Origin: Zobellia amurskyensis
GTDB lineage: Bacteria > Bacteroidota > Bacteroidia > Flavobacteriales > Flavobacteriaceae
Reading direction: 5' to 3'
Assembly: GCF_009725985.1 (NCBI RefSeq)
Contig: NZ_RCNR01000037.1
Location: 1 to 46,058, forward strand
DNA length: 46,058 nucleotides
Of this stretch, positions 1 through 46,058 are shown piece by piece. Below the pieces are notes generated by a model. The model was not told the origin of the DNA and did not search any database. It saw nothing but the letters and a program-made list of their open reading frames with translations. Numbering within the stretch: the stretch's first letter is position 1; each line of letters opens with the position of its first letter. The position numbers and the translations under genes are program-made.

Positions 1-1464
1 TTTTAAAGCAGATGGACTAAACGCTCCATCAAATATTGCAGAAAATGCAGGTCCAATATTCTGTATGTTCATGATAATGACCGCCAATGCAGCAACTATA
101 TAAATAGATGCCATTATAGGCACTACCCTACCTGTTACTTGAGCTATACTATTAATTCCTCCAATAATAACAACACCAACAAGGATTGCGGTAACCACAC
201 CAAACCAAAAGCCGTGACCTACCAAAGCAGGAAACTGACCTGCCAATTGCTCAAAAGACTGGTTTGCCTGAAACATATTTCCACCACCAAAAGATGCACC
301 GATAGCAAGAACGGCAAAAAACCCTGCCAATATCTTACCAAAACCTTTCATGTTACGCTTCTCCAGTCCATATCTCAAATAATTCATTGGACCACCAAAC
401 ACTCTTCCATCAGGTAATATATCTCTATATTTTACCCCTAACGTACATTCAACAAACTTAGAGGACATACCTAGCAAGCCACATACAATCATCCAAAATG
501 TTGCACCTGCACCTCCTAAGGAAACCGCTACAGCCACACCAGCAATATTACCAAGCCCCACGGTACCTGAAACCGCCGTGGCCAAAGCTTGAAAATGCGT
601 TACCTGACCAGGAGCATCCGGATCATCATACTTTCCTTTTGCCAAATCAATAGAGTGTTTAAAACCTCTAATATTAATAAAGCCCATTCTAATGGTAAAA
701 AAAGTTGCCCCAAGTACCAACCAAATTACAATGAAGGGAATAGGGTTAGAAATTGGATCACCATTTGGGTGTACCATTGCGAAAGGCTCATCATACTTGA
801 TTTCTGCTAAATAATGCGCTCCCTGTTCAATAACATGCTTTGCATTTTCAGAATTGTAAATAACCTTACCCTCTTCTACCAAATACTTTAATTCACCCGC
901 TGCGGTTGCAGTAACGGTTACATCCTGTTCATCATCACTTGACACTAAAGCTATAGCTTCTCCTTTTTTAACTTTAGCTCCTTCAGCCTTTAGCCACTTT
1001 TTGAGAATAAATTTATTTTGAATATTGTTTGTCCACCCGGGGGTGCCTACCAACTTAACATCCGCATAGACTACCGGATCATAAATACCGATAGCAGCAA
1101 AGGGGTCCCAAAAAAGAACAGAACCTAATGCACTTACCGCAGGAGTCATTGTACCATTAAAAACTTCAGCTATTGCATTTGTCTCTACTTCAAATTCTTT
1201 TGTAACGGAAGCGCCGGCAGCATCTGTAACCACAACCTTATAAGGAACACCTTCTACTAAACCGCTAGCTCTTGTAGAGGACAATGCCGTAGATTGGTTG
1301 CTCCACTTATAAAGATAAGGAGGTGTTCCTCCTGTTGCATTTACCTCAATAACACCATCGTTTATCTGTGGTGATGGATTGTAAACTTTTCCTTGTACAA
1401 CGAGTTCTTGAGAAAAGGCTACTACACCAAGTAGTAGGAAAAACAATAAGGTAAATTTCTTCAT
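1..1464 (-). CDS. Sodium:amino acid (alanine-type) symporter, AGCS family, with secreted N-terminal extension; 3' end outside window
   Basis: 488 residues are visible, from an ATG at 1464; the gene runs off the left edge. From about residue 240 it is a clear AGCS-family carrier (Na+-coupled uptake of alanine or glycine in the inner membrane), with segments such as [19 protein letters not shown] and [13 protein letters not shown]. The N-terminus is unusual. Residues 1-19 form a signal peptide ending VAFSQ. Residues 30-93 look like one SprB-type repeat ([12 protein letters not shown], then [13 protein letters not shown]). Residues 135-215 resemble a biotinyl/lipoyl domain ([20 protein letters not shown], then [17 protein letters not shown]), but the modified lysine of the ETDKA turn is replaced (SSDDEQ). 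Ordinary AGCS carriers lack this ~230-residue part, which should lie in the periplasm. The carrier assignment is firm; the domain calls for the extension come from motif reading and are less sure. No strict promoter box was found in 1465-1574. Confidence 0.9.
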
Positions 1465-1574
1465 ATTAATTTTTGTGGGTTCAATACTGTATCAATGGTT
1501 TTAACACAATTGCGGCAATATCATAAAAAATAGTAACACAATCAAATAATAATGTTCAATTAACGCAGATTACA

Positions 1575-2588
1575 CTAACCAATCTGGAACATTTCATTTA
1601 GTTTTCGTATTTGCTCTGGCCTACCTAAAACAATCACCTTGCTCTTTGGCTGTAACTGTAAATCTGCTTCCGGGTTAATGATATAGTTTCCATTAGGCTC
1701 TATGTAACCTATTATAGTACAGCCCGTTCGTTTTCTAAGATCCAAATCCCGTAAGGAATTGCATTCAACTTGCCCTTTAAAATCTTCAATGGCAACTTCT
1801 TCCAAATTGGTAGTATGCTCACCTTCTACACCTAATTTATCCATAAAGGTAATTAAGTCGGGCATTACGATCAATGAAGCCATGTGGTCTCCACCAATTT
1901 TATCCGGCATAATTACCTTATCCGCACCGGCCAAAAGCAATTTCTTTTGAGAGGTTACCAAAGATGCGCGAGTAACAATAAAAAGGTCTTTGTTTAATTG
2001 TCTTGCAGAAAGCACTACAAAAAGGTTGGCTGCATCATCCGGGAGGGCCGTTATTAAATAACGAGCACGATCAATACCGGCAATCTGCAGAATCTCGTCC
2101 TCATTAGCGTCCCCTTCAATAAACAACAAGTCCTCATCATATTTTTCAATAACCTCCCTGTCCCTTTCAATAACAACAAATGGCTTATTATATGCTGTTA
2201 AACGCTCAACGGCCTGCATTCCGTTTCTACCAAAACCACATACAATAACATGGTCCGAAAGGCTGTCTATCTTATTTTTCACTTTTCTTTTTTTTAATTC
2301 TTGTAGTGAATTTCTACTTAAAATATATTCCGTAATAACCGAGATTGCAAATGCAAAAATGAAAATACTGAGTATTATTAGCACTACGGTAAACAATTTC
2401 TCTTGCGTATCCATTGGACCAACCTCAGAAAAACCTACCGTGGTAACCGTTATAATAGTCATGTAAAGCGCATCTACCCAAGTAAGGTCCGATAGAAAAC
2501 GATAGCCCAAAACACCAATTACCAGCACACTGGACATTAACGTCAGTGCTATATTCATTCTAGACTGGAAGAATTGTGTCAGTTTCAT
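1575..2588 (-). CDS. Two-helix potassium channel with cytoplasmic RCK (TrkA-N/TrkA-C) domains
   Basis: The 337-residue protein has the MthK-like layout. Two membrane helices (about 14-30 and 62-88) flank a pore loop with the filter TTVGFS at 49-54. An RCK/TrkA-N Rossmann domain follows (VIVCGFGRNG, glycines at 118-123, acidic ERDRE at the end of the second strand), then a TrkA-C domain at about 250-337. It should conduct monovalent cations, probably K+, gated by a nucleotide or ion bound to the RCK ring. The filter has Phe-Ser where canonical channels have Tyr-Gly (TVGYG). Its ATG overlaps the stop of the upstream PspC-like gene (ATGA), so the two are translationally coupled. Family assignment is firm; ion selectivity is inferred. 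Confidence 0.9.
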   Translation of the reverse strand: MKLTQFFQSRMNIALTLMSSVLVIGVLGYRFLSDLTWVDALYMTIITVTTVGFSEVGPMDTQEKLFTVVLIILSIFIFAFAISVITEYILSRNSLQELKKRKVKNKIDSLSDHVIVCGFGRNGMQAVERLTAYNKPFVVIERDREVIEKYDEDLLFIEGDANEDEILQIAGIDRARYLITALPDDAANLFVVLSARQLNKDLFIVTRASLVTSQKKLLLAGADKVIMPDKIGGDHMASLIVMPDLITFMDKLGVEGEHTTNLEEVAIEDFKGQVECNSLRDLDLRKRTGCTIIGYIEPNGNYIINPEADLQLQPKSKVIVLGRPEQIRKLNEMFQIG

Positions 2589-2812
2589 AAATCAAAAACG
2601 GAAGTACGCTTGGTATAGACTAGATCTTTGATGCGCAACCAAAACGCTAGAAACAAATATAGCGCAAAACCAAAGCCCAAGGTTACGAACGTAAGGTAAA
2701 TAAATGACGTACGAACCACCCTAGCGCGTATTCCTAACCTTTCGGCTATTCTACGACATACCTCAAAACCCCGTTTCTGAAAATAATAAAGTAGTTTATA
2801 GAAGATATTCAT
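2585..2812 (-). CDS. Small PspC-domain-like membrane protein
   Basis: This 75-residue protein has a basic, amphipathic N-terminal half (FEVCRRIAERLGIRARVVR) followed by one hydrophobic helix (about 37-60, TSFIYLTFVTLGFGFALYLF) and a short cytoplasmic tail. The pattern GIRARVVRTSFIYLTF matches the core of PspC domains, in which a short helical segment precedes a membrane helix. Proteins of this size in Flavobacteriaceae are usually labelled PspC family. The stop codon overlaps the start of the K+ channel gene by 4 bases, so a role tied to that channel or to membrane stress is plausible but only inferred. Confidence 0.65.
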   Translation of the reverse strand: MNIFYKLLYYFQKRGFEVCRRIAERLGIRARVVRTSFIYLTFVTLGFGFALYLFLAFWLRIKDLVYTKRTSVFDL

Positions 2813-2885
2813 ATTGATGTTTGAAACTAATAGTAGGGCCGATTAAAGCATTTTTTCAAAACCTTCAATGTCAAATTTAACCATT

Positions 2886-4160
2886 TCAACGTAATAAATT
2901 AGTACCTACCGCACATTGTAGACATTTGTTTTGTGTACAGTATGTATTGTACAATTGCAACATAGCCTGACTTTCTTGCGCGTTTATTGCCTTAAGACCA
3001 TGTGTATTAAAATTACGGACTACTGTATTTTCTTCCTTTTTAATTTTTGAAATAATATTGATTATACCCTCATTAACCTCTTTACCTTGATATTTAGCAT
3101 AGCAAAATTGAAGCGGTAGAATGGCGTTTACCACCAACAAATCAATAAACTTTGAAGTAAGTTTTTTTGTATTCTTTTTTGACTCCTTACCGAATGTATA
3201 GTGGTCATTCCAATACGGACTAGCAGAAACTTTAAACAACGTGTGCATTTCTTCTAAACTTGTTGCCGAAACTACTTTTTGAAATAATGATGAATGTGTA
3301 GCGTATAAATTAGCCAATTGCGATAAGCGGATAGTAGGGAAATTAGGTGGCCTGAGCTTAAAGAATTGCGGTTTCAGAACCGATTCATCACTTAAATTAT
3401 ATTTCTTCTTTTGATATGCGTATTCTTTTTTAAGTTGAATATAGTGTTCGTCTAAAATTTCATCATCCTCTAATAAATGCGTCATTCCAAACAGCAAGCT
3501 CTCCATCTGAAATAAACTTTCTTGTTGTTTTCTAAAAACAGAAAACTCAAGAGCAGAGCCTAAGCTTAAAAAAGAAGCCCCATTTATCTTAAGTCCAAAA
3601 GTTTTTAAAAGCAACTTGAACAGAACTTGTTCCCAGTCGTTATTAGATTTTTTAAGCAAGTCAAACACAAATTCTGCCTTGACCTCCAGTCGCTCAAAAT
3701 AAAGTCGCTCTAGCCAGTTTTTCAATAAAAAATCATCCACATCCCGAATATCTTTTTCGCAGTTAACAAACCGTGTTTCATTTTTATCGAACAACTTTTG
3801 GTAGGATTGCAACAGCTTTAAAGGAATGTATTTACGAAGTTCCAAGGTAGGTATGCGGCTATTATCATTTCTAAAAACCTCATTATCATCTTCCCAGACC
3901 ACATGTAGAATAACATTATTATAGTTATCATCTACCTCATGATGATGCGCGTACCAGTCAGAAGATTTTAAATGCATCTCTACATTACCAGCCCAAACTT
4001 GTCCATTTATATTTACTTTGGCATTAAAAAAATCAGGACCTGCCAACAGGTTATGCGTACCAAAATCTAAAAGAGACAAGCTTTCTCCTTGAGTCGTCAC
4101 CAAATCTGTAAGCTGTAATTTTTTATATTTCCATATAAAATGTAGAAGGTCTTCACGCAT
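2886..4160 (-). CDS. DUF2851 family protein
   Basis: I take the ATG at 4160 (MREDLLHFIWKYKKLQ), the usual N-terminus of this family, over an in-frame GTG at 4187; this gives 424 residues. The conserved N-terminal block contains LLDFGTHNLLAGPDFFNAKV and GNVEMHLKSSDW, followed by HHHEVDDNYNNVILHVVWE. The acidic and His residues D43, E61, H63 and K65 are spaced in a way that recalls PD-(D/E)xK nucleases. The C-terminus carries three Cys (YCTQNKCLQCAVG). The family is Bacteroidota-centred and has no established function. It is 73 bases upstream of the PspC/K+ channel pair and may be co-transcribed with it. No signal peptide or membrane helix is seen, so the protein is probably cytoplasmic. Confidence 0.85.
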   Translation of the reverse strand: MREDLLHFIWKYKKLQLTDLVTTQGESLSLLDFGTHNLLAGPDFFNAKVNINGQVWAGNVEMHLKSSDWYAHHHEVDDNYNNVILHVVWEDDNEVFRNDNSRIPTLELRKYIPLKLLQSYQKLFDKNETRFVNCEKDIRDVDDFLLKNWLERLYFERLEVKAEFVFDLLKKSNNDWEQVLFKLLLKTFGLKINGASFLSLGSALEFSVFRKQQESLFQMESLLFGMTHLLEDDEILDEHYIQLKKEYAYQKKKYNLSDESVLKPQFFKLRPPNFPTIRLSQLANLYATHSSLFQKVVSATSLEEMHTLFKVSASPYWNDHYTFGKESKKNTKKLTSKFIDLLVVNAILPLQFCYAKYQGKEVNEGIINIISKIKKEENTVVRNFNTHGLKAINAQESQAMLQLYNTYCTQNKCLQCAVGTNLLR

Positions 4161-4305
4161 GACGAACAGTTTATCTTTCCTACGCACAATTTAGAGACAA
4201 AAATTGTAATAACTAAATTAGAGAAAATAACAAGTCCCCAAAAGACACCTTTAACAGGCACCTATTGAGGACTCTATTTTCTTTGGTTTTATAAAGTAAA
4301 ATTAA

Positions 4306-4617
4306 TTACTCCCCTTCTATTGCCCCATCCCAATTCATGAAACCACCTTCCAGGTTATAGGCATTTTCAATACCTACACTGTTCATAATTGCACAGGCCT
4401 GACCGCTACGGTTACCACTACGGCAATACACGTAATAATTCTTACTCTTATCAAGCTTTTCTATTTCGTTCAAGAAATCCTGCCCCAGGTAAAAATCTAT
4501 ATTAGTAGAATTCGGAATGTAACCTTCTTCTATTTCTTGTGGAGTTCTAACATCTAGGATAAGCGCATTGTCATCTTTTGCCAATTGCTCTTCCCACTCT
4601 TCTTGTGATAAATTCAT
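4306..4617 (-). CDS. Rhodanese-like domain protein
   Basis: The 103-residue protein starts at the ATG at 4617 (MNLSQEEWEEQL) and is a single rhodanese domain: LILDVRTPQEIEEGYIP near the N-terminus, and the active-site loop CRSGNRSG with the catalytic Cys. Such single-domain proteins transfer sulfane sulfur from a persulfidated Cys; the real acceptor is unknown. A longer reading from a TTG at 4650 adds 11 residues without family similarity. It is transcribed away from marR, and a TAATTTTG promoter box lies about 40 bases upstream. Confidence 0.88.
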   Translation of the reverse strand: MNLSQEEWEEQLAKDDNALILDVRTPQEIEEGYIPNSTNIDFYLGQDFLNEIEKLDKSKNYYVYCRSGNRSGQACAIMNSVGIENAYNLEGGFMNWDGAIEGE

Positions 4618-4658
4618 AACGTTATTTTTTATCGCTAGCGCGGATATCAATTAAAATT

Positions 4659-4666
4659 CAAAATTA
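4659..4666 (-). promoter_or_regulatory. -7 promoter box of the rhodanese gene
   Basis: TAATTTTG on the minus strand fits the Bacteroidota -7 consensus TAnnTTTG and would give a 5' UTR of about 38 bases. No TTTG is seen 19-21 bases upstream, so only half of the promoter is supported. Confidence 0.45.
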
Positions 4667-4747
4667 CGGATTTTGACGCAAAAGCTTTTCCTAAATATTT
4701 AACAAAAATTTACCGCTCCAAAATAACTCAGCATTAAACATTACCTA

Positions 4748-4755
4748 TACATTTG
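4748..4755 (+). promoter_or_regulatory. -7 promoter box of marR-yceI
   Basis: TACATTTG matches TAnnTTTG exactly, 22 bases before the marR ATG. Its last three bases are also the first three bases of the palindrome that I read as the MarR operator. No good -33 TTTG is present, as might be expected of a regulated promoter. Confidence 0.6.
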
Positions 4756-4773
4756 TATATACAACAGTTGTAT
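4753..4773. promoter_or_regulatory. Overlapping palindromes, probable MarR auto-operator
   Basis: Two perfect inverted repeats overlap here: TTGTATATACAA (4753-4764) and ATACAAC-A-GTTGTAT (4759-4773). They cover the end of the -7 box, the expected transcription start and the bases just before the marR ATG. That is where a dimeric winged-helix repressor would block its own transcription. Confidence 0.6.
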
Positions 4774-4777
4774 TGAC

Positions 4778-5227
4778 ATGAATGTTGAAGATATTATTAA
4801 GACCGAAAAAGAAATTCCTCTAAAAAGCCGAACGCTGATTCACTTTTTATTGGTAAACAATACAATTACGGAAGCTTTAAGTACTGCTTTAAAACCTTAC
4901 GGTGTGTCATTACAACAATTTAACGTACTACGCATTTTAAGGGGGCAGAATGAAAAACCGGCAAGCTTGGCTACACTTAACGAGCGCATGGTAACAAAGA
5001 TGAGTAACACAACTCGTTTGGTAGACAAACTATTGTTAAAAGGATATGTAGAAAGAAAGGTTTGCCCTTCGAACCGTAGAAAGGTTGAAATACGTATAAC
5101 AAAAGAGGGACTTCTCATTTTGGAAAAAATGGATATCTCAATGTCCGAAGCCGAAGATGATGTGCTTCAAAACCTGTCGGATCAAGAAATGGAACAACTG
5201 AACATATTGTTCAACAAATTTGAATAG
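4778..5227 (+). CDS. MarR family transcriptional regulator
   Basis: At 149 residues it has the usual MarR length and fold: a dimerisation helix, the winged helix-turn-helix (QQFNVLRILRGQ, then SLATLNERMVTKMSNTTRLV with the recognition helix at about 75-90), and a wing with KGYVERKVCPSNRRKVEIR. Such proteins bind palindromic operators as dimers and are released by small phenolic ligands or by oxidation. One Cys (CPSNRRK) lies in the wing; whether it senses oxidation is unknown. It precedes yceI by 34 bases in the same operon, and its own leader carries a palindromic operator, so autoregulation of marR-yceI is likely. Confidence 0.92.
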   Translation: MNVEDIIKTEKEIPLKSRTLIHFLLVNNTITEALSTALKPYGVSLQQFNVLRILRGQNEKPASLATLNERMVTKMSNTTRLVDKLLLKGYVERKVCPSNRRKVEIRITKEGLLILEKMDISMSEAEDDVLQNLSDQEMEQLNILFNKFE

Positions 5228-5261
5228 AAACACTAATATCAATTAATTTTAAACATCAATT

Positions 5262-5837
5262 ATGAAAAAAGGAGTATTTAGTTTGGCGCTTGCCATGGTT
5301 TTTGGCGTAGCAACAGCAACTGAACCAGTAGCTGAAGAGAAAAAAGAAGTAAAGACTGAAACAAGTACCATAACTTGGAAAGCTTACAAAGTAACCGGAT
5401 CACATACTGGTACAGTAAATTTAAAATCAGGTAACTTGATTTTTGACGGCGATAAACTTACTGGTGGTGAATTTGAAGTAGATATGACCACTCTTGTAGC
5501 TACTGACCTTGAAGGCGAATCAAAAGGAAAATTAGAAGGACACTTAAAATCCGAAGATTTCTTTTCTACTGAAAAGCACACCGCAGCTACTTTGGTATTC
5601 ACTAATGTAAAAGCTTCTGGTAAAAATGCATACGAAGTAACTGGAGACTTAACCATTAAAGGTGTAACTAAGCCTGTTTCTTTTGACGTGTCCGTTTATG
5701 GCAGCAAAGCAACTGCTTCTGTAAAAGTAGACAGAACTGCTTACGACATTAAATACGGTTCAGGTAATTTCTTTGAAAACTTGGGAGATAAGACTATTTA
5801 TGATGAATTTGACCTTGTGGTAGATTTAGAATTCTAA
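5262..5837 (+). CDS. YceI family periplasmic isoprenoid-binding-type protein
   Basis: The 191-residue protein starts with a short signal peptide (MKKGVFSLALAMVFGVATAT), then an acidic/lysine linker, then a YceI lipocalin-like barrel (TSTITWKAYKVTGSHTGTVN, LEGHLKSEDFFSTEKHTAA, LTIKGVTKPVSFDV, YDIKYGSGNFFENLGDKTI). YceI proteins bind polyprenoid or amphiphilic ligands in the periplasm. The pairing with MarR suggests induction by a membrane-active or oxidising compound. A strong terminator follows. Confidence 0.93.
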   Translation: MKKGVFSLALAMVFGVATATEPVAEEKKEVKTETSTITWKAYKVTGSHTGTVNLKSGNLIFDGDKLTGGEFEVDMTTLVATDLEGESKGKLEGHLKSEDFFSTEKHTAATLVFTNVKASGKNAYEVTGDLTIKGVTKPVSFDVSVYGSKATASVKVDRTAYDIKYGSGNFFENLGDKTIYDEFDLVVDLEF

Positions 5838-5862
5838 ATCACTTTAAGAACTAAAATCCAAG

Positions 5863-5897
5863 CCCTGCATTTAACACGATTGCAGGGTTTTGTTTTT
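5863..5897 (+). terminator. Rho-independent terminator of marR-yceI
   Basis: The stem CCCTGCA (5863-5869) / TGCAGGG (5881-5887) is followed by TTTTGTTTTTTT. It insulates yceI from the trp promoter, which starts 14 bases later. Confidence 0.85.
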
Positions 5898-5910
5898 TTC
5901 AAACAATCGG

Positions 5911-5941
5911 TTTGTGGTTTTAAAAATGATTTCTATATTTG
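5911..5941 (+). promoter_or_regulatory. trp operon promoter (TTTG-N19-TATATTTG)
   Basis: TTTG at 5911-5914 and TATATTTG at 5934-5941 are separated by 19 bases, an exact match to the Bacteroidota housekeeping promoter. Transcription should start around 5945-5947, at or just before the ATG of the leader peptide. Confidence 0.85.
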
Positions 5942-5946
5942 AACCA

Positions 5947-6003
5947 ATGAACAGAAATAACACAAATACTTGGTGGTGGAACAACTCTCGACAGATATCG
6001 TGA
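5947..6003 (+). CDS. trpL: trp operon leader peptide with three consecutive Trp codons
   Basis: The small ORF encodes MNRNNTNTWWWNNSRQIS and ends at TGA 6001-6003. Three TGG codons in a row (5971-5979), in an 18-residue peptide placed between a perfect promoter and an attenuator hairpin, identify it as the Trp-sensing leader. A ribosome stalled at these codons would cover segment 1 of the RNA (5985-5991) and free segment 2. The ATG is only 5 bases after the -7 box, so translation is probably from a leaderless or nearly leaderless mRNA. Confidence 0.9.
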   Translation: MNRNNTNTWWWNNSRQIS

Positions 6004-6049
6004 GCTAAGCATCATTGTAGTAAAACTATATAAAGGCTTGTCTTCACGA
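5985..6049 (+). promoter_or_regulatory. trp attenuator: pause hairpin and antiterminator
   Basis: Segment 1 CTCTCGA (5985-5991) pairs with segment 2 TCGTGAG (5998-6004), with one T-T mismatch and a 6-base loop. Segment 2 extended (TCGTGAG-CT-AAGC, 5998-6010) can instead pair with segment 3 (GCTT-GTC-TTCACGA, 6036-6049) through 7 + 4 base pairs around a small internal loop. The second pairing uses the left arm and loop of the terminator and therefore excludes it. This is the classical ribosome-controlled trp attenuation layout. Confidence 0.8.
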
Positions 6050-6060
6050 CAAGCCTTTTG
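6032..6060 (+). terminator. trp attenuator terminator hairpin
   Basis: A perfect 11-base-pair stem, AAAGGCTTGTC (6032-6042) / GACAAGCCTTT (6048-6058), closes a 5-base loop 20 bases before the trpE ATG. The downstream U tract is short (TTTTGCATTT), so leaky termination is likely. Confidence 0.85.
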
Positions 6061-6078
6061 CATTTGAATACTATCAAC

Positions 6079-7476
6079 ATGAAGTACAAATTAAAATCTT
6101 ATCACAAAAAAATTCTGGCAGATACTATTACCCCGGTTAGCGTCTATCTAAAAATTAGAGATCGTTTCCCAAATAGTATTTTACTGGAGAGTAGCGACTA
6201 CCATGCAACGGACAATAGTTTTTCGTATATCTGCTGCAACCCTATCGCCTCAATAAAAATCGAGAACGAAACTATTATTGAGCGTTTTCCTGACCAGACT
6301 TCCAATGAAACGGAAATCGACGCAGATACAGACGTCGTAAAAGTCCTTCATGATTTTAGCAAAAAGTTTGAAGCTGAAGAGAGCGATTTCAAATTTATAA
6401 ACAACGGTATTTTTGGATACATGGCCTACGATGCCGTTCGTTATTATGAAGATGTCAAAATCAGCAAAAAAGACAATTCCGTTACCATACCGGATATCTA
6501 TTATGCGGTCTATCAGAATATAATTGCCATAGACCATCATAAAAATGAAGCTTATATATTTGCGCATTGCTATAACTCAGAAGAAAACACGGCAGAAATT
6601 GCGCACATTTTAAACGTTCGCACTTTTGCTTCCTATGATTTTTCTTTGGATGGCGGTGCCGTTTCTAATTTAGAAGATGAAGAATATAGAGAGCATGTAA
6701 GATTGGCCAAGAAACACTGCCAACGCGGAGATGTTTTTCAATTGGTATTATCTCGCCGCTTTTCTCAAGGTTTTAAAGGAGATGAATTTAATGTATACCG
6801 AGCGTTACGTTCCGTAAACCCATCACCTTATTTATTTTACTTTGATTACGGCGATTTTAAAATTTTTGGAAGCTCACCGGAAGCTCAGCTTATCGTAAAA
6901 GACGGTAACGCAGAAATTCATCCTATAGCGGGGACATTTAAACGTACCGGTAATGATGAAAAAGACGCCATCCTAGCCAAAGAACTTACAGAAGACGACA
7001 AGGAGAACAGTGAACATGTAATGCTTGTTGACCTAGCCCGTAATGACTTAAGCCGAAACGGAAGCATGGTAGAAGTAACCAACTATAGAGAGGTGCAGTT
7101 CTTTTCCCATGTTATTCATTTGGTATCAAAAGTAATGGGCAAGAAGAAAAAGGATATCCCTACCATGAAAGTGGTGGCAGATACTTTTCCTGCAGGTACT
7201 TTGAGCGGCGCACCAAAACACATGGCCATGCAGCTTATTGAAAAGTATGAAAAGACCAGTCGTGGCTACTACGGTGGAGCTATAGGTTTTATGGATTTTG
7301 ACGGCAATTTTAACCACGCCATTATGATTCGTACTTTCTTAAGTAAAAATCACCAGTTACATTACCAAGCAGGTGCAGGTATTGTTGCTGCATCGGATCC
7401 AGAAGACGAACTTCAAGAAACGTATAACAAATTAGGTGCATTGACCAAGGCTTTGAAAATTGCTGAAACTATATAA
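6079..7476 (+). CDS. trpE: Anthranilate synthase component I
   Basis: The 465-residue protein starts at the ATG at 6079 (MKYKLKSYHKKI); an upstream in-frame TTG lies inside the terminator stem and is not the start. It converts chorismate to anthranilate with ammonia from TrpG. The LLESS motif near residue 35 is the Trp feedback site. The chorismate-binding domain shows EYREHVRLAKKHCQRGDVFQ, IAGTFKRTGND, LVDLARNDLSRNG, DTFPAGTLSGAPK and YYGGAIGF. It is the first structural gene of the operon, controlled by the attenuator in front of it, with trpG 2 bases downstream. Confidence 0.97.
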   Translation: MKYKLKSYHKKILADTITPVSVYLKIRDRFPNSILLESSDYHATDNSFSYICCNPIASIKIENETIIERFPDQTSNETEIDADTDVVKVLHDFSKKFEAEESDFKFINNGIFGYMAYDAVRYYEDVKISKKDNSVTIPDIYYAVYQNIIAIDHHKNEAYIFAHCYNSEENTAEIAHILNVRTFASYDFSLDGGAVSNLEDEEYREHVRLAKKHCQRGDVFQLVLSRRFSQGFKGDEFNVYRALRSVNPSPYLFYFDYGDFKIFGSSPEAQLIVKDGNAEIHPIAGTFKRTGNDEKDAILAKELTEDDKENSEHVMLVDLARNDLSRNGSMVEVTNYREVQFFSHVIHLVSKVMGKKKKDIPTMKVVADTFPAGTLSGAPKHMAMQLIEKYEKTSRGYYGGAIGFMDFDGNFNHAIMIRTFLSKNHQLHYQAGAGIVAASDPEDELQETYNKLGALTKALKIAETI

Positions 7477-7478
7477 CC

Positions 7479-8042
7479 ATGAAAAAGATTTTAGTAATAG
7501 ACAACTACGATAGCTTTACTTATAATTTGGTTCATTATTTAGAGGACTTAGATTGTCAAGTTATTGTAAAACGTAACGACCAATTGACCCTAGAAGAGGT
7601 TGATTCTTTTGAAAAAATTGTACTGTCACCAGGTCCAGGTATTCCAGATGAAGCAGGGCTTCTAAAGGAAATCATTGCCAAATACGCTCCTACAAAAAGT
7701 ATTTTTGGAGTCTGTTTAGGACAACAGGCCATATGTGAAGTCTTTGGAGGTTCCCTCATCAACTTAGAAGAAGTATATCACGGTATAGCTACGGAAATAA
7801 CGGTAACCAAAGACGATCCTAATTTTGAAGGCCTTCCTAAGAAGTTACTTGTTGGTCGGTATCATTCATGGGTAGTAGACCCAAATTTACCGCAAAGTCT
7901 AGAAGCCACTTCAGTAGATGAAAATGGTCAAATTATGTCACTTCGCCATAAAGTATACGATGTTTCTGCCGTTCAGTTTCATCCAGAATCAGTTTTGACT
8001 CCAGAAGGCAAAAAAATTCTTGCAAACTGGGTTAAGAACTAA
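7479..8042 (+). CDS. trpG: Anthranilate synthase component II (glutamine amidotransferase)
   Basis: This 187-residue class I glutamine amidotransferase supplies ammonia to TrpE. It has the oxyanion strand LSPGPGIPDEAGL, the nucleophile elbow GVCLGQQAICEVFGG with the catalytic Cys, RYHSWVV, and the catalytic His-Glu in VQFHPESVLTPEGKKIL. It is a stand-alone subunit, not fused to trpD. The 2-base gap to trpE implies translational coupling. PabA-type dual use with aminodeoxychorismate synthase is possible, as in other bacteria with one such subunit. Confidence 0.96.
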   Translation: MKKILVIDNYDSFTYNLVHYLEDLDCQVIVKRNDQLTLEEVDSFEKIVLSPGPGIPDEAGLLKEIIAKYAPTKSIFGVCLGQQAICEVFGGSLINLEEVYHGIATEITVTKDDPNFEGLPKKLLVGRYHSWVVDPNLPQSLEATSVDENGQIMSLRHKVYDVSAVQFHPESVLTPEGKKILANWVKN

Positions 8043-8099
8043 AATAAAATACAACACAGAATAGATTAAGTAGTACCCCATAGCAGTAAGAAAAGGACC

Positions 8100-9095
8100 A
8101 TGAAAGAAACATTGAACAAACTCATCAATCACGATATTCTTCCCAAAGAAGAAGCAAAACAAGTGTTGGTGAACATTGCAAAAGGAGATTACAACACCAG
8201 CCAGATAGCCGCATTTTTAACGGTTTATATGATGCGTAGCATTACTATAGACGAGCTAGAAGGCTTTCGTGATGCACTTCTAGAACTGTGTTTAGCAGTA
8301 GACTTATCAGACTACAATCCTATTGACCTTTGCGGAACGGGCGGCGATGGAAAGGACACTTTCAACATTTCTACTTTAGCATCGTTTGTAACAGCAGGTG
8401 CTGGCGTTCACGTTACCAAACATGGTAATTATGGCGTTTCTTCAAAATGCGGTAGTAGTAACGTAATGGAGTTCTTGGGAATCAAATTCAGCAATGAAGC
8501 AGATTTCCTTAAAAAATCTATCGAGGAAGCAGGTATCTGCGTCCTACACGCACCATTATTTCACCCCGCCATGAAAAATGTGGGACCAATCAGAAAAGAA
8601 TTAGGTGTTAAGACATTTTTCAACATGTTGGGGCCAATGGTAAATCCGGCTTTTCCTAAGAACCAAATGGTGGGTGTTTTCAATCTGGAACTTGCCCGAA
8701 TGTACGGTTATCTCTATCAAAACACAGATAAAAAATTTACCGTGCTTCATGCTTTGGATGGATATGATGAAATATCATTGACGGGGAATACAAAAACCAT
8801 TTCCAACAACAGCGAAAGTATGTTAAAACCTGAAGATTTTGGCGTTCAAAAAATACAACAGTCCCAGATTGTAGGCGGCGACTCCATTGAAGATTCCGCA
8901 CAAATATTTATGAATGTACTTCAAGGCCGTGGTACGGAAGCACAAAACAACGTGGTGTGCGCCAATGCGGGTATCGCCATTGCAACAGTAAATAACCTTA
9001 CTCCCAAGGAAGGTTTTGAAAAGGCCAAAGAATCACTTTTGGCCGGTAAAGGTTTAAATGCTTTAAGGAAGTTGCAAGAGTTGAGCAAAAATTAA
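8100..9095 (+). CDS. trpD: Anthranilate phosphoribosyltransferase
   Basis: The 331-residue enzyme joins anthranilate to PRPP. The signature DLCGTGGDGKDTFNIST at about 76-92 is the PRPP/Mg site; VTKHGNYGVSSKCGSSNVME follows, and the second Mg motif is DGYDE. Most TrpD proteins have KHGNR where this one has KHGNY; I believe the variant is common in Bacteroidota. The 57-base gap after trpG has no terminator or promoter that I can recognise, so the gene belongs to the operon. Confidence 0.96.
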   Translation: MKETLNKLINHDILPKEEAKQVLVNIAKGDYNTSQIAAFLTVYMMRSITIDELEGFRDALLELCLAVDLSDYNPIDLCGTGGDGKDTFNISTLASFVTAGAGVHVTKHGNYGVSSKCGSSNVMEFLGIKFSNEADFLKKSIEEAGICVLHAPLFHPAMKNVGPIRKELGVKTFFNMLGPMVNPAFPKNQMVGVFNLELARMYGYLYQNTDKKFTVLHALDGYDEISLTGNTKTISNNSESMLKPEDFGVQKIQQSQIVGGDSIEDSAQIFMNVLQGRGTEAQNNVVCANAGIAIATVNNLTPKEGFEKAKESLLAGKGLNALRKLQELSKN

Positions 9096-9116
9096 AATAG
9101 TTTTCAAGAGCGAAAC

Positions 9117-9899
9117 ATGAACATTCTAGATAAAATAGTAGCGGACAAACGCAAAGAAGTAGACTTGAAAAAATCTCTTATTCCGGTTTCACAATTAGAA
9201 AACTCGGTCTTGTTCTCACGTCAAACGGCTTCTTTGAGCAATGCACTTCGTAATAGCAATAGCGGTATTATTGCGGAGCATAAGCGTCGTTCTCCGTCAA
9301 AATCGGAAATCAACCAAGGGTTGAACGTTCAAGATGTAGCTACAGGATATGAAAATGCCGGAGTTTGTGGCATGTCCGTTTTAACGGATGGAAAATATTT
9401 TGGAGGTTCTTTGGATGATTTACTATTAGCTCGTGCAGCAGTACAAATGCCTTTATTGCGTAAAGAGTTCATTATAGATGAATATCAAATTTTAGAAGCG
9501 AAAGCTCACGGAGCGGATGTTATCCTTTTAATAGCGGCCATTTTATCCAAAGAAGAAATAAAAACGTTTTCAGAATTGGCAAAAAGTCTTGACTTAGATG
9601 TATTATTAGAAGTACATAACGAAGCCGAATTACATAAAAGTATTATGCCCAGCCTAGATATGTTGGGGGTAAATAATAGAAACCTTAAAACTTTTGAAGT
9701 TAGCTTAGAGACCAGCAAATCGCTTTCGCAGCTAATTCCTGATGAGTTTGTAAAGGTTTCCGAAAGCGGCATCAGTTCCATTGAAGCTATCAAAGATTTA
9801 AAACCTTACGGTTATCAAGGTTTTCTGATTGGAGAAAACTTCATGAAGACGGACAACCCTGGCGAGCACGCCAAGAAATTCATAAAACAATTGTCGTAA
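9117..9899 (+). CDS. trpC: Indole-3-glycerol phosphate synthase
   Basis: The 260-residue TIM barrel makes indole-3-glycerol phosphate from CdRP. Catalytic and binding motifs are visible: IIAEHKRRSPSKSEIN (with E and K in the first strand), GMSVLTDGKYFGGSLDDL, LLRKEFIIDEYQI (second catalytic Lys), LLEVHNEAEL, GVNNRNLKTF, and SESGISSIEAI. It is a stand-alone protein, whereas E. coli has a TrpC-TrpF fusion. It lies 21 bases after trpD. Confidence 0.96.
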   Translation: MNILDKIVADKRKEVDLKKSLIPVSQLENSVLFSRQTASLSNALRNSNSGIIAEHKRRSPSKSEINQGLNVQDVATGYENAGVCGMSVLTDGKYFGGSLDDLLLARAAVQMPLLRKEFIIDEYQILEAKAHGADVILLIAAILSKEEIKTFSELAKSLDLDVLLEVHNEAELHKSIMPSLDMLGVNNRNLKTFEVSLETSKSLSQLIPDEFVKVSESGISSIEAIKDLKPYGYQGFLIGENFMKTDNPGEHAKKFIKQLS

Positions 9900-9915
9900 T
9901 TGCGACCCAATAGCG

Positions 9916-10608
9916 ATGACTAAAATGGACTATCAATACACAACTAAAAAAGACGGGCCTTCTACCATAGAAAGCGCCCCGCTTAAATTGAAGGTGTGTG
10001 GTATGAAGAAGAATACATCTGAAATTGCCAACCTTAAACCAGATTACCTTGGTTTTATATTTTGGGATAAATCCAAAAGGCATTTTTCGGGTCCGATGAA
10101 ACCCATCCCACATACCGTTAAAAAAGTAGGTGTATTTGTAGACGCCAGTATTGAAACAGTTGTTGCCCGTATTCAAGATTACGATCTTTTATTGGTTCAA
10201 TTACATGGTTCTGAGAGTCCTGAGTATTGTGCACAGCTTAAAGCAAAAGTTAAGCAGGTACAAATTATAAAAGTGTTCTCAATCAAGAACGATTTTGATT
10301 TTGACGCCTTGAAGCCCTACGAATCCGTGTGCGATTTCTACCTTTTTGATACCAAGGGAGAATTACCGGGCGGTAATGGTTATGCTTTTGATTGGGGTGT
10401 TCTAAAAGAATACCCGTCTACCAAACCCTATTTTCTTAGTGGCGGTATAGGTCTAAACGAAATAGATTCCCTAAAAGAATTCATGAAAAGACCAGAAGCA
10501 AAATACTGTCACGCTATTGACGTGAACAGTAAGTTTGAAATAGAACCCGGGTTCAAAGATGTTGAGAAAGTAAAAGAATTTAAAAAAGAACTTGGCCTAA
10601 AACAGTAG
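9916..10608 (+). CDS. trpF: Phosphoribosylanthranilate isomerase
   Basis: The 230-residue barrel isomerises PRA to Cd[15 protein letters not shown] carries the catalytic Cys; [46 protein letters not shown] (catalytic Asp) and [12 protein letters not shown] follow. It has about 23 residues before the usual N-terminus (start [14 protein letters not shown]); since no ATG lies closer to the barrel, this short extension is probably real. It is 16 bases after trpC. Confidence 0.95.
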
Positions 10609-10639
10609 TACATCTGTTTACGCCATTTACCAAATACGA

Positions 10640-11830
10640 ATGAATATGAAAACGTATCAAGCGGACGAAAAAGGATATTACGGGGAGTTTGGAGGTGCTT
10701 TTATTCCTGAGATGCTTTACCCAAATACAGAAGAGCTTCGGCAGAACTATATTCGCATTATGCAAGAACCTTCTTTTAAGGAAGAGTTTGACCAGTTGTT
10801 GAAAGATTATGTAGGCCGCCCTACCCCACTCTACTTTGCGGACAGACTCTCAAAAAAATACAACACAAAAATATATCTTAAGCGAGAAGACCTTTGTCAC
10901 ACAGGAGCACACAAGGTCAACAATACTATTGGTCAGATTCTTATGGCCAAGAAATTGGGCAAAAACAGAATTATAGCCGAAACAGGTGCCGGACAACATG
11001 GTGTGGCAACTGCAACGGTCTGTGCGCTTATGGGCATTGAATGCATCGTGTACATGGGCGAAATAGATATTGCCAGACAGGCACCTAACGTAGCCCGTAT
11101 GAAAATGCTAGGAGCAGAAGTTAGACCTGCACTTTCAGGGAGTAGAACTTTAAAAGATGCCACTAACGAGGCAATTCGTGATTGGATCAATAATCCAGTA
11201 GATACCCATTATATTATTGGTAGTGTGGTGGGACCTCATCCTTATCCTGATATGGTAGCTAGGTTTCAATCCGTCATTTCGGAAGAAATCAAATGGCAAT
11301 TAAAAGAAAAAGAAGGTCGTGAAAACCCCGACTATGTAGTGGCTTGTGTTGGTGGAGGAAGTAACGCTGCAGGCGCATATTATCACTATTTAGACAACCC
11401 GGATGTTGGTATCATAGCTGTGGAAGCGGCAGGAAAAGGAATTGACACAGGCGAAAGTGCAGCTACATCGGCCTTGGGCAAAGTGGGTATTATTCACGGT
11501 AGCAAAACCTTGTTAATGCAGACCGATGACGGACAGATTACAGAACCATACTCTATTTCTGCAGGATTGGATTACCCTGGAGTTGGGCCTATGCATGCCA
11601 ATTTGTTTGCATCGGGCCGTGGAGAATTTATATCGATTACGGATGAGGACGCCATGAATGCCGGATTGCTTTTATGTAAAACGGAAGGTATTATCCCTGC
11701 TATAGAATCTTCGCATGCATTGGCAATTCTTGAGCACAGAAAATTTAAGCCTGAAGATGTAGTGGTGATTAACCTATCCGGTCGTGGCGACAAAGACCTC
11801 AACAATTATATTGAATTTTTTAATCTATAA
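10640..11830 (+). CDS. trpB: Tryptophan synthase beta chain
   Basis: The 396-residue PLP enzyme condenses indole and serine to Trp. [13 protein letters not shown] contains the PLP Lys, [14 protein letters not shown] the catalytic loop, [13 protein letters not shown] the phosphate cup, and [13 protein letters not shown] the C-terminal pocket. It is a standard TrpB1 of normal length. A second ATG two codons in ([19 protein letters not shown]) could be the actual start. The gene is followed by a 78-base gap before trpA. Confidence 0.97.
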
Positions 11831-11908
11831 AATCTCCGGATCAAGTTATCCAAAGTAATTCGGATTAAACTTGTCCATCCTTAATAAAAGGAAATAGCAC
11901 TTGAAACT

Positions 11909-12673
11909 ATGGCTAATAGAATAAAAGAAAAACTAAACGAAGACGGAAAACTACTTTCTATCTATTTTACCGCGGGTTACCCCAAATTAGGTGATACCGT
12001 AGAAATTATTCAACAGTTAGAGAAAAACGGTGTTGATATGATTGAAATAGGGCTTCCTTTCAGTGATCCACTAGCAGATGGCCCTACCATTCAACAAAGT
12101 TCCACTGCAGCTCTTAAAAATGGTATGACTACCGAAATTCTTTTTGACCAACTGAAGGGAATTCGCCAGTCCGTTTCCATTCCATTAATCATCATGGGAT
12201 ATTTCAACCCGATGCTACAATATGGAGTTGAGGCTTTCTGTAAAAAATGTCAGGAAATTGGTATAGACGGACTTATCATACCCGATCTACCGGTAGATGT
12301 ATATCATGACGAGTATCAAGAAACATTTGAAAAATACGGTCTTATAAATGTATTTTTGATTACGCCACAAACTTCGGATGAACGTATTCGTTTTATAGAT
12401 TCGGTTTCAAACGGATTTATTTATATGGTGAGCTCTGCAAGTGTTACAGGAGCCCAATCTGGTTTTGGTGATGAACAGCAAGCTTACTTCCAACGCATTG
12501 CGGATATGAAATTGAATAACCCTCAAATTGTTGGTTTTGGAATAAGTAACTCCGAAACTTTTGAGCAAGCTACGAAATCTTCAAAAGGGGCAATTATTGG
12601 CTCTGCTTTTATCAAGCATTTAAACGGCCATGGCGTTGACGGAATTTCAACTTTTACTAAAACTATTAGATAA
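11909..12673 (+). CDS. trpA: Tryptophan synthase alpha chain
   Basis: The 254-residue TIM barrel cleaves indole-3-glycerol phosphate and channels indole to TrpB. The catalytic Glu and Asp sit in MIEIGLPFSDPLADGP, followed by IIMGYFNPMLQYG, IPDLPVD, IYMVSSASVTGAQ and VGFGISNSETF. It is the last gene of the operon. Only a weak 5-base-pair hairpin (around 12699-12717) follows, so transcripts may continue into the small gene and the terminator at 12941. Confidence 0.96.
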   Translation: MANRIKEKLNEDGKLLSIYFTAGYPKLGDTVEIIQQLEKNGVDMIEIGLPFSDPLADGPTIQQSSTAALKNGMTTEILFDQLKGIRQSVSIPLIIMGYFNPMLQYGVEAFCKKCQEIGIDGLIIPDLPVDVYHDEYQETFEKYGLINVFLITPQTSDERIRFIDSVSNGFIYMVSSASVTGAQSGFGDEQQAYFQRIADMKLNNPQIVGFGISNSETFEQATKSSKGAIIGSAFIKHLNGHGVDGISTFTKTIR

Positions 12674-12774
12674 TTCTCAAACTTTAACACTCCCTAACAA
12701 AGGTTTAAAAAGCCTTTAACCCTGATTGTCAATTACATTTCTTAGTTTAAGACTGAACTTAAAAACGTAACAAC

Positions 12775-12918
12775 ATGGGAATGATTGATGATAAGAGAAA
12801 ATTTAAAAGAAAAGTAGAACAAAGTAATCCTACAAACCCAAACGGGAATACCAGTATTGATACTAATACCTTTGATATTGAAAAAGATACTATTAAAGGT
12901 CAGCAAAACAAGCAATAG
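12775..12918 (+). CDS. Small hydrophilic protein of unknown function
   Basis: The ORF encodes 47 residues: a basic start MGMIDDKRKFKRKVEQ, an Asn/Thr/Asp-rich middle (TNPNGNTSIDTNTFDIEKD) and an end in GQQNKQ. There is no signal peptide, membrane helix or Cys. It lies 101 bases after trpA and directly before a strong terminator, which supports it as a transcribed unit, perhaps the last cistron of the trp transcript. I do not recognise the family; coding status rests on position and plausible composition only. Confidence 0.5.
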   Translation: MGMIDDKRKFKRKVEQSNPTNPNGNTSIDTNTFDIEKDTIKGQQNKQ

Positions 12919-12940
12919 TATATAACAGTTCTAAAGTAAA

Positions 12941-12968
12941 AAAGCCCTTACTAACGTAAGGGCTTTTC
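12941..12968. terminator. Bidirectional rho-independent terminator
   Basis: The perfect stem AAAGCCCTTAC (12941-12951) / GTAAGGGCTTT (12956-12966) closes the 4-base loop TAAC, with A-rich and T-rich flanks. It can end the trp-side transcript and, on the other strand, the ppc transcript, whose stop codon begins 5 bases away. Confidence 0.88.
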
Positions 12969-12972
12969 TATT

Positions 12973-15519
12973 TTATGCCGAGTTTCTACTGGCATTAATA
13001 TTACCGTAGAGCGATCGGGTAACGATTTTCTCATACTCGTCTTTAAAGCCTTTATCCTGTCCTATTTTCTGCAATGCAAATTGCTGTATCACTAATAACG
13101 GAAGAACAATGTTCTCACGTATTCTGATTGACTCCCGAGAAATAGCTTCATTTTCCATTAAAATTTTACTTCCAGAAATTAAAAGCAACATTTTCTTTGA
13201 CAACAAATATTCTTCATGAAGGATATTCCAAAATGCACCATACTCTTCATCCTTTTGCATATAGCTAGTCAACTCAAAGTAACACTTAGAAAGTGACATC
13301 ATACTGTTGCTCATTAATGCTCTAAAGAAAGGCACTTCTTTGTACAACTTTTTAAGTTCACTTAATCTACCTTCATTCTTAACAGTCTGTATAGCCGTAC
13401 CAAGACCAAAATAACCAGGAACGTTTTGTTTTAACTGGCTCCATGACCCTACAAAAGATATCGCTCTCAAATCAGTAAGCTCTAACTTTTTCTTATTCCC
13501 TCTCTTACCTGGTCTACTACCAATATTAGCTTTTTGGTAGTATTTTAAAGTACTTCTATTTTCTAGGTATGACATGAATTTATCATGCTGCTTAAGGGCA
13601 TCGTACTTACTAAAGCTCAACTCAGAGAGTTGCTCGATTAGTTTTCTGTGCTCTTTGGAAATCACATTCTCTTTACCAAAAAGGTTGTTGGAAAGACCGG
13701 CTGTCAACAATTGCTCACTGTTATGAATAAATTGCTCTTTAGTACCATACGTACTTGTAATGGTCTGCCCCTGTATGGTTAACTGAATTTCATGATTGGC
13801 AATGCTCTTGGTCTGTGCCGCATAGAAACGGTGTGTTTTTCCACCACCACGTGCCGGTGGACCACCACGTCCGTCAAAGAAAATAGCATTGTAGCCATTT
13901 TTATCGCAAACCTTAGAAAGGGTTTCCTTGGTTTTAAAGATAGCCCAGTTGGCCTTCAAGTACCCACCATCTTTTGTTCCATCGGAAAAACCAAGCATGA
14001 TGGTTTGGTTATTATTTCTTCTCTCTAAATGTTCCTTGTATTCCGGTAAATTAAAAAGTGTCTGCATGGTATTCTCCGCACCATCCATACCGTTCATTGT
14101 CTCGAACAACGGCACTATATCAAAACTGATATCTTCTTTCTTCCAACCGCACCATCTGAACAATCCAAAAACGAACAATACAGAAAAGATATCCTCAGAG
14201 TTACTTATGATATAACGGTTACAACCTTCTTCACCATTAGTTTCCTGAATACTTTTTAATTGCTGTATGTTTATTATGGTATCCTTAATAATATCCTCAG
14301 AGTAATCAGCTGCCTTTAAAGTAAAGTCTTTGTTGATAAGGATATCAACCAAAGCGTCTTGTGAAAGCTCGCTAATATCTTCTTTAATCACTTTATTCTT
14401 TTTCAGAATAGTCTCAACAGCCAATAAATGCTTGCTATGGTCTTGTCTTACATCTAGCGTAGCAAAGTGGGTCTTGAAAATCTTTACCTTATCAATAAAA
14501 TTCTCTAACTCTTTTAAGTAAAGGCTGTGATACTTGTTGATCAATAGCTCTTTTATTTCAAGAAGCGGCTCCAAAATATCTGTGTACCCTACAGTTTTCT
14601 TGGAATCGAACATAGCGGTGTACAAATTGCTACGAAGCTTTTGAATTGGCTCTTGAACATCTTTGAAGGTCAATTTTTTCTGAATGATCTTTAAATCATT
14701 ATAATAGCACTTCATTAGATTAAGACGAAGTTCATCTGCCACATCTTTAGTAATATCTGCAGTTACGAACGGATTACCATCACGATCACCACCAGGCCAA
14801 AAGCCCAACTTCATAATATTATGGTTCTCAAAATCGTCTTTGTTCATGTTCTCTTTGATATAGGCGTATAAATCACCCACAGCATTGTAATAAACATGAC
14901 GCAAGAAGTAAATAATATTCTTTGCCTCATCCAAAGGAGTTGGCTTTTTGGAATTTATTAAAGAAGTTAACCCCAATTGCTGTAAAGCAACATCAATATC
15001 ATCTATTTTATCCTCAAGAATGAGCGAACGTAGTTTCTCAATAATATCTAGTACAGCAGGCGTATAAAACTGCGTAGGGTGAGCAGTTAATACAAGACGT
15101 GCACTAAAGGAAGATAGTTTTTTAGATACTTTGTCCCAACTCTTATTCTTATCTACTAATTCAAAATAATCTTTAATAGACAATGACTTGGTGTGCTCCT
15201 GTAATTTAGGAAAAGCAGCATCCTCTACACTATCATATAAAACAACCTGTCTTTCAACATATTGAATAATTCTGAACATGAAATCTATTTGGTCTTTTTC
15301 AGAATCTATATGCGCGTAATTCTGAAAAAATGCTTCTAGAATTTCTTGAGGATTCAAACCTGAACTCAAGCCCTTCTGGCATTGGTCTAACAATAACGGT
15401 ATAAGCATACCAACGTTCTCAATATTGCGATACGGCAAGTTTAAGAACAAGCTATTGTAGACATTAAATTTATTGTTGACCGATTTTTTAAACTCAACCA
15501 ATCTTTTTGAATGCGGCAT
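12973..15519 (-). CDS. ppc: Phosphoenolpyruvate carboxylase
   Basis: The 848-residue protein carboxylates PEP to oxaloacetate (anaplerosis). Visible motifs are LVLTAHPTQ (catalytic His), GFWPGGDRDGNPFVTA (PEP binding), GFSDGTKDGGYLKANW, and the glycine loop FFDGRGGPPARGGGKTHRF. The C-terminus ends NINASRNSA; most PEP carboxylases end in (Q/R)NTG, which is near the active site, so the end is divergent. No strict promoter box is found in the 288-base gap upstream, which otherwise holds only the terminator at 15748. Confidence 0.95.
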   Translation of the reverse strand: MPHSKRLVEFKKSVNNKFNVYNSLFLNLPYRNIENVGMLIPLLLDQCQKGLSSGLNPQEILEAFFQNYAHIDSEKDQIDFMFRIIQYVERQVVLYDSVEDAAFPKLQEHTKSLSIKDYFELVDKNKSWDKVSKKLSSFSARLVLTAHPTQFYTPAVLDIIEKLRSLILEDKIDDIDVALQQLGLTSLINSKKPTPLDEAKNIIYFLRHVYYNAVGDLYAYIKENMNKDDFENHNIMKLGFWPGGDRDGNPFVTADITKDVADELRLNLMKCYYNDLKIIQKKLTFKDVQEPIQKLRSNLYTAMFDSKKTVGYTDILEPLLEIKELLINKYHSLYLKELENFIDKVKIFKTHFATLDVRQDHSKHLLAVETILKKNKVIKEDISELSQDALVDILINKDFTLKAADYSEDIIKDTIINIQQLKSIQETNGEEGCNRYIISNSEDIFSVLFVFGLFRWCGWKKEDISFDIVPLFETMNGMDGAENTMQTLFNLPEYKEHLERRNNNQTIMLGFSDGTKDGGYLKANWAIFKTKETLSKVCDKNGYNAIFFDGRGGPPARGGGKTHRFYAAQTKSIANHEIQLTIQGQTITSTYGTKEQFIHNSEQLLTAGLSNNLFGKENVISKEHRKLIEQLSELSFSKYDALKQHDKFMSYLENRSTLKYYQKANIGSRPGKRGNKKKLELTDLRAISFVGSWSQLKQNVPGYFGLGTAIQTVKNEGRLSELKKLYKEVPFFRALMSNSMMSLSKCYFELTSYMQKDEEYGAFWNILHEEYLLSKKMLLLISGSKILMENEAISRESIRIRENIVLPLLVIQQFALQKIGQDKGFKDEYEKIVTRSLYGNINASRNSA

Positions 15520-15747
15520 AGGTTATATTAAAATTTAAAAGACAATTACAAATGATTTTCGACCTGTAAATATCGCAATAATCCATGACTATTAGCACTT
15601 GAACACATCATATAACAAAAATATCTTGCTACACCACAAAAACAACAGGCTTGACAACAATAATTACCTAGAACCGGGACTACACACTACATTTACCATG
15701 TAATTAATACGGATTTAAATTTTTTCATTTTCATATAGTGTTCTCGT

Positions 15748-15782
15748 AAAAGAGTCTTGTCGTAACCGATGAGACTCTTTTT
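15748..15782 (-). terminator. Terminator downstream of pyc and the glycosylase gene
   Basis: The stem AAAAGAGTCT (15748-15757) / AGACTCTTTT (15772-15781) lies just past the stop codon of the minus-strand glycosylase gene. T-rich ends on both strands allow it to work in either direction. It separates the pyc transcript from ppc. Confidence 0.75.
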
Positions 15783-15807
15783 AGTTTAGGGTATTTCTGC
15801 GGAAAAG

Positions 15808-16473
15808 TTATGAAGTAAAAAAGTGGCGATACTGCATAACACGGAAATCTAGCGTATTAAAATTGGCATCTGCAGCTTTCATCGTTTTATAAGAATCTAA
15901 ACTACCCACTGCCCTATTTGCTGCTCCGGATGGTGCCGTTAAAGAAACGGTTCGGATGATACGTTCTGATTTGGGCAACTGCAGTTCATACACTCGCGGT
16001 ACTTGGTCCGAAATAGTTTTCAGCTTTAACCCCAAAGGTTTTAAAAGCTTTCTAAAGAAGTATTCAGGTCCATTTTTACTGTTGCCGCCCATGAAGAGAA
16101 CGGTTTTTATATTTGGATAAAGCTCTAAATATTGCAATACATCTCTTAGACGTACATTTTGCATACCCAAGTCCGAAGCATCTACTTTATCCCGTTCAGC
16201 ACCTTCAACAATATCGCATACCGCAATTTTGTTCGATAGCAAGAAATTCTTACGTTGCTCAATTGCAAAATGGGTGTTTTCATATACCAAGCCCAGCTCA
16301 AAAATACGATCAAGTATAGGCCAGAGCATTCCGTTTCTACTGCCATAGCAAAAATCTACATCGTCTACCTTTAACTCGCCAGTTGTAAACCTGGGTGGCG
16401 GAAGCGTCCCAACAATCAGCTTTTCTGCTTGTTCAAAAATGAACGGCTCGTAAGGATGTGTGTGCAAAAACAT
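15808..16473 (-). CDS. Uracil-DNA glycosylase superfamily protein
   Basis: The 221-residue protein carries LIVGTLPPPRF near the N-terminus (equivalent of the UDG motif 1), YGSRNGMLWPILDRIF, IAVCDIVEG, TVLFMGGNS, and a motif-2-like loop SLTAPSGAANRA. The pattern of a GT-P motif followed by an RNxxWPIL helix resembles the hypoxanthine/deoxyinosine glycosylase branch (family 6) more than classical Ung. The likely job is removal of deaminated bases from DNA. It is 16 bases behind pyc and should be co-transcribed with it, with no evident metabolic link. Superfamily fairly sure, substrate not. Confidence 0.7.
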   Translation of the reverse strand: MFLHTHPYEPFIFEQAEKLIVGTLPPPRFTTGELKVDDVDFCYGSRNGMLWPILDRIFELGLVYENTHFAIEQRKNFLLSNKIAVCDIVEGAERDKVDASDLGMQNVRLRDVLQYLELYPNIKTVLFMGGNSKNGPEYFFRKLLKPLGLKLKTISDQVPRVYELQLPKSERIIRTVSLTAPSGAANRAVGSLDSYKTMKAADANFNTLDFRVMQYRHFFTS

Positions 16474-16489
16474 AAGCGTAAAAGTACAC

Positions 16490-19400
16490 CTATTTAAGGG
16501 TTAGCACCAAATCGTCAGAATTTACCAAAGACCCGCCTTTCAATTGAATTTTGGCAACTACACCTTCTTCCGTAGCCGTAACCGTAGTCTCCATTTTCAT
16601 TGCTTCGATTACAAATAGCGGTTGATTCCGTTTTACTTCCTGTCCCGTTTTTACAAGCACATTAGAAAGTAACCCTTGCAATGGTGCTCCTATTTGTTTT
16701 GGATCTCCTGACTCTGCTTTTACATTTTCCTGTTTTTCGACTTTTACAGATGTATCTTTAATCAGGACGTTTCTGAGCTGTCCATTAATTTTAAAGAAAA
16801 TACTAACGTTACCTGCTTCATCCGGCTCGCCTTTCAGCATTAAGGAAATAAGAACGTTCTTACCTCCTTCTAGCTCTACCATAATTTCTTCGCCAACATC
16901 CATACCATAAAAGAAGTTTTTGGTAGGTATATTAACCACGTTGCCATATTTTACATGGTTGTTGTATGCATCCGTAAACACCTTTGGATATAGTTGATAC
17001 GAAAGTAAATCGGTCATTTCAAGTTCTCTGCCCATGCCTTTGTTAAACTTTCTTTTGAATGCTTTGAACTCCTTATCAAAATCGATTGGTTCTAAATGAG
17101 CGTTAGGCCTATTTGTATAAGGTTTCTCGTCTTTTAGAACAATCTTTTGTAGTTTCTTAGGAAAACCGCCAACGGGTTGCCCAAGGTCTCCCCTGAAAAA
17201 GCTTTTTACAGATTCCGGAAAGGAAATATCCTGCCCTTTTTCCATTACATCGGCCACAGTAAGGTTATTACTTACCATATACTGGGCCATATCACCAACT
17301 ACTTTAGAACTAGGTGTCACTTTTACGATATCCCCAAACATTTTATTAACCTCAGCATACATTTTCGTAACCTCGGTAAACTTAGTTTCGAGTCCCAAAG
17401 CAATAGCCTGACCTTTTAAATTGGAATATTGTCCTCCTGGTATTTCATGCTGATACACACCTCCTGTTCCAGATTTCAACCCCGATTCAAAAGTGTAATA
17501 GTAATTTCGGACGGATTCCCAATAATCAGAATATTCGGCCAACTTATCCGTATTCATTTTATTTTCTCGCTCATTAAAGCGAAGCATTTCTACAACAGAA
17601 TTGAAATTAGGCTGAGAAGTAAGTCCTGAAAGACCGCCCAAAGCGACATCCACAACATCTACTCCTGCTTCAACAGCCTTTAAATAGGTAGCCGTTTGCA
17701 CTGAAGACGTATCATGCGTATGCAAATGAATAGGAATATTTATTTCTGATTTCAGCGCTGAAATCAACTCAAAAGCAGCATTTGGCTTTAATAATCCTGC
17801 CATATCCTTTACACCAAGTATGTGAGCTCCGGCATTTTCTATATCTTTTGCCAGTTGGATATAATACTTAAGATCATACTTTGTTTTGGAAGGGTCTAAA
17901 ATATCTCCCGTATAACAAATAGAACCCTCTGCTAAACCTCCCGTTCGTTTTCTGACATGTTCAATACATGGCGCAAGGGATTTCATCCAATTTAAAGAAT
18001 CAAAAATTCTAAAAACATCTACCCCGGTATTCCAGGATTCTTCAACAAACTTTTCAATTAGGTTATCAGGATAAGCAGTGTACCCCACTCCATTAGACCC
18101 TCTAATAAGCATTTGCAGCAGCATGTTTGGCATTGCTTTTCGCAGAAGGGCTAAACGTTCCCATGGGTTTTCATGCAGAAATCTTAAACAGACATCAAAA
18201 GTAGCTCCGCCCCAAACTTCCATCGAAAATATCTCTGGATGGTTTTTAGCATAGCCTTCAGCCACTTTCATCATATCTACGGTCCTCATACGTGTGGCCA
18301 ACAAACTCTGGTGGGCGTCACGCATGGTAGTATCCGTGAAGTGTACTTTCTTCTCCGCTTTTAACCATTGGGAGAATTTCTCAGGCCCCATTTCCGTCAA
18401 TAAATCTTTTGTGCCCTTAGGAAAACTATCTGTTTTAGTAAAAGACGGTACTTTGGGTTTTGTGAATTTCCTATTAGGGTCGTAATTTTTAACATCAGGA
18501 TTACCGTTTACAATGGTTTCCCCTAAAAATGTTATAAGCTTATTAGCTCTATTTCTTGGTTCAACAAACTCAAAAAGTTTGGGTTCATTTTTTATGAAAT
18601 TCACTGTTACTTTCCCTTCTCGGAATGTATCATGCTTTAAAATATTATCCAGAAAAGCCATGTTGGTGTTTACTCCACGAATACGGAACTCGGCCAATGC
18701 CCGTCTCATTTTTCTACAACAACCATCTAACGTGCGGCTACGTGCAGAAACCTTTACCAACATTGAATCGAAAAAAGGAGATATAACCACCCCTTGATAT
18801 ATACTTCCCGCATCTAAACGAATACCGAAACCAGAAGCACTTCTATACGTTGTAACTACACCATAATCTGGCTTGAAGTCATTAGAAGGGTCTTCCGTTG
18901 TAATTCTACACTGCAAAGCAATACCAGTTACCTGAACCGATTCTTGATTAGGTATTTTAATTTGGGTATCGGACAGTTTATATCCGCCAGCGATAAATAG
19001 CTGTGCCTTAACCAAATCTATATTGGTTATCATTTCGGTAACCGTGTGCTCTACTTGTATACGTGGGTTTACCTCAATAAAGTAAATACTACCATCATCA
19101 TCCACCAAAAACTCTACGGTACCAATATTGTTATAGTTAACCGCCTTACAAATATCTATTGCATATTTATAAAGACTATCTTTTGTTTCTTGCGGAAGCC
19201 CTATAGATGGCGCAAATTCTATTACTTTTTGATACCTTCTTTGTACGGAACAATCGCGTTCATAGAGGTGTACCATATTGCCGTGCGTATCCGCCACAAT
19301 CTGGATTTCTATATGCTTAGGGTTCTCTACAAACTTTTCTAAGAAAACAGTGTCATCGCCAAAGGCGTTCAAAGATTCTCTTTTAGCTTCTGGAAAACCT

Positions 19401-19942
19401 TTTTCTAATTCTTCTTGGGTCCTAATAACCCGCATGCCACGACCACCACCTCCGGATGCCGCTTTCAACATCAATGGATAACCGATTCTCTTAGCTTCAG
19501 CAATGGCTGTTTTTACATTATTTAAATCCTTATCGCTACTTTGAATAATCGGAATATTATTTGCTACCGCAACTTCTTTAGCAGTAATCTTATCGCCCAA
19601 AGCCTTTAAAACCGATACTTTAGGCCCAACAAACACAATACCGTTATCCTCACATTTTTGAGCAAACTGGGCATTTTCGGACAAGAAGCCATAACCAGGG
19701 TGTATGGCATCAACATTATTTTCTTTGGCCACTTTAATAATGGCATCAATATCTAAGTAAGGTTTGAGCGGTTCGTTATCTTCACCTATTTGGTAAGATT
19801 CATCAGCTTTATAACGATGTAATGAATACCGGTCTTCATATGTATAGATTCCCACCGTACGAACTCCAATTTCAACACAGGCCCTAAAAATTCGTATAGC
19901 AATTTCTCCTCTATTCGCTACTAAAACCTTTTCTATTTTCAT
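16490..19942 (-). CDS. pyc: Pyruvate carboxylase
   Basis: The 1150-residue single-chain enzyme makes oxaloacetate from pyruvate, bicarbonate and ATP. Biotin carboxylase domain: LVANRGEIAIRIFRA, ATP-grasp loop ASGGGGRGMR at 162-171, IEVNPRIQVEHTVTE. Carboxyltransferase domain from about 530: FTDTTMRDAHQSLLATRMRT, LHTHDTSS (metal His). Biotin carrier domain at the end: VIEAMKMETTVTA, biotin Lys near residue 1116. All three domains are present and intact. The biotin ligase gene at 30227-30958 would modify it. PEP carboxylase lies next downstream on the same strand, so two routes to oxaloacetate are neighbours. Confidence 0.97.
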   Translation of the reverse strand: MKIEKVLVANRGEIAIRIFRACVEIGVRTVGIYTYEDRYSLHRYKADESYQIGEDNEPLKPYLDIDAIIKVAKENNVDAIHPGYGFLSENAQFAQKCEDNGIVFVGPKVSVLKALGDKITAKEVAVANNIPIIQSSDKDLNNVKTAIAEAKRIGYPLMLKAASGGGGRGMRVIRTQEELEKGFPEAKRESLNAFGDDTVFLEKFVENPKHIEIQIVADTHGNMVHLYERDCSVQRRYQKVIEFAPSIGLPQETKDSLYKYAIDICKAVNYNNIGTVEFLVDDDGSIYFIEVNPRIQVEHTVTEMITNIDLVKAQLFIAGGYKLSDTQIKIPNQESVQVTGIALQCRITTEDPSNDFKPDYGVVTTYRSASGFGIRLDAGSIYQGVVISPFFDSMLVKVSARSRTLDGCCRKMRRALAEFRIRGVNTNMAFLDNILKHDTFREGKVTVNFIKNEPKLFEFVEPRNRANKLITFLGETIVNGNPDVKNYDPNRKFTKPKVPSFTKTDSFPKGTKDLLTEMGPEKFSQWLKAEKKVHFTDTTMRDAHQSLLATRMRTVDMMKVAEGYAKNHPEIFSMEVWGGATFDVCLRFLHENPWERLALLRKAMPNMLLQMLIRGSNGVGYTAYPDNLIEKFVEESWNTGVDVFRIFDSLNWMKSLAPCIEHVRKRTGGLAEGSICYTGDILDPSKTKYDLKYYIQLAKDIENAGAHILGVKDMAGLLKPNAAFELISALKSEINIPIHLHTHDTSSVQTATYLKAVEAGVDVVDVALGGLSGLTSQPNFNSVVEMLRFNERENKMNTDKLAEYSDYWESVRNYYYTFESGLKSGTGGVYQHEIPGGQYSNLKGQAIALGLETKFTEVTKMYAEVNKMFGDIVKVTPSSKVVGDMAQYMVSNNLTVADVMEKGQDISFPESVKSFFRGDLGQPVGGFPKKLQKIVLKDEKPYTNRPNAHLEPIDFDKEFKAFKRKFNKGMGRELEMTDLLSYQLYPKVFTDAYNNHVKYGNVVNIPTKNFFYGMDVGEEIMVELEGGKNVLISLMLKGEPDEAGNVSIFFKINGQLRNVLIKDTSVKVEKQENVKAESGDPKQIGAPLQGLLSNVLVKTGQEVKRNQPLFVIEAMKMETTVTATEEGVVAKIQLKGGSLVNSDDLVLTLK

Positions 19943-20136
19943 TATCCGTATTGTTTAAATTCGTACTAAAAAAACCAGTTCAAACAAACTTAACTTTTTT
20001 GACTTAGGATAACAATATGATATTCTTATTAATTATAGGAATTTTGTGACGTTTATGAGGATAAATAAAGTGGTTTTATAACACTTCATTTGATATTCCG
20101 AACATAAAGCAGTATGTTAAGAGAAAGAATTATACT

Positions 20137-20265
20137 ATGGGAAGAGGAGATAAAAAATCAAGAAGAGGTAAAATAGCAAATCGCTCTTTTGGGGCAAGGC
20201 GGCCTAGAAAAATAAAGAGGCGCCCTACCGTGGAAGAGAAAATTGATATTAAGAAAAAGAAATAA
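20137..20265 (+). CDS. 30S ribosomal protein THX
   Basis: The 42-residue, very basic protein begins MGRGDKKSRRGKIANRSFG and continues ARRPRKIKRRP. This is the THX family signature (start MGkGDkKs+RGKI, then G-x-RRPRK), known from the small subunit in Thermus and widespread in Bacteroidota. It binds at the top of the 30S head. It is short enough to be missed by default gene callers. Its stop codon abuts the stop of the convergent yaaA gene with no base between. Confidence 0.88.
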   Translation: MGRGDKKSRRGKIANRSFGARRPRKIKRRPTVEEKIDIKKKK

Positions 20266-21027
20266 TTATCTAATAAAAACGGGTTCGTTTTCTTTTACGG
20301 TATGAGCCTCACTATATTCATACTCATCATAATCGAACCCCTTAAGCTCATCTAATGTGTTCACATCTTTATCTATAATGTAACGCACCATAGAACCACG
20401 GGCTTTTTTGGCATAGAAACTGATGATTTTAAGCTTGTCGTTCTTCCAATCCTTAAAGACTGGGGTTATCACGGGTACATTCAGCGCTTTTTTATCTATG
20501 GCACTAAAATATTCATTGCTCGCAAGGTTAATAAAAAGTTCCCCTTTCTCTAATTCTGAATTCAACTTAGTGGTAAGGGTCTTTTTCCAGAACTCATATA
20601 GGTTCTTTTTTCTTCCTACCTTTAACTGAGTTCCCATTTCCAAACGATACGGTTGCATTAAATCTAACGGACGCAAAATACCATAGAGACCAGAAAGTAT
20701 TCGCAACCTTTCCTGTAGTTTTTCCATTTTATGGGAAGGCATGGTATAAGCATCCAATCCTTGATAGACATCACCATTAAAAGCATAAATAGCCGGCCTT
20801 GAGTTTTTTAAAGTAAAAGGCACCTCAAAATTCTGGTTCCTTTCATAATTCAATTGCGCTAAATTATCTGAAATACCCATAAGCTCAGATAAGGCCTTTG
20901 GATTTTTCTTTACCAAGACTTTATTCAGCTTTAACGCTTCCTCCAAAAATTGAGGCTGTGTTTCTTTAAATCTAGGATACTCCTTATCAAAATCCAATGA
21001 TTTTGCCGGTGAGATAACAATCTTCAT
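20266..21027 (-). CDS. yaaA: Peroxide stress protein YaaA (DUF328)
   Basis: The ATG at 21027 gives the usual family start [18 protein letters not shown] (253 residues); a TTG 18 bases upstream is less likely. Other family blocks are [56 protein letters not shown], and [17 protein letters not shown]. In E. coli YaaA lowers free iron and protects DNA under peroxide stress and binds DNA through a helix-hairpin-helix. It sits alone, with a 16-base perfect palindrome about 80 bases upstream. Confidence 0.93.
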
Positions 21028-21105
21028 ACTCGTGTCTATTTTCAAAAACTTAAGACAAAAATACAGATGATAATCAATATAACCTATGGCTCTAGAAAAG
21101 AGTTA

Positions 21106-21121
21106 TTGATATGCATATCAA
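21106..21121. repeat. Perfect 16-base palindrome upstream of yaaA
   Basis: TTGATATGCATATCAA equals its own reverse complement. It lies between the stop of the RluA gene and the start of yaaA (both minus strand). There is no loop, so it looks like a protein-binding site rather than a terminator. The regulator is unknown. Confidence 0.4.
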
Positions 21122-21134
21122 CGTTATCTATAGC

Positions 21135-22160
21135 TTAGCTACTGTGCTGAGAGTAGTGCCTCCATTTTTCTATACACTCCACCATATCTTGCGGAATTTC
21201 AGAATCAAAACGCATAGTTTTACCTGTTACAGGATGCACAAAACCTAGAGTCTTGGCATGTAATGCCTGACGAGGCAATATCTTAAAGGCGTTATCCACA
21301 AACTGTTTGTATTTTGTAAATGTGGTTCCCTTTAGAATTTTATCCCCTCCATATCGCTCATCGTTAAACAGTGTATGACCAATATATTTCATGTGGACCC
21401 TAATTTGATGGGTACGACCGGTTTCTAATTTACAAGAAACCAAAGTAACATACCCCAGTCTCTCTATAACAGAGTAGTGCGTCACTGCTTCCTTACCCTC
21501 GTCTCCCTCAGGAAAAACGTGCATCTGCAGACGGTTTTTAGGATTTCTTGCAATGTTACCCTCAATTGTTCCTTCATCGTCCTGTACATTACCCCATACC
21601 AAAGCAACATATTCCCTTTCGGAAGTTTTATCAAAAAATTGCTTTGCCAAATGCGTCATGGCAGCCTCCGTTTTAGCGACTACCAAAAGCCCAGAAGTAT
21701 CCTTATCTATGCGATGTACAAGACCAGGGCGCTCATTACTATTTGTTGGCAAATCCTTTGTATGGTGTAAAAGTGCATTTATAAGTGTTCCAGAATAATT
21801 TCCATGACCGGGATGAACGACCATACCTGCGGGTTTGTTAACCACAAGAAGAACATCATCTTCATAAACAACATCTATGGGAATATCTTCGGCAACCAAA
21901 AGAAATTCGTGGGGCGGATGCTCAAACAACACCTTAACCTCATCATTTGGCTTTACCTTGTAATTTTGTTTTACTATGGTGCCATTAACCCAAATATGTC
22001 CATTTTTAGCGGATTGTTGAATCTTATTTCTGGTAGCATATTCAATAAAGTTCATTAAGAATTTATCTACCCTTAACGGCTCCTGCCCTTTTGAAGCTAT
22101 AACACGGTGATGCTCAAAAAGCTCATCATCGTTTAATTCTTGATTTTCCGGTGTTTGCAT
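21135..22160 (-). CDS. RluA/RluD family 23S rRNA pseudouridine synthase
   Basis: The 341-residue protein has an N-terminal S4 RNA-binding domain (LRVDKFLMNFIEYATRNKIQ, NGHIWVNGTIVK) and the RluA catalytic domain with GLVHRIDKDTSGLLVVAKT; Asp152 is the catalytic residue. ETGRTHQIRVHMKYIGHTLF is the second family block. The domain order and length best fit RluD (23S rRNA helix 69), but RluC-type specificity cannot be excluded. It follows the PASTA gene by 3 bases, so the two are one transcription unit. Confidence 0.93.
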   Translation of the reverse strand: MQTPENQELNDDELFEHHRVIASKGQEPLRVDKFLMNFIEYATRNKIQQSAKNGHIWVNGTIVKQNYKVKPNDEVKVLFEHPPHEFLLVAEDIPIDVVYEDDVLLVVNKPAGMVVHPGHGNYSGTLINALLHHTKDLPTNSNERPGLVHRIDKDTSGLLVVAKTEAAMTHLAKQFFDKTSEREYVALVWGNVQDDEGTIEGNIARNPKNRLQMHVFPEGDEGKEAVTHYSVIERLGYVTLVSCKLETGRTHQIRVHMKYIGHTLFNDERYGGDKILKGTTFTKYKQFVDNAFKILPRQALHAKTLGFVHPVTGKTMRFDSEIPQDMVECIEKWRHYSQHSS

Positions 22161-22163
22161 GTA

Positions 22164-22751
22164 TTATTCTGAATCTGCTTGAACCTTTGCTTGCTCGGTT
22201 ATTGAACCATTGCCACAAACCAATTCAATTTTAGAAGTCTTAGGTAACTTATCTCCCGGCTTAATCTGCTTGCCTTTATACTTAATATAGTATACCATGT
22301 CTTTGCCCAACTGGTCTATATAAGTAACACGTTGCACATCTAGACCAACAGCACGTAACATAGATTCCGCATTACGTTGGGTAACCTGTATTATATTAGG
22401 AACAGAAACTTTCTTATAACCAGAAGGATTTACCGTAAAATAAATTTTACGATTTTCCTTCACTTTATTACCCGCAGGAGGATTTTGTTCAATGATAGAA
22501 AATCTAGGGTAATCCGGATTAAAATTGGCAGAATCCAAAACCTCATATCTCAATTTAGCTTCCTCAACAGATTTGCGCATTTCCGGCACGGACATTTTAG
22601 CAAAGTCAGGCACTTCAACAAATTCACCATGATTTGTGGTTGAACTTAACCAACGTAACATAAAAAAAACAAAGAGTATCAAAACCAATATGGCCAGACC
22701 TATTTGAATAAAAAATACCTTACTTTTTAAAAAATTGAAAAAATTACGCAT
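22164..22751 (-). CDS. PASTA domain membrane protein
   Basis: The 195-residue protein has one membrane helix near the N-terminus (about 14-34) followed by two PASTA repeats outside the cytoplasm: VEVPDFAKMSVPEMRKSVEE to NRKIYFTVNP, and KVSVPNIIQVTQRNAESML to KIELVCGN. PASTA repeats bind peptidoglycan or muropeptides in Ser/Thr kinases and PBPs; here neither partner domain is present. The divergent neighbour is ddl, a peptidoglycan precursor enzyme, which fits a cell-wall role. Co-transcription with the RluA gene is suggested by the 3-base gap. Confidence 0.88.
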   Translation of the reverse strand: MRNFFNFLKSKVFFIQIGLAILVLILFVFFMLRWLSSTTNHGEFVEVPDFAKMSVPEMRKSVEEAKLRYEVLDSANFNPDYPRFSIIEQNPPAGNKVKENRKIYFTVNPSGYKKVSVPNIIQVTQRNAESMLRAVGLDVQRVTYIDQLGKDMVYYIKYKGKQIKPGDKLPKTSKIELVCGNGSITEQAKVQADSE

Positions 22752-22770
22752 CGGGTTCCTTTTAACGCAA

Positions 22771-22778
22771 CAAATATA
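22771..22778 (-). promoter_or_regulatory. -7 promoter box of the PASTA-RluA unit
   Basis: TATATTTG on the minus strand, 19 bases before the ATG at 22751, matches TAnnTTTG. No TTTG at the -33 distance is visible. Confidence 0.5.
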
Positions 22779-22845
22779 GTGAACTCGTGTTGCTTTTTTT
22801 GTTTAATTTCGGTTTCGTTTTATCGAGTAAAATTTAAACGGTCGT

Positions 22846-23829
22846 ATGAAGAAAAATATTGCCATTATTATGGGTGGTTATAGTAGCGAATATAAAATTT
22901 CGCTAAAGAGTGGAAATGTGGTACATACCTACATCAATAAAGAAAAGTTCAATACCTATCGCATCCATATTTTTAAGGACAAATGGGTCTATGTTGATGA
23001 GAATGACATAGAACACCCCATAAACAGAAACGATTTCACAGTAAGTTTGAAGGAAGAAACACTAAGTTTTGATTGTGTTTTTAATGCTATTCACGGTACG
23101 CCGGGAGAAGATGGCCTTATGCAGGCTTATTTTGAATTATTAGGTATTCCGCAAACCTCTTGTGATTACTACCAATCTGCACTCACTTTCAATAAGCGTG
23201 ACCTATTAAGTGTATTAAAACCTTATGGAATAACTGCCGCGGCTTCTTATTATTTAAATTTAGGAGATGAAATAGATGAAGAGGCCATTATTGACAAAGT
23301 TGGCCTACCCTGTTTTGTAAAGGCAAATAAAGCTGGGAGCAGCTTTGGCATATCTAAAGTTCATGAGCGAGAAAATTTAAAAAGTGCCATAGACAAAGCC
23401 TACAAAGAGGATGATGAAATTATTATAGAAGCCTTTTTGAACGGCACAGAGGTTTCGGTAGGTGTCATAACCTATAAAGGTGAGACTAAAGTGTTACCTA
23501 TTACCGAAATCGTATCAGAAAATGACTTCTTTGACTACGAGGCCAAGTACGAGGGCAAATCACAAGAAATTACTCCCGCTCGGATTTCCAAAGTACAACA
23601 AGAAAAAGTGGAAGAACTTGCTAAACGCGCGTATGAGGTACTAAAAATGAAAGGCTACTCTAGAAGCGAGTTCATTTTTATAGGTGATGAGCCATACATG
23701 TTAGAGATGAACACCACCCCTGGACTCACTACCGAAAGTATTTTACCGCAGCAAGCAGCAAAAGCCGGAATATCTCTTGAAGAATTGTTTACCAGCGCGG
23801 TAGATGAAGCTTTAAATAAAAAAGGGTAA
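22846..23829 (+). CDS. ddl: D-alanine--D-alanine ligase
   Basis: The 327-residue ATP-grasp enzyme makes D-Ala-D-Ala for peptidoglycan. Motifs: IAIIMGGYSSEYKISLKSG, VFNAIHGTPGEDGLMQAYFE, LPCFVKANKAGSSFGISKVH (ATP-grasp loop), IIIEAFLNGTEVSVGVI, and LEMNTTPGLTTESILPQQA (metal Glu/Asn). It is transcribed away from the PASTA gene and runs into coaD after 45 bases. Confidence 0.96.
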   Translation: MKKNIAIIMGGYSSEYKISLKSGNVVHTYINKEKFNTYRIHIFKDKWVYVDENDIEHPINRNDFTVSLKEETLSFDCVFNAIHGTPGEDGLMQAYFELLGIPQTSCDYYQSALTFNKRDLLSVLKPYGITAAASYYLNLGDEIDEEAIIDKVGLPCFVKANKAGSSFGISKVHERENLKSAIDKAYKEDDEIIIEAFLNGTEVSVGVITYKGETKVLPITEIVSENDFFDYEAKYEGKSQEITPARISKVQQEKVEELAKRAYEVLKMKGYSRSEFIFIGDEPYMLEMNTTPGLTTESILPQQAAKAGISLEELFTSAVDEALNKKG

Positions 23830-23874
23830 CTTTATAAGAACAGGCAACCCAACCGCTACAATTCTAATTAATTT

Positions 23875-24330
23875 ATGAGACGTGCTATATTTCCAGGTTC
23901 TTTTGACCCCCTTACTTTGGGGCATTCCGATATTATCCAGAGAGGCATCACTCTTTTTGATGAAATTATAATAGCCATTGGTGTAAATGCCGACAAAAAA
24001 TACATGTTCTCGTTAGAGGAACGTATGAAGTTTATAGTGGAAGCGTTTAAAGATGAACCCAAAATTAAAGTTCTTACCTATGAAGGTCTCACTGTGGATT
24101 TTTGTAAGAAAGTGGGTGCCGACTTTATTTTAAGAGGACTGAGAAACCCTGGGGATTTTGAATTTGAAAAAGCTATAGCACACACTAATAGAAAGTTATC
24201 CGAAATAGAGACCGTATTTTTGCTTACATCATCAGGAAAATCTTACATCAGCTCTTCAATTGTACGAGATGTAATCCGAAACGGAGGAGACTACACAAGT
24301 CTTGTGCCTGATACTGTCCGCACATTATAA
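23875..24330 (+). CDS. coaD: Pantetheine-phosphate adenylyltransferase
   Basis: The 151-residue nucleotidyltransferase makes dephospho-CoA from ATP and 4'-phosphopantetheine. AIFPGSFDPLTLGHSDIIQR contains the T/HxGH motif; FILRGLRNPGDFEFEKAIAH and TSSGKSYISSSIVRDVIRNG are the substrate and ATP motifs. It is of standard length and forms a likely unit with ddl. After it come 210 bases without a recognisable terminator, promoter or RNA gene. Confidence 0.96.
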   Translation: MRRAIFPGSFDPLTLGHSDIIQRGITLFDEIIIAIGVNADKKYMFSLEERMKFIVEAFKDEPKIKVLTYEGLTVDFCKKVGADFILRGLRNPGDFEFEKAIAHTNRKLSEIETVFLLTSSGKSYISSSIVRDVIRNGGDYTSLVPDTVRTL

Positions 24331-24540
24331 ATTTTACCGCTATAATATCTGAATATGACAATTAAATGAGGCTATTGTTAAAATTAATTTGTAATTTGTA
24401 AGTAAATACAACAATTACGGTTATCTATTTCGTCATACATCCCCTTTATCGAACAACACAACGAATTTGATACTATTCACAACAAAGCTTTAGATATAAA
24501 CTTAAATGCAGCTATTTTAGTCAGAAATTACGACAGAATT

Positions 24541-26388
24541 TTGAACGGAACCAAAACCATAGCAAATAACCCCCTTGTAAAACAGCTACCAACAGCTACT
24601 GTTTTCACGAATAAAAAGTTCGAGGTCATCTATGCGTCCGACAAATTTTTAAGTGATTTTAGCTTTGATTCCCAACATACGTTTGGCAAACCGATCAATG
24701 AACTTTTTACTACCCTTAGTGACAACTGGGAGAATAAACTTTACAATTGCCTGTCGGACAAGTCCCATAATGTTAATGTAAGCTATAATTTAAACAGTGC
24801 CACTGATTCCAAATGGTACAAATGGTCATGTACAGCATGGCAAAACGAAGCCAATGAAACTATTGGTCTTATCATACATTTTGAAGATATTACAGATAAA
24901 AAGCTGAAAGAAGAACAAGTGAACACACTTCAGTCTCTTCTAGATGCCATGTGTGAAATTAGCAAAATAGGTGTTTGGGACTATGACATTATAAACAACA
25001 AACTTATATGCTGTGATGTAATTCGCCAAATACATGACGTGTCAGAAGATTATGAATTTTCTTTTGACTCCGCTTTATCTGCGTATAAAGATGGCTACAG
25101 TAGAAATACAGTATCCATGCTGGTTCACGAAACCATGACAAAAGGTACTAGTTGGAACGAAAAATTACAATTTAGAACTGCCAAGGGAAAAGAAATTTGG
25201 GTTCAAGTAGCGGGCATGCCCACTTTTATGGACGGTAAAATCGTAGGTATTAAAGGAACTTTACAAAACATTGAAAAACAAGTTCAATCGGAAACGAAGA
25301 CCAAAGAAAACGAACTTTTACTGCGTACGCTTGTAGATAATTTACCATTAAACGTATTTATTAAAGATACTGAATCTAGAAAAATCTTGGTGAATAGATC
25401 AGAGTGTGACTATATGGGCGTAGATAACCCCGATGAGTTATTGGGTAAAAGCGACTTTGAACTTTTTAATAAAGATATAGCACTAATTTCCAGAGCTGAA
25501 GATTTACAGGTGATGGAAACCCTTACCCCTATTTTAGGTAGGGAAACCATAAACGAAACCAAAGATGGCAGAATCTCTACTTTTCTCACCTCCAAAATAC
25601 CTTTAAAAGGAAACAATGGCAAGGCACAAGGTCTGGTAGGCATTAGCATGGATATATCCGACCTTAAACAAAAAGAACAAGAGCTTCGTGATTTAATTAA
25701 CGTTACATCACAACAGAACAAAAAATTAGTGAACTTTGCACATATTGTTTCCCACAATCTGCGCTCTCATACCGCTAATTTCTCAATGTTATTGGATTTC
25801 CTTGCCAATGAAAAGAACGAGGAAGAAAAGTCCAATATTATAAAAATGCTTACGCAAGCTTCTGATAATTTACTTGAGACTTTAGAAAATCTTAATGAGG
25901 TAGTAGCCATAAACACAAACATTAATCTTGAGAAAAAACCTATTAGATTAAACCAGCGCATTGTTTCTGTAAAGCGGAATCTAAAAGCATTCTTGGTCAA
26001 TAACAATGCTAAAATTGTTAATGCCATATCAGAACATACATCGATCAAGGTTATACCCGCATATATTGACAGTATTTTAATGAACTTCATTACCAATGCC
26101 GTTAAATACAAACACCCGGACAGACCGCCATTGATTACTTTGAGTACGACAAACGAAAATGGATACATAACCTTATCTATTGAAGATAATGGTCTGGGTA
26201 TTGACCTTAAAAAGTACGGAGACAAGTTATTTGGCATGTACAAAACTTTTCATGACCATAGTGACTCCAGAGGTATTGGTCTCTACATAACAAAAAACCA
26301 AATAGAGGCAATGAACGGCAAGGTTACAGTTGCCAGTAAGGTAGGCGTGGGTACTACCTTCAAAATATATTTTAATGAACAAAATTGA
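24541..26388 (+). CDS. Multi-PAS sensor histidine kinase
   Basis: The 615-residue, apparently soluble kinase shows three PAS-like segments (about 15-115, 135-240, 255-375; PAC-type ends such as GIKGTLQNIEKQ and GLVGISMDISDLKQ). A phosphoacceptor helix follows with VSHNLRSHTANFSMLL (His405), then an HATPase domain with FITNAVKYKHPD (N box), IEDNGLGIDL and SRGIGLYITKN. No membrane helix is seen, so the signal is probably cytoplasmic. The start is a TTG; the frame is open upstream to 24406 but offers no ATG or GTG. It overlaps its response regulator by 14 bases. Confidence 0.9.
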   Translation: MNGTKTIANNPLVKQLPTATVFTNKKFEVIYASDKFLSDFSFDSQHTFGKPINELFTTLSDNWENKLYNCLSDKSHNVNVSYNLNSATDSKWYKWSCTAWQNEANETIGLIIHFEDITDKKLKEEQVNTLQSLLDAMCEISKIGVWDYDIINNKLICCDVIRQIHDVSEDYEFSFDSALSAYKDGYSRNTVSMLVHETMTKGTSWNEKLQFRTAKGKEIWVQVAGMPTFMDGKIVGIKGTLQNIEKQVQSETKTKENELLLRTLVDNLPLNVFIKDTESRKILVNRSECDYMGVDNPDELLGKSDFELFNKDIALISRAEDLQVMETLTPILGRETINETKDGRISTFLTSKIPLKGNNGKAQGLVGISMDISDLKQKEQELRDLINVTSQQNKKLVNFAHIVSHNLRSHTANFSMLLDFLANEKNEEEKSNIIKMLTQASDNLLETLENLNEVVAINTNINLEKKPIRLNQRIVSVKRNLKAFLVNNNAKIVNAISEHTSIKVIPAYIDSILMNFITNAVKYKHPDRPPLITLSTTNENGYITLSIEDNGLGIDLKKYGDKLFGMYKTFHDHSDSRGIGLYITKNQIEAMNGKVTVASKVGVGTTFKIYFNEQN

Positions 26389-26779
26389 GAGTATTTGTAT
26401 TATCGATGATGACCCTATAACGGTGTTCGGCATTCAAAAGATGCTGAGCCTTGTGGTTGATTGTGATGATATTACAGTATACCGTAATGGCAGGTTGGCA
26501 ATTGACGGAATTAAAAGTAGAATTGAAGAAAATAAAAAAGCGCCTCAGGTAATTTTTTTAGATATAAACATGCCAATAATGGACGGTTGGCAGTTCTTAG
26601 ATGAATTCATAACCCTTCCTCTACATGAAAAAGTAAGGGTAAACATCATCACCTCTTCCATAGACTCCTTCGACTTACAAAATTGGGAAGACTTCAAGAA
26701 GAAAACATGCCACACTATCACCTTTAACAACAAACCCATCCGTAAGGAACACGTTGCCGAGATTACCAAAATTGCATAG
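26375..26779 (+). CDS. Single-domain response regulator
   Basis: The 134-residue CheY-like receiver has no output domain: acidic pocket CIIDDDPITVFGIQ, phosphoacceptor Asp63 in VIFLDINMPIMDGW, conserved Thr/Ser in NIITSSID, Lys120 in FNNKPI. It overlaps the 3' end of the PAS kinase gene and is its obvious partner. Such kinase/receiver pairs are common in Flavobacteria and must act through protein-protein contact or a phosphorelay. The target is not in this window. Confidence 0.93.
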   Translation: MNKIESICIIDDDPITVFGIQKMLSLVVDCDDITVYRNGRLAIDGIKSRIEENKKAPQVIFLDINMPIMDGWQFLDEFITLPLHEKVRVNIITSSIDSFDLQNWEDFKKKTCHTITFNNKPIRKEHVAEITKIA

Positions 26780-26801
26780 TATAAGCTTTCCCGTTTTTGC
26801 T

Positions 26802-26809
26802 TATTTTTG
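26802..26809 (+). promoter_or_regulatory. -7 promoter box directly before the M14 peptidase gene
   Basis: TATTTTTG matches TAnnTTTG and ends 4 bases before the ATG at 26814, so a transcript from here would be leaderless. No -33 TTTG is present at the proper distance. Confidence 0.4.
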
Positions 26810-26813
26810 ATAT

Positions 26814-28586
26814 ATGCGACGGAAATCTACCACCCATTCCTTTTTACCTATTGCCCTTATGGCATTAGCTTTGATTTGTTTTTCATGTGAAACAGAACAA
26901 GAGGACAAAACAGCAGACTACAAAACCCATTTTGAAATCAGTAACGGAACCGAAACCGCTACATATTTGCAAACCATAGATTTCTATATTCGGTTAGCCA
27001 AAGAGTTCCCCGAAATAAATATGCAAACCATTGGCGAGACTGATAGCGGTTACCCGCTTCATATTATCACCTACAATCCGGACGGAGATTTTAATTTTCA
27101 GAAAATAAGCAATACCAAGACACTTCTATTTATCAACAACGGCATACACCCTGGAGAAAGTGACGGAATCGATGCCACTATGTTATTGTATAGGGATTTT
27201 GCCATAGGGAAACTTCCCGCCCCAAAAAACACAGTCTTAGTTACTATTCCTATTTATAATATTGGAGGTGCTTTAAATAGAAACAGTACTACAAGAGCAA
27301 ACCAAAACGGACCTAAATCCTACGGTTTTCGTGGAAACACTTTAAATTACGACCTTAATAGAGATTTTATAAAAGCGGACACAAAGAACGCACGAACTTT
27401 TTTTGAAATCTTCCATTTGGTCAATCCAGATATTTTTATTGATAATCATGTAAGTAATGGTGCTGATTACCAATATACCTTAACCCACCTCTTTACCCAG
27501 CACAATAAACTAGGCGGTGAATTAGGGAATTATATTAATAATAAGATGATGCCATCCCTTGAAAAATCTTTAAAGGATGCCGAATGGGATATTACTCCGT
27601 ACGTGAACGTCTTCAATCAAGTTCCTGAAAAGGGGTTTTCCCAATTCATGGATTATCCTAGGTACTCTACAGGTTACACTACCTTATGGAATACTTTTGG
27701 GATGATGGTAGAAACCCATATGCTCAAACCCTACAAACAACGAGTAGAAGGCACGTATACCCTCATGACCAAAATGATTGACTTTGCGGAGACAGACTTT
27801 AAACAAATAAAACAATTAAGAGCGGAAGCAAAACACAGACATAAAAACTGGACCCACTACCCTACCAAATGGCAGATAGATACCACCAAAACAACAACTT
27901 TAGATTTTAAGGGCTATGAAGGCGACACTCTAACAAGTGAAGTAACGGGACTTACGAGACTTAAATATGACAGAAACCTACCTTTCACTAAAAAAGTAGC
28001 GTATCAAAATTTTTACAAGCCTGTTGATTCCGTAGAAATTCCAGAAACCTATATCCTAAAAAAGGGATGGCGTAAGGTTTTATCACTTTTAGAACTCAAC
28101 AAGATACATTACAACACCATACAGAAAGATACAATACTTACGGTCCAATCCTATAGAATAGACAGTTACAAGACCTCTGACTATCCTTACGAAGGCCATT
28201 ACCCGCACTACGAAACAGAAGTATTAAGTTCTACTGACAAAATAAAGTTTCAACAAGGAGATATTCTTATTCCCACTGACCAAGAAGGTTTCCGGTATAT
28301 TTTGGAGACATTGGAGCCCGAAACAAAAGATTCTTTCTTTAACTGGAATTTTTTCGATTCGGTTTTACAGCAGAAAGAAGGTTTTTCGCCGTACGTCTTT
28401 GAGGATGAAGCAGCAAAAATGCTCAATGAAAATCAAGTATTAAAGGACAGTTTTTTATCAAAAAAAGCAAATGATTCAACATTTAGCGCCAATTGGCATG
28501 CGCAATTAGACTGGATTTTTAAAAACTCTGATTATTATGAAGCAGCTCACATGCAATATCCGGTGTACAGAATTATGAAAAAATAA
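26814..28586 (+). CDS. Secreted M14-family zinc carboxypeptidase, lipoprotein
   Basis: The 590-residue protein starts with a lipoprotein signal (FLPIALMALALICFSC; Cys25 followed by acidic residues). The N-terminal half is an M14 peptidase domain: metal-binding HPGESDG (His and Glu), LNYDLNRDFIKADT, and DIFIDNHVSNGADYQYT with the third ligand His. The C-terminal half (about 350-590) has no domain I recognise. The likely role is trimming peptides at the cell surface. It ends 3 bases from the convergent NUDIX gene. Confidence 0.85.
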   Translation: MRRKSTTHSFLPIALMALALICFSCETEQEDKTADYKTHFEISNGTETATYLQTIDFYIRLAKEFPEINMQTIGETDSGYPLHIITYNPDGDFNFQKISNTKTLLFINNGIHPGESDGIDATMLLYRDFAIGKLPAPKNTVLVTIPIYNIGGALNRNSTTRANQNGPKSYGFRGNTLNYDLNRDFIKADTKNARTFFEIFHLVNPDIFIDNHVSNGADYQYTLTHLFTQHNKLGGELGNYINNKMMPSLEKSLKDAEWDITPYVNVFNQVPEKGFSQFMDYPRYSTGYTTLWNTFGMMVETHMLKPYKQRVEGTYTLMTKMIDFAETDFKQIKQLRAEAKHRHKNWTHYPTKWQIDTTKTTTLDFKGYEGDTLTSEVTGLTRLKYDRNLPFTKKVAYQNFYKPVDSVEIPETYILKKGWRKVLSLLELNKIHYNTIQKDTILTVQSYRIDSYKTSDYPYEGHYPHYETEVLSSTDKIKFQQGDILIPTDQEGFRYILETLEPETKDSFFNWNFFDSVLQQKEGFSPYVFEDEAAKMLNENQVLKDSFLSKKANDSTFSANWHAQLDWIFKNSDYYEAAHMQYPVYRIMKK

Positions 28587-28589
28587 AGC

Positions 28590-29177
28590 TTACGCCCCAA
28601 ATAATATTTTTATGTTATTATAAGAATTTTGTAGTGCTTCCTGTATTTTTTTAGGGCCTTTCCACTTCACTTTCATTATTCCTTCCTTCTTTTCTGGCTT
28701 AAGTTTACCAATGTAACTGGTTCTCATAGCATACCAATGCACTTCCTTTAGCGTAAAAACACCACTATTATTAAATATATGGTACGTAGTTCTAAGGAAA
28801 TTTTCTATCCGTAAATCTTTAACTCCCGTTTCCTCCATAACCTCTCTTATGGCACAAGCTTCTATAGACTCACCTTTATCCAGTTTGCCCTTTGGCAAAT
28901 CCCATTTATCGTTTCTATAGATAAACAGCACCTCTCCCAAATCATTTGTAACCACTCCACCCGCCGCTACCACTAGGGGAATCCTATGGGTAAACTTCTT
29001 AAGAATATCTTCGTGATTGGGGTGATAGATATAGGCTTCGGTCAATTTTTTCTTTCTCAATGCCTTTATTGCCTCCTGAATAGAATCTTCATTTAGCAAA
29101 AAATATTCACCACCTCCAGTTTCTGAGAGCTTATTTGTTAAGATCAAAGGCAATTCGTTCACAAAAACTTTATACAT
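28590..29177 (-). CDS. NUDIX hydrolase
   Basis: I choose the ATG at 29177 (MYKVFVNELPLIL), giving 195 residues; an ATG at 29186 would add three. The NUDIX box GKLDKGESIEACAIREVMEETGV lies at about 110-130 and is complete (G-x5-E-x7-REU-x-EE-x-GU), so it should hydrolyse a nucleoside diphosphate derivative. About 80 residues precede the domain (SIQEAIKALRKKKLTEAYIY), of unknown function. The substrate cannot be told. It is divergent from pyrE with start codons only 8 bases apart. Confidence 0.93.
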   Translation of the reverse strand: MYKVFVNELPLILTNKLSETGGGEYFLLNEDSIQEAIKALRKKKLTEAYIYHPNHEDILKKFTHRIPLVVAAGGVVTNDLGEVLFIYRNDKWDLPKGKLDKGESIEACAIREVMEETGVKDLRIENFLRTTYHIFNNSGVFTLKEVHWYAMRTSYIGKLKPEKKEGIMKVKWKGPKKIQEALQNSYNNIKILFGA

Positions 29178-29180
29178 TTG
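29173..29180 (+). promoter_or_regulatory. -7 promoter box of pyrE, overlapping the NUDIX start codon
   Basis: TACATTTG matches TAnnTTTG and ends 4 bases before the pyrE ATG (29185). It contains the start codon of the NUDIX gene on the other strand. No -33 TTTG at the right distance. Confidence 0.5.
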
Positions 29181-29184
29181 CGTC

Positions 29185-29826
29185 ATGGTTTTAGACAAAA
29201 ATACCGCCAAAAAAACGGCCGAACTTCTATTGCAAATTAATGCAATTAAGTTGAAACCGGAAAATCCTTTCTCATGGGCTTCCGGATGGAAATCTCCAAT
29301 CTATTGTGACAATAGAATAATACTGTCCTACCCTGTCATCAGAAACTTCGTTAGAGAAGAAATGGCAAAGCAGGTAGAAGCACTTTACGGCAAGCCAGAT
29401 ATAATTGCCGGAGTAGCCACAGGCGCTATTGGAATAGGTGCTTTGGTTGCCGATTTCCTAGGGCTTCCGTTCATTTACGTTAGACCAGAACCCAAATCTC
29501 ACGGAAGAAAAAACCAAATTGAAGGGCAACTAGAAGCCAATCAAACAGTTGTGGTAATAGAGGATTTGATAAGTACTGGTAAAAGTAGCTTGAACGCAGT
29601 AGATGCCTTAACTGAATCCGGCGCCAATGTAAAAGGCATGTTGGCCATTTTTACCTATGGTTTTGACGTTGCTCAGAGTAATTTTGAAGAAAAAAATGTT
29701 TCTTTAAATACACTTAGTGATTATGACCACCTAATCGAGCAAGCATCAGACACCCATTTTATTAAAGAAGACCAGTTAAATACCTTGTTAGAGTGGAGAA
29801 AAAATCCATCTAAATGGCAACAATAA
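29185..29826 (+). CDS. pyrE: Orotate phosphoribosyltransferase
   Basis: The 213-residue enzyme makes OMP from orotate and PRPP in pyrimidine synthesis. FSWASGWKSPIYCDNR is the orotate-binding start, PEPKSHGRKNQIEG the catalytic loop, and VVVIEDLISTGKSSLNAV the PRPP motif. It is followed after 7 bases by an SRPBCC gene. Its promoter must lie in the coding region of the divergent NUDIX gene. Confidence 0.96.
   Translation: MVLDKNTAKKTAELLLQINAIKLKPENPFSWASGWKSPIYCDNRIILSYPVIRNFVREEMAKQVEALYGKPDIIAGVATGAIGIGALVADFLGLPFIYVRPEPKSHGRKNQIEGQLEANQTVVVIEDLISTGKSSLNAVDALTESGANVKGMLAIFTYGFDVAQSNFEEKNVSLNTLSDYDHLIEQASDTHFIKEDQLNTLLEWRKNPSKWQQ
29196..29203 (-). promoter_or_regulatory. -7 promoter box of the NUDIX gene, inside pyrE
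   Basis: TATTTTTG on the minus strand lies within codons 4-7 of pyrE and faces the pyrE promoter box 15 bases away. Expected start is near 29192, upstream of both candidate NUDIX ATGs. Confidence 0.45.
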
Positions 29827-29833
29827 AATTGAT

Positions 29834-30226
29834 ATGCACATAGAAACACCTCAAAAAGATATTGCAAAAGGAGACAAAGAAGTCTTTGAATTCTTGACCG
29901 ACCTGAAAAATTTTGAAAAATTGATGCCAGATAACATCGATAAATTTGAAGTTATTAATGAAGATCGTTTTCTTTTCGCATTAAAAGGTATGCCCCAAAT
30001 TGTACTGCAGCGGCAAACTCAAACACCAAACAGCCAAATAGTCTTGGGGGCCGCAAGCGATAAATTGCCTTTTACACTTACTGCAGATATTACAGCTGTA
30101 AGTGATTCGGAAAGCAAAGTCTCTCTAAGTTTTGAAGGTCAATTCAATGCCATGATGGCCATGATGATCAAGCACCCCATAACAAATTTTATGGGTACTT
30201 TATCTGAGAACTTAACGAAGATTTAA
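29834..30226 (+). CDS. SRPBCC (START/PYR-like) family protein
   Basis: The 130-residue protein has the SRPBCC start pattern (KDIAKGDKEVFEFLTDLKNFEKLMP, then DRFLFALKGMPQIVLQR) and the long C-terminal helix (MMAMMIKHPITNFMGTLSENL) of this helix-grip ligand-binding fold. The ligand is unknown. It lies 7 bases after pyrE, so it is probably co-transcribed with it. The stop codon abuts that of the convergent biotin ligase gene. Confidence 0.82.
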   Translation: MHIETPQKDIAKGDKEVFEFLTDLKNFEKLMPDNIDKFEVINEDRFLFALKGMPQIVLQRQTQTPNSQIVLGAASDKLPFTLTADITAVSDSESKVSLSFEGQFNAMMAMMIKHPITNFMGTLSENLTKI

Positions 30227-30958
30227 TCAATAAAGCAGTTTTACCTCTTTAATATCAAATTCCTTTAGCACATTATCCTCTAGAGTTATTTGCAGTCTGC
30301 CTGTGGGCGAAACTCCGCGAATAAAACCCATGAACAATTCATTTTCCTTATTCTCAAAAGTTGAGGGCTTGTCCCTTCTAAAAAGAACCTGCTCGTAATT
30401 TTTCCAGAGGTTTTCCCTGTTATCCGTATTGGACTCTAAAAAAATCACCTCCAGATTTCTAACAATTTCATGAAGTAACTCATTTAGATCAAAATTCCTT
30501 CCTAATATCAGTTTTAAAGAGGATGCATTTTCAAGCTCGCCAAAAAAGGTTTGGTTTACATTTAGCCCAATTCCTATGATCGCAGTATTTATCAAATTTC
30601 CCGAAAGTATATTTTCAATAAGAATACCGCAAATTTTTGAATTACCTGACAGAATGTCGTTGGGCCATTTTACACTTAAATCCGGCACTTGGTGCGCCCT
30701 TAATGTATTATACACGGCTAATGACACACAAATGTTCAAAACAAAATAATCATTAACACTTAGAGCCAACCCTTGCCTTAACACACTAAACGTAAGGTTT
30801 TTACCGGAATCAGACTTCCACTTAGCCCCCATTTGTCCTTTACCACTATGTTGTTCTTTTGCGGTAACTACTGTAAAATCAGCCCATGTATCCTCAGACA
30901 ACAAACGCTTTAAATGTGCGTTTGTAGAGTCCGTGGCATCAAGTTTGATTATATTCAT
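30227..30958 (-). CDS. birA: Biotin--[biotin carboxyl-carrier] ligase, monofunctional
   Basis: The 243-residue protein is a biotin protein ligase: LDATDSTNAHLKRLL, the adenylate loop HSGKGQMGAKWKSDSGKNL (usual GRGRxGR replaced by GKGQMGA), VKWPNDILSGNSKICGILIE, and AIIGIGLNVNQ. It lacks the N-terminal helix-turn-helix of E. coli BirA, so it should not be a repressor. Its substrate in this window is pyruvate carboxylase (16490-19942). It is divergent from rsfS. Confidence 0.93.
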   Translation of the reverse strand: MNIIKLDATDSTNAHLKRLLSEDTWADFTVVTAKEQHSGKGQMGAKWKSDSGKNLTFSVLRQGLALSVNDYFVLNICVSLAVYNTLRAHQVPDLSVKWPNDILSGNSKICGILIENILSGNLINTAIIGIGLNVNQTFFGELENASSLKLILGRNFDLNELLHEIVRNLEVIFLESNTDNRENLWKNYEQVLFRRDKPSTFENKENELFMGFIRGVSPTGRLQITLEDNVLKEFDIKEVKLLY

Positions 30959-31024
30959 GTTAGGCTCATTTTTAATATATTGTATCTATTATAAAAAACT
31001 AGGTCTAAAAGAACAAAAAAATAA

Positions 31025-31032
31025 TAACTTTG
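31025..31032 (+). promoter_or_regulatory. -7 promoter box of the rsfS-ftsH operon
   Basis: TAACTTTG matches TAnnTTTG, 19 bases before the rsfS ATG. No -33 TTTG is found at 19-21 bases. Confidence 0.5.
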
Positions 31033-31051
31033 TAGAAACTAAAATTTTTGA

Positions 31052-31435
31052 ATGCAAAAAAGCAAAGCCAGTGCAGATGAACTAATTGCATTGATATTAC
31101 AGGGGATAGAAGAAGTTAAGGGTCAGGACATTTATTTACTTGACCTCAGAGATATAGAAAACACCGTTTGCGACTACTTTATAATTAGTAATGGTACTTC
31201 AAATACACATGTAAACGCAATAGTAGGATCGATTCGTAAAATCGTTAGTAAATCCATACAGGACAAACCTTGGCACGTAGAGGGCGAAGACAATGCCGAG
31301 TGGGTATTAATGGACTACGTTAACGTTGTGGTACATGTTTTCCAAAAACAAATTCGAGAGTATTATGATATTGAAGGCCTTTGGGGAGATGCCAAAGTAA
31401 CCAAGATAGAAAGCAGTAGCAGTTTGAATCAGTAA
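31052..31435 (+). CDS. rsfS: Ribosome silencing factor RsfS
   Basis: The 127-residue protein of the RsfS/Iojap family binds ribosomal protein uL14 and blocks subunit joining when nutrients are short. Family blocks: DIYLLDLRDIENTVCDYFIISNG, KPWHVEGEDNAEWVLMDYVNVVVHVF, REYYDIEGLWGDA. It is the first gene of a six-gene operon and precedes ftsH by 9 bases. Confidence 0.95.
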   Translation: MQKSKASADELIALILQGIEEVKGQDIYLLDLRDIENTVCDYFIISNGTSNTHVNAIVGSIRKIVSKSIQDKPWHVEGEDNAEWVLMDYVNVVVHVFQKQIREYYDIEGLWGDAKVTKIESSSSLNQ

Positions 31436-31444
31436 AAAATAATA

Positions 31445-33448
31445 ATGGCTAAAGATAACAATACGAATACAAAGAAACCAAAGTTCAGCTCATGGTGGAT
31501 TTATGGGTTAATCGCGATTCTTTTAATAGGTTTTCAATTCATAGGTAGCGGCAACTTGGCCAGCACCAAGAAAACAACCACTTCAGAGTTACAAGAGTAC
31601 CTCAGAAATGGTGATGTGAAAGAAATCATGATCATCACCAATACACGTCAGGCCAAAGTCTTCCTTACCGACGAAGCCATGGCCAAGGATGTTCATAACG
31701 ATGTAGCGGAAAAACCACTTCTTCCTTCAACGGGCGTTGTTCCCCAGTACGTATTGGATTACGGGGATTTACAGAACTTTGAAAACGAAATCAAGAACAT
31801 CAAAAAAGAAAACAATCTAGATACTATTGTTGATTACGATACGGACAATAATTATCTAATGGACCTTCTTTTGGGTATACTACCTTTTGTATTAATAATT
31901 GGTATTTGGATTTATTTAATGCGAAGAATGTCCGGCGGCGGCGGCGGCGGCGCAGGTGGCCAAATCTTTAACATTGGTAAATCAAAAGCAAAACTTTTTG
32001 ATGAAAAGACAGACACTAGAACATCATTTAAAGATGTTGCAGGTCTTGAAGGTGCCAAAGAAGAAGTTGAAGAAATTGTGGAATTCTTGAGAAACCCTGA
32101 TAAGTACACTTCTTTAGGTGGAAAAATTCCTAAGGGAGCCCTTCTTGTAGGCCCTCCGGGAACAGGTAAGACCCTTTTGGCAAAAGCTGTTGCAGGAGAA
32201 GCCAAAGTGCCTTTCTTCTCTTTATCAGGTTCAGATTTCGTAGAAATGTTTGTTGGAGTAGGTGCTTCTAGAGTACGTGACCTTTTTAAACAAGCTAAAG
32301 ACAAATCACCTGCTATTATATTTATTGATGAGATAGATGCTATTGGTCGTGCCCGTGGTAAGAACAATTTTACAGGTTCCAATGACGAACGTGAAAACAC
32401 CCTGAACCAGTTATTAACTGAAATGGATGGTTTTGGAACGAACACCAACGTTATTGTATTAGCTGCTACCAACCGTGCAGATGTGTTGGATAAAGCACTA
32501 ATGCGCGCAGGTCGTTTTGACAGACAGATATATGTAGACTTACCGGATATTAGAGAGCGTAAAGAAATTTTTGAAGTTCACCTAAGACCTATTAAGACTT
32601 CTGAAGCTTTGGATTTAGAATTCTTAGCAAGACAAACACCCGGTTTCTCTGGTGCAGATATTGCCAATGTATGTAATGAAGCTGCATTGATTGCCGCTAG
32701 AAAAGAGAAAAAAGCCGTTTCTAAACAAGACTTCTTAGATGCAGTTGATAGAATTGTTGGTGGATTGGAGAAAAAGAATAAAATCATAACTCCTGGTGAA
32801 AAGGAAACTATCGCTTACCACGAAGCTGGTCATGCTACAACAAGTTGGATGCTTGAGCACGCTGCGCCACTAGTAAAGGTAACAATCGTTCCTAGAGGTC
32901 AATCATTAGGTGCCGCATGGTATTTACCGGAAGAACGCCTTATTGTTCGTCCAGAACAAATGTTAGATGAAATGTGTGCCACAATGGGTGGTAGAGCAGC
33001 TGAAAAAGTTATCTTCAATAAAATATCTACTGGAGCTTTAAGCGATTTGGAGAAAGTAACCAAACAAGCTAGAGCAATGGTAACTATTTATGGCCTTAAC
33101 GATGAAATAGGTAATATTACTTATTATGATTCTTCAGGGCAGGATTCATACGGATTCTCTAAACCTTATAGTGAAGATACGGCTAGAAAAATTGACAAAG
33201 AGATATCTAAAATCATTGAAGAACAGTACCAAAGAGCTATTCAGGTATTAACTGACAATAAAGACAAGCTTACGATTCTTGCAGAAAGATTGCTAGAAAA
33301 AGAAGTTATCTTTAAAGAAGATTTAGAGAAGATTTTTGGCAAAAGAGCTTTCGGAGAAGAGTTTGATAAAAAAGGTCAAGAAAAAATCTCCAATGACGAC
33401 ATATCCGCAGAGGATACGTTGGCAGAAGAAGGAGAAGAAAATAAATAA
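31445..33448 (+). CDS. ftsH: ATP-dependent zinc metalloprotease FtsH
   Basis: The 667-residue membrane protease has two N-terminal helices (about 14-31 and 138-158) around a periplasmic domain, a Gly-rich linker (a short GGC repeat in the DNA), an AAA+ domain with Walker A GPPGTGKT (236-243) and Walker B IIFIDEIDAIG, the second region of homology (ATNRADVLDKALMRAGRFDR), and the zinc motif HEAGH (459-463). It degrades misfolded membrane proteins and, in many bacteria, regulators of lipid synthesis; that fits the phospholipid genes downstream in the same operon. Confidence 0.97.
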   Translation: MAKDNNTNTKKPKFSSWWIYGLIAILLIGFQFIGSGNLASTKKTTTSELQEYLRNGDVKEIMIITNTRQAKVFLTDEAMAKDVHNDVAEKPLLPSTGVVPQYVLDYGDLQNFENEIKNIKKENNLDTIVDYDTDNNYLMDLLLGILPFVLIIGIWIYLMRRMSGGGGGGAGGQIFNIGKSKAKLFDEKTDTRTSFKDVAGLEGAKEEVEEIVEFLRNPDKYTSLGGKIPKGALLVGPPGTGKTLLAKAVAGEAKVPFFSLSGSDFVEMFVGVGASRVRDLFKQAKDKSPAIIFIDEIDAIGRARGKNNFTGSNDERENTLNQLLTEMDGFGTNTNVIVLAATNRADVLDKALMRAGRFDRQIYVDLPDIRERKEIFEVHLRPIKTSEALDLEFLARQTPGFSGADIANVCNEAALIAARKEKKAVSKQDFLDAVDRIVGGLEKKNKIITPGEKETIAYHEAGHATTSWMLEHAAPLVKVTIVPRGQSLGAAWYLPEERLIVRPEQMLDEMCATMGGRAAEKVIFNKISTGALSDLEKVTKQARAMVTIYGLNDEIGNITYYDSSGQDSYGFSKPYSEDTARKIDKEISKIIEEQYQRAIQVLTDNKDKLTILAERLLEKEVIFKEDLEKIFGKRAFGEEFDKKGQEKISNDDISAEDTLAEEGEENK

Positions 33449-33506
33449 GAATATTTAACGTTTTCTTTTACTAGTAGAGAACGCGTATTGAGTTTTATAA
33501 GAGCAA

Positions 33507-34121
33507 ATGGGGCTATTTGACAAATTATTCGGTGGCGGCAAGCAAAAGAAGGTTTCCAAAGAAACAGCGGAAACCAGAGGTGCGCATATGCCCGATCTGA
33601 ACATTCCTGTAGATGAGAAATTTACCATACATTTTAAACAAAATGGTGGTAAATTTCTTTACTGCGATTCCTTTTCAGAAATTTCTCAAGCGGTAAAAAA
33701 TATCGTTAATGAGAATAGCTGGCAGGAACACCCCTTCTATGTCATGAACCCGGAGCTTAAAAAGAAATTTGCCAAGGAAAACATCAGCTTTACAAATATT
33801 AGTAGAGAGAGTGAAGTTTTCTTTACCACTTGCGAACATTTAATTGCCCAGAACGGCTCTATATTGGTGTGCTCCAACCAGTTAATGGACAAAAAATTAA
33901 ACGAGTTACCTTATAACGTAATCGTATTTGCCACAACTAGCCAACTGGTAGAATCTATTGGAGAAGGTTTAAAAACAATTAAAAAGAAATACGGCCATAA
34001 CATTCCAGCAAACATTACTACACTAAAACACTTTCAGGCCAACGAAGGAAATTCAGATGATTTTCTAACCTACGGAAGCAGTTCTAAAAACCTGTATCTT
34101 TTACTTTTGGAGGACTTATAA
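33507..34121 (+). CDS. LUD domain protein (LutB/LutC-like)
   Basis: The 204-residue protein begins MGLFDKLFGGGKQKK and carries a LUD-type fold: GGKFLYCDSFSEISQAV, VFFTTCEHLIAQNGSILVCSN, NVIVFATTSQLVESIGEGL. Lactate-utilisation proteins LutB/LutC share this domain, but the iron-sulfur parts and lut neighbours are absent here, so a role in lactate oxidation is not supported. In Flavobacteriaceae this gene commonly sits between ftsH and cdsA. The gap to cdsA is 4 bases. Confidence 0.75.
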   Translation: MGLFDKLFGGGKQKKVSKETAETRGAHMPDLNIPVDEKFTIHFKQNGGKFLYCDSFSEISQAVKNIVNENSWQEHPFYVMNPELKKKFAKENISFTNISRESEVFFTTCEHLIAQNGSILVCSNQLMDKKLNELPYNVIVFATTSQLVESIGEGLKTIKKKYGHNIPANITTLKHFQANEGNSDDFLTYGSSSKNLYLLLLEDL

Positions 34122-34125
34122 TAGC

Positions 34126-34929
34126 ATGAGGGAAGTTTTAAGACGGTCGGTCACAGGAGCTGTTTACATCTTTTTATTGCTGTCTGTTGTTTTTTTAAGT
34201 TCAGATGCTTTTGATTTTTTGTTTATGATATTCGGGCTTGCCTGTCTAAACGAATACAAGAAACTTGTTCATTTAAAAGGTCTGCATATTTATGCCGCTT
34301 ATTTGGCGCTGTGGTGGTTGTTTATTTATTTCGTAAACGACATGTCCCTAGTTTACGTTTTATTGGGTTGCACTCTTATTGTAAACTCCATGTTGCTTTT
34401 TTATCTTTTCTCAAAAAGGACAAAACTGTTCAATACGATTCAAAAATTCCTTATTGGCTTATTTTATGTGGGCGGGGGTTGTATTTTCCTAACAATGATT
34501 CCGTATACCAATAATGACTTTGCCAAGTTTTTAATTATAGGTATTTTTATCTTAATTTGGGTAAATGATTCGTTTGCTTATATAGTTGGCCGTAGTTTTG
34601 GGCGCACAAAGTTGTTTTCTGCGGTATCACCTAAGAAAACTATTGAAGGCGCGCTTGGCGGATTGGTTTTTGCCGTTGCATGTGCCTATTTTATGGCCAA
34701 GTACGAACCCATTTTAACTCCCCTCCAATGGGTATTACTCGCAGTAGTAATTGTCATTACGGGTAATTTAGGCGATTTAATCGAATCAAAATTTAAAAGA
34801 ACGGCAGGCGTAAAAGATAGTGGTGCTATTTTACCTGGCCATGGCGGTATGTTAGATCGCCTAGATAGTTTAATATTTGCAGCACCTTTTGCGTACTTAA
34901 CCTTAAAAATTTTCGCCCATGTTTCATAG
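34126..34929 (+). CDS. cdsA: Phosphatidate cytidylyltransferase
   Basis: The 267-residue, polytopic membrane enzyme makes CDP-diacylglycerol, the precursor of bacterial phospholipids. The C-terminal signature ESKFKRTAGVKDSGAILPGH, continuing GGMLDRLDSL, is the CDP-alcohol site; WVNDSFAYIVGRSFGRTKL and SPKKTIEGALGG are further family blocks. Its end overlaps the start of psd by 11 bases. Confidence 0.95.
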   Translation: MREVLRRSVTGAVYIFLLLSVVFLSSDAFDFLFMIFGLACLNEYKKLVHLKGLHIYAAYLALWWLFIYFVNDMSLVYVLLGCTLIVNSMLLFYLFSKRTKLFNTIQKFLIGLFYVGGGCIFLTMIPYTNNDFAKFLIIGIFILIWVNDSFAYIVGRSFGRTKLFSAVSPKKTIEGALGGLVFAVACAYFMAKYEPILTPLQWVLLAVVIVITGNLGDLIESKFKRTAGVKDSGAILPGHGGMLDRLDSLIFAAPFAYLTLKIFAHVS

Positions 34930-35602
34930 AGAGGGTCAAAAAATCATTCTGATTACCTTTTTTATTGTCGCTGTAATTATTCTTGGCTCACAATATGCTA
35001 TTGACATTCCTTGGCTGCGAATGGTAATTCAACTAATCGCTGTTGTATTCCTTATCCTAATTTTACAGTTCTTTAGAAACCCAACACGTAGAGCGGCAAA
35101 AAACTTTGATGAAATTTTAGCGCCCGTAGATGGTAAAGTCGTTGTTATTGAAGAGGTTGAAGAAACAGAGTTTTTTAAGGATAAACGTATGCAGGTTTCT
35201 ATTTTCATGTCTCCTACTAACGTTCATGTTACACGTTATCCGGCTAGTGGAAGTGTAAAATATTCAAAATATCATCCTGGGAAATATTTGGTTGCTTGGC
35301 ATCCTAAATCCAGTACGGAGAACGAACGCACAACCGTAGTTATACGCACACCTAAGTTTGGAGACATCCTTTACAGACAGATTGCTGGTGCCTTAGCAAG
35401 GCGTATAGTTAATTATGCAGAAGAGGGCGATAACGTTCAACAAGGCGAAGATGCCGGTTTTATAAAATTTGGATCTAGAGTAGATTTATTCTTGCCTCTA
35501 GATTGTGTCATTACCGTTAAGCTAAACCAAAAAGTAATCGGTGCAGAAACTTGTGTTGCCGCTGTTCTAAAAAAGAATGAAGAAGGAGAAATTACATATT
35601 GA
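34919..35602 (+). CDS. psd: Phosphatidylserine decarboxylase family protein
   Basis: The 227-residue protein has N-terminal hydrophobic segments (about 10-24 and 35-51), FRNPTRRAA, LAPVDGKVVVIEEV, IFMSPTNVHVTRYPASG, and the self-cleavage site FIKFGSRVDLFLP (Gly185-Ser186), where the pyruvoyl group forms. Its length fits the short, membrane-anchored class of PSD. It turns phosphatidylserine into phosphatidylethanolamine. No pssA is in the window. It overlaps cdsA by 11 and the next gene by 26 bases, so the three are translationally coupled. Confidence 0.94.
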   Translation: MFHREGQKIILITFFIVAVIILGSQYAIDIPWLRMVIQLIAVVFLILILQFFRNPTRRAAKNFDEILAPVDGKVVVIEEVEETEFFKDKRMQVSIFMSPTNVHVTRYPASGSVKYSKYHPGKYLVAWHPKSSTENERTTVVIRTPKFGDILYRQIAGALARRIVNYAEEGDNVQQGEDAGFIKFGSRVDLFLPLDCVITVKLNQKVIGAETCVAAVLKKNEEGEITY

Positions 35603-35843
35603 TTTCGACAAGGCGGTAGAGTTTATGAACAACTTTACCGAACCCTTACCTGCAGACCTATTGCTTAAGCTCTATGCCTATTACAAAATAGCTAATAGAA
35701 ACTATAGCAATCCAGGTAGTAGCACACCTTTAATCAATGCTTTTAAAGCAAACGCTCTTATACAGGCTAAAAGTATTAAGCGAAACGATGCTATGAAAGC
35801 ATACATTAAACTCGTTAAAAACGAAGTTAGAAAAAAGCACTAG
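35577..35843 (+). CDS. Acyl-CoA-binding protein (ACBP)
   Basis: The 88-residue protein has the four-helix ACBP pattern: DFDKAVEFMNNF, LLLKLYAYYKIANRNY (the Tyr/Lys pair that holds the CoA part), FKANALIQAKSI, and NDAMKAYIKLVKNEV. Such proteins bind long-chain acyl-CoA in the cytosol. They are general in eukaryotes but patchy in bacteria. The 26-base overlap with psd places it firmly in a phospholipid operon, where it could deliver or buffer acyl-CoA. The loop between helices 2 and 3 differs from the eukaryotic form. Confidence 0.82.
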   Translation: MKKEKLHIDFDKAVEFMNNFTEPLPADLLLKLYAYYKIANRNYSNPGSSTPLINAFKANALIQAKSIKRNDAMKAYIKLVKNEVRKKH

Positions 35844-35872
35844 CCTCCTTTATACTTATTTTCAGAACTATC

Positions 35873-36634
35873 TTACTCGTATAAATCTTCCGTATCGGCT
35901 ATACATAGCTCATAGATAAAATTGCCCATTTTTTGGGTTACATCATTAAAAAACCGTTCCCCTTTTTCTTTAGTGGATTTATGCGGATTACCTACGCCGG
36001 TATCTTCACTTATCTTTGACCATTCTCTCTCTGCCCAAGCCCAACCTTCTGAAAAAGATTTAATTTTATATTTTTTGGACGCTCCATCTCCCCATTTTAT
36101 TCTTGGCAGCACCAAGTCCGGTCTTAAATGAAGCATCAAACTAGTTTCCATCTCATCTGCATGATCTCCTTTTTCTTCAAAATACAAGTCCTTGTCAAGC
36201 ACTCCCGGAAAGAAGCAGAAACTAATAAACATTTTAGGAAACTTGTATCCCAGCTCCCTAACTAAAGGTTTAAAATTGTTACCTCCGTGACCATTAAAAA
36301 TCAATAATTTATATATACCCTGTCTATTGAGAACCTCTACTATATCGGTTAAAATAGCAAGCTGGGTACTCGGGTTTAAATTAATATCGAGATACACATC
36401 AGATTGCCCTGTATTAACCCCAAATGGAAGCGTAGGCAACACAATAGGCTTCCCTCCTGCTTCCCAAGCCACCTTTGCCGATTCGGCTGTCATATAATCA
36501 GCCTGAATGTTATCCGTTGCATACGGCAAATGATAATTATGAGCCTCCGTTGCACCCCAAGGCAATATGGCTAAATCAAAATTTTCATCTTTTAGGGCTT
36601 CCCAATTCGTTTCTGCTAAAATATAAGGTCTCAT
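35873..36634 (-). CDS. Creatininase family amidohydrolase
   Basis: The 253-residue protein has metal-binding motifs of the creatininase family: ILPWGATEAHNYHLPYATD (Glu, His, Asp), FNGHGGNNFKPLVRELG (His), and GDHADEMETSLMLHL (Asp, Glu). Family members cleave cyclic amides or formamides (creatinine, FAPy in flavin and F420 pathways), so the substrate is open. It stands alone, convergent with the ACBP gene with a 29-base gap. Confidence 0.9.
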   Translation of the reverse strand: MRPYILAETNWEALKDENFDLAILPWGATEAHNYHLPYATDNIQADYMTAESAKVAWEAGGKPIVLPTLPFGVNTGQSDVYLDINLNPSTQLAILTDIVEVLNRQGIYKLLIFNGHGGNNFKPLVRELGYKFPKMFISFCFFPGVLDKDLYFEEKGDHADEMETSLMLHLRPDLVLPRIKWGDGASKKYKIKSFSEGWAWAEREWSKISEDTGVGNPHKSTKEKGERFFNDVTQKMGNFIYELCIADTEDLYE

Positions 36635-36666
36635 AATATTTCTTATTTATAAACTTGTGGTAACGC

Positions 36667-36686
36667 TTCAATTGAGCTCATTTGAA
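36667..36686. repeat. 20-base palindrome upstream of the creatininase gene
   Basis: TTCAATTGAGCTCATTTGAA is an inverted repeat with a single mismatched pair, 33 bases before the creatininase ATG. It could be an operator; no regulator is evident. Confidence 0.35.
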
Positions 36687-36706
36687 CATAATTCAACGAA
36701 TAATAA

Positions 36707-37975
36707 CTAAGCTATTGTATTTCTTTTAGAGATTGAAGATTCAAAATACGTGAAATATATTCCCGAGAACATAGTAATCAAAAAGTAAAAAACCACAAGC
36801 CAACTTCCAAAGGAAATATAACTATTTAGTCCAAACCAATCACCTGTAAAGAAAATCAACACCAATCCCAAAACTCCCCTGACCAACTCCAAGTAAACCG
36901 CATATAGTTTTCGGTCCATCAAAGTAGTGTACCCATAAATGCCCGTAAACACAATAAACCCGAATATCAGAAGGCCACTTACTCCAATATTTGAAAAATT
37001 ATAGAACATAAACCACAAAAACAATGTAGTAGTTATCAGTTGAAAAACTGCATATACTCGTAAAGCATCAGATGCCGGTGTTTCATATCGTCTAAAACCG
37101 TACACATCTTCAATTATTGCTATTGGATATTTTTCTTTAACATCATTAGGTCTCCAACCTGTTGGCATAAACCAAATACGAACCTTGTCATAATAATTTT
37201 TAGTACGCCAAGCATCTTGTAGTAACCGCCAGAAATGCTGAAAGTTGATAGCTATTGGATTCCATGTGGAAGCTGGTTTTAGTACTCCAAATTGAGGAGG
37301 AACATCATCTAACTCTTCTTGAAACGTTCCAAACCAACGGTCCCAAACACAAAGAATCTGTCCTAAATTTTTATCTATATACTCAGGATTTATAGCGTGG
37401 TGCACTCTGTGCTGGGATGGAGTAACAATAATATATTCTGCCCAACCCATCTTACCTATGTGCTGGGTATGGTACCAAAATTGTGCAAAAAGATGAATAG
37501 GGGCCAATATAGCTATTACTTCATTGGGAATTCCCAAAACAGCTGCAGGTAGTATTAACAAAGGAAAATAGCCTACCAAATTAGAAATAGGCTGTCTTAA
37601 AGCGCAAGCCAGATTAAATTCTTCACTACTGTGATGTATAACATGTTGATTCCAGAAAAGATTCACTTTATGATTTAGGCGGTGATTCCAGTACCCTGCA
37701 AAATCAATGACTATAAAAGCCGCTAACCATAAAATCCACGTGCTTTCCATTTTAAAAACCGCCAAATGTTCCAGTAAAAAAGGATAGGTTACCAGTATAA
37801 ATCCTAGCCCCAAGGTGTCTTTAATAATATTTGTAAAACCTGAGCTTATGCTCGAAACCGAATCCATTACTTTATGCTTCTGGTCCTTTACAAAATATCC
37901 ATAACCTATCTCAATAACCAAAAGCACTACAAAAAAAGGAATAGCATACAAAAGTGCCTGAGCATAAGTTTCCAC
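36707..37975 (-). CDS. Sterol desaturase / fatty acid hydroxylase family protein
   Basis: The 422-residue membrane oxidase has about eight hydrophobic segments and the di-iron His clusters of the family: WNHRLNH, NQHVIHHSSEEFN, and SQHRVHHAINP, followed by YIDKNLGQILCVWDRWFGTF. The C-terminal 100 residues add further membrane helices of unknown role. Such enzymes hydroxylate or desaturate lipids with O2. The start is a GTG (METYAQALLYAIPFF) since no suitable ATG is available. The substrate is unknown. Confidence 0.88.
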   Translation of the reverse strand: METYAQALLYAIPFFVVLLVIEIGYGYFVKDQKHKVMDSVSSISSGFTNIIKDTLGLGFILVTYPFLLEHLAVFKMESTWILWLAAFIVIDFAGYWNHRLNHKVNLFWNQHVIHHSSEEFNLACALRQPISNLVGYFPLLILPAAVLGIPNEVIAILAPIHLFAQFWYHTQHIGKMGWAEYIIVTPSQHRVHHAINPEYIDKNLGQILCVWDRWFGTFQEELDDVPPQFGVLKPASTWNPIAINFQHFWRLLQDAWRTKNYYDKVRIWFMPTGWRPNDVKEKYPIAIIEDVYGFRRYETPASDALRVYAVFQLITTTLFLWFMFYNFSNIGVSGLLIFGFIVFTGIYGYTTLMDRKLYAVYLELVRGVLGLVLIFFTGDWFGLNSYISFGSWLVVFYFLITMFSGIYFTYFESSISKRNTIA

Positions 37976-38034
37976 TTATTGGAGTTTTAAGTTAAAATGG
38001 ATTAAACAATAGCTAACACATCTAGTTTAGCAAT

Positions 38035-38049
38035 ATATTCACTGAATAT
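38035..38049. repeat. 15-base palindrome upstream of the sterol desaturase gene
   Basis: ATATTCA-C-TGAATAT is a perfect inverted repeat about 60 bases before the GTG start. Its half-sites ATTCA/TGAAT also occur, in opposite order, in the putative TetR sites nearby. Confidence 0.35.
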
Positions 38050-38052
38050 GGT

Positions 38053-38646
38053 TTAATTAAAAGGACCTACCATGATATGTGCACGAAAAGTACCTGGGTC
38101 CATGAGCCAAGGCATACCCTTTTCGTGAGGTTTAGACGGTAAACCTGTAGATTGTGTCGTAGCAAAAGGAGTATAAATAACATACCGGTACTGCCCATCT
38201 GCCAATTCCCCTGTTTTCTTATTATAGGCCTCATCGCTACCATAATAAATATATAACATGCTAGGAACTATAGGCATCTGCCATTTACCTGCAGCAACCT
38301 CTGCCCCTTGAATCTCTCGCTTTTCTTTGGTATTCTTACCTTCTGCGGTCAACTCTCTCCCTCTTTTCATAAAGGGCTCCAAAGCCTTGGAATAGCACGC
38401 AACACTAATTCCTTCTTTAGCAGGGTCATCTCCAATACACACCAAATTATTAGTTCCTTCTCTCAAGATTACCAAGCCCCCAGAGCTATCATACCCGTAG
38501 ACCATGGCTGCTTCCTTATCTGCCTCTGGCGCAGGTAAAACAGCAGTTTTAATTTGGACTTCAGTAGATAAAACATGAGTCTTAGGTTCTTGTGAAGTCA
38601 CATAAGAGATAGACAAAAGAGCTGTTAGAAATACAAATTTTTTCAT
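38053..38646 (-). CDS. Secreted protein of unknown function
   Basis: The 197-residue protein has a signal peptide (MKKFVFLTALLSISYVTSQ). The mature part includes YGYDSSGGLVILREGTNNLVC, VACYSKALEPFMKRGRELTA, PSMLYIYYGSDEAYN and a C-terminal PWLMDPGTFRAHIMVGPFN. There is no membrane helix and no catalytic motif I recognise. I do not know the family. It should be periplasmic. It lies between the TetR gene and the sterol desaturase gene on the same strand and could be under TetR control. Confidence 0.75.
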   Translation of the reverse strand: MKKFVFLTALLSISYVTSQEPKTHVLSTEVQIKTAVLPAPEADKEAAMVYGYDSSGGLVILREGTNNLVCIGDDPAKEGISVACYSKALEPFMKRGRELTAEGKNTKEKREIQGAEVAAGKWQMPIVPSMLYIYYGSDEAYNKKTGELADGQYRYVIYTPFATTQSTGLPSKPHEKGMPWLMDPGTFRAHIMVGPFN

Positions 38647-38898
38647 GTGATGTTGGTTTTACCTAAATATAAACATGAAAAATGAATTTTGGATAGTTAC
38701 AATACAAAATTTACGAGACCTCTAAAAAAGAAGGACCCCTATGCCATATTGTGGGGGAACAATTAAAATCATGACAAACGGGGCCTCCAATGACTTAAGC
38801 AGATTAGACAGTTTCAAAAAATAAGTTTCCAAGTAAGACTATGGAGCTATTATAATCTAATTTTTGATGTCATTACACTGATAAGACATTACAATATA

Positions 38899-38932
38899 CG
38901 TTTATAAATGAATACTGATTCATTTATAAACG
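38899..38932. promoter_or_regulatory. Long perfect inverted repeat downstream of tetR, operator-like
   Basis: The arms CGTTTATAAATGAAT (38899-38913) and ATTCATTTATAAACG (38918-38932) are fully complementary across the spacer ACTG. The core TGAAT-N4-ATTCA is the same as in the site upstream of the TetR gene. It could be a TetR operator or a hairpin at the end of the tetR message; the lack of a T run favours the first. Confidence 0.55.
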
Positions 38933-38940
38933 TTAAAATT

Positions 38941-39510
38941 TTATGATTTAATAGCATCCCAACAGACATGAAAAGATTGCTCAATTATTGCATCTGTTAA
39001 GACTACTTTATCTATTGCCATTTGTCTGGCCAGTGTATTGGCGTAACCATATAATAACGGTACCAACAGACAATTATCCATGTTCTTAATTATTAACTCC
39101 TCTTTTCCTTGATCCAACAAATCTTTTATAAAATTTAAAAATTGCTTATCCAGATTACTCGTTTCTTCGGAAACAAATGATGAATACCTAAACTGATGCA
39201 TAAAAATAACTTCACAACTATTGGAAACACGGAACTTTAAGACATTTGACCAAATAACAAAAAACTGTTTTTTTAAAGGCAAATGTTGTATTGATGGAAG
39301 TAGAGAAAGTGTCCCGCTTATGAGCAAGTGCTTGTAAAGCTCGTTCAAGAGTTGTTCTTTACTATCAAAATAAATATATAACGTTCCACAGGCCATTTTA
39401 GCCTTTTTTGCAATGGATGACATGGTAAGTCTGCTCAACCCTAATTCTGAAGTCAGCTTAGTAGTTGCCTCAAAAATAGTATTGACTTTAGTATCATCTT
39501 TAACTCTCAC
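38941..39510 (-). CDS. TetR/AcrR family transcriptional regulator
   Basis: The 189-residue protein has the TetR DNA-binding start: TIFEATTKLTSELGLSRLTM, SSIAKKAKMACGTLYIYFDS, KEQLLNELYKHLL. The C-terminal ligand domain (about 70-189) has no family label I can give. The start is GTG at 39510; the only nearby ATG is followed at once by a stop. Matching palindromes lie on both sides of the gene, so autoregulation is likely. Candidate targets are the secreted protein and the desaturase to its left. Confidence 0.92.
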   Translation of the reverse strand: MRVKDDTKVNTIFEATTKLTSELGLSRLTMSSIAKKAKMACGTLYIYFDSKEQLLNELYKHLLISGTLSLLPSIQHLPLKKQFFVIWSNVLKFRVSNSCEVIFMHQFRYSSFVSEETSNLDKQFLNFIKDLLDQGKEELIIKNMDNCLLVPLLYGYANTLARQMAIDKVVLTDAIIEQSFHVCWDAIKS

Positions 39511-39532
39511 ATTACTAATATAGCAATTAAAG

Positions 39533-39546
39533 TGAATCGATATTCA
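39533..39546. promoter_or_regulatory. Putative TetR operator upstream of tetR
   Basis: TGAAT-CGAT-ATTCA lies 23 bases before the GTG start, where a repressor would block its own promoter. The bases to its right (ATTCATTAATAA) resemble the right arm of the palindrome at 38918 (ATTCATTTATAA). Confidence 0.6.
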
Positions 39547-39581
39547 TTAATAATTTACGCACCAATCAAGTACCTAAGGCC

Positions 39582-39602
39582 AAAAACCCCTGAATACAGG
39601 GG
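39582..39602 (-). terminator. Minus-strand terminator between the zinc-ribbon gene and tetR
   Basis: On the minus strand, CCCCTG-TATT-CAGGGG is followed by five T. It would stop leftward transcription before tetR. The only leftward gene to the right is valS, whose end has no terminator of its own. Confidence 0.6.
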
Positions 39603-39623
39603 AAACTACCACAATCTATATGA

Positions 39624-39631
39624 TAACTTTG
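39624..39631 (+). promoter_or_regulatory. -7 promoter box of the zinc-ribbon gene
   Basis: TAACTTTG matches TAnnTTTG, 59 bases before the ATG at 39691. No -33 TTTG at the right distance. Confidence 0.4.
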
Positions 39632-39690
39632 ACGTTACTTGATAACAATAAGTTATTACAAGATTAACCCGTACTCTTAACTCTAGGTGT

Positions 39691-40530
39691 ATGATTTTCT
39701 TTTTTGGAACACGTTCCAGCAAAATAAAAGAGCGACGATTAAAAAGAACGACTTGTTCTTATTGCCAGTCTCAGGATTCTTTTACGGTTAATACCTATGG
39801 CACATACTTTCATTTGTTCTGGATACCCCTCTTTCCCTTATTCAAAAAGCATATTGCAGAATGTAACCATTGCAAAAAGAGTTTTTCGTTTGCCGAGTTT
39901 ACGCCTCAAATGCTAAAGAGCCTTGAAGTAGAAAACAATATCAATCCTGCAAAAAGACCTATTTGGCAGGGCTGTGGGTGCTTAATTTTAACCGTGTTCT
40001 TTTTAATTGTATTTTCTATATCACTTTACGGGGTATATACACGTTCCGGTGATTCATCCAATGTGATAAAAGTGGACCCTAGAAAAGAATTGCTGGATGC
40101 AGATTTCAAAAAGATGACGCAATTATTACAAAGGGGAAAGGATTCAATATCTATTTCCTTAAAAACTTGCGTGGACTATAATATTGTAAGCGGTCTAGAA
40201 ACTGAGAACATTTCTTACTTTACCAGACAAAATGAAGACAAACTCTTAGTTCTTTTAAAAATTAAAGATATAAAAAAGGTAAAGGCCGAATTTAGAAAAG
40301 ATATCCTTGACATTGTAGAGGATTGCATTTTTCAACTAGACAAAAACAAAATATTCAACGAGCTTTATATTGGAGTTGAAGGAAAATGGAATACCGTATT
40401 AATTCGTACCCCTACGCAAGAAGATATTAGCGGACGTTTTGCCGACAAATACAAGTTACTTTCCTTTTATGGTAATGATAGCCTTAAACAATCCAAAACA
40501 AAACAGCCGGATACCCTAAAAATAGAATAA
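39691..40530 (+). CDS. Zinc-ribbon, single-pass membrane protein of unknown function
   Basis: The 279-residue protein has an N-terminal zinc ribbon with two CxxC pairs (TTCSYCQSQDS and AECNHCKKSFSF), separated by the hydrophobic stretch TYFHLFWIPLFPLF. A membrane helix follows at about 97-113 (LILTVFFLIVFSISLYGVY), then a soluble, lysine-rich C-terminal half with no recognised domain. The ribbon may bind zinc in the cytoplasm. It stands alone and converges on valS with a 26-base gap lacking a terminator. Confidence 0.75.
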   Translation: MIFFFGTRSSKIKERRLKRTTCSYCQSQDSFTVNTYGTYFHLFWIPLFPLFKKHIAECNHCKKSFSFAEFTPQMLKSLEVENNINPAKRPIWQGCGCLILTVFFLIVFSISLYGVYTRSGDSSNVIKVDPRKELLDADFKKMTQLLQRGKDSISISLKTCVDYNIVSGLETENISYFTRQNEDKLLVLLKIKDIKKVKAEFRKDILDIVEDCIFQLDKNKIFNELYIGVEGKWNTVLIRTPTQEDISGRFADKYKLLSFYGNDSLKQSKTKQPDTLKIE

Positions 40531-40556
40531 CCGACTGTTCTTAGTTTTATAAATGT

Positions 40557-43187
40557 TTACCCCAAACTGGCCAAACTTTTCTCTAACGTCTCAATTTTAG
40601 CCTCTGCATCTGCCTGTTTCTGACGCTCTATCGTTATAACTTTTTCTGGTGCGTTGCTCACAAAACGTTCATTTGAAAGTTTCTTTTGAACAGATTTCAA
40701 GAATCCTTTGGTGTATTTCAGCTCTTCCTCAATTTTCTTGATTTCGGCCTCAACATCAATTGCACCGCTCATAGGCACAAAATACTCATTACTTTTTACA
40801 CGGAAGGACAAAGCTCCATCTACCGTAGCATCCACATAAGACACCTCAGCTACATTGGTCAGTTTTTCTATAACCACATCCCAGGTTTTAGCAAAGTTTC
40901 CTTCATTTAGAACCATAAGTTCCAAACTCTCCTTCATTGGAATATTCTTTTCCTTTCTAATGTTCCTAACACCGGACACCACTTCTGCAGCCACATCAAA
41001 ACTCTCAATAAGGGCTTCATCAACCTTTTGGATTTTTGGCCATTGCGCCACTACTAAAGCGTTCTCTGGTGTACGCTCTGTAATATGCTGCCAAACCTCT
41101 TCCGTTAAGAACGGCATAAACGGATGTAACAGTTTTAAGTTTTGTTCAAATAAAGTAATTACTGCTTCGTAAGTTGTTCTATCTATTGGCTTTTGATAGT
41201 CTGGCTTAATTATTTCCAATAACCAAGAACTATAATCGTCCCAGACCAACTTGTAAATAGCCATTAAAGCATCGGAAATACGATACTTACTAAAATGATC
41301 CTCAATCTCAACTAAGGTTTTATTGAATTTGGCCTTATACCACTCAATACCCAGTTTTGAAGCTTCAGGCTGTGGCAGATCTGCAATTTCCCACCCTTTC
41401 AACAAACGGAAACCGTTCCATATTTTATTAGCGAAATTCTTACCCTGTTGACATAAATCTTCATCAAACATTAAATCGTTACCCGCGGCAGAACTTAATA
41501 AAAGCCCAACACGGACACCATCTGCTCCATAATCTTCTATCAACTTAAGTGCATCAGGTGAGTTCCCCAACGACTTGGACATTTTTCTACGTTGTTTATC
41601 ACGTACTAGCCCCGTAAAATATACATTTTGAAAAGGACGCTCATCGCGGTACTCATACCCCGAAATAATCATTCTAGCTACCCAGAAGAATATAATATCC
41701 GGACCGGTTACCAAATCATTGGTAGGGTAATAATAGTTGACCTCATCGTTATCCGGCTCTAAAATACCATTAAACACACTTATTGGCCACAGCCAAGAAG
41801 AAAACCAAGTATCCAATGCATCTTCATCCTGTCTTAGATCAGCTTCTGTCAAATTGGCATTACCTGACTTTTCTTGTGCCAGTTTTAAAGCATCACCAAT
41901 AGTCTCTGCAACTACAAAATCTTCTTGTCCGTCACCAAAGTAAAATGCAGGAATTTGTTGTCCCCACCATAATTGACGTGAAATGTTCCAATCACGAATG
42001 TTCTCCATCCAATGGCGATAGGTATTCTCAAACTTTTTAGGAAAGAATTTTACTTCTTCCGTTTCAAGCACCGATTTGATGGCAGGCTTAACCAAGTCTT
42101 CCATTTTTAAGAACCACTGATCACTAAGACGTGGTTCAATAACGGCTTTGGTTCGCTCAGAAGTACCTACTTTATTAACATAGTTCTCCTTTTTCACCAA
42201 AAAGCCCTTTTCCTCAAGCTCCTTGGTAATCTCTTTACGAACAACAAAACGGTCTTTTCCTTCGTAGTGCAATCCAAAGGAGTTTAGCGTAGCATTGGCA
42301 TTAAAAATATCTATAGTTTCAAGATTATGTTTTTCTCCTAATGCCTTATCGTTAATATCATGTGCCGGTGTTATTTTTAGACAACCGGTACCAAATTCAA
42401 TATCAACATACTCATCTTCTATAATAGGTATTACTCTACCGGAAATAGGCACAATAACTTTTTTTCCCTGTAAATGTCGGTAACGCTCGTCATTAGGGTT
42501 AATGCAAATAGCGGTATCACCCAAAATAGTCTCAGGTCTTGTTGTAGCTATGGTTACGCGCTCATCCGAACCTTCAATAGGGTATGACAAATAATATAGG
42601 AGCCCTTGTTTTTCTTCATAAATCACCTCTTCATCAGATAGTGTTGTTTGCGCTTCCGGATCCCAATTTACCATACGGTGCCCCCTGTAGATCAAACCTT
42701 TATTGAACAAATCAACAAATACTTTAATCACGGACTGATACATATCATCATCCATGGTAAATTTCGTACGTTTCCAATCACACGAAGCACCCAGTTTTTT
42801 AAGTTGTCCTAGAATCACTCCACCATATTCATCTGTCCAGTCCCACGCGTGTTTTAGAAACTCCTCACGACTTAAATCGGCTTTATCTATACCTTCGGAT
42901 TTCAATTTTGCCACAACTTTAGCCTCTGTGGCAATAGAAGCGTGATCCATTCCTGGTACCCAGCATGCATTCTTACCCATTAAACGCGCTCTCCTAATCA
43001 ACACATCTTGTATTGTATTGTTAAGCATATGCCCCATATGCAGTACTCCTGTAACATTTGGTGGCGGTATTACAATAGTGTAAGGCTCTCTCTCATCTGG
43101 GGTTGATGAAAAATAATCGTGCTCCATCCAGTAATCATACCAGTGGTTTTCAGCTTTTAAAGAGTCATATTTAGAAGGGATATCCAT
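40557..43187 (-). CDS. valS: Valyl-tRNA synthetase
   Basis: The 876-residue class I synthetase has [17 protein letters not shown] (HIGH box), an editing domain ([16 protein letters not shown]), [12 protein letters not shown], the KMSKS loop ([11 protein letters not shown] near 535), an anticodon-binding domain, and a C-terminal coiled coil (about 810-876, [20 protein letters not shown]). Complete and of normal length. A near-consensus promoter leaves a 5' UTR of about 109 bases with two small hairpins; I see no Val-rich leader peptide in it. Confidence 0.97.
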
Positions 43188-43299
43188 ATTTTTGGAACGG
43201 TTTTTGTCTAAGAAATGTCGGTCCTAACAATAAAAGACCGAAATAAGAAGTTGCGTTGTTATTAAATTATGGCAATTTTGCCTAGTTTCAAATACGAAA

Positions 43300-43329
43300 C
43301 AAAAATAAGTAACGTTAACAGATAACAAA
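43300..43329 (-). promoter_or_regulatory. valS promoter
   Basis: On the minus strand TTTG (43329-43326) and TATTTTTG (43307-43300) are separated by 18 bases, one short of the usual 19-21. The -33 box is back-to-back with that of the DUF1573 gene. Confidence 0.55.
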
Positions 43330-43334
43330 AGAAT

Positions 43335-43366
43335 TTTGGAGGTTCATCTGAAAAGATTTATTTTTG
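43335..43366 (+). promoter_or_regulatory. DUF1573 gene promoter (TTTG-N20-TATTTTTG)
   Basis: TTTG at 43335-43338 and TATTTTTG at 43359-43366 are 20 bases apart, a full match to the Bacteroidota promoter. Expected start near 43370, 18 bases before the ATG. Confidence 0.8.
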
Positions 43367-43387
43367 AGATTCCCTAAATTTAACAAA

Positions 43388-43774
43388 ATGAAAAAAATAG
43401 TACTCGTATTATTTGTTGGCCTAATGGGATTAACCCTTACCGCACAGGACAAGGCTGCCAAAATCGAATTCAAATCTGAAACCGTAGATTACGGTGAAAT
43501 TCAAAAAGGAGCCGATGGAGTTCGTGTTTTTGAATTTACGAATACCGGCCAAGCGCCTTTGATTATAAGCAAAGTAAGCTCTAGCTGTGGGTGTACCATT
43601 CCTAAAAAGCCCGAAGACCCAATTTTACCGGGTAAAACAGGTGAGATTTCCGTAAAATATGACACCAACCGTGTAGGTCCTATTAGAAAGGCCATTACCG
43701 TTATCTCTAATGCAGATACACCTACTAAGGTTCTTAAAATTAAAGGTGAGGTTAAAGCCGCTGACGGCAAATAA
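43388..43774 (+). CDS. DUF1573 domain secreted protein
   Basis: The ATG at 43388 gives a 128-residue protein with a signal peptide (MKKIVLVLFVGLMGLTLTAQ); an upstream in-frame TTG is inside the -7 box and cannot be used. The mature part is one DUF1573 domain, an Ig-like fold of the ASPM/SPD-2/Hydin type: VDYGEIQKGADGVRVFEFTN, GQAPLIISKVSSSCGCTIP, LPGKTGEISVKYDTNRVGP. The Cys pair CGC is typical. Location is periplasmic or surface; function unknown. Confidence 0.9.
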   Translation: MKKIVLVLFVGLMGLTLTAQDKAAKIEFKSETVDYGEIQKGADGVRVFEFTNTGQAPLIISKVSSSCGCTIPKKPEDPILPGKTGEISVKYDTNRVGPIRKAITVISNADTPTKVLKIKGEVKAADGK

Positions 43775-43798
43775 CATTATCTCATAACTCATAACAAG

Positions 43799-43825
43799 AC
43801 CCCGATCGAAAGATTGGGGTTTTTT
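43799..43825 (+). terminator. Rho-independent terminator of the DUF1573 gene
   Basis: The stem ACCCCGATC / GATTGGGGT (one G-T pair) closes a GAAA tetraloop (43808-43811) and is followed by T6. The T run touches the stop codon of the convergent protease gene. Confidence 0.85.
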
Positions 43826-45152
43826 ATTTGAGCATATTTTTAAGCACAAAGGTAAAAAGCAAATCGGAATTGTAGCGTTCAATGAGCAATTTGATGCGTT
43901 TTCCATCCTTTTCATTAATCATCTCTAAAATATCCTGGAGCTTGTAACGGTGAATTCTTTTTCCGTTTACCGCCAAGATAACATCCCCTTCCTTTAAACC
44001 GGCTTCATGTGCCGGACTACCTGCTCTTATAGCACTCACAATAATTTCTGGAGCAACACTAAGTCTGGTCTGGTTTTCAAAAAGTAATTGTACATTCCCA
44101 AATTCTCTTTTATCGGAGTACACCACTCCTCGCCCATCAGAAATACGCTCCGAAATATAGCGTATGCCGTTGTGCTGTAAATCCAGACCGGACAGATTGT
44201 ATTTAAATGGTTTATCAAAATTTGAGTTTTTACGTAGAATTATACGATTACGCCTATAATCAAAGACCACATGAAACCTTTTTAAAACTGAACCGCCCAA
44301 GCTACCATTGCGGTTCACCAAATTTGTGAGCTCTCTAAAGGAATTTTTATCCGGAAAAGCCGCCTTGGCATCGTTTAACATAAAACGACCTATTTTTAGT
44401 CCATCTACCTTGGTTCGTTTCCCATAAATATTTCCATTAAGCCCTTTACCCAGAAAATCATCATAGTGTTTATCCGGCACGTTTATAGAGTCGTTTTCAA
44501 AAAGCCACAGCGCATCGCTACTACCCGTATCCAACAGCAACCTTACCGGAAGCTCATCACCATCTTTTAAATAAAGTCCAGAATTCAAATAGGCCTTTTT
44601 AGCCCTGATGGCCAATGGCAAGACTTCAGTATTTTTCTTTTCTCGGTACACATAAGTATCCGGATTGCTGAACCGGATATGCTTTTTAATATAGTTAACG
44701 TCTACAACAAAATCCCTAAAAAGGTCGTAACCTATAATTCCATGAACCGGAATCCCCAAAGAGGTTGAAAAATTTATACTCTTATCCATTACCACAAAGA
44801 GTTTCTGATTCTCGTTCGTTATATTTTTTAATCGAAATTTATTTTCTTCTGAAACCAGCGCTTTTATGGGAACATCATCACCAAAACCCTTTATTGTTAT
44901 TTCAGAAACATGGTTTATTTGTACCGAATCAGCCTCCGAAATATTGAAGAGTATGGGGGTACTTACACCAGAATCCAATAAAAAGGACAGTTCGGTACCG
45001 TTAACTTCAATGGGTACTACAATAAGGTTGTTTATCAGTTGAAATTTTACCTTTTCAGACTTTTGTCCTTTAGGCAAATTGAAGCCTTGCGCTATTACCG
45101 AAGAAGAAAGCAACATGAGAAAGAATATGATATGTAGACGTAGTGTGTTCAA
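43824..45152 (-). CDS. Retropepsin-like aspartic protease with C-terminal PDZ domain
   Basis: Read from TTG at 45152, the 442-residue protein has a signal peptide (LRLHIIFFLMLLSSSVIAQG) and two aspartic-protease half-domains in one chain: FLLDSGVSTPILF (Asp60) and RLLLDTGSSDALWLF (Asp208). The end is a PDZ domain (about 362-440: GSPAHEAGLKEGDVILAVNG). It is probably a periplasmic protease. The start is odd: an ATG with AAAAAAG after it lies 10 bases upstream (45162) but is one base out of frame; with five A instead of six it would read MKKLNTLRLH, an ideal signal peptide start. Confidence 0.88.
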   Translation of the reverse strand: MNTLRLHIIFFLMLLSSSVIAQGFNLPKGQKSEKVKFQLINNLIVVPIEVNGTELSFLLDSGVSTPILFNISEADSVQINHVSEITIKGFGDDVPIKALVSEENKFRLKNITNENQKLFVVMDKSINFSTSLGIPVHGIIGYDLFRDFVVDVNYIKKHIRFSNPDTYVYREKKNTEVLPLAIRAKKAYLNSGLYLKDGDELPVRLLLDTGSSDALWLFENDSINVPDKHYDDFLGKGLNGNIYGKRTKVDGLKIGRFMLNDAKAAFPDKNSFRELTNLVNRNGSLGGSVLKRFHVVFDYRRNRIILRKNSNFDKPFKYNLSGLDLQHNGIRYISERISDGRGVVYSDKREFGNVQLLFENQTRLSVAPEIIVSAIRAGSPAHEAGLKEGDVILAVNGKRIHRYKLQDILEMINEKDGKRIKLLIERYNSDLLFTFVLKNMLK

Positions 45153-45177
45153 CTTTTTTCATATTTCCTTCTATAAT

Positions 45178-45270
45178 TTACGATTTTTTCAGATACACCT
45201 CCTGTTTTTTAACAAAAGACCAATCAACGATTTCCCTATCACGCATGGTTTTGTCATTTGGTTTCCTCAT
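45178..45270 (-). CDS. Possible small protein upstream of the PDZ protease
   Basis: A 30-codon ORF (MRKPNDKTMRDREIVDWSFV, then KKQEVYLKKS) fills most of the gap between the aminotransferase and the protease. It is hydrophilic, lacks a signal peptide, and ends 15 bases before the ATG at 45162. I do not recognise it; it may be a chance ORF or a short upstream ORF in the protease leader. Confidence 0.3.
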   Translation of the reverse strand: MRKPNDKTMRDREIVDWSFVKKQEVYLKKS

Positions 45271-45293
45271 TTTTGTAGCAAAATTGCACATAT

Positions 45294-46058
45294 ATGCCAG
45301 TAGTATCACAAAAAGGGCTATCCATGCCCGAATCGCCAATTAGAAAACTAGTTCCTTATGCAGAAGAAGCAAAGAAAAAAGGAGTTAAAGTAATTCACCT
45401 TAACATTGGCCAACCAGATATAAAGACACCTCAGGTAGCTCTAGACGCGGTAAAGAACAACACGTTAGACGTTATTGCCTATAGCCGTACCGAAGGGTCT
45501 GAAGAATACCGAGAAAAATTGGCCGCTTACTATGCCAAAAACGATATTCACGTAGCGGCACAAGATATTATAGTAACAACTGGTGGTTCCGAAGCTTTGG
45601 CTTTTACCATGGGCAGTATTGCTGATACTGATGACGAAATTATTATTCCTGAGCCTTTTTATGCCAACTATAACGGTTTTGCCACAGCTACCGGAGTAAA
45701 AGTAGTTCCGGTGATATCTCATATCGATTCTAATTTTGCCCTTCCTCCGATTGAGGAATTTGAAAAGTTAATTACCCCTAGAACCAAAGCCATTCTTATA
45801 TGTAACCCTGGGAATCCTACCGGATATTTATATACAAGAGAGGAAATTAAAAAACTAGCTGCAATAGTTAAAAAGCACGACCTTTTTCTAATTGCGGACG
45901 AAGTTTACAGAGAGTTCACCTATGATGGTGCAGAACATTATTCCATTTTACAGGAAGAAGGGTTAGAAGAACATGCCATTATTGTAGACTCCGTAAGTAA
46001 AAGATATAGCATGTGCGGCGCACGTATCGGCTGTTTGGCTACTAAAAATAAGAGCGTT
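45294..46058 (+). CDS. Class I/II PLP-dependent aminotransferase (aspartate-type), 3' end outside window
   Basis: 255 residues are visible from the ATG at 45294 (MPVVSQKGLSMPESPIRKL). Fold type I aminotransferase motifs are clear: VIHLNIGQPDIKTP, YSRTEGSEEYREKLA, TTGGSEALAF, CNPGNPTGYLYTREEI, ADEVYREFTYDG (PLP Asp), and DSVSKRYSMCGARIG with the PLP Lys. The length and motifs fit the aspartate/aromatic (subgroup I-gamma) type; the exact amino acid cannot be stated. No strict promoter box was found before it. Confidence 0.93.
   Translation, partial: MPVVSQKGLSMPESPIRKLVPYAEEAKKKGVKVIHLNIGQPDIKTPQVALDAVKNNTLDVIAYSRTEGSEEYREKLAAYYAKNDIHVAAQDIIVTTGGSEALAFTMGSIADTDDEIIIPEPFYANYNGFATATGVKVVPVISHIDSNFALPPIEEFEKLITPRTKAILICNPGNPTGYLYTREEIKKLAAIVKKHDLFLIADEVYREFTYDGAEHYSILQEEGLEEHAIIVDSVSKRYSMCGARIGCLATKNKSV

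Follow-up and report, generated by a model that had tools for sequence, protein, structure and literature searches.

A Bacteroid-trp attenuator with a predicted near-leaderless start ahead of the trp operon of Zobellia amurskyensis

The DNA analyzed here, referred to as the window, was a stretch of 46,058 nucleotides from Zobellia amurskyensis, whose forward strand carries a trp gene cluster and, ahead of it, the leader features listed in Table 1. The gene order E-G-D-C-F-B-A given in a preliminary description of this DNA was borne out by the Pfam families, and the closest TrpE recovered in a search of genome contigs was that of Zobellia barbeyronii, at 97% identity. The preliminary description had also placed an 18-codon ORF with WWW and a set of hairpins between a promoter and trpE; all of these features were present, and all were conserved in relatives. 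The possible upstream element, TTTG, is separated by 19 nt from the -7 box TATATTTG, and we take TTTG or TTG to be the form of the -33 element. Between the box and the ATG of the leader ORF lies a spacer of 5 nt (AACCA), the shortness of which had been overlooked. The T run after the terminator is short, consisting of TTTT followed by GCATTT, and 20 nt separate the terminator from trpE. The pattern of TATATTTG, 4 to 8 nt, ATG, 21 nt, and TGGTGG occurred once in the organism's own 5.14-Mb genome and not at all when that genome was read backwards. In F. johnsoniae, the -33 motif is reported to be far less evident than the -7 box (PMC6847099).

Table 1. Features of the trp leader and operon in the window
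Feature	Position	Strand	Basis
Possible -33 element, TTTG	5911-5914	+	sequence
-7 promoter box, TATATTTG	5934-5941	+	sigmaA consensus TAnnTTTG
Predicted transcription start, 0-1 nt before AUG	5946-5947	+	inferred from promoter spacing
Leader peptide ORF, MNRNNTNTWWWNNSRQIS; 18 codons plus TGA at 6001-6003, ATG at 5947	5947-6003	+	direct reading
Three adjacent Trp codons (codons 9-11)	5971-5979	+	direct reading
1:2 (pause/protector) stem; 5967-5978 with 6010-6022, tip 5985-5991 with 5998-6004	5967-6022	+	folding
Antiterminator; 5998-6004 and 6006-6010 with 6036-6042 and 6044-6049	5998-6049	+	folding; covariation
Intrinsic terminator hairpin, 11 bp; 6032-6042/6048-6058, loop TTCAC, then TTTT	6032-6058	+	folding; covariation
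trpEGDCFBA cluster	6079-12673	+	ORFs and Pfam families
trpE	6079-7476	+	ORF and Pfam
trpG	7479-8042	+	ORF and Pfam; name from broad family plus position
trpD	8100-9095	+	ORF and Pfam; name from broad family plus position
trpC	9117-9899	+	ORF and Pfam
trpF	9916-10608	+	ORF and Pfam
trpB	10640-11830	+	ORF and Pfam; name from broad family plus position
trpA	11909-12673	+	ORF and Pfam

Folding of the whole leader gave a z score of -3.76, and none of 200 shuffled sequences was as stable. The proposed 11-bp terminator was recovered by folding, and the proposed antiterminator, 5998-6010 with 6036-6049, was the best fold of positions 5980 to 6052 (z, -2.54; 4 of 200 shuffles as stable). The pause hairpin proposed at 5985-5991/5998-6004 was present, but it made up only the apical part of a longer 1:2 stem, overlooked before, in which the 5' strand takes in two of the Trp codons and most of the third. 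Segment 2 (UCGUGAGCUAAGC, 5998-6010) has as its antiterminator partner GCUUGUC UUCACGA (6036-6049), which spans part of the terminator 5' arm, the terminator loop, and the first bases of the 3' arm.

The influence of the ribosome was modeled with equilibrium folds of growing chains, using assumed ribosome edges and ten 3' end lengths. With the first or the third Trp codon occupying the A site of a stalled ribosome, the best fold at 3' ends 6049 to 6054 was the antiterminator with all 11 of its pairs, and the terminator was best from 3' end 6056 on. When the ribosome stood at the stop codon, no antiterminator pairs formed at any of the ten lengths. Without a ribosome, the 1:2 stem was complete at 6030 and 6040, the antiterminator was best at 6049 to 6052, and the 1:2 stem together with the terminator was best from 6054. 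Since stalling does not keep the terminator from prevailing at 6056 and beyond, and since the antiterminator wins at 6049 to 6052 with no ribosome present, the choice between the two must be kinetic. In these model folds, the geometry of the window permits the classical attenuation scheme, and the earlier proposal of mutually exclusive helices, with a ribosome at either WWW or the stop codon, fits the equilibrium folds with the ribosome edges assumed.

A scan against Rfam 15 (cmscan) showed that positions 5927 to 6042 match the RNA family Bacteroid-trp (RF01692) along the whole model (1 to 131), with a score of 51.8 bits, which is just 2.8 bits above the gathering cutoff of 49; no T-box or any other Rfam family reached its cutoff in the window. 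The match lies upstream of tryptophan biosynthesis genes in a member of the Bacteroidota, as the Pfam cluster and the Zobellia-like TrpE indicate, and this is the setting of the family. Bacteroid-trp was catalogued by Weinberg et al. in 2010 (PMC2864571), and in F. psychrophilum it has been described as conserved before the trp operon and likened to the E. coli trp leader (PMC6414381). The attenuator therefore belongs to an already known family, a membership that the preliminary description had not recognized, and it is real, conserved, and well formed. A novel family was ruled out by the RF01692 match, and the Rfam scan gave no sign of protein or T-box control. Since the match stops at 6042, in the terminator 5' arm, the full terminator and the antiterminator lie outside the coverage of Rfam. 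At the other end, the window differs from the family model in that the first ~19 of the 116 matched bases (5927-5945) hold the -7 box and are probably untranscribed; with a probable near-leaderless start, the 5' end of the match would here be promoter and not RNA.

In a Flavobacteriaceae sample, 208 of 299 genomes matched RF01692 at an E value of ≤0.001, and 184 were over the cutoff. Matches were found in 33 of 196 genomes in a sample of the order (5 of them beyond the family), in 30 of 296 genomes in a sample of the phylum (2 of them beyond the family), and in 1 of 14 control genomes, that of Bacteroides ihuae; these three samples of family, order, and phylum overlap, and the stricter filters of the genome searches lose weak RF01692 matches.

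Leaders were compared across loci chosen either by TrpE or by Rfam. The TrpE-chosen set comprised the nearest 80 of at least 351 confirmed loci, with TrpE identities from 97% down to 74%, and it therefore speaks for near and not for distant relatives. A script searched up to 900 nt before trpE for an ATG-initiated ORF with TGGTGG and, downstream of it, a near-perfect stem with a T-rich tail. The preliminary description had staked the attenuator on the persistence of the Trp codons and stems in relatives, and this layout was kept at all 80 nearest TrpE-chosen loci, each of which had a leader ORF with two or three adjacent Trp codons and a terminator. Three adjacent TGG codons were present at 79 of these loci and two at the remaining one, the first Trp was preceded by eight codons at 77, and the stop codon was TGA at 69, TAG at 9, and TAA at 2. 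Among the 235 distinct leaders from all sources, 229 had three TGG codons and 6 had two. The Rfam-chosen loci came from the 208 family matches, 30 having been obtained as loci and 113 more among the matches listed. Seven of the Rfam-chosen loci were missed by the script and left out of the leader counts and of the spacer, alignment, and covariation work; all seven carry such a leader, which begins with GTG or TTG instead of ATG in six (L167, L181, L192, L203, L228, and L259) and has a terminator rejected by the script in the seventh, L241. In L167, L228, and L259, the GTG was seen by eye to sit 5 nt behind a TAnnTTTG box. One further locus, L113, for which the wrong stretch had been taken, counted as no match. 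The alignment columns conserved at 90% or more were those of the start codon, two A residues before the Trp codons, the Trp codons themselves, the segment-2 core, and the terminator.

For covariation analysis, the 235 distinct leaders were thinned by similarity to 137 and aligned with MAFFT. An alignment of relatives had been suggested as a check on the two alternative stems, and in it the terminator and the antiterminator covaried and the Trp codons were kept. The terminator showed two-sided changes in 9 of 11 pairs, with 99.0% of cells paired, compared with a mean of 1.9 pairs in 500 shuffles, none of which was as high on any of the five measures, and with 6 pairs in the best slid version; relatedness inflates such counts, and related sequences may beat shuffles even without structure. 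The antiterminator was scored with an extra basal pair, 5997-6050, which cannot form in the window and is absent in 72 of the 137 rows, and it showed two-sided changes in 8 of 12 pairs, compared with a mean of 3.6 in 500 shuffles, one of which was as high, and with 6 in the best slid version. Its cells were paired at 83.2%, compared with 82.4% in shuffles, the core helix reaching 89.7% and the second helix 74.1%. Conservation of the 1:2 stem was weaker than that of the other two: two-sided changes were seen in 10 of 18 pairs and 63.7% of cells were paired, and 41 of 500 shuffles reached its count of two-sided changes and 391 its pair types. Slid controls fell below all three stems on cells paired and on covariation score. 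In addition, the helix between segment 2 and the terminator was scored against 20 shuffles per leader; among the 235 leaders, it beat the shuffled mean in 98.7% and every shuffle in 37%. The best such helix included TCGTGA in 209 of the 235 leaders, its partner TCACGA being made up of the terminator loop and the start of the 3' arm, and the stop codon overlapped the best segment-2 helix in 149 leaders and did not overlap it in 86. By eye, the near-invariant UCGUGA core was altered in the aligned leaders L212, L136, and L144, in L212 together with its terminator partner.

Taken as a whole, the leader is very probably a ribosome-mediated transcription attenuator of the trp operon, of the Bacteroid-trp type, that starts near the AUG and senses Trp through WWW. 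The comparison of sequences gives good support to ribosome-mediated trp attenuation; the anatomy, the conservation, the covariation of terminator and antiterminator, and the nearness of the promoter box to the AUG are observed, while the exact point at which transcription begins, the stalling, the termination, and the Trp response are inferred. In the proposed scheme, the transcript would begin at the AUG of the leader ORF or one base ahead of it. When charged tRNA-Trp is scarce, a ribosome would stall on WWW and break the 1:2 stem, and segment 2, thus freed, would pair with 6036-6049, so that transcription would continue into trpEGDCFBA. With Trp in good supply, the ribosome would advance to the UGA at 6001, a codon within segment 2, and would cover that segment, and the terminator would form. 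In the absence of translation, segment 2 would be held by the 1:2 stem, and the terminator would again form.

The E. coli trpL leader likewise has a leader ORF with adjacent Trp codons, a 1:2 stem, mutually exclusive antiterminator and terminator helices, and a stop codon at segment 2. It has two Trp codons, whereas the window has three, and here, unlike in E. coli, the start is predicted at the AUG and the antiterminator core draws on the terminator loop and the start of the 3' arm; the likeness is therefore one of working and not of sequence.

TRAP and T-box control of trp genes occur elsewhere, and the switch might conceivably sense a nascent peptide or a ligand, as an arrest peptide or through a protein or tRNA bound to the RNA, instead of the speed of Trp decoding. 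The residues around WWW are fairly constant, often NTWWW..LR, as such a switch would have it, but the two residues ahead of WWW differ among relatives, the most conserved columns of the alignment are those listed above, and the Rfam scan of the window returned RF01692 only; sensing of this kind is very unlikely. Still less credence is due to the idea that the antiterminator is incidental, the hairpin being a plain terminator and Trp control arising only through loss of coupling or through another regulator. The antiterminator core hardly varies and its gain in paired cells over shuffles is small, both of which would suit that idea, but two-sided changes at the level found were matched by a single shuffle in 500, and both core strands change together in rows such as L212. 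Decoding of WWW, with a functional antiterminator, is accordingly the reading kept here. The attenuator itself confirms a catalogued RNA family, and the comparative support for an antiterminator outside the Rfam model appears to be a modest new element.

The spacing of the promoter points to an unusual way of starting translation of the leader. In F. psychrophilum, the sigmaA box TAnnTTTG is reported at -12 to -5 (PMC9723704), and in F. johnsoniae, a promoter was deemed probable when its -7 element lay 4 or 5 nt from the start, and adenines are reported to favor initiation (PMC6847099). With this flavobacterial spacing, the 5-nt spacer of the window predicts a start at 5946 or 5947. Among 236 distinct leaders, a perfect -7 box was found within 60 nt of the ATG in 231 and a box with one mismatch in 5, the box picked being the nearest perfect one, a choice that leaves room for doubt in L027 and L030 at least. 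The 231 spacers were bimodal, with 94 of 4 to 8 nt (57 of them exactly 5 nt), 15 of 9 to 12 nt, 115 of 14 to 22 nt, and 7 longer. Because the RF01692 model covers the stretch of the box and so biases Rfam-chosen loci towards a -7 box, the 80 TrpE-chosen leaders were counted separately; 79 had a perfect box within 60 nt, and the spacer was 4 to 8 nt in 61 (60 perfect boxes and 1 with a mismatch) and 14 nt or more in 19. A spacer of 4 to 8 nt would leave a 5' untranslated region of about 0 to 4 nt, or 0 to 1 nt in the window.

The two bases before the ATG were a pyrimidine in 97% and A in 81% of the 57 leaders with a spacer of 5 nt, and a pyrimidine in 95% and A in 95% of the 20 leaders with a spacer of 7 nt, as would be expected if transcription began at that A. 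In the class of 14 to 22 nt, positions -1 to -12 were 58 to 82% A, which fits the initiation-favoring adenines of F. johnsoniae, and in the short-spacer class the promoter takes the place of this A-rich stretch. As a control, 644 ORFs of at least 120 amino acids, with uncurated starts, were taken from the 80 loci and the window. For 78 of them a perfect box lay no more than 60 nt away, at 4 to 8 nt in 3 and at 14 to 30 nt in 65; 46 of the 78 had an identical spacer and are probably one gene across many species.

The leader ORF might instead not be leaderless, with transcription starting further upstream or several nucleotides off and the AUG read behind an ordinary leader. Such a start is favored by the scarcity of leaderless mRNAs in the phylum: 5.5% of the mRNAs examined in F. 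psychrophilum are reported as leaderless (PMC9723704), 87% of the F. johnsoniae transcripts with a probable promoter are reported to have leaders longer than 10 nt (PMC6847099), and about 3.7% of 5' untranslated regions in B. thetaiotaomicron are reported to be shorter than 10 nt. It is nevertheless unlikely, in view of the box lying so close to the ATG in 61 of the 80 TrpE-chosen leaders, the pyrimidine-A before the ATG at spacers of 5 and 7 nt, and the replacement of the A-rich stretch by the promoter. A near-leaderless trp leader has a counterpart in trpLE(G) of the alphaproteobacterium Sinorhizobium meliloti, whose RNA starts with the trpL ATG and is reported as leaderless (PMC7298713); the start is only predicted here, and the S. 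meliloti system differs in its 14-amino-acid peptide and its operon. Trans-acting roles have been reported for the S. meliloti trpL peptide and RNA (PMC7298713). No leaderless trp leader from the Bacteroidota came up in a literature search, which covered mostly open papers and is weak evidence of absence.

The near-leaderless state, defined as a spacer of ≤8 nt, was mapped on a tree built with FastTree from 134 TrpE rows, with 78 rows near-leaderless and 55 not. Parsimony gave six changes, three of them forced by well-supported branches, the exact number being unsure because of long branches and many open forks. In the clade that holds the TrpE of the window (support, 86), 68 of 69 rows were near-leaderless, the exception being L046 with a spacer of 30 nt. 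The clade of Zobellia, Maribacter, Arenibacter, and Muricauda is likely to operate its trp attenuator through leaderless initiation, with a start at or about 1 base before the AUG and without the A-rich upstream signal that aids flavobacterial ribosomes elsewhere, and leadered and near-leaderless forms of this one attenuator are likely to have replaced one another several times. With such a start, a ribosome could engage the transcript once its 5' end is exposed, and attenuation demands prompt and regular ribosome loading. A near-leaderless start in one clade is a probable, if modest, new element. If it is real, the leaders provide paired natural switches with and without a 5' untranslated region, in a phylum whose mRNAs lack Shine-Dalgarno sequences, and the series of leadered and near-leaderless forms is natural material on how the mode of initiation bears on ribosome-polymerase coupling.

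Seven of the 80 TrpE-chosen loci (L034, L075, L077, L079, L082, L095, and L096) had a gap of 380 to 467 nt between the terminator and trpE, and by eye these inserts look coding and alike. A scan of L075 alone identified its insert (2676-2960) as encoding a 94-amino-acid GIY-YIG domain protein (PF01541; 5.6e-17). The L095 insert is flanked by 46-nt inverted repeats (78%), and none were reported for the inserts of L034, L075, L077, and L079. The inserts are perhaps a small mobile element settling in the trp leader.

Candidate leaders for other amino acids were also seen in the organism's own genome. Near ilvD and the homoserine dehydrogenase gene, single-residue runs gave no convincing leader ORF within the few hundred bases before the domain match, which for homoserine dehydrogenase are coding. 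Ahead of hisG (L261, contig C57) lies a likely His leader peptide, MKNRTTHHHIHTHAQAR when read from an inner ATG, with a strong terminator, and by eye an imperfect -7 box, TACTTTTA, stands 7 nt before the inner ATG; the corresponding pattern matched 184 of 199 genomes and is far too loose to be informative. 5' elements of pheA and hisG have been noted in the Flavobacteriaceae (PMC9723704). Ahead of a prephenate dehydratase gene (L264, 1304-1375; contig C13) a probable Phe leader peptide, MTKQFFFNGFYFYFFFKRGTGLL, is encoded, with a terminator of stem GTCCCG/CGGGAC after it, and a similar Phe-rich pattern was found in 7 of 199 family genomes, including the organism's own and one other of its genus.
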